Below, piece after piece: positions 1 to 23,596 of a stretch of 23,596 nt of DNA (its first letter is position 1; each line of letters opens with the position of its first letter). A program made the position numbers and the translations under genes. The stretch is from a virus. The notes beneath the pieces were generated by a model. That model searched no databases. It was not told the origin of the DNA and was given only the letters and a program-made list of their open reading frames with translations. The stretch is from the IMG/VR virus record IMGVR_UViG_3300032282_000050, positions 1 through 23,596 of that record. One strand, 5' to 3'.

Positions 1-375
1 GTCTTAGTCGATGAAGTGGGGTTTGTTCCTCACCCATCCATCATCATGGCGGGCGCTTCCCCTGATGGCTTAGTTGGTGATGAGGGTCTCTTAGAGATAA
101 AAGCGCCCAATACAGCCACGCACATTGAGACTTTGCTGTCCCAAACTGTGCCAAGTAAGTACAACACGCAAATGCAATTCCAAATGGCTTGCACAGGGCG
201 TAAGTGGTGCGATTTCGTTAGCTTTGACAATCGCCTACCCGCAGAACTTCAGTTGTTTGTGAAACGTGTCCCACGGGATGACGTTTTCATCAAACAAATA
301 GAAGCCGAAATTGTCCAATTCTTAGCCGAACTGGATGACAAAATCACCAAACTCATGAAAGTCAAGAATGTCTAA
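1..375 (+). CDS. YqaJ-like phage recombination exonuclease, C-terminal part (cut by window edge)
   Basis: The reading frame is open to base 1, so the true start lies outside the window; a GTG at 16 is only an internal codon. The visible part carries the core of the YqaJ/lambda-exonuclease nuclease fold: G-A-S-P-D-G-L (Asp at visible residue 22) followed ten residues on by L-E-I-K (Glu 32, Lys 34). This is the metal-binding D...E-x-K signature of the family. A downstream stretch with Q-M-Q-F-Q-M-A-C-T-G also matches the family's conserved helix. Known members digest one DNA strand 5' to 3' and feed single-strand annealing recombination with a partner annealing or SSB protein. The gene overlaps the next one by 8 bases, so the two are probably translated together. 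The family call is secure from the motifs; its role in this phage's replication or recombination is inferred. Confidence 0.88.
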   Translation, partial: VLVDEVGFVPHPSIIMAGASPDGLVGDEGLLEIKAPNTATHIETLLSQTVPSKYNTQMQFQMACTGRKWCDFVSFDNRLPAELQLFVKRVPRDDVFIKQIEAEIVQFLAELDDKITKLMKVKNV

Positions 376-604
376 ACTGTACGAAATCACCGTTGTTTCT
401 GGAAAATACAAAAACAAAGATGGTGTGGAAAAGTCCCGCTATCAAACCATTGGCTCTGTAATCGAAACCAAAAACGGCCCAATGTTGAAGTTGGACAATA
501 TCCCCTTAATGGATGGCGGATGGAACGGCTGGGCCTATCTCAACACACCCAAACCCAAAGAGGAATACCAGGGTTTGCCAAAGGACGATGACATGGATTT
601 TTGA
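368..604 (+). CDS. Small protein with SSB-like acidic C-terminal tip, coupled to the YqaJ nuclease
   Basis: This is a 78-residue protein whose ATG overlaps the end of the nuclease gene, with no strong Shine-Dalgarno of its own, so translational coupling is likely. The N-terminal half alternates beta-prone and charged stretches (Y-E-I-T-V-V-S-G-K-Y-K-N-K-D-G-V), compatible with a small OB-like beta barrel, but I cannot prove a fold by eye. The last six residues, D-D-D-M-D-F, look like the acidic tip ending in Phe that bacterial SSB proteins use to recruit partners (E. coli SSB ends D-D-D-I-P-F). Together with its place beside an exonuclease, this suggests a single-strand DNA binding or recombination accessory protein. 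Short phage proteins of this kind beside YqaJ genes are usually left as hypothetical. The function here is inference. Confidence 0.72.
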   Translation: MSKLYEITVVSGKYKNKDGVEKSRYQTIGSVIETKNGPMLKLDNIPLMDGGWNGWAYLNTPKPKEEYQGLPKDDDMDF

Positions 605-675
605 GTTTACGGGGTGAAAGCTGTGCAATTTAGCTTGCGGACGAACAGTCGTAGCCCTACCTTTTAGGAACAATC
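605..675 (+). promoter_or_regulatory. Possible structured leader upstream of the winged-helix gene
   Basis: This 71-base spacer is the only sizeable gap in the rightward cluster. It can form two small hairpins: 618-622 with 632-636 (AAGCT/AGCTT, 9-base loop) and 641-644 with 649-652 (ACGA/TCGT, 4-base loop). Both are enclosed by a weak outer pairing of 611-615 with 654-658. It ends in a good ribosome site, AGGAACAATC, directly before the ATG at 676. No U-tract follows, so it is not a standard terminator. The pairings are short and could be chance; no known riboswitch is recognised. Confidence 0.25.
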
Positions 676-1002
676 ATGGACTATAAAGACGCATTTAAGA
701 AAATTTTTGCCATGCCAGACTTTCCAAGAGTCAGGGCCAACGATCCAGTCACCTCATTTGAGGCAGCAGAGTCGATCAAAGATTCTGTATTTCAGCATCA
801 CCAGGTCATTTTGGAATGTCTCCAAACACATGGCCCTCTGGGTAAAGACGGGATTTCAGCCCACACAGACCTGGACAGCAACCAGGTTGCCAGGCGCTTA
901 AACGAAATGAAAGTAATTGGTTTGATTGAATTGACTGGCAACAAAGTCAAATCAAACTCAGGACGCAACGAAAGAGAATGGCAATGTATCCAATCGGCCT
1001 AA
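676..1002 (+). CDS. Winged helix-turn-helix DNA-binding protein
   Basis: The protein is 108 residues, with a strong ribosome site (AGGA, 7 bases before ATG). An N-terminal lead with R-A-N-D-P-V-T-S-F-E-A-A (about residues 20-31) is a motif common in small proteins of Burkholderiales phages. It is followed by a compact winged-helix region. Helix 1 is about residues 42-51 (Q-V-I-L-E-C-L-Q-T-H), then G-P-L-G-K-D-G-I-S, then a recognition-helix-like S-N-Q-V-A-R-R-L-N-E-M. Next comes V-I-G-L-I-E-L and a basic wing (K-V-K-S-N-S-G-R-N-E-R-E-W). This order is typical of MarR-like and related winged-helix domains that sense or bind DNA. It is probably a transcriptional regulator or replication accessory factor of the early unit. 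The next gene begins inside its 3' end (25-base overlap). The DNA-binding call is fairly firm; the target is unknown. Confidence 0.75.
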   Translation: MDYKDAFKKIFAMPDFPRVRANDPVTSFEAAESIKDSVFQHHQVILECLQTHGPLGKDGISAHTDLDSNQVARRLNEMKVIGLIELTGNKVKSNSGRNEREWQCIQSA

Positions 1003-1163
1003 ACGACAAACAGCCCTTGCACCCGTACAAATGCTGCAACAAATGTGACCAGGATAAACCGCCAGAGGGCGGCATTGACATGGGCCATAAATGGATTTGT
1101 CAATCTTGCTGGATTTCTAGAACCACAGGCCGACATTTAAGGCAAAACCATGAACAAAGATGA
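978..1163 (+). CDS. Small Cys4 zinc-finger-like protein
   Basis: This 61-residue protein starts inside the end of the winged-helix gene, preceded by the purine-rich GAAAGAGA. A second in-frame ATG at 984 is possible. Residues 19-23 and 41-44 carry two cysteine pairs (C-C-N-K-C and C-Q-S-C), spaced by about 18 residues, with a nearby His (G-H-K-W-I-C). This is a typical treble-clef or zinc-ribbon-like arrangement that binds one zinc ion. Such tiny Cys4 proteins are frequent in phage early regions and may bind nucleic acid or a host protein, but no specific function can be read. The C-terminus is basic (R-T-T-G-R-H-L-R-Q). Overlaps on both sides (25 and 14 bases) show it belongs to the same rightward transcript. 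Confidence 0.62.
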   Translation: MAMYPIGLNDKQPLHPYKCCNKCDQDKPPEGGIDMGHKWICQSCWISRTTGRHLRQNHEQR

Positions 1164-1341
1164 TTTGATTACATTGCTTCGGATTACAGGGGCGCATGAA
1201 ACCGCCATTGACGCTGTATGCGCTGCTTACGATGTTGGTTGGAATGATGCCCTTGACGATGCTTCAAAACGCATCCAAGGGCTTCCATTTGGCGACACAG
1301 CAGATAGTTTCGCTGTGTTTGTCAAAGAATCTAAGAAATAA
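1150..1341 (+). CDS. Small phage protein of unknown function
   Basis: This 63-residue, acidic, mostly helical protein starts with M-N-K-D-D-L-I-T-L-L. Its start is supported by AAGG seven bases before the ATG. A central segment with Y-D-V-G-W-N-D-A-L-D-D-A-S-K-R-I resembles a motif seen in many small phage early proteins of the type 'A-Y-x-x-G-x-N-D-A', but I do not recognise a function. It overlaps the zinc-finger gene by 14 bases and is the last rightward gene. Its 3' end overlaps the 3' end of the lysozyme gene on the other strand by 11 bases, so the two transcription units run into each other without an intervening terminator. Confidence 0.6.
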   Translation: MNKDDLITLLRITGAHETAIDAVCAAYDVGWNDALDDASKRIQGLPFGDTADSFAVFVKESKK

Positions 1342-1774
1342 GGGCGCATTCGGCTTGTCTGCGCTTTAGGAGGCCTGGCAAAACTTTGCCACCTCCCTTA
1401 GTCCACAACATCAATTGCTCTTTAGCGCCATCCCAATCCCCTGCGTTAATCTTACGTTTGAGGGTTGAAGTCTGAAGTCGGCCTGTCCCCAGGTTATAGC
1501 AAAAATCCACAATTGCGTTGCACTTGCGCTCATCAGTTGCAAGAATGGGGCAGTTGCGCAGAACGCCTGGCAAATATGTATGCTCTAGTTCCACCATGAG
1601 CAATGCCCTTGCTGTTGGCTCATCCATTGGGGCATCTTCTAAAGTCACCTTACGCCCGTCTGAATAGTAGGTTGAACCGTAACCAATCGTAGGAATTCCC
1701 GCAGGGCATAGATAAGGTTTAGACCTAAACCCTTCAAATTGGCGACAAAGGGCTGCTGCCAGTTCTAAGTTCAT
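1331..1774 (-). CDS. Phage endolysin, T4-type lysozyme (glycoside hydrolase family 24)
   Basis: This muramidase cleaves peptidoglycan at the end of infection. At 147 residues it has the family's usual size. The catalytic region reads F-E-G-F-R-S-K-P-Y-L-C-P-A-G-I-P-T-I-G-Y-G. Glu14, Cys23 and Thr29 stand at the exact spacing of T4 lysozyme Glu11, Asp20 and Thr26, so this is the E-8-C-5-T variant of the E-8-D-5-T triad. A later A-I-V-D-F-C-Y-N-L-G-T-G block matches the family's conserved second half. There is no cleavable signal peptide or strong N-terminal membrane anchor, so export would depend on a holin making large holes. It overlaps the preceding 3TM-holin-like gene by 4 bases (ATGA), consistent with a coupled holin-endolysin pair. 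The call is secure. Confidence 0.93.
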   Translation of the reverse strand: MNLELAAALCRQFEGFRSKPYLCPAGIPTIGYGSTYYSDGRKVTLEDAPMDEPTARALLMVELEHTYLPGVLRNCPILATDERKCNAIVDFCYNLGTGRLQTSTLKRKINAGDWDGAKEQLMLWTKGGGKVLPGLLKRRQAECALIS

Positions 1775-2265
1775 AAACCACGTTTAGAAAGAGTGCGGTC
1801 AAGAAACCAATAATTGATTGTTCCTGACAACAAGGCAGAAAAGTCAGGGGTCATCATGGTTTTAAATACTTCAGTCGCTGGCGCACCAGCAAGCCAAGCA
1901 TTCCAGGCAAACCACACATGGATAAATGACCACACAAACAGCACCCAATAAGTCACCACAGGGCGCACAGAAGCCGACAAACTGGCTACCCATCCACCCG
2001 CTGCTTTGACCATTTCCGCTTGCTGTTGAATAGCGCTATTAAAAGCATCCATCACGCCCACATCAACAGCTGCCTCACGTTGTGCGCCAATTTCAGCCAA
2101 CTTTTGTGCGCCACGTTGTGCTTCTAAGTCGCATTGAAACTTGAACATATTTAGTTCATGCTCACGCTCATTCTTTTTGTCTAGCCATTTAAGGACTTCT
2201 GGGGCAAGACGAAACACGCCACCAAAGATTGAGCCTAACAGTCCACCAGATAAAATTTCAAACAT
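1771..2265 (-). CDS. Holin-like membrane protein of the 3TM (GTA-holin) type
   Basis: I place the start at the ATG at 2265 (M-F-E-I-L-S-G-G-L-L-G), which has GAG upstream at good distance; a TTG two codons earlier is possible but less likely. The protein is about 164 residues. It has an N-terminal glycine-rich hydrophobic segment, then a charged, Gln/Ala-rich coiled-coil-like middle (residues about 28-75). A C-terminal part follows with hydrophobic stretches around R-P-V-V-T-Y-W-V-L-F-V-W-S-F and the end motif N-Y-W-F-L-D-R-T-L-S-K-R. The R-P-V-V-T-Y-W and W-F-x-D-R signatures are those of the '3TM holin' family linked to gene-transfer-agent and phage release. It likely lets the downstream lysozyme reach the wall. 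The family call is from motif memory and is good but not certain. Confidence 0.78.
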   Translation of the reverse strand: MFEILSGGLLGSIFGGVFRLAPEVLKWLDKKNEREHELNMFKFQCDLEAQRGAQKLAEIGAQREAAVDVGVMDAFNSAIQQQAEMVKAAGGWVASLSASVRPVVTYWVLFVWSFIHVWFAWNAWLAGAPATEVFKTMMTPDFSALLSGTINYWFLDRTLSKRGL

Positions 2266-2267
2266 GA

Positions 2268-2528
2268 TCAATTCTCACAATGTTTGCATTTATGGTGACT
2301 GTCACCATGCGATAGTTTGACACCAGCCAAAAGGCCAATAAAGCCACCAATAATGGTTTGAAACGCTGGATGAAGCATAGAAAATATTTCTGCGTTATCA
2401 ACTTCTTTAGCCCACAGGCCAAGCAAGAAAGCAACCACCATTCCTAACACCGAAAGGCAAAGAGTAGCGGCTACCATTAAAGTTACAGAATAAGTCAGCT
2501 TTCCCACCACATCTGGATTGTGTTCCAT
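2268..2528 (-). CDS. Two-span membrane protein with Cys/His tail, holin or antiholin candidate
   Basis: The protein is 86 residues; the ATG is preceded by GAGGT. Two long hydrophobic segments are plain (about residues 12-40 and 55-70), separated by a short polar loop (W-A-K-E-V-D-N-A-E). The C-terminus is short and metal-ligand rich: H-G-D-S-H-H-K-C-K-H-C-E-N. Small size, two membrane spans and position directly upstream of the 3TM holin-like gene (2-base gap) make a holin, antiholin or lysis-timing protein the natural guess. No family signature is recognised by eye. The tail could bind a metal or sense redox state, but that is speculation. Confidence 0.66.
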   Translation of the reverse strand: MEHNPDVVGKLTYSVTLMVAATLCLSVLGMVVAFLLGLWAKEVDNAEIFSMLHPAFQTIIGGFIGLLAGVKLSHGDSHHKCKHCEN

Positions 2529-2534
2529 ATTACC

Positions 2535-2771
2535 TCACACATAAATGTCTAACTTGCGGTTTTGAAATATCTCCATGCGGAGTCTTTCTTGAACCACTTT
2601 TTTACAATAAATTTCAAACCCTACATCTTGAATTTCAGTCTGTTTGCGCTTGGCTATTTCAACAATTCTATTGGCCTCATGCTGTTTTTCTAATTTGACT
2701 TGGGCAAGATCGTGCTTGTCAGGATAACCAGACGGTTGAACAGTTGGAAATAACTTAATGCTTTCAATCAT
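2535..2771 (-). CDS. Small lysis-module protein of unknown function
   Basis: This 78-residue, soluble-looking, charged protein has a long helical middle (K-L-E-K-Q-H-E-A-N-R-I-V-E-I-A-K-R-K-Q) that may form a coiled coil. It has no signal peptide or membrane span. The ATG overlaps the stop of the preceding gene as ATGA, so it is translationally coupled. It lies between a probable exported protein and a two-span membrane protein. A spanin subunit would need a membrane anchor or lipobox, and neither is present, so I do not call it a spanin. The function is unknown. Confidence 0.55.
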   Translation of the reverse strand: MIESIKLFPTVQPSGYPDKHDLAQVKLEKQHEANRIVEIAKRKQTEIQDVGFEIYCKKVVQERLRMEIFQNRKLDIYV

Positions 2772-3052
2772 TTCTCACGCTCTTGCGCCTCTTTATAACC
2801 ATGAATAATTGCTGCTCTTAGCCAAGTGCTGTCGGCTGTCCCTGCCCACTCAGCCAAATTGTTCCACATAACCACATAGTCTGAAGTTTTGCAATGTTTG
2901 GCATTGTTTTCAAGCCAGGCCAACATTTTGAAATGGCGCTCTGTTGGATCATGGATGGTGTAACCAATTCCGTAAAACTCTCGAACATGACAGCCATTCT
3001 TTGCTACTGCACTTACTAGCCCAAACAACAAAATCAGAATGAGCCAGCGCAT
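2768..3052 (-). CDS. Small secreted or membrane-anchored protein of the lysis module
   Basis: This 94-residue protein begins M-R-W-L-I-L-I-L-L-F-G-L-V-S-A-V-A-K: one basic residue, a hydrophobic core and a small-residue A-x-A-like site. It therefore probably has a cleavable signal peptide or a single N-terminal anchor. The remaining part is polar, with two cysteines (residues 21 and 54) that could form a disulfide in the periplasm, and several Trp and His residues. The Cys at 21 is not preceded by a lipobox, so lipoprotein processing is unlikely. It overlaps the next gene by 4 bases (ATGA). The setting suggests a role in host lysis, possibly an inner-membrane spanin analogue, but the expected long periplasmic coiled coil is missing. 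No family recognised. Confidence 0.6.
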   Translation of the reverse strand: MRWLILILLFGLVSAVAKNGCHVREFYGIGYTIHDPTERHFKMLAWLENNAKHCKTSDYVVMWNNLAEWAGTADSTWLRAAIIHGYKEAQEREK

Positions 3053-3056
3053 TCAT

Positions 3057-3260
3057 TTACTTTGACCAGTAATGGCTGATGTAGCCCAGAAGTGTTGATA
3101 TAGCAGACACAAATGCCATGCCCATCCAAAAACCGCCACGGCCTTTGTTTGCCAGTTCAATAAGGGTTTCAAGTTGGGCCTCCATCTTGTCAATTTTGGC
3201 TTCCATTGATTCAACTTTTTGCCAAAGCACCCCGTACTTAACCAAATCAATGTCAGACAT
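3057..3260 (-). CDS. XhlA-like coiled-coil, single-span membrane protein (lysis-associated)
   Basis: I choose the ATG at 3260 (M-S-D-I-D-L-V-K-Y-G), which has AAAGG six to seven bases upstream and lies just beyond the stop of the upstream collar gene (TGA-A-ATG). The further ATG at 3290 has no ribosome site and would overlap that gene. The 67-residue product has an N-terminal heptad-like helix (V-E-S-M-E-A-K-I-D-K-M-E-A-Q-L-E) followed by G-G-F-W-M-G-M-A-F-V-S-A-I-S-T-L-L-G-Y-I, one membrane span, and a short W-S-K tail. This coiled-coil-then-span plan is that of the haemolysin XhlA family and similar small phage holin-accessory proteins. A function in lysis is inferred. Confidence 0.65.
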   Translation of the reverse strand: MSDIDLVKYGVLWQKVESMEAKIDKMEAQLETLIELANKGRGGFWMGMAFVSAISTLLGYISHYWSK

Positions 3261-3261
3261 T

Positions 3262-3804
3262 TCAGGCCTTTTGGATGAACGCAAGCGCATAGTACAAAGG
3301 TAAGTTTGTGCCGCCAGAACCCGCTACGCTTGAAGTAAAGCCGCCTGTGTTACCCACAGCGTAAGTATTACCCGCACCCACCACAAAGCGGTCACGCAAA
3401 TCTGGTGTGCCGTTTTGACCATCGCACAAATAGTAGCCAGTTGGAATTGCACCAATAGAGCCTGACCACATGATGATGCTACCCGCAGGGATTGGGGTTG
3501 TGCTGGCGCTTGTCCCCAGGATGCCATAAAGGTTGTCGTAAGTGGCGATCTGCACGTTGGCAGAGTCGGTCAAAACAAACTTGTAGGAATAGCCTGAAGT
3601 CAACCAAATCTCTTGTGGGGGACGTCCGCTAGTTCCCAATTGAATGGGGTTGGTGTTAGAAGTCGTACCCGCTGACGTTGTGTAAGTCGCCAGGGGAGTG
3701 CTTGAGCCAGCCTGGTAGGTATAAATGTACCCACCATTCAGGGGGAGGCCTGTGTTGGTAAAGAATTGGAAACCGTTACCAATAGGGGAAAGGTTGACTG
3801 CCAT
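3262..3804 (-). CDS. Short tail protein with head-binding-like N-terminus and tail-collar domain
   Basis: The 180-residue protein has two parts. Residues 1-90 (P-I-G-N-G-F-Q-F-F-T-N-T-G-L-P-L-N-G-G-Y-I-Y) resemble the adaptor domain at the N-terminus of podovirus tailspikes, which starts with a similar 'new content, given as name, shape, units' beta layout. Residues 103 to the end (I-P-A-G-S-I-I-M-W-S-G, then G-Y-Y-L-C-D-G, L-R-D-R-F-V-V-G-A-G, and a closing Y-Y-A-L-A-F-I-Q-K) form a phage tail-collar domain. There is no long fibre or enzyme domain between them, so it is a minimal spike or a plug-like piece. The ribosome site AGGAAAA lies in the end of the previous gene, one base after which it starts. 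It is probably a virion tail component, possibly binding the tail hub. Confidence 0.75.
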   Translation of the reverse strand: MAVNLSPIGNGFQFFTNTGLPLNGGYIYTYQAGSSTPLATYTTSAGTTSNTNPIQLGTSGRPPQEIWLTSGYSYKFVLTDSANVQIATYDNLYGILGTSASTTPIPAGSIIMWSGSIGAIPTGYYLCDGQNGTPDLRDRFVVGAGNTYAVGNTGGFTSSVAGSGGTNLPLYYALAFIQKA

Positions 3805-3805
3805 G

Positions 3806-6400
3806 TTATTTTCCTAAGTCTGAAAGTTTAGTGCCAAGTTGGGATGCCTTTTGCATTTCCTTTTGGGACTTTTGTGCTTCTTTAGTCAATGCTTTGGCAG
3901 CAAGTTTCTCTGAACCAGCCATGCCAGCTTTGCCGCCCAAATAACCACCCACAGCTGCACCGCCTGGCCCTGCAATAGCGCCACCGATGCCAGCGCCAGC
4001 TGTTGTGCCAAGTTTGCCTAGGTTGCCCTCAATAAGCCCAACTCGTCTTAATTGCTGACCAGCGCCCTCATAGCTGTGAACGCCTGGCATCAAATAGCCA
4101 CCCATGTTCAATGTGTGGAATGCTTGTTGTTCTTCAGGTGTAAACGCCATTTTGATCTTGTCTGCCCTGGCATTCAAAATTTTATTGACAGCATTTTGAT
4201 TCCATTCACCAGCTTTGGCAGCGCCAGCCTGGTAGATTTCACGGGCCAAGTTGCCACGCATCTCATTCATTGCAGATTGGGCTGAAACACGCAAGTCTTG
4301 CGGGACTTCCACAGTCCACTTTGGCAAACCCGTAGTCTTATCAATAGGGCCAGAAATAGTGCCTTTGGAAACCTTCTCAGCTGTGTCGTAAATGTGCCGC
4401 CATTGGTCAAGGGGCATACTGTTTAACTTCTGAGGAATTGCATCAAAGGCTGTGGCAGTCTGAACGCCATTGGGATCAATGTCGCCAAATATCTCTTTAA
4501 TGCCTTTAGAGCCAAACAAAACCTTTTCGGCCTGGTGCAAACTGTCAGCCTTTTTGAGCAAGTCTAAACCACCAGCTTGACCAATATCACGCTCAATTGC
4601 CTGGTTGATTTGTTTGATCACGCCAGCGTTGTCTTTTGTCCAATTGCTATTTAAAGCCTTTTGAACGGCTGTCCATGCGCCTACGGTGTTGGGCGCATAC
4701 ACGTTGCCCATTTCATCTTTGAAACCGACAGTTTTAGCGTGATTGATCAAATCTTCAGCAGCTTTCGCAACGCCTTCATTGCCCTTTAAACCAAGGCCAG
4801 CTTTAAATTGTTTGTCACCAAATAGGTTTTGAACGTTGCTAGTTTGGATTGGGTTGTCTCCAACCTTTTGGGTAACCTCGTCATACAGTTTCTTTTTCTC
4901 GCCTTTAAAGAACCCTGCAAGACCTTCCTCACCAGCAAATGCGTCATTGATACGCTGACCACGCTCGTAGGGCGTAATCAATGTTGGACTTGCGCCCGTG
5001 TTCTCAATGCGCTTTTGAGCATAGTTAGAAAGCGCCACTTGTTCATTGGCGATTTGTTGTTTGTACAGCTCACCTTCTGGCGTTGGGTTAGCCATCTTTG
5101 CTTTGGTGTGTTCATTGCGCAACAGATTTTCGTTGCCTGTGATCACGCCTGGGCGAACTTGTCCCGTGTTGCCAAGAATCTCATTAGCAATTTGCGCCCT
5201 GGTCTGTTGTTCAGTAACTGGCACATCTTGCGCAGTCTTGGACAACTTGACTTGAGGAAATTGACCTCGGGCTGATTCTTCGCCAGTAATCTGACCAGCG
5301 TAAGGATTGTTCTCAACTTTGGCCGCACCAATACTGCCAGGCTTGGCTTGGGGTTGTATTTGGGGTTGTGGTTGACCGCCCTTGGCCTCAAACTGTCTTT
5401 GTAACTCTAGTTCACCAACGCCAAGTTGTTTTCCAATAACGCCTGGTATTTGTTTGCCAGCTTGAACTGCTTGACCCACGGTCTGTCGTGCTTGTTGCGC
5501 AGCTGGCCCAGCCAACGGTGCAAAACCAGCCAATTCAGGCATCATGCTTGGAGGCACTTTGCTGGCTTCAAACGCTTGTTGCAGTCCACCTAAAACAGCC
5601 TGGGCTTGCGGTGTTCTAATTTCAGGTGACAGCTGCTTTTGTAAGTTTGCAGATTGTTCTTGACCAATGCGCACACCTTCAGGTGTTCCATATTGACCAG
5701 ACCTTAATGATGCAACAATGCCCGTTGCAGGGCCAAGAACGCTTGTTGCAGCGCCAGCTAGGGGTGCTGTAATGATCTCACCCAAAGCACGTTTGCCTTG
5801 TTGAAATTGGTTATAAAGGTCAACAGCACCATTTAAAACAGGGCCACCAGTAGGTTGTTTTGGCCCACGGGTTGACTGGCCTTCAGCAATTGCTTTTGCC
5901 TGGGGATCAAACCCTGCGTATGAACCACGCCCTGCACCACCGTCAAATGTCGGCTGCATGGGTTTGTTTGGCTGTGTTTGCTTGCCAAGGATCATTGCAC
6001 CTAATTCATCATCAGGGGCTTGTGTTTGTTGTGCTGGCGCTGCGCCCTGCATTACCTTGTTGACATAGCTTGAGGGGTCTTTGGTGACAAAGCCGCCATA
6101 TTGGGCCAATGCTTTGTTTACATCGCCATTGTTTCGCTGAACCAATTGTTCCAGGTACGCTTTGGCTGCGCCACGGGCTTCTTTTTCATCAAAGGGATTA
6201 AACTTCATCCCTTGCTTGTGAAGCATTTGCACAGTCTCAGGCATGAACTGATAAGCGCCCATTGCCTTAGTGTCTTTGTTGATGGCAAACGGGTCTTTGC
6301 CACTCTCAACTTTTTTTAGTCGATCTAGCAATTCATCTGTAACGACAGAGGCTTTGGCTTCAGGCGCTTTGCCTAAAATAAGTGCGCCAAGTTCATCCAT
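3806..6400 (-). CDS. Large internal virion (ejection) protein with N-terminal lytic transglycosylase domain
   Basis: This is an 864-residue protein. Residues about 22-115 form a lysozyme-like transglycosylase domain. The catalytic Glu is Glu32 in K-K-V-E-S-G-K-D-P, followed by the family's M-G-A-Y-Q-F-M-P-E-T and L-A-Q-Y-G-G motifs. A ten-residue sequence at the very N-terminus, D-E-L-G-A-L-I-L-G-K, recurs with one change right after the domain (131-140). The rest is mostly helical and Gln/Ala-rich. The C-terminus carries a glycine-zipper stretch (A-G-I-G-G-A-I-A-G-P-G-G-A-A-V-G-G) that could insert in membranes. In P22 (gp16) and T7 (gp16), ejected proteins build a channel across the envelope, and the T7 one also opens peptidoglycan. 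The start overlaps the previous stop by one base (TAATG) and has a strong GGAGG. The domain call is firm; the ejection role is inferred from domain and position. Confidence 0.82.
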   Translation of the reverse strand: MDELGALILGKAPEAKASVVTDELLDRLKKVESGKDPFAINKDTKAMGAYQFMPETVQMLHKQGMKFNPFDEKEARGAAKAYLEQLVQRNNGDVNKALAQYGGFVTKDPSSYVNKVMQGAAPAQQTQAPDDELGAMILGKQTQPNKPMQPTFDGGAGRGSYAGFDPQAKAIAEGQSTRGPKQPTGGPVLNGAVDLYNQFQQGKRALGEIITAPLAGAATSVLGPATGIVASLRSGQYGTPEGVRIGQEQSANLQKQLSPEIRTPQAQAVLGGLQQAFEASKVPPSMMPELAGFAPLAGPAAQQARQTVGQAVQAGKQIPGVIGKQLGVGELELQRQFEAKGGQPQPQIQPQAKPGSIGAAKVENNPYAGQITGEESARGQFPQVKLSKTAQDVPVTEQQTRAQIANEILGNTGQVRPGVITGNENLLRNEHTKAKMANPTPEGELYKQQIANEQVALSNYAQKRIENTGASPTLITPYERGQRINDAFAGEEGLAGFFKGEKKKLYDEVTQKVGDNPIQTSNVQNLFGDKQFKAGLGLKGNEGVAKAAEDLINHAKTVGFKDEMGNVYAPNTVGAWTAVQKALNSNWTKDNAGVIKQINQAIERDIGQAGGLDLLKKADSLHQAEKVLFGSKGIKEIFGDIDPNGVQTATAFDAIPQKLNSMPLDQWRHIYDTAEKVSKGTISGPIDKTTGLPKWTVEVPQDLRVSAQSAMNEMRGNLAREIYQAGAAKAGEWNQNAVNKILNARADKIKMAFTPEEQQAFHTLNMGGYLMPGVHSYEGAGQQLRRVGLIEGNLGKLGTTAGAGIGGAIAGPGGAAVGGYLGGKAGMAGSEKLAAKALTKEAQKSQKEMQKASQLGTKLSDLGK

Positions 6401-7866
6401 TACAAACCTCCAGTTTCAGACAATTTCTTGATGTTCTGATACTTATTGTAGAACTCTTGACGCTTTTTAGGGTCACTTCCAAGCAGTTTTTCAATCTCAA
6501 ATTTGCGCTGCGTTGGGTCAGTTATGTCCTTGTAAATGTTCATAACTTCAAAAATCTTGCTGTCAGCATTTGAGTTCCACAATTGCTGATAAGCCTTCAT
6601 GTTGTTGTCGCCATACTGTTGGGCAAACTTCTGTGCGCCAGTCGCTTGCATATCAATATTGGTTTGGTCAGCCTGAACCCTACGGGCAATTTTGGTCAAA
6701 ACCTCTGGAGGCACTTTAATTGTGCCGTTAGCAACCGCTTGCATATCTAGGCCAGCCACGGTGTTTCCTAGACCGCCCATTGCTTTGGCATTGGAAAGCG
6801 CCATGTTCGCCAAGTCTTTAGCCAACATATCATATTGCTCACTACCGATTGCCATGCGGATTTTTTGCTCAACTTGACCAGGAATGCCACCTTTAGAAAA
6901 GTAAAGGTCACTTCCAATTTTGTTGGCTTGCTGGATAACTTCCTCAGTATTCCTACGGGCCTGGCTTAAACCGCCTTGGGCTTCAACCAAACGTGAACGA
7001 TAGGCTTGACCAGCTGTTTGGTCTGCTGCCTCTGTCGGCTCTGGTGCGTAAGGCTGTGAGGCGCTTCTGACAGGGTAAGGCAATGGCGTATTGCCAAGCA
7101 CAGGCTTTTGACCAGCTGCACCACTAGGCATACCGCCAGGCTGACCAGGAGTGTTTTGCAAACCGCCAGCAACGCCAACCGTAGCTGTGGGCATTTCACC
7201 GCCAGCACCTGGTTGAGTGGTGACAGTTGTGCCTTGCGCTGTTGTGCTGATAGTAGGCGCAAACGCTGTTTCTTTTTGCGCTGGCGACAATAATCCTTGT
7301 TCTTGCGCAATTAAATCTTTAGTTATGTGAGGGCCTTTGGTTGCTTTACTTAATGGAACTTTGTAAGCCTCAATTAAATCGTGCATTTCACGGCTGTCAG
7401 GAAATTCACCTTTAAGACGATCTAATTCCTGAATAGCAGTTTGTGGATCATCAATTTTTAGACGTCCCAAAATCCCCAAACGCCCAGCAACATTTTGACG
7501 CATTTCTTGCGTCATTGCGTTTTTGGCTTTAGTTGCTTCTGTTTGACTTTTGGCTAATGTGCTTAATTCACTAATAACTTTAGGTGCAGTTAATGGTGCA
7601 AAAGTTGAAATTTTGTTTAATTTATCCATGTCAGTCCGACCATTGGTTTGCCAATTGTCAGGATTGCTCATGAAGTCTTGAATTTTTAAACGCTCATCGT
7701 TTTGTTGACGCAAGACTTGGTTTTCAATCTGAGCCTTTTCCAAAGCCAAAGGATTAAGCTGCTGGGCTTGTTGATAGCTTTGGATGCCAGAAGCCATGTT
7801 TACCAAGTCCCCAAGGCTTGAACCTTGTGGTTTGGGATAGTTCACATTCATTGAAAAGTCAGCCAT
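6400..7866 (-). CDS. Probable internal virion protein, helical with Pro/Gly-rich linker
   Basis: The protein is 488 residues; the ATG has AAGGA seven bases before. Three regions can be seen: a helical, Gln-rich N-terminal half (about 30-200, with Q-Q-A-Q-Q-L-N-P-L-A-L-E-K-A-Q), a Gly/Pro/Thr-rich linker without order (about 205-285), and a second helical half. The N-terminal pattern, including M-S-N-P-D-N-W-Q-T-N-G-R-T-D-M-D-K-L-N-K, is one I associate with unnamed structural proteins of environmental podoviruses. It sits in the middle of three large late genes that take the place of the P22 ejection genes (7, 20, 16). No enzyme motif is seen. It is therefore a candidate ejection or internal core protein; the role is from context only. 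Confidence 0.65.
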   Translation of the reverse strand: MADFSMNVNYPKPQGSSLGDLVNMASGIQSYQQAQQLNPLALEKAQIENQVLRQQNDERLKIQDFMSNPDNWQTNGRTDMDKLNKISTFAPLTAPKVISELSTLAKSQTEATKAKNAMTQEMRQNVAGRLGILGRLKIDDPQTAIQELDRLKGEFPDSREMHDLIEAYKVPLSKATKGPHITKDLIAQEQGLLSPAQKETAFAPTISTTAQGTTVTTQPGAGGEMPTATVGVAGGLQNTPGQPGGMPSGAAGQKPVLGNTPLPYPVRSASQPYAPEPTEAADQTAGQAYRSRLVEAQGGLSQARRNTEEVIQQANKIGSDLYFSKGGIPGQVEQKIRMAIGSEQYDMLAKDLANMALSNAKAMGGLGNTVAGLDMQAVANGTIKVPPEVLTKIARRVQADQTNIDMQATGAQKFAQQYGDNNMKAYQQLWNSNADSKIFEVMNIYKDITDPTQRKFEIEKLLGSDPKKRQEFYNKYQNIKKLSETGGL

Positions 7867-7875
7867 GATTTATCC

Positions 7876-9642
7876 TTATGTCGCTTTGATCATAGAGCCA
7901 AGCAATGCGGTGTTGCCAAGGTTGCTCAAAGCATTTGCTGTGTTAGCACCACCAGCTGTGGCGTTACTTGCCAAGGCCGATCCCAAACCAGTTGCCAGAT
8001 TAGCCGCATTCAAGCCATAGACGTTGGCTGCATTCATGCCTTGACCAGCAGTTGTTGTCAGATTTCCACCATAGCCAGAAGCCAATGAACCCATGTTAGA
8101 GCCGTAGTTAGCACCAAGATTAGCCAACTGACCAGCTGACGTTGTGCCAATTTGAGCCATGTTAGCCAGGTTGTTGTAAATGTTACTGCGTTGGTCTTGG
8201 AAATTCTTAAACGCTTGTTGGTAAGCATTACCCGCATAGTCTTGGGTATAACGTTGCAGACCTTGTAGCGCATTACCGCCCAAAGCACCACCGCCCATGT
8301 TACCAGCACGTTGATTAGCCATCTGACCTTGTTGCAATTGGAATGCGTAGTTAGGCGCTAAATTAGCGTTCAAGTCAGCATTCGTAAATTGACGGGTCAA
8401 ATAGTCTTGATTTGCCAATAAGCCTTGAGAACCAGCCCTTCCAATATCCTGGTAAGGGTCTTGATAACCAACTTGCTGGTTATACAAATTCTGCATATTT
8501 CCAGCGGTGTTTGCGTAAATGTTGCCCAAATCTTGACGATTGGCAGCGCCTATATTTTGTGCATTTTGGTAAGCATTGGTTAAGGCTGTACCAGCTTGTC
8601 CACCATATTGGTTAATCAAATTTCTAGCATCTGCAATGGCAGCGGCATTTGAGCCTGTTCCCAACAAATTGCCAAGCGCAGACAAAGTTAAACCTTGCCC
8701 CAAAGTAGTTCCCAAAGCAGAACCCGCAGTATTTGCTAATGTAGAACCTAATGTAGAACCCGCTGTGCTACCTAATGTAGAACCAAGGGTAGAGCCAAGG
8801 GTAGAACCCAAAAGAGAACCGCCTACGGTTGATCCAAGACTACCTAAAGTAGAACCAAGAGCCGCACCGCCCAATAATGAATTTGTAGCGCCTAATGTGC
8901 CGCCTGTTAAACCAGCATTTAACCCCGCTGTTCCAGTAGTTAAACCAGAATTTAAACCCGCTGTTCCAGCAGTTAATCCTGTTCCACCAGCTGCACCTCC
9001 AGCTGCACCTCCAAGTGCTGCACCGCCTGTGCCATATAAGGCTGCTTGTTCAGCAGCAGTCAAAGCGCCAGCCCCTGCGGGGATACCACTTAAACCAGCC
9101 AAATCAGAACCAACAGTCCCTAATGTGCCAAGTGAACCAAGAGTAGAACCGCCAGCAGCAGTTCCAGCTGCCTCGCCAACACCAGGCAAACCAAACATCA
9201 TGCCACCAGCTGCTAATGCAAAGGGCAATAAACTGCTGTCAACCGCTTGCTGAGTGCCTGTACGCTGTAAAGTGCCATCTGGGTTGTATTGCTGATAACC
9301 ACCACCCGTTTTGTTTTCGCCAACTTTGTAAGTCAGGACATTCTCAAGACCGCCAATTTGTTGATCTTGGCCTGAACCAATGGTTTGATATTGAGGCTGG
9401 ACAATCGTGTCGCCAAGGGTCAAAGATTGGCCTGGAGGGATAGTCGCTGCAACCCTTGCGGCCACTTCGCCCTCAGAAACGCCAACCGCCCTAGCCATTT
9501 GCGCAGGGGTAACACCGTAAGTTTGCATTGCTTGAGCAATTTGCGCATCACTCATGCCTGGGTTTGCCGCCAACGCATCTTTGATTTGTTGATCGGTAAC
9601 GCCAACCGCTTGAGAAACTAAAGAATTGATTGTGTTGTCCAT
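7876..9642 (-). CDS. Low-complexity internal virion (DNA-ejection) protein candidate
   Basis: This is a 588-residue protein. Residues 10-65 hold HTH-like repeats (G-V-T-D-Q-Q-I-K-D-A-L, M-S-D-A-Q-I-A-Q-A-M, G-V-T-P-A-Q-M-A-R-A-V, G-V-S-E-G-E-V). Residues 140-330 are Gly/Ala/Thr/Leu-rich and hydrophobic, with tandem G-S-T-L units and an 11-residue duplication. Residues 410-500 contain a block known from phage injection-type proteins: N-Y-A-F-Q-L-Q-Q-G-Q, G-G-A-L-G-G-N-A-L-Q-G-L-Q-R-Y and Y-Q-Q-A-F-K-N-F. The Gly-rich hydrophobic middle is suited to membrane entry, as in P22 gp7 or gp20. The start is an ATG with only a weak upstream GAGAAAG. The virion role is inferred from composition, the block just named and position. 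Confidence 0.7.
   Translation of the reverse strand: MDNTINSLVSQAVGVTDQQIKDALAANPGMSDAQIAQAMQTYGVTPAQMARAVGVSEGEVAARVAATIPPGQSLTLGDTIVQPQYQTIGSGQDQQIGGLENVLTYKVGENKTGGGYQQYNPDGTLQRTGTQQAVDSSLLPFALAAGGMMFGLPGVGEAAGTAAGGSTLGSLGTLGTVGSDLAGLSGIPAGAGALTAAEQAALYGTGGAALGGAAGGAAGGTGLTAGTAGLNSGLTTGTAGLNAGLTGGTLGATNSLLGGAALGSTLGSLGSTVGGSLLGSTLGSTLGSTLGSTAGSTLGSTLANTAGSALGTTLGQGLTLSALGNLLGTGSNAAAIADARNLINQYGGQAGTALTNAYQNAQNIGAANRQDLGNIYANTAGNMQNLYNQQVGYQDPYQDIGRAGSQGLLANQDYLTRQFTNADLNANLAPNYAFQLQQGQMANQRAGNMGGGALGGNALQGLQRYTQDYAGNAYQQAFKNFQDQRSNIYNNLANMAQIGTTSAGQLANLGANYGSNMGSLASGYGGNLTTTAGQGMNAANVYGLNAANLATGLGSALASNATAGGANTANALSNLGNTALLGSMIKAT
8735..8862 (-). repeat. 12-base coding repeat encoding Gly-Ser-Thr-Leu units
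   Basis: About ten 12-base units in frame with the host gene encode (G-S-T-L)n with some variants (G-S-T-V, G-S-T-A, A-N-T-A), roughly residues 262-302 of the ejection-protein candidate. Unit copies differ at third codon positions (Gly as GGT or GGC, Thr as ACA or ACC, Leu as TTA or CTT). The peptide repeat is thus kept while the DNA drifts, though neighbouring units remain nearly identical. Confidence 0.8.
8908..8973 (-). repeat. 33-base tandem duplication (two units)
   Basis: Bases 8908-8940 and 8941-8973 are the same 33-base unit with three mismatches. Each encodes eleven residues of the type (T-A/T-G-T-A-G-L-N-S/A-G-L). The unit is in frame, so length change by slippage would not break the gene. 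A 12-base repeat (about 8989-9012) encoding G-G-A-A lies close by. Confidence 0.8.
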
Positions 9643-9655
9643 GACTTAAACTTTC

Positions 9656-9895
9656 TCAAACATTGTAGTAAGGCACTTTGTAGGTCTTACCATTAACTGT
9701 GACATTCATAAACCCAGCAGGGTTGGCTGGCAACGTAGCTGATCCAGCCGTTGCAGTTGTGGCAGAACTGAAATTCAACAAGTTAATGAAAAACTGTTGC
9801 CAAGACCGTGAGGGACGGTTAGTCGTGCCATCCAAAAACGGTGCTTGTGGATAGGGATTAACTTGCTGCGTGCTAGAGAGTCCAGGAGAAGCCAT
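9656..9895 (-). CDS. Small tail-associated phage protein, function unknown
   Basis: This 79-residue protein starts by a TAATG overlap with the gp10-like gene, so it is probably coupled to it. It has a proline-rich start (P-Y-P-Q-A-P-F-L-D-G-T-T-N-R-P-S-R-S-W-Q-Q-F-F-I-N-L-L). This 'D-G-T-x-x-R-P-x-R-x-W' segment recurs in short virion-region proteins of podoviruses and fibre N-termini, as far as I recall. The C-terminal half has a likely beta hairpin (M-N-V-T-V-N-G-K-T-Y-K-V-P-Y-Y). It could be a small tail or needle-like component in the place of P22 gene 26 or 14, but it lacks the long coiled coil of the P22 needle. Function unknown. Confidence 0.6.
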   Translation of the reverse strand: MASPGLSSTQQVNPYPQAPFLDGTTNRPSRSWQQFFINLLNFSSATTATAGSATLPANPAGFMNVTVNGKTYKVPYYNV

Positions 9896-11883
9896 TAGTT
9901 TTCTGCCCCTTGTACTTTAAGGTTTGCTGAAATGATGACGAAATTCACAGGATCAGTCACCGATACCTCAAAAATTCTGTCACGGGCCGTTCCCAATCTG
10001 CGCCAAATAGCACGATTTCTGTACTTACCCATCTGACCAACAGTTGTCCAATGCTCATTTGACCAGGTTGAACCACCGTCATTTGACCACCGCAACATCG
10101 CTTGTGGATAAGTTGTTGTGGTGTTTGCATTGATGGTATTGAACTCGCCCAAATAAACAGTATCCAATGCCCCAATTGTAAGAGTTCCTGTGTCAGTAAT
10201 GACATAAGGACTTTGCAAATTGATCTGTTGAATTACAGCAGAAAGACCAGTTGTTCCCACGCCTGGTTGAAATTGAATCTGCAATTCATCAAAATATTGA
10301 CGCTGGAATTCAGTCACCAAGTGAGGCGCTCTGCGTAATCTGCGCACATTCTGACCGTCATCTGTGTAATTAGTCTTGTCCAATTCATACAGTTTGCCGT
10401 TTTCATAGTCACCTATAATGATTAAACCTTGGAAAACAGCGCAGCAATTGCCACGGTGACGCTCAAACTGGTTGTCATTAGTCGTGTAAAGCCATTTGTG
10501 CCACATCTGCGTTGTAGCGTCATAAGCCCATGTCAAATTCAACGATGGGAATGTCACCACATAGACTTCATGGCCTTCAAGCTGATAAGTCCACGCTATC
10601 GCATCATCAACATTTTGGTTGGCTAATGTATTTTCAACCGCATGGGTAGAAATCCGCTGTGGGATGTACCCTTGCATTTGCATGATCTGGGCTTGACCAC
10701 GGTTGTTGCGTGAAACGTATGCAAACGAATTGCCAAGGCGATACAGCGAAAAAGGCGCTGCAATACCGTGTTGGGTAGATGTGCCAGGAATCCTTTGAAA
10801 TGGAAACGGTACAGTTCCCACATCAGTCCACACTTCAGATGAAATTTCACCCATCAAATAAACTTCACGGTGATCAACGATCAAAGCCACCAGGTCATCT
10901 GGCGCACCGTCTTTTAATGAGTAGCTAGTCTGGGGTGAAATAGGCGATAAAAGGTCACTAGCGCCCCATTGCTGCGTTGTTGGGTTGTTATAGACAAAGT
11001 AGTTGTCAATAATGTCCACGGTGTTTGCACCGCTAAACGCACCGTCTGTGGATGGCAAAACAGAAAAGTTAATGCCATACATGGTCACGCCAACGGCTAC
11101 CGTACTTGCCACGCTCAATGTGTAAGTTCCAACGCCACCCGTTCCCGTTCCCAATGCCGTGATAATTGTGCCAAGGGTCACGCCAGCACCTTGGATAGTC
11201 TGACCAACGTGCAAAACGCCTGATGTGACCCCAGAAACAGTCATTAGTGTTCCCGCAATTGTGGCAGTCACTACAGCGCCCACGGTTGCCGAACTTAAAG
11301 CCTTAGAAGCCACAGTTTGGCTTCTGTTGATCGTGTAAGTTCCAGTCCCGCCAGTTCCTGTGCCAAGGGCTGTGATCACGGTTTCTGGCAGTATTCCAAT
11401 ACCGTACAAAGACTGGTTAATTGCAATTGTTCCGCTTGAAACGCTTGTGACCGTCAATGTTGTCCCGCTAGTTGAACCAGTAAACACGGCAGCAGCTGGG
11501 CTTGAGATATACCAGGTATAACGATAAGCACCGTCAACAATGTAAACATTGACCCCGTTGTCGGTAATCTTGACTATTCCAGAACTGGAATTAAGCTGCC
11601 CAATCACAGACGGGACAAGGTTGGCTGTCAGCGCATAGACGTAAGGCCCACAGACCGCAATCAGTTGCTCACCGCCAGAAACAGAATGCAGCCCACGAAC
11701 TTCTTGAAGATTTGGCAAAACCGCCTTGACGGTTAAGCCTGGCGTTGGGTAAAGCGCAATTACCCCACGCTCACCTGGTTGCTTAGTAGGATCAACCTCG
11801 GGAAAGAAATTTATTAGCTCTTGTGCGTCTTGGTATATTGACGGGGCTTCATAAGCCGATCCCACAAAGTTAAAATCTGGCAT
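9895..11883 (-). CDS. P22 gp10-like tail hub / packaged-DNA stabilization protein, with inserted beta repeats
   Basis: The 662-residue protein has an ATG with AAAGGAA upstream. The N-terminus ([22 protein letters not shown]) and later blocks ([40 protein letters not shown]) match the family of P22 gp10. That protein forms the tail hub below gp4 and keeps packaged DNA in the head. P22 gp10 is about 470 residues; much of the surplus here is two copies of a 65-residue Gly/Thr/Val-rich repeat (about 133-197 and 204-268). These split the normal 'D-G-x-Y-x-Y...' blade from the following [13 protein letters not shown] blade. The family call is good; the insertion is described separately. Confidence 0.82.
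11080..11487 (-). repeat. Two tandem copies of a ~65-residue beta-repeat inside the gp10-like protein
   Basis: Copy 1 (residues about 133-197) and copy 2 (about 204-268) share the order F/V-T-x-(S/I)-x-G-T-L-x-V-(S/T)-x-V-x-S-G, (V/I)-x-x-x-Q-(S/T), G-x-G-(I/V) and [10 protein letters not shown]-(T/V)-G-T-Y-T. At DNA level they still share runs such as GTGTAAGTTCCA on the + strand. A related copy is present in the gp4-like gene at 13040-13258. They look like small beta modules placed in a surface loop. Confidence 0.75.
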
Positions 11884-11885
11884 AT

Positions 11886-12470
11886 CTATTCCTTTAGAAC
11901 GTAAGACTTGCCAGCGAGTAGCGTTTTAATGGATGGCAAACTGATTTGATAATCAATTGCAAGCTGTCGTGCTGATATGCCACTTTTGCGCTTTTCTCGG
12001 ATTTCATTGGCTTGATCCATAGTGAGTTTGCACCTTGGGCCTTTGTCTCCAGAAAAGTCTGGTGAACGACCTTTGGAAACTTTGTCAGCCATGTTATCAG
12101 CGTGCGTACCAACAAACAAATGTTTTGGATTGCAGCAAATAGGATTGTCACAAGTGTGAAGCAAAAAACCTGATTGCTCTGTTCTAGTTGGCGCTTTCCA
12201 TTCAATAACATTGGGATAAACCAATGAATAAATAACTCGATGTGCGTAATAACTAAAATCTTTGATTTGCACTCTGCCGTAGCCTTCTGATTTTGCGCCA
12301 AGCCAAGGCCAACATTCATCTTCATTACGTTTGTCAACCTTAGACCAAAGAACTTCTGGAGTGTTGGCAGGGCGACCAGGCGGTCTTGGGCCTTCTCCAT
12401 TTTTCTTTCTTTGATAATAGGCTTTTGCATATTCTCTGCGTTTGTTTAGTTTATCTAAGTCTATTTGCAT
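11886..12470 (-). CDS. Free-standing HNH homing endonuclease
   Basis: I choose the ATG at 12470, which has AGGA seven bases upstream; the frame also runs up to a TTG at 12491 without such a site. About 194 residues. The N-terminus is basic ([14 protein letters not shown]) with a G-R-P turn. The middle is an HNH domain: [20 protein letters not shown], then [20 protein letters not shown]. Its paired Cys residues may bind zinc and its His residues form the active site. The C-terminus ([23 protein letters not shown]) is an HTH-like DNA-binding part. Such genes cut DNA lacking them and spread by repair. It interrupts two tail genes and is more A+T-rich than both. Not needed for the virion. Confidence 0.88.
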
Positions 12471-12495
12471 GATTGTTCCTGTTAAAAACAACCAT

Positions 12496-12504
12496 ATTTT
12501 AGCA
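12496..12504 (-). promoter_or_regulatory. Possible extended -10 promoter element of the HNH gene
   Basis: Read leftward, TGCTAAAAT lies about 26 bases before the HNH start at 12470, over the gap after the gp4-like stop. It differs at one base from the extended -10 consensus TGnTATAAT. No good -35 is seen at the usual distance (TTTCAT only). It would give the endonuclease its own transcript. Weak evidence. Confidence 0.25.
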
Positions 12505-12514
12505 TAATCCTTAC

Positions 12515-13495
12515 CTAGATGAAACCCCCCGTAAGTATCCAGCCTGCATCCTTTGCCTTACCAGTTAGCAGCGCATCTGGGTAACGTGCAGTCTGCAATG
12601 GTGACATATTGGTGCGCTTCAACGTAGCTTTAGCTTGACCCGCAAAAGTCTGAATCATCGTTATTTGCGTTGCAGAGGCTTTGCCATACATGGGCATCAA
12701 ACGCTCTGCCAAACACCATCTGAGGGCCATTGAATAGCCTTGTGGCAGCACTAAATCCTCATACATTGATTCATAACGGGTAAACAATGTATTGGCGAAC
12801 AAATGCAGTTCACCCTGGGAGGGGCTGGGCCAGATAAAAAGGTTGCCAGAATCAGCACCAGGGTTGAAGTAAACCGCCTTGGGCCACGGGCCATTTAGCG
12901 TTTTCAAACCAATCATTTGATAGCTGTGCAATTCCAAAACCGACATTGGGTAGTCCAAACCACCGCCTGTGATCGGCTGACCATTAGATGTGGTGTTCAC
13001 CCGCACAAAAGCTGAATCAATGTTCAAAGGCTTTTGGTAATAAGCTGTAATTGAAGTTGATGCAACAGTCTGTGGAATGTTGACCTGGTATGTGCCAACC
13101 TCGTTGATGTTGCCACCAGCGCCCGTCAAAAACTGAGTGATCTTTGTGCCAGCTGTAATGCCTGTGCCACTTAGGGTTTGCCCTTGTGCAATAGCACCAG
13201 AAGCAATAGCGGTCACCGTCAGGACATTCCCTGAAATTGAGCCTGTAAACGATGCACCGATAAAGTTCTGAGTTGATGGGTTAGGGCCAATCGTGTATTG
13301 GGTCTGACCAGCAATAACAGGGCAAATGATTTCTGTGACATTGAAAACCATCATGTTTTCGTTTGACCATTGGTCAATTATGTCGTTCAACATCTCAAAC
13401 GCATCCAATGCTGCGTCTGGAGTCGGAGTTTCACCAGCTTCCAATGCGCCAATGTCTTTTAACGCTCGGCTAACAATGTCATACGGCACAGCCAT
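12515..13495 (-). CDS. P22 gp4-like tail adaptor (head-completion) protein with inserted beta repeat
   Basis: The 326-residue protein has an ATG with AAGGAA upstream. The N-terminus ([40 protein letters not shown]) is the signature of the gp4 tail accessory family. That protein binds beneath the portal ring, closes the packaged head and, in P22, also has muramidase activity in vitro. After Y-T-I-G-P comes an unusual stretch, residues about 80-150. The usual family sequence then resumes at [10 protein letters not shown]. The extra stretch resembles the repeats in the gp10-like protein two genes downstream. The C-terminus ([24 protein letters not shown]) is also typical. The call is good. Confidence 0.82.
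13040..13258 (-). repeat. Beta-repeat inserted in the gp4-like protein, related to those in the gp10-like protein
   Basis: Residues about 80-150 (starting [14 protein letters not shown], then [21 protein letters not shown] and Q-T-V-A-S-T) follow the same order as copy 1 of the gp10-like insert ([14 protein letters not shown] ... Q-T-V-A-S-K). The '[10 protein letters not shown]' segment is changed here to [10 protein letters not shown] plus a four-residue addition. The DNA has drifted further than between the two gp10-like copies. Confidence 0.7.
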
Positions 13496-13504
13496 GGTGT
13501 TTCC

Positions 13505-13819
13505 TTACAATTTCACAGAAAAGGTCTGAGGCATCCAAGGAGGAGGCGTAAATTGGCCTTTGCTCAATGAATCTAATTGCTCTTTTAGCCTAGATTTTAT
13601 GATGCAAACGCCATCTCGCATAGTCTCTTTTTCAATCCATTCAACAATCATTTCCTCTGTAACCTGGTCAAATGGAATTGATAGTTTTGGGCTGTCAAAA
13701 GTCCAATAACCCTCTGTCTCAACAGATAGATCATCTTCCTTTGCAGTCACATGATATTTAGCACAAAGAATTAAGCCATCTTGGGCTTGAGTCTCTGTGA
13801 TTGACCATTGGCAGATCAT
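13505..13819 (-). CDS. Small conserved phage protein, tail region
   Basis: This 104-residue protein starts at an ATG that overlaps the previous stop (ATGA), so it is coupled to it. Beta-prone N-terminal half (W-S-I-T-E-T-Q-A-Q-D-G-L-I-L-C-A-K-Y-H-V-T-A), then S-I-P-F-D-Q-V-T-E-E-M-I-V-E-W-I-E and a Pro-rich end (T-P-P-P-W-M-P). The plan 'beta sheet, then I-P-F-D-x-(L/V)-T-E-x-x-(V/I)-x-x-W, then a Pro-Pro-W-like tail' is one I recall from short uncharacterised proteins near fibre genes in many podoviruses and other environmental phages. A tail, fibre-assembly or chaperone role is possible but unproven. Confidence 0.6.
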   Translation of the reverse strand: MICQWSITETQAQDGLILCAKYHVTAKEDDLSVETEGYWTFDSPKLSIPFDQVTEEMIVEWIEKETMRDGVCIIKSRLKEQLDSLSKGQFTPPPWMPQTFSVKL

Positions 13820-14088
13820 GACTGGCTTACTTGAGCCTGTTCAGCAGCAATACGGGCCTGTTCAGCCTGGTAAGCTGCAATAACTTCCGCAGTCCAAGCC
13901 GCATTGCAAATTGCAATAACATTATCGGGAATGCCTGTTAGGTCTTGTCCAGGAATAAGACTTGAACGGTGATACTTTTTGCTGATTTCAATACCGTCCT
14001 CCAATATTTTGGTTGCTTCACGATAAAGAACAATGCCGTTCTCTGTTACTGTGATTTGGTCAATTACTGTTTCTTTGGTGAGTGACAT
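13816..14088 (-). CDS. Small conserved phage protein downstream of tail fibre
   Basis: The 90-residue protein has a good AAGGAAA before the ATG. The N-terminal half is a likely beta sheet (V-I-D-Q-I-T-V-T-E-N-G-I-V-L-Y-R-E-A-T-K-I, with I-E-I-S-K-K-Y-H-R). Next comes a G-Q-D-L-T-G-I-P-D-N-V segment, and the C-terminus is helical and Gln/Ala-rich (A-W-T-A-E-V-I-A-A-Y-Q-A-E-Q-A). Proteins with the same layout sit beside tail genes in many phages, often in pairs with a protein like the next gene. Function unknown; a fibre-associated or assembly role is a guess from position. Confidence 0.6.
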   Translation of the reverse strand: MSLTKETVIDQITVTENGIVLYREATKILEDGIEISKKYHRSSLIPGQDLTGIPDNVIAICNAAWTAEVIAAYQAEQARIAAEQAQVSQS

Positions 14089-14113
14089 TTTGATTTCCTT
14101 TCAGTTATGTCCG

Positions 14114-14133
14114 ATTAGCAAATCCATGCTAAT
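14114..14133 (-). other. Gene-boundary hairpin at the end of the second fibre gene
   Basis: A perfect 7-base stem (ATTAGCA at 14114-14120 with TGCTAAT at 14127-14133) with a 6-base loop sits at the stop codon of the 374-residue fibre gene. No U-run follows on the leftward transcript, so it is not a classic terminator; it could protect or process the message. Confidence 0.5.
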
Positions 14134-15257
14134 TAAGTATTGGTTTGGTAAACAGCACTAAAATAAATTTGTGTGCCACCTTGAAAAACTGTAATAGGGT
14201 TAACAACGCCGCTTGACGCAGCTGTAAGTCCTGGAAAATTAACAGTTGTGCTTGAGCTAATTGGTTGGCAAAACAAAGAAACAACAGATGTTGCAAGACT
14301 ATTAAAAAAGTTTATTGAACCAGCTTGGTTTCTATCTGCCGCAGATGATCTAACATTAAATGGCAAACCAGATACAGTTGTTGTGCTTCCTGTTCCTTGA
14401 ACGCTAATATTTAAAAAGCAAAACACATAAACTAATTGACCAATCTTAATGTAACTTCCGTTTTGCGCGTTATAAACTGCTGTGCCACCAAGACTAGGTG
14501 TCCAAGTCCCTTCCTCATAGTCATCTAGCGTGTTAGCGTCTGATGATGCTGATTGAGCTGCGGGGAATGTGATGCCTGCACCGCTTGATGATGGCGTAGT
14601 GCCTCCAACACTAATAGTATTTTGAAATCTAGTAGTATTAGTGCTGTGGTCTATAAGAATTACTTCTGTGGATGGATTATTTGTTCCAGTTCCAGTTAAA
14701 AAAGAAGTAGTGTTAGTGTTTGAGTAGTTTGATAAAATTGAAAATCTTCCAGTAGAAGTATGTCGTATGTTAATACCTGGAATATTTCCACTTACAACAA
14801 TGTTTGTATCTGAAGTGTTTGTGTAATTTTTTACAACTTGAAGCGCAGATACTGGTGAGCTTGTACCAATACCAAAATTAGTTCCATCAAAGACTAGCGC
14901 AGAGCCACTTGTCACAACCTTTGAACCATTGAGATAGGTTACTCCGTTGGCTGTGCCGTAAGACAAGGTTTCGCTTGTGGTAATGCTTGTGTTTGCCGCA
15001 GTTAACGTAGTGCCGTTAAATGTCAGATTGGCAGAACCCGCAAACGCACCCGCATTGTTGTATTGCACTTGAGTGGTAGAACCACCGGGCGCTGTGGTAA
15101 CAGTCGTAAACGCCAAAGTTCCACTACCGTTAGTAGTCAAAGCCTGACCACTTGTGCCATCAGCACTTGGCAACGTAAAGTTAACGGTTGAGGCTGTGTT
15201 TGGGCCAATCAGATTAACTGAACCGCCCAATGTTGCCTGAAAGACTAAAGTTCCCAT
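14133..15257 (-). CDS. Second tail fibre / receptor-binding protein
   Basis: This is a 374-residue, beta-rich protein with low Cys content. The N-terminus (residues 1-60) has the fibre module T-V-N-F-T-L-P-S-A-D-G-T-S-G-Q-A-L-T-T-N-G-S-G. It is followed by G-G-S-T-T-Q-V-Q-Y-N-N-A-G-A-F-A-G and a L-V-F-D-G-T-N-F-G-I-G-T-S-S-P segment (121-135), common in phage fibres that end in an S74 chaperone, which is not present here. Residues 245-300 (D-D-Y-E-E-G-T-W-T-P-S-L, Y-I-K-I-G-Q-L-V-Y-V, G-L-P-F) are a widespread fibre C-terminal module. It is probably the distal part of a two-piece fibre, with the 733-residue protein nearer the virion. The start has AAGGAAA. DNA of the distal half is more A+T-rich than around it. 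Confidence 0.75.
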   Translation of the reverse strand: MGTLVFQATLGGSVNLIGPNTASTVNFTLPSADGTSGQALTTNGSGTLAFTTVTTAPGGSTTQVQYNNAGAFAGSANLTFNGTTLTAANTSITTSETLSYGTANGVTYLNGSKVVTSGSALVFDGTNFGIGTSSPVSALQVVKNYTNTSDTNIVVSGNIPGINIRHTSTGRFSILSNYSNTNTTSFLTGTGTNNPSTEVILIDHSTNTTRFQNTISVGGTTPSSSGAGITFPAAQSASSDANTLDDYEEGTWTPSLGGTAVYNAQNGSYIKIGQLVYVFCFLNISVQGTGSTTTVSGLPFNVRSSAADRNQAGSINFFNSLATSVVSLFCQPISSSTTVNFPGLTAASSGVVNPITVFQGGTQIYFSAVYQTNT

Positions 15258-15266
15258 GATGTTTCC

Positions 15267-17468
15267 TTACGGTGCAATGATTAGCTGATTGGCGGTTAGT
15301 GCGCCTGTGCTTGGGTTGTATTTTAACTTTGTGGACGAAACCGTGATCGGCAAATTACCCGTTGTGTTACTCACAAATGTTGGGTAATAGGTTGCGTTTG
15401 TGCTTGTGTTGTCAGTCACGCCCACATTCGTTGCGTTTGTTGCGGTTGTCGCTGTCGTAGCTGAACTTGCATTGCCTGTCAAAGCACCAACAAATGTCGT
15501 AGAAGTAACCGAAACAAGACCCGCAAATGTGGTCACAGTCGCACCCAAAGCCACGGCAGTTGATCCAATCGTGACGCTTGAGTTGACCAACGCACCATTT
15601 GGAATGCTTGTCAGATTAGCACCAGAACCGCTAAATCCCGTAGCCGTTAAAAGCCCTGTGGAGGGGTTAAATTGGTATTTGGTTGAACTGACATACTCAG
15701 TCGTTAAATTACCCGCTGTAGCGGCTGCAAACAACGGATAACGGGTTGCATTGGTTGTCGTGTCATCAGTCACCGTTGCATAAGCAGTCGGGGTCACCCA
15801 GGTTGGGGCTGACGAACCATTTGACTGAAGAACCTGACCTGTTGTGCCAGCGGCTGAGAATGCGTAAGCCGTACCAGTACCGTAAGCCACAGTTCCCGCA
15901 GTCGGAGTCGCAGTTCCGTTTGTTCCACCGTTTGCGATGGGCAACGTGCCTGTCACGCCAGTCGTTAAAGGTAATCCTGTGGCGTTTGTCAAAGTCACCG
16001 ATTGAGGCGTTCCAAGGATAGGAGTCACCAAAGTTGGAGAGTTAGACAAGACAACAGCCACAGTTCCTGTGCTACTGGTCACGCCAGTACCGCCAGAAGC
16101 CACAGGAAGCGTTCCAGTCGTTAAAGCAGATGTGCTTGAGGCATAGACAGCACCGCCTGATGTAAACGCTGTAAGGCCCGTTCCACCGTTTGTTGTTGCC
16201 AAAGTTCCCGCAAGGGTGATTGCACCGCTTGTCGCTGAACTTGGCGTTAATCCTGTTGTCCCTGCGCTGAAACTTGTCACCGCAGAACTGGAAAGCGTTT
16301 GCCATGATGGTAAACCACTAGAAACAGTCAAAACCTGACCATTTGTGCCAATTCCAAGCATGGCAGTTGTTGCCGCAGCGCTTTGGTATGGAACTGAACC
16401 CGCTACTCCACCAGCCAAATTTGTCGATGTGGTTGCGGTTGTCGCAGTAGTCGCTGTGGTTGCCGTAGTCGCTGTGGCGGCATTCCCACCAATAGAAAGA
16501 CTTGTTGCTGTGCCTGTCAGACCTGTGCCTGGGCCACTAAACTGAGTGGACGCTGTGATTGTTGATCCACCAACAGTTGATCCGCTAATGGGAGTTCCTG
16601 TAATTGATCCACTTGTAATTGCCACATTGTTGGCGTTCTGGGTTGACATTGTTCCCAAACCCGAAACTTGGGTGTTGGCAATCGCAATATTTGTGTCTGC
16701 CAAAACAGTCAGTTGACCTTGTGCGTTAACAGTCGCTGTCAGCGTTTTAGATGCAGACCCGTAAGCAGCAGCTGTTACCCCCGTGTTTGTGATTGAGAAC
16801 GTATTGGAGGCAAGGGTCAGTCCTGTCCCCGCAAAGTAAGTTCCTGTCCCTGAGAACTGAACAAACGTGATGGCGGTGACGTTAATTGTGCCTGTTGTTG
16901 CAGAAGTGGAAACCCACCCTGTGTTTGCGTTGGCAGACCCGCTAACGACCACCGTGTAAGCGCCTGGCACTTCTGCCCAAACATCCATGTCTGTGGCCCG
17001 TGTCCATGCAGATGCAGAAGCCACATAAATGCCGTTTTCTGACGATGTTCCCTGATTTTTAACCAGGACACGATCACCCGCCAATGTGGTGTAAGTGTCA
17101 ATTGTTTGGAGGCCAGACAGCGTGATTGACGTTGTTGTGGCGCATTTGACAGCTTGCTTGGGGTTTAAACCCTGTGCAACGCTGTCAACATAAAACTTGT
17201 TGGCAATATCTGTGTTGCCAGTTGGAGAAGTCGTAACTTGTCCTGTGGTTGCCAGAATATTTGTGAAAACGCCTGTGGATGGCGAAATTGCACCGATTGT
17301 GGTGCTGTTAATTGTGCTGTTTGTGATGTTCAACCCAGATTGATCTGGATTGACTGTGGCGTAGAAAGGCTGACCCTGACCGATAAACGTGTTAAAGGTA
17401 TTGTCTAAATTAAACAGCGCCTGGACAGGCAGAATGTTTTGATCTACTGTCTTGGCAGGGTCAGCCAT
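15267..17468 (-). CDS. Long repeat-containing tail fibre protein
   Basis: The protein is 733 residues, Gly/Ser/Thr-rich. Residues about 91-200 match a known fibre module (N-K-F-Y-V-D-S, Q-G-L-N-P-K-Q-A-V, A-G-D-R-V-L-V-K-N-Q, E-N-G-I-Y-V, W-T-R-A-T-D-M-D). Next come a flexible Ala/Thr repeat (330-349), two S/N-G-Q-V-L motifs (377-380, 544-547), and three N-G-G-T-G or S-G-G-T-G turns (about 427-431, 458-462, 513-516). The C-terminus has two related ~43-residue units (567-610, 685-727) with T-N-A-T-x-Y-P and Y-N/F-N-P-S-T-G. This is the usual build of long receptor-binding fibres in environmental phages. It lies two small genes past the head genes, not at the end of the late unit as in P22. The virion anchor (first 60 residues) is not a recognised P22-type domain. 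Confidence 0.8.
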   Translation of the reverse strand: MADPAKTVDQNILPVQALFNLDNTFNTFIGQGQPFYATVNPDQSGLNITNSTINSTTIGAISPSTGVFTNILATTGQVTTSPTGNTDIANKFYVDSVAQGLNPKQAVKCATTTSITLSGLQTIDTYTTLAGDRVLVKNQGTSSENGIYVASASAWTRATDMDVWAEVPGAYTVVVSGSANANTGWVSTSATTGTINVTAITFVQFSGTGTYFAGTGLTLASNTFSITNTGVTAAAYGSASKTLTATVNAQGQLTVLADTNIAIANTQVSGLGTMSTQNANNVAITSGSITGTPISGSTVGGSTITASTQFSGPGTGLTGTATSLSIGGNAATATTATTATTATTATTSTNLAGGVAGSVPYQSAAATTAMLGIGTNGQVLTVSSGLPSWQTLSSSAVTSFSAGTTGLTPSSATSGAITLAGTLATTNGGTGLTAFTSGGAVYASSTSALTTGTLPVASGGTGVTSSTGTVAVVLSNSPTLVTPILGTPQSVTLTNATGLPLTTGVTGTLPIANGGTNGTATPTAGTVAYGTGTAYAFSAAGTTGQVLQSNGSSAPTWVTPTAYATVTDDTTTNATRYPLFAAATAGNLTTEYVSSTKYQFNPSTGLLTATGFSGSGANLTSIPNGALVNSSVTIGSTAVALGATVTTFAGLVSVTSTTFVGALTGNASSATTATTATNATNVGVTDNTSTNATYYPTFVSNTTGNLPITVSSTKLKYNPSTGALTANQLIIAP
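15288..15770 (-). repeat. Two homologous C-terminal units in the long fibre
   Basis: Residues 567-610 (15639-15770) and 685-727 (15288-15416) share T-D-(D/N)-T-(T/S)-T-N-A-T-x-Y-P-x-F, then T-x-G-N-L, V-S-S-T-K, and (F/Y)-N-P-S-T-G-x-L-T-A. They are separated by a 74-residue linker that carries another A-T-T-A-T-T run. This is a duplicated fibre tip or shaft module. Confidence 0.75.
16425..16485 (-). repeat. Ala-Thr-Thr coding repeat in the long fibre
   Basis: About six 9-base units encode (A-T-T)n around residues 329-349. A shorter relative is near 15420-15470 (A-T-T-A-T-T-A-T). Codons vary (ACC, ACA, ACG/GCG, GCA), so the peptide repeat is kept while the DNA drifts. Probably a flexible hinge. 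Confidence 0.75.
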
Positions 17469-17476
17469 ATCACCTC

Positions 17477-17824
17477 TTATGATTGGTCAGCTGTGGCGGT
17501 CACATAAACGATGGACGGGCCAGCAGCCGATCCAATCATTCGCACATAAAAGGGAGTCGTTGGAACAGCCAACACCACAGGTGCTGTCATGTTTGCTGGC
17601 AACACAAAGTCACCTGTGTTAGAACCGCTGACTGGAAACACCGCAGCGCCCACGTTAGCATCGCCAAATTTCACAGCCACAAGCGTTGAGCCTGAGTTGA
17701 GAAAAGAAGCGTAGTTAACTTGGTCGTTGGTGTTGTCATCAATCAAAACGGCAGCAGTAGAAGTTGCACCCACCGAAATGGCGTTTGTAACTCCCGCAGA
17801 ACGCAATACTGATGTATTAGCCAT
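17477..17824 (-). CDS. Small beta-rich virion-type protein, function unknown
   Basis: This 115-residue protein is without charged clusters, rich in Ala, Val, Ser and Thr, with no signal or membrane span. Several strands can be seen (I-S-V-G-A-T-S-T-A-A-V-L-I, T-L-V-A-V-K-F-G, A-P-V-V-L-A-V, F-Y-V-R-M-I-G, I-V-Y-V-T-A), consistent with a small beta sandwich. It starts two bases after the stop of the preceding small gene, with no clear ribosome site, so it is probably coupled to it. The place between coat genes and fibres, and the composition, suggest a head decoration or neck/fibre-anchor protein. I do not recognise a family. Confidence 0.6.
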   Translation of the reverse strand: MANTSVLRSAGVTNAISVGATSTAAVLIDDNTNDQVNYASFLNSGSTLVAVKFGDANVGAAVFPVSGSNTGDFVLPANMTAPVVLAVPTTPFYVRMIGSAAGPSIVYVTATADQS

Positions 17825-17826
17825 GA

Positions 17827-18153
17827 TTAAACAGCCGTAACAGGCAATGGGCCTTCAGCACGAACCACTTGAATTACATAAGCGCCTTGTGCGGGAGTAG
17901 CACTTGCGTTTGTAACATTCAAAAACTGAATCGACAAAACACCAGCGGTGTAGCAGTCAGATTCGCCAGGCAAAATGCCAGCGGTCTGTTGCGCAATAGC
18001 ACCAACGGTTTGAACAATGTCAGTAGTCAAAAGACCAGGCACATTGAACGTCTGCACAGCGCTTGTGTAAGCGGCAACGGCAGCGGGTGCTAGAACTGGT
18101 GCAATGTAGAAAGTGCTTAACGCATTGCCACGGGCAAGGGTAGTAGAGGGCAT
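17827..18153 (-). CDS. Small Ala/Val-rich virion-type protein, function unknown
   Basis: The protein is 108 residues; the ATG has AAAAGGAA upstream. It has low charge (S-T-F-Y-I-A-P-V-L-A-P-A-A-V-A-A-Y), a middle with V-P-G-L-L-T-T-D-I-V-Q-T-V-G-A-I and a strand-rich end (L-S-I-Q-F-L-N-V-T-N-A-S-A, Y-V-I-Q-V-V-R-A-E). It is the first gene after the terminator near 18200, so it either depends on read-through or has its own promoter, which I cannot identify. It forms a pair with the 115-residue gene behind it. Possible decoration or fibre-anchoring protein; no family recognised. Confidence 0.6.
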   Translation of the reverse strand: MPSTTLARGNALSTFYIAPVLAPAAVAAYTSAVQTFNVPGLLTTDIVQTVGAIAQQTAGILPGESDCYTAGVLSIQFLNVTNASATPAQGAYVIQVVRAEGPLPVTAV

Positions 18154-18192
18154 GATGATTCCTTTTCAAGAATGAATAAATTGTAACGGTAA

Positions 18193-18228
18193 ATAAAGAA
18201 AAAGCCACCCCTTTGACAGAGTGGCTTG
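18193..18228 (-). terminator. Intrinsic terminator after the head genes
   Basis: On the leftward strand a 7-base stem AAGCCAC/GTGGCTT (18221-18227 with 18202-18208) with a 12-base loop is followed directly by TTTTTCTTTATTT. It lies about 20 bases after the stop of the coat-associated gene and before the next gene, so it probably ends or weakens transcription of the head block. Confidence 0.82.
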
Positions 18229-18246
18229 TTCCTCTTTTATCCCCGA

Positions 18247-18678
18247 TTAGAACTCGGAGAAGTCGTAACCGTAAACGAAAATGTCAACAGTACCGCCTGC
18301 AACGGCTGTGCCAACTTTTACATAAAGGGTTTGTGCTGACAAGTTAGCGTTCTTAGTTGCGGACACAACTGTGGAGTTGGTCACATAAGCTGAAGAAGTG
18401 TTGCCTGTCAAAGCAGCGTTGGTAACGATCTCTGTGCCTGTACCAGCGGGTGCTGTCCAGATTGCCAAAGCACCAGAACTAACGTCTTTGTTAGCGTTGG
18501 TGATAGCAACATTGGTCACAGCATAGCTTGTGGTGTTGTTAACAGGGAGGGTTACAGAAGCATCACCAGTAAGGCTCAAAGGCACAGCGCTGGCGTAAGC
18601 CAACAAGCGGATAGCCTGGTTTGTTGCCAAATTACTTGGGTGAATCGTTGTGGTACTTGCTGGGCCTGGATTGCTCAT
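18247..18678 (-). CDS. Probable head decoration or coat-associated protein
   Basis: This is a 143-residue, Thr/Ala/Val/Asn-rich, beta-prone protein (A-V-P-L-S-L-T-G-D-A-S-V-T-L-P-V, Y-A-V-T-N-V-A-I-T-N-A, T-L-Y-V-K-V-G-T-A-V, V-D-I-F-V-Y-G-Y). Strong AAGGAAA before the ATG. It follows the coat gene directly and is the last gene before a good terminator, so it would be made at high level with the coat. Small beta-rich proteins in that place are often decoration proteins bound to the shell, which is the best guess. P22 itself has no such gene, though some related phages do. No specific family recognised. Confidence 0.6.
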   Translation of the reverse strand: MSNPGPASTTTIHPSNLATNQAIRLLAYASAVPLSLTGDASVTLPVNNTTSYAVTNVAITNANKDVSSGALAIWTAPAGTGTEIVTNAALTGNTSSAYVTNSTVVSATKNANLSAQTLYVKVGTAVAGGTVDIFVYGYDFSEF

Positions 18679-18706
18679 GATAATTTCCTTAAATTTAGTT
18701 TAGAAC

Positions 18707-18725
18707 GGGCGGTGATTAGCCGCCC
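18707..18725 (-). other. G+C-rich hairpin just after the coat gene stop
   Basis: A 6-base stem GGGCGG/CCGCCC (18707-18712 with 18720-18725) and 7-base loop begins eight bases after the coat stop codon in the leftward transcript. It is followed by GTTCTAAAC, not by a U-run. It may be a weak terminator or a 3' barrier that stabilises coat mRNA. Confidence 0.5.
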
Positions 18726-18732
18726 TAGACCA

Positions 18733-19989
18733 TTAGGCTGCTACTCGGCAAGCCAATTCGGGGTACAGAGGCGCCCAGCCATACAAGACGTCCAAACGTG
18801 TGGGAATGGAGTCATTGTTGATGGTGTACTGACGCACAACACGCATTGACAAACCAATTTCCTTGTCGCTTGCACGACCAGCAAAATGCACACCTTCAGG
18901 CAATTCCAGATCGGCTACTGCCAATGTGAAAGCATTGCGGTGCATGATGATGTTCTGGGGTGAAACAGTACCTGTGCTGTTAAATTGAGTCACAGCGGCT
19001 GTGGCAGAAGTTGTCGGGATAGACACGTTCTGGAACTGACCAGCGGTAATCACAGCGGGGCTAACGGTCACAGACACAGAAGAACCAGAAGCAACGGAAG
19101 CAGCAGCCTTCACAACGAAATTGCGAAGTTTGTTAGTGCCGTAGGCTTGACGATTCTGTGGGTTGACTGCGTACACACCAGCGATCTGGATAACGTCACC
19201 AGCGTTCAGGTTCAATGTACCTGTGTTGGCGGCTGTCAAAGTGATGGTGCTTGAAGATGCCCAACCAGAAGTCAGGAAGCCAGAAGCAGCAGTAGTGCTA
19301 ACAGAAGCTGTCACAGTTGTTGTGGAGTTAGAGCCAAAAGTTTGGCTCACCACGTTCTGATCCATCTTCCAGTTCATACCAGCAGAGTCACGGCCCATCA
19401 AACCTTTACGGTATTGCTCACCGATTGCCTCTTGAGGAACAAACAAACCTTTCAGGCTGTCCACGATTGTTGCGCTTGTGAAAGGCTCAACGATACATGA
19501 ACGACGGCCATCACGGGGTGCGCCCTCGGAGTCCAAGTAAGCACCAGCTGTCAAATAAGTGATCAAGCCAGTTGGGGGTGTGCCAGCTGTGCCAACAATG
19601 TTGGCGGTGTTCAGCGTAGCCATAGACATACCATCACGGTCAATCTTGTTGGCAATTGCTGCAATAGCGGGTTTCAACACACGGTCAGAGAACATATCCA
19701 AGGACAAAGCCAAGTCTTGTGTTGTGAATTGTGTGTCAACGTGGAATTGAGTGCTGAGAGTCACGGGAACTGATGTCTCGTTGAAATCTTCAACATTCAA
19801 AGCTGGGCCAGTAGTACCGATGAAACGGCCAGGTCTGCGGACGTTAACGGTGTTACCGATTTTTGCGCCTACGACAGCGAATTGATCGTCGTAATTGCGG
19901 TCAACTTCCGATGTGAAAGTCAGTTCATTTTCCAAGACCATCAACGCTTCGTTGGTGATCTTGCTGATCGTCAATAAATTATTAGCCAT
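18733..19989 (-). CDS. Major capsid (coat) protein, P22 gp5-like
   Basis: The protein is 418 residues (P22 gp5 has 430); the ATG has GGAG upstream. N-terminus L-T-I-S-K-I-T-N-E-A-L-M-V-L-E-N-E-L-T-F-T, then D-R-N-Y-D-D-Q-F, G-N-T-V-N-V-R-R-P-G-R-F and L-S-L-D-M-F-S-D-R-V-L-K-P-A. These are characteristic of the P22 coat family, an HK97-fold shell protein with an extra inserted domain. The Ser/Thr/Ala/Val-rich middle (about 215-330) fits that inserted and peripheral beta region. The end has L-E-L-P-E-G-V-H-F-A-G-R and R-L-D-V-L-Y-G-W-A-P-L-Y-P-E. It builds the icosahedral head on the scaffold from the gene just upstream (24-base gap). Call secure. Confidence 0.93.
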   Translation of the reverse strand: MANNLLTISKITNEALMVLENELTFTSEVDRNYDDQFAVVGAKIGNTVNVRRPGRFIGTTGPALNVEDFNETSVPVTLSTQFHVDTQFTTQDLALSLDMFSDRVLKPAIAAIANKIDRDGMSMATLNTANIVGTAGTPPTGLITYLTAGAYLDSEGAPRDGRRSCIVEPFTSATIVDSLKGLFVPQEAIGEQYRKGLMGRDSAGMNWKMDQNVVSQTFGSNSTTTVTASVSTTAASGFLTSGWASSSTITLTAANTGTLNLNAGDVIQIAGVYAVNPQNRQAYGTNKLRNFVVKAAASVASGSSVSVTVSPAVITAGQFQNVSIPTTSATAAVTQFNSTGTVSPQNIIMHRNAFTLAVADLELPEGVHFAGRASDKEIGLSMRVVRQYTINNDSIPTRLDVLYGWAPLYPELACRVAA

Positions 19990-20013
19990 TTAAATTCTCC
20001 AAAAAGATTAGGT

Positions 20014-20913
20014 TTACCGAATTTTTCCCGATTTTCTAGCAGCCTTCCAAGCCTGGTAAGACCCATGAAATTCACCGTTTGGCGAAATAGGTATATCAGC
20101 CTTGCCTTGACCGCCTCGAATCGGTTGAATCGGTGCTGGTGCTTTACTTCTTACAACAGGGGCTGTCTGCTCAGGTTTAGATTCAAACCTTGCTTCTAGT
20201 TTCCCAATCTCTCTAAGCGCTGCATTTGGGCTTAAACCAGCGATTTTGCGTGCCAGGTCATTGTTTTCAGCTAGGTGATACAGGATTTTTGGGCCTACGT
20301 CACTCTCCAGAATTGCATCACGAACTGCGTTGTTTACCACAACATCGCTCGATGCGACCATATCGTCAAAATCAGGCATTTCCGCTTTGGCTGCTTGAAC
20401 TTTCTGCGCCCAAGATTGGATAATCTTTTGCTGCGCTTCTTGCTCTCTAGCCAAGGCTACTTGCCTATCCCGTTCGGCTAACGCTTTTTCTGTCGAATAC
20501 TCGGCAAGAGCCTTCGCATACTCAAACGCATCGCTGAACTGGCTTGGTTGTGGCTCTTGATCAATTTCAACGGCCTGTTGAGGCTGTCGGTTTTGCTCTA
20601 GTGCCGCCAAACGCTGTTCTAAATCTAACCTTGCTTGGCGTTCCCGCTGGGCTTCTTGCCTGGCTTCCTCACGTTGCTTGGTTATCTCTGAAAACCGCTT
20701 TTCAAGTTTAGGATTTTGCTTACGCTCACCCTCTTGGTTTGCTTCCTTTTCTGCCTCTTTCGGCTCACTCTGATCTTCTTGGACTTCTGGCTCGGCAGAT
20801 TCTTCTTCTACCGCCTCAGTATCCGCAGGGGATTCAGCTAAACCTAATCTGTTTGCATAAAATTCTGCTGCATTCTCGCTAGTCAATACTTGACCTGCTT
20901 CTTTATCGGACAT
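20014..20913 (-). CDS. Scaffolding protein, P22 gp8-like
   Basis: This 299-residue protein (P22 gp8 has 303) is very acidic at the start (residues about 25-65 rich in Glu). A long Gln/Glu/Arg coiled coil follows (about 75-110, with R-E-E-A-R-Q-E-A-Q-R-E-R-Q-A-R) and then more helices. A Pro-rich, ordered-looking region and a short basic end follow (Y-Q-A-W-K-A-A-R-K-S-G-K-I-R). In P22 the basic C-terminal helix-turn-helix binds coat, and the protein leaves the shell for reuse. Place between portal and coat is the standard one. The start ATG has only a modest GGGAAA upstream and is preceded by two hairpins. Call firm from layout and position. Confidence 0.85.
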   Translation of the reverse strand: MSDKEAGQVLTSENAAEFYANRLGLAESPADTEAVEEESAEPEVQEDQSEPKEAEKEANQEGERKQNPKLEKRFSEITKQREEARQEAQRERQARLDLEQRLAALEQNRQPQQAVEIDQEPQPSQFSDAFEYAKALAEYSTEKALAERDRQVALAREQEAQQKIIQSWAQKVQAAKAEMPDFDDMVASSDVVVNNAVRDAILESDVGPKILYHLAENNDLARKIAGLSPNAALREIGKLEARFESKPEQTAPVVRSKAPAPIQPIRGGQGKADIPISPNGEFHGSYQAWKAARKSGKIR

Positions 20914-20933
20914 ACGTTTCCCAACGATTTGAC

Positions 20934-20973
20934 CCTGTGACCCTCACAGGTAAGGTTTAGTGGTTTTTACCAC
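20934..20973 (-). other. Two hairpins between portal and scaffold genes
   Basis: In this 74-base gap a perfect 7-base stem CCTGTGA/TCACAGG (20934-20940 with 20944-20950, 3-base loop) and a 5-base stem GTGGT/ACCAC (20960-20964 with 20969-20973, 4-base loop) stand in a row. No long U-run follows either on the leftward strand. They may set scaffold versus portal levels or process the RNA. No promoter seen. Confidence 0.5.
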
Positions 20974-20987
20974 AAATTTTGTAAATC

Positions 20988-23069
20988 TCAAATAGCCCGT
21001 TCAGTTGTTTCCGCACTAGCATTTCTTAATGCCAGTTTGTCAATCGTAGCCAGGCGAATTGCGATTTCTGCTTTCATGCGCTCGATCTCAAGCTGAGTCT
21101 GTGTTTTAAGGACAGTATCATGAGCCTGACCGTCAACCTTCATGCGCATTTCTTCACGGTCACTTTGCTCACGCAACTCAATTTCATGCGCTCTGTTTGT
21201 CTCTTTCAGCAATGTGCGCTTAGTCTCAGCGTCTTGCTTCATCTGCTCAACGTCCATGCGCTGCTTGAGCATCAGGTCTTTGGCTTGAAGCGCCTGGGTA
21301 AGTTCTTGAATCTGTTTCTGTGACATAGCCAGCTGCATTTGAACCTGGGGAGGCACTTTGGACTTGTCATCGATCTGGGCCATTGGGTTGGCTGCGGCCA
21401 GTCGGTCAGCAATAATGTCAGCACCAGGCCAGTCCATGTTTCTGAACACCAAGTCACCAGCCACTTGCATCAGTTCTGGGGCAGCAGATAACAATGGCAG
21501 CATATTGTCCACAGCTTCTTGACGCTTGGAGTTGTAGCCTGGGCCAGTCTCCATGACCACATCGTATTGACCCACCGAAATGTCATTCAGCACACGGCCC
21601 ACAGAGTCCCGTTGGTTGATTGTCAACAACTCAGGTTTGCCATCGTCACCAATGATTCGCATGACACGCTCTGTGTCGTAGATTTTGGGGATCAAATCCA
21701 AACAAATCTTGCCCACATGGGCGATTGTGCGGGTTAGGTTGTCGTAATAGTCAAAGTTTGTCAGGTCAACTTGCTGTTGCTGGCCGTTCAATGCCTTGCC
21801 TGAAATGTTGCCCTGACCTAATTGCGCAGGGTCAAAGATGCCCATGATTGACTTAATGTCATCGTTCACACCCGCAGCTGCTGCCATCACGCCCGTTTGT
21901 GGCGGCTCTGGTTGCAGTCGTGTAGGAACAGGCGCAGGGCGGCCATCAATGTCTGTCTGTTTGTAGCGCAGCAATGGGAATGATTTGATGTTGGCATTGG
22001 CCCAATCGCTTTCATGTCCCTCGTCTTGGCCTTCAGCAAGCAGCCATTTAGCCTTTGGTGCTAATGCCACGCCTTCGGTAATAGAAGTCTGCCAGAAGTT
22101 GTACATCCGCTGTGGGTCTTTGGCATAGCGAATCATGCCAAACTTCTTACGCTTGTCTCCCACGACAAGATGGCGGCCATAAACGGGAACGACAGGGATA
22201 TATTTGCCAGCCCAATCACGTTCCTCAAGAATCTCAATTGCAGTCATCTTGCAATATTTGATGGTCTTTTTGTATGAGTCACGCTGGTCAACCACTTCAA
22301 TGCCATAAGCTGCCAGGCGATTGAAAAAATCTTTGTCATCAGCAAATGTTGCTGTGCCATCGCTCAAAAGATACAGCTTGGCCTTTTCTTTGACTGTGTA
22401 GTAATACTCAGCCAGGCGAATATCCTCTTTAGTAATCCACTCGGATTGTGAGTCGCCAGTTCCACGTTGGGTGAAACTTGTGCCACCGTCATCCGCTTCT
22501 GGGTACATCTTGCGGAACTGGTCTTTAGACACCATTGTTGTGATTAAGCAACGCTCGGCATCTGAACCGTCAGGCGCTACTGAATTGGGATCGTAATAGA
22601 CCGTAAATGGGTTATCTACGGGGTCAATGTAGATTTCCTGGTCAAATGAATCCTCGGAAATGTAGTCTGTGCGCACACGCAAGAAACCCCAGCCCATGCG
22701 GACAGCATAGTCAAACGCATTGTCATAGGCGTAATCAGCGTTGGAATTGACCTCAATGTGGCGAATAATGCCTTGGATGGTCTGTGCATCAACCATGTCA
22801 TCATGCGTGTTTGTGGCATGGACTTTGATGCGGGGACGCTGCTGTCGTTGTTGGTTGGAAACTTGGCGGCAATAGTTGTCCACCTTGTTCACCGTGATCA
22901 CAGGGCGTGATTCAAGGTTGCGTGAGTTTTGCAATTCAACAGGCCATTGATCACCACCGCCAAACTTCAAATCTTCAAGCGCCTCTTGACGATTCATTGT
23001 GTCGGCATCGTTTGCCAATTTTAGGAAGTCAATCGCTTCCTGAATTCGTGAGTCGTAATCATCAGCCAT
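20988..23069 (-). CDS. Portal protein, P22 gp1-like
   Basis: The protein is 693 residues (P22 gp1 has 725); the ATG has AGGG upstream. The N-terminal part (F-G-G-G-D-Q-W-P, R-P-V-I-T-V-N-K-V-D-N-Y, Q-R-Q-Q-R-P-R-I-K-V) and middle (A-F-D-Y-A-V-R-M-G-W-G-F-L-R-V, N-P-F-T-V-Y-Y-D-P-N-S) are family hallmarks. Others are G-R-H-L-V-V-G-D-K-R-K-K-F-G and, later, G-P-G-Y-N-S-K-R-Q-E-A. The last ~100 residues are a long Gln/Glu/Met/Lys helix like the barrel that reaches into the P22 head. The dodecameric ring is the DNA gate and seat of the terminase and of the gp4-like adaptor. Next to the terminase with a 29-base gap. Call secure. Confidence 0.93.
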   Translation of the reverse strand: MADDYDSRIQEAIDFLKLANDADTMNRQEALEDLKFGGGDQWPVELQNSRNLESRPVITVNKVDNYCRQVSNQQRQQRPRIKVHATNTHDDMVDAQTIQGIIRHIEVNSNADYAYDNAFDYAVRMGWGFLRVRTDYISEDSFDQEIYIDPVDNPFTVYYDPNSVAPDGSDAERCLITTMVSKDQFRKMYPEADDGGTSFTQRGTGDSQSEWITKEDIRLAEYYYTVKEKAKLYLLSDGTATFADDKDFFNRLAAYGIEVVDQRDSYKKTIKYCKMTAIEILEERDWAGKYIPVVPVYGRHLVVGDKRKKFGMIRYAKDPQRMYNFWQTSITEGVALAPKAKWLLAEGQDEGHESDWANANIKSFPLLRYKQTDIDGRPAPVPTRLQPEPPQTGVMAAAAGVNDDIKSIMGIFDPAQLGQGNISGKALNGQQQQVDLTNFDYYDNLTRTIAHVGKICLDLIPKIYDTERVMRIIGDDGKPELLTINQRDSVGRVLNDISVGQYDVVMETGPGYNSKRQEAVDNMLPLLSAAPELMQVAGDLVFRNMDWPGADIIADRLAAANPMAQIDDKSKVPPQVQMQLAMSQKQIQELTQALQAKDLMLKQRMDVEQMKQDAETKRTLLKETNRAHEIELREQSDREEMRMKVDGQAHDTVLKTQTQLEIERMKAEIAIRLATIDKLALRNASAETTERAI

Positions 23070-23098
23070 GATGTTGCCCTAAGTGATTTTGTGGCATT

Positions 23099-23596
23099 TT
23101 ACGCCATCCATGAATGTTGGCTACCATAATTTAAGTTCAGCCTTGGCCTTCTTGCCTGGCGTGGCTCGTTGACCATCAGACCAATGTATCTAAACGCATC
23201 AGCACCGTGTGAATAGTTGTCGTGCAATGGCGTTCTGCTGAATTGCTTAGTATCTGGGTCAACATCGTAACGGTAGTGACGTAAGCATTGCAAGCCCTCG
23301 TGACAGTTCTCACGGTCAAACCAACAGTTAACAAAGATTGTCCTGGCAGCGTTGATTGAGTCCAAGATCGGGGTTTTGGGAATGATTTTGGTTTTGTATC
23401 CCGCAGCCCTCACGATTTCCTCAATGCTTCTGCCGTTGGCCGCCAGCGTCTTGTTCTCGGCATCGTGTGGCAGCCATAGCGTGTCGTAGATATAACCAAA
23501 CGTCTGCATCTTTGCCAGGTAGTCGCTCATTGTTTGCTGGTTGCCCTCAATGTAGCGAATCAGGCGGGTTTCCATGCCAATGAACTGCAAGAACCA
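23099..23596 (-). CDS. Terminase large subunit, C-terminal nuclease part (cut by window edge)
   Basis: The reading frame is open to the window's right edge (adding W-F-L before the Q-F-I-G visible from 23587), so only the last ~166 residues are here and the ATPase is outside. The region fits the RNase H-like nuclease of large terminases: L-W-L-P-H-D-A-E-N with the metal-binding Asp, and near the end H-D-N-Y-S-H-G-A-D-A-F-R-Y with the last acidic pair. This subunit cuts concatemer DNA and drives it through the portal. Codons and position next to the portal support it. The family call is firm from the second motif and the context. Confidence 0.87.
   Translation of the reverse strand, partial: WFLQFIGMETRLIRYIEGNQQTMSDYLAKMQTFGYIYDTLWLPHDAENKTLAANGRSIEEIVRAAGYKTKIIPKTPILDSINAARTIFVNCWFDRENCHEGLQCLRHYRYDVDPDTKQFSRTPLHDNYSHGADAFRYIGLMVNEPRQARRPRLNLNYGSQHSWMA

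Follow-up and report, generated by a model that had tools for sequence, protein, structure and literature searches.

Related beta modules inserted in the gp4-like adaptor and gp10-like hub of a P22-like phage, with relatives in other virion proteins

Introduction

What is known of accessory domains on phage particles concerns chiefly those with Ig-like folds, and the purpose of such domains is unsettled. Roughly one in four tailed phages is reported to have Ig-like domains (Fraser et al. 2006), and the virion proteins that bear them belong to five classes; weak carbohydrate contact has been proposed for them, as yet unproven, and T4 particles without Hoc aggregate at low cation (PMC7602432, PMC8718954). 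The BACON repeats of crAss-like phages are beta modules arranged in tandem in tail-associated proteins, and they owe their spread to duplication and horizontal transfer (PMC6949934). In phage XM1 the tail sheath tolerates an inserted domain, reported to be similar to FliD D3, and gp53 is located on the capsid surface (PMC10457771).

Here we characterise a module of approximately 68 residues, designated module A, which is present once in a gp4-like adaptor and twice in tandem in a gp10-like hub. Both proteins are encoded by a 23.6 kb virus record, the whole of which was analysed and is referred to below as the window. Its minus strand carries a P22-like structural cluster comprising a P22-type coat protein (PF11651), the gp4-like adaptor, an HNH gene, the gp10-like hub and ejection-type proteins. 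No matches came from scans of the whole window for Rfam families and tRNAs. The features of concern are as follows.

12515..13495, minus strand: gp4-like head-tail adaptor, 326 aa, with one module A (phrog_12985, E 1.8e-39)
13040..13258, minus strand: module A of gp4, residues 80-152, with the gp4-specific GGNINE loop (HMM and BLASTP; a gap here in homologues of 234-248 aa)
9895..11883, minus strand: gp10-like tail hub / head closure Hc3, 662 aa, with two tandem modules A (phrog_578, E 1.8e-98)
11287..11493, minus strand: gp10 module A1, residues 131-199 (BLASTP, HMM and shuffles; missing from homologues of 473-566 aa)
11077..11280, minus strand: gp10 module A2, residues 202-269 (HMM and shuffles)

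Results and Discussion

One module family in two tail proteins

The first-pass annotation of this DNA had proposed that a single repeat family is common to the gp4-like and gp10-like proteins, and this was borne out. BLASTP comparison of the two proteins returned matches with E values of 2e-15 and 3e-15, located in the module segments, while 2000 composition-preserving shuffles per pair gave z scores of 15.9 for the gp4 module with the first gp10 module, 14.8 for the gp4 module with the second, and 15.8 for the two gp10 modules with each other. The search of the remainder of the genome that had been advised at that time was performed with a module HMM over the ORFs of the window and revealed no carriers besides the gp4-like and gp10-like ORFs; a reversed-sequence control produced no matches among 12,981 ORFs. 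Three longer relatives (31-36 kb) each contained exactly three module matches, in frames of gp4 and gp10 size.

When 16 modules were compared to Pfam-A, they matched no module model and, up to an E value of 1, no Ig family; a hint of FeoA (E 0.24 for the whole protein, 0.011 for one module) fell below the cut-off. Sequence searches of the PDB with the module returned chance-level matches only. Of the PHROG families, phrog_21413 (unknown function) was matched by all 16 sampled modules and phrog_38233 (tail fiber) by 15 of them, the module being an unmarked part of a longer profile in both cases, with an annotation that is silent on a mobile module. The consensus strings of the module had no match in the literature searched.

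The modules are insertions in recognisable P22-type proteins

The module segments are true insertions in both proteins, as had also been claimed. The phrog_12985 profile (238 positions) lacks the module, since it covers gp4 residues 6-301 with just 217 profile positions, and phrog_578, which lacks the module too, matches gp10 in three separate stretches. Module-free homologues are numerous (234-248 aa for gp4, 473-566 aa for gp10); in alignments of their representatives, a clean gap is flanked on either side by aligned sequence. We also checked whether the segment is a normal part of most relatives, or whether the segments are unrelated to each other, and neither was found to be the case. The gp10 pair occupies a single insertion site, between a stretch of 10 and a stretch of 13 residues, which aligns near residues 121/124 of P22 gp10; the earlier suggestion that two neighbouring blades are broken is wrong because the tandem pair sits at this one site. 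An insert at the site of the gp4 module, in gp4 of Xanthomonas phage PBR31, resembles the module by eye but scores 3.2 bits, and was not counted as module A.

Structure prediction with P22 as reference, which had likewise been recommended, supported these assignments. The AlphaFold model of gp4 has a pLDDT of 80.6 overall and mostly 85-92 across residues 80-152, while that of gp10 has a pLDDT of 85.1 and a pTM of 0.82, with values of mostly 83-93 across residues 131-270; the module segments are thus predicted with confidence as beta domains. The cores match P22 gp4 (8u10_m; VIA-align Z 15.1, rmsd 2.0, 111 residues) and P22 gp10 (8eap_D; VIA-align Z 38.6, rmsd 2.4, 440 residues aligned). The gp4-like protein therefore combines the fold of a P22 gp4-type adaptor with its gene position before gp10, and the gp10-like protein combines the family profile (phrog_578) with the propeller fold (8eap_D) of a P22 gp10-type hub (Hc3).

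The module region of the gp4 model (residues 75-154) was matched to residues 4-77 of chain 1 of 8eci from Arthrobacter phage Bridgette (Foldseek probability 1.00, VIA Z 6.4, 24% identity), which we take to be a decoration protein. This fold match covers the module and was not found by sequence; EF1A and EF-Tu-type barrels are tied with it (Z 6.5-6.8), all of these matches being weak and any relationship tentative. The structural matches listed for gp4, with the whole model as query, include no Ig domain. Those listed by Foldseek against viral models included collagen-repeat proteins of giant viruses and a major capsid protein of the HK97 type.

Order of gain and retention of the modules

Module counts were determined for 274 unique gp4/gp10 pairs, which were sampled via several separate queries and whose frequencies are accordingly not prevalences. 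The counts for gp4 and gp10, respectively, were zero and zero in 68 pairs, one and zero in 63, two and zero in nine, and one and two in 124; the ten pairs with other combinations all possess gp10 modules. In none of the 274 were gp10 modules present without a gp4 module. On a tree of 120 gp10 cores, constructed after excision of the module region, one change of state suffices for the gp10 modules (the split that sets them apart has an SH-aLRT of 99), and the gp4 module, when its state was scored on the same tree, likewise needs one. The nesting of module counts in the pairs fits an order in which the gp4 module was gained first and the gp10 modules second. The HNH gene between gp4 and gp10 was considered as the agent of spread, yet a gene-sized gap occurs there both with and without modules, which lends this no support.

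Once present, the module is retained under purifying selection and is not hypervariable: dN/dS was 0.086 for the gp4 module versus 0.080 for its core, and 0.124 and 0.132 for the gp10 modules versus 0.086 for theirs.

Breadth across virion proteins

A tblastn search of cultured phages with the two-module segment gave no match, probably due to low-complexity filtering, and relatives were sought by profile searches instead. Module queries of bacterial and viral collections identified 132 carrier ORFs other than gp4 and gp10, falling into 41 clusters that are unrelated outside the module. As judged from these sequence matches, module A is present in at least ten other named virion protein families, among which are the following carriers.

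lambda-D-type decoration protein (PF02924)
XM1 gp53 minor capsid protein (PF23982)
structural cement protein (PF22758)
DUF3383 tail sheath (PF11863)
neck/tail terminator (PF23961)
baseplate J protein (PF04865)
tail tube protein (PF18906, phrog_807)
DUF2793 fibre
pectate-lyase-like spike

The profiles of the terminator, sheath and decoration protein leave the module out of their alignments. Single phages may bear it in several structural genes (L406/L415, L418 and L515). Seven module matches, in at least four virion proteins, were detected in Paraburkholderia elongata NZ_WOEZ01000185.1, one of whose modules is identical to that of IMG/VR record L520. The combination of minor capsid protein, terminator and sheath recurs in L418; in L515 the carriers are a decoration protein and a protein of the tail tube. 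The module is rare in bacterial genomes (2 of 274 of that class); it is not strictly viral, as a few large, secreted-looking bacterial proteins also contain it.

Modules nested within modules

In relatives of the hub, A2 is itself host to nested modules, either of type B (first hairpin, around residue 206) or of type C (GTG loop, around residue 247). Type B is a repeat of approximately 90 aa found in some close relatives, whose gp10 reaches 748-753 or 928 aa; their core DNA mostly shares 81-86% identity with that of the nearest relatives with two modules. Type C (approximately 77 aa) belongs to another branch, with gp10 proteins of 710-835 aa, and once it had been excised in silico, A2 again matched over its full length in nearly every gp10 with a type C insert, L344 being an exception. 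Proteins that appeared to carry three modules were examined as cases of additional A copies and proved mostly to have an A2 split by a nested insert, the A count being two except in L343. Because the site takes up to approximately 270 further residues, it is presumably exposed.

A spreading surface module as the favoured reading

We consider it probable that module A is a separately folding, almost uncharged, all-beta module which has spread horizontally among the virion proteins of tailed phages, and which would be displayed on the surface in a role of the Ig-like type. A surface position is suggested by the insertions that are tolerated and by the kinds of protein that carry the module. In the sequence of events that we propose, the gp4-type adaptor received one module A in a loop, in a single event; a tandem pair was added later, likewise in a single event, to one propeller loop of the gp10-type hub; both insertions were then kept by purifying selection, and the gp10 pair became a platform for the nested types B and C. 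The membership of one family, the insertion, the order on the tree, the constraint, the breadth and the nesting are demonstrated computationally, whereas exposure at the surface and function are inferred. As to function, a general surface service is likelier than specific receptor recognition, and it may consist in weak and reversible binding to polymers of the host or the environment, or in particle dispersal and stability.

A possible structural role at the neck of the tail

The gp4 adaptor of P22 is dodecameric and its gp10 hub hexameric. With 12 gp4 subunits bearing one module each and six gp10 subunits bearing two, two rings of 12 modules would result, and these could pack as a collar which absorbs the 12:6 mismatch and clamps the joint of adaptor and hub. 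The P22 stoichiometry suits this idea, as does the purifying selection on the modules, and one gp4 module accompanies two gp10 modules in 124 of the 134 gp10-positive pairs, with further 1:2 pairs emerging once nested inserts are discounted (the A count then being two except in L343). However, gp4 modules are present without gp10 modules in 72 pairs, three pairs combine two gp4 modules with two gp10 modules (or two plus a nested insert), coevolution of gp4 and gp10 modules beyond phylogeny was not seen, and proteins with other symmetries carry the module as well. A collar of this type is therefore unlikely to explain the modules. In its most elaborate form, facing rings of 12 homologous barrels would surround the tail neck, the module having been recruited twice to bridge 12:6 and the gp10 ring serving as a landing pad for nested modules; we regard this as rather doubtful, the existence of gp4-only lineages and of two-module gp4s speaking against a strict symmetry-bridging requirement.

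Copying within one genome as a rival reading

The first-pass annotation had explained the shared module by recombination within one genome and had imagined that the copies might change together. According to such a scheme the gp10 modules are recombination copies of the gp4 module, possibly still in exchange, as the occurrence of one family in neighbouring genes might suggest. The modules, however, sort by site. Identity of modules at the same site across genomes averages 0.73-0.80, while that between the gp4 module and the first or second gp10 module is 0.517 or 0.478 within genomes and 0.511 or 0.479 between genomes. A small within-genome excess was detected at the protein level for the gp4 module and first gp10 module only (permutation p about 0.001), and a similarly small one at the DNA level in all three module pairs; concerted evolution was not seen. 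In addition, a four-residue loop, GGN[VI]NE, marks 308 of 312 first gp4 modules and is found in none of 394 gp10 modules, 14 second gp4 modules or 30 modules of other proteins, and each insertion corresponds to a single change on the core tree.

In a poorly resolved tree of the modules, those of gp10 and the second ones of gp4 fall among modules from unrelated virion proteins; even so, a clade of gp4 and gp10 modules is not rejected (AU p 0.343). Recent intragenomic copying appears unlikely, given the sorting by site and the loop that marks the gp4 copies, and recent exchange is contradicted already. An old gp4 module could possibly be the ancestor of the gp10 modules. As a whole, spread within the genome has a low probability, similar to that of the collar.

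Receptor recognition or an artefact of composition as rival readings

If the modules were receptor or host-range determinants, they would bind one particular structure on the host surface and would diversify. Their presence in tail fibres and in a pectate-lyase-like spike, together with the tail fiber annotation of phrog_38233, would agree with this, yet sheath, terminator and capsid proteins carry the module too, and dN/dS values of approximately 0.09-0.13, near those of the cores, indicate no excess of amino-acid change. The composition of 69 modules is also unfavourable, with no tryptophan, approximately 2.5-2.7% charged and approximately 5% aromatic residues (W/F/Y/H), as compared to approximately 15% charged and 11-13% aromatic residues in the cores of the window. 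By composition, the aromatic (Trp/Tyr) platform of a classical carbohydrate-binding module is lacking, and the absence of tryptophan would argue against a classical aromatic carbohydrate-binding site. We thus judge receptor recognition improbable, slightly more so than the collar. A general surface service is most likely to be the function instead, because composition and dN/dS point there together.

That the module belongs as a matter of course to the gp4 and gp10 families, or arises from low complexity as its biased content of Gly, Thr, Ser, Val, Ile and Ala (74-80%) might imply, is refuted by the clean gaps in homologues, the shuffle z scores of 15-16, the empty reversed control and the confidently predicted fold, and retains practically no probability.

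Comparison with known systems

The core folds and gene order of the window are like those of P22 gp4 and gp10 (PDB 8u10, 8eap) and of T7-type adaptors; P22 gp4 and gp10, however, are without modules, and the beta region in the core of the gp4-like protein is larger than that of P22 gp4 (166 aa). XM1 offers a further parallel, as its sheath and gp53 represent families that bear module A in the Paraburkholderia prophage, although the likeness reported for the XM1 insertion domain is to FliD D3 and not to module A. BACON repeats are a different family and form tail-associated arrays in gut phages, and they are not reported across connector, sheath and capsid proteins.

The closest resemblance is to the phage Ig-like domains, which are similarly small beta modules inserted in or appended to unrelated virion proteins, with module-free homologues. 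Module A occurs in several unrelated classes of virion protein (41 clusters besides gp4 and gp10) and has module-free counterparts for gp4, gp10, terminator, sheath and decoration proteins, but it differs in being almost uncharged and free of tryptophan, in being absent from Pfam, and in that the 16 modules compared to Pfam-A matched no Ig-superfamily model. Its best fold matches, which are weak, are to a phage capsid-associated chain and to EF-Tu-type barrels. By analogy, module A would work like the phage Ig-like domains, a likeness of behaviour and not of demonstrated kinship. It would constitute a second, Pfam-less family of accessory domains, extending over podovirus connectors, contractile sheaths, tail tubes and capsid decorations, with an order of gain that can be deduced, strict retention and the nesting of module in module. 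A module profile would annotate many unnamed environmental phage proteins, and the relatives with and without the module provide a comparative set in which the purpose of virion accessory domains, Ig-like or otherwise, may be tested.

Repeats and a second insertion in the gp10-like hub

In relatives of the gp10-like hub, two further kinds of repeat are nested within A2, the second of the tandem copies of module A (the ~68-residue beta module). The type-B repeat (~90 aa, AGQFSC...GYTDPTTYYIIATNGSTTF) is located inside the first hairpin of A2 and is carried by gp10s of 748-928 aa, including those of records L041, L043, L063 and L079, with one to four HMM matches in proteins of this size. The type-C repeat (~77 aa, GGTGYNVNDVITVLGGVYG...) lies inside the GTG loop of A2, its carriers being gp10s of 710-835 aa (L350, L351, L358, L376, L383 and L390 among them). 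The window's own hub bears a second insertion, which is unrelated to the first, is predicted with low pLDDT (44-59 in parts) and varies in length across relatives:

~10108-10257, minus strand, gp10 residues ~543-592, near the C-terminus

Neighbouring genes

The following genes were also annotated in the window:

11886-12491, minus strand, HNH endonuclease (PF13392, phrog_1872), flanked by the gp4-like and gp10-like genes
14133-15257, 374 aa protein without a family match, next after the 733 aa protein
15267-17468, minus strand, 733 aa Gly/Ala/Thr-rich protein, partial match to phrog_2647 (head decoration family)

A gap of gene size occupies the gp4-gp10 interval in 45 of 278 unique relatives, module-bearing and module-free alike.

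Module A in other proteins

In a Paraburkholderia elongata prophage region (L406/L415, NZ_WOEZ01000185.1; L520), the minor capsid protein holds module A three times. The baseplate J, sheath and terminator proteins carry it too, as does one more ORF. Module A is also borne by large, secreted-looking non-phage proteins (L402, L404 and L413), one of which has bacterial Ig-like group 1 domains.

The gp4 of Xanthomonas phage PBR31 contains an insert of similar size at the site that module A occupies in gp4:

L160, 4045-4998, PBR31 gp4

When scored for module A this insert gave no match, and it is possibly a diverged copy of the module.
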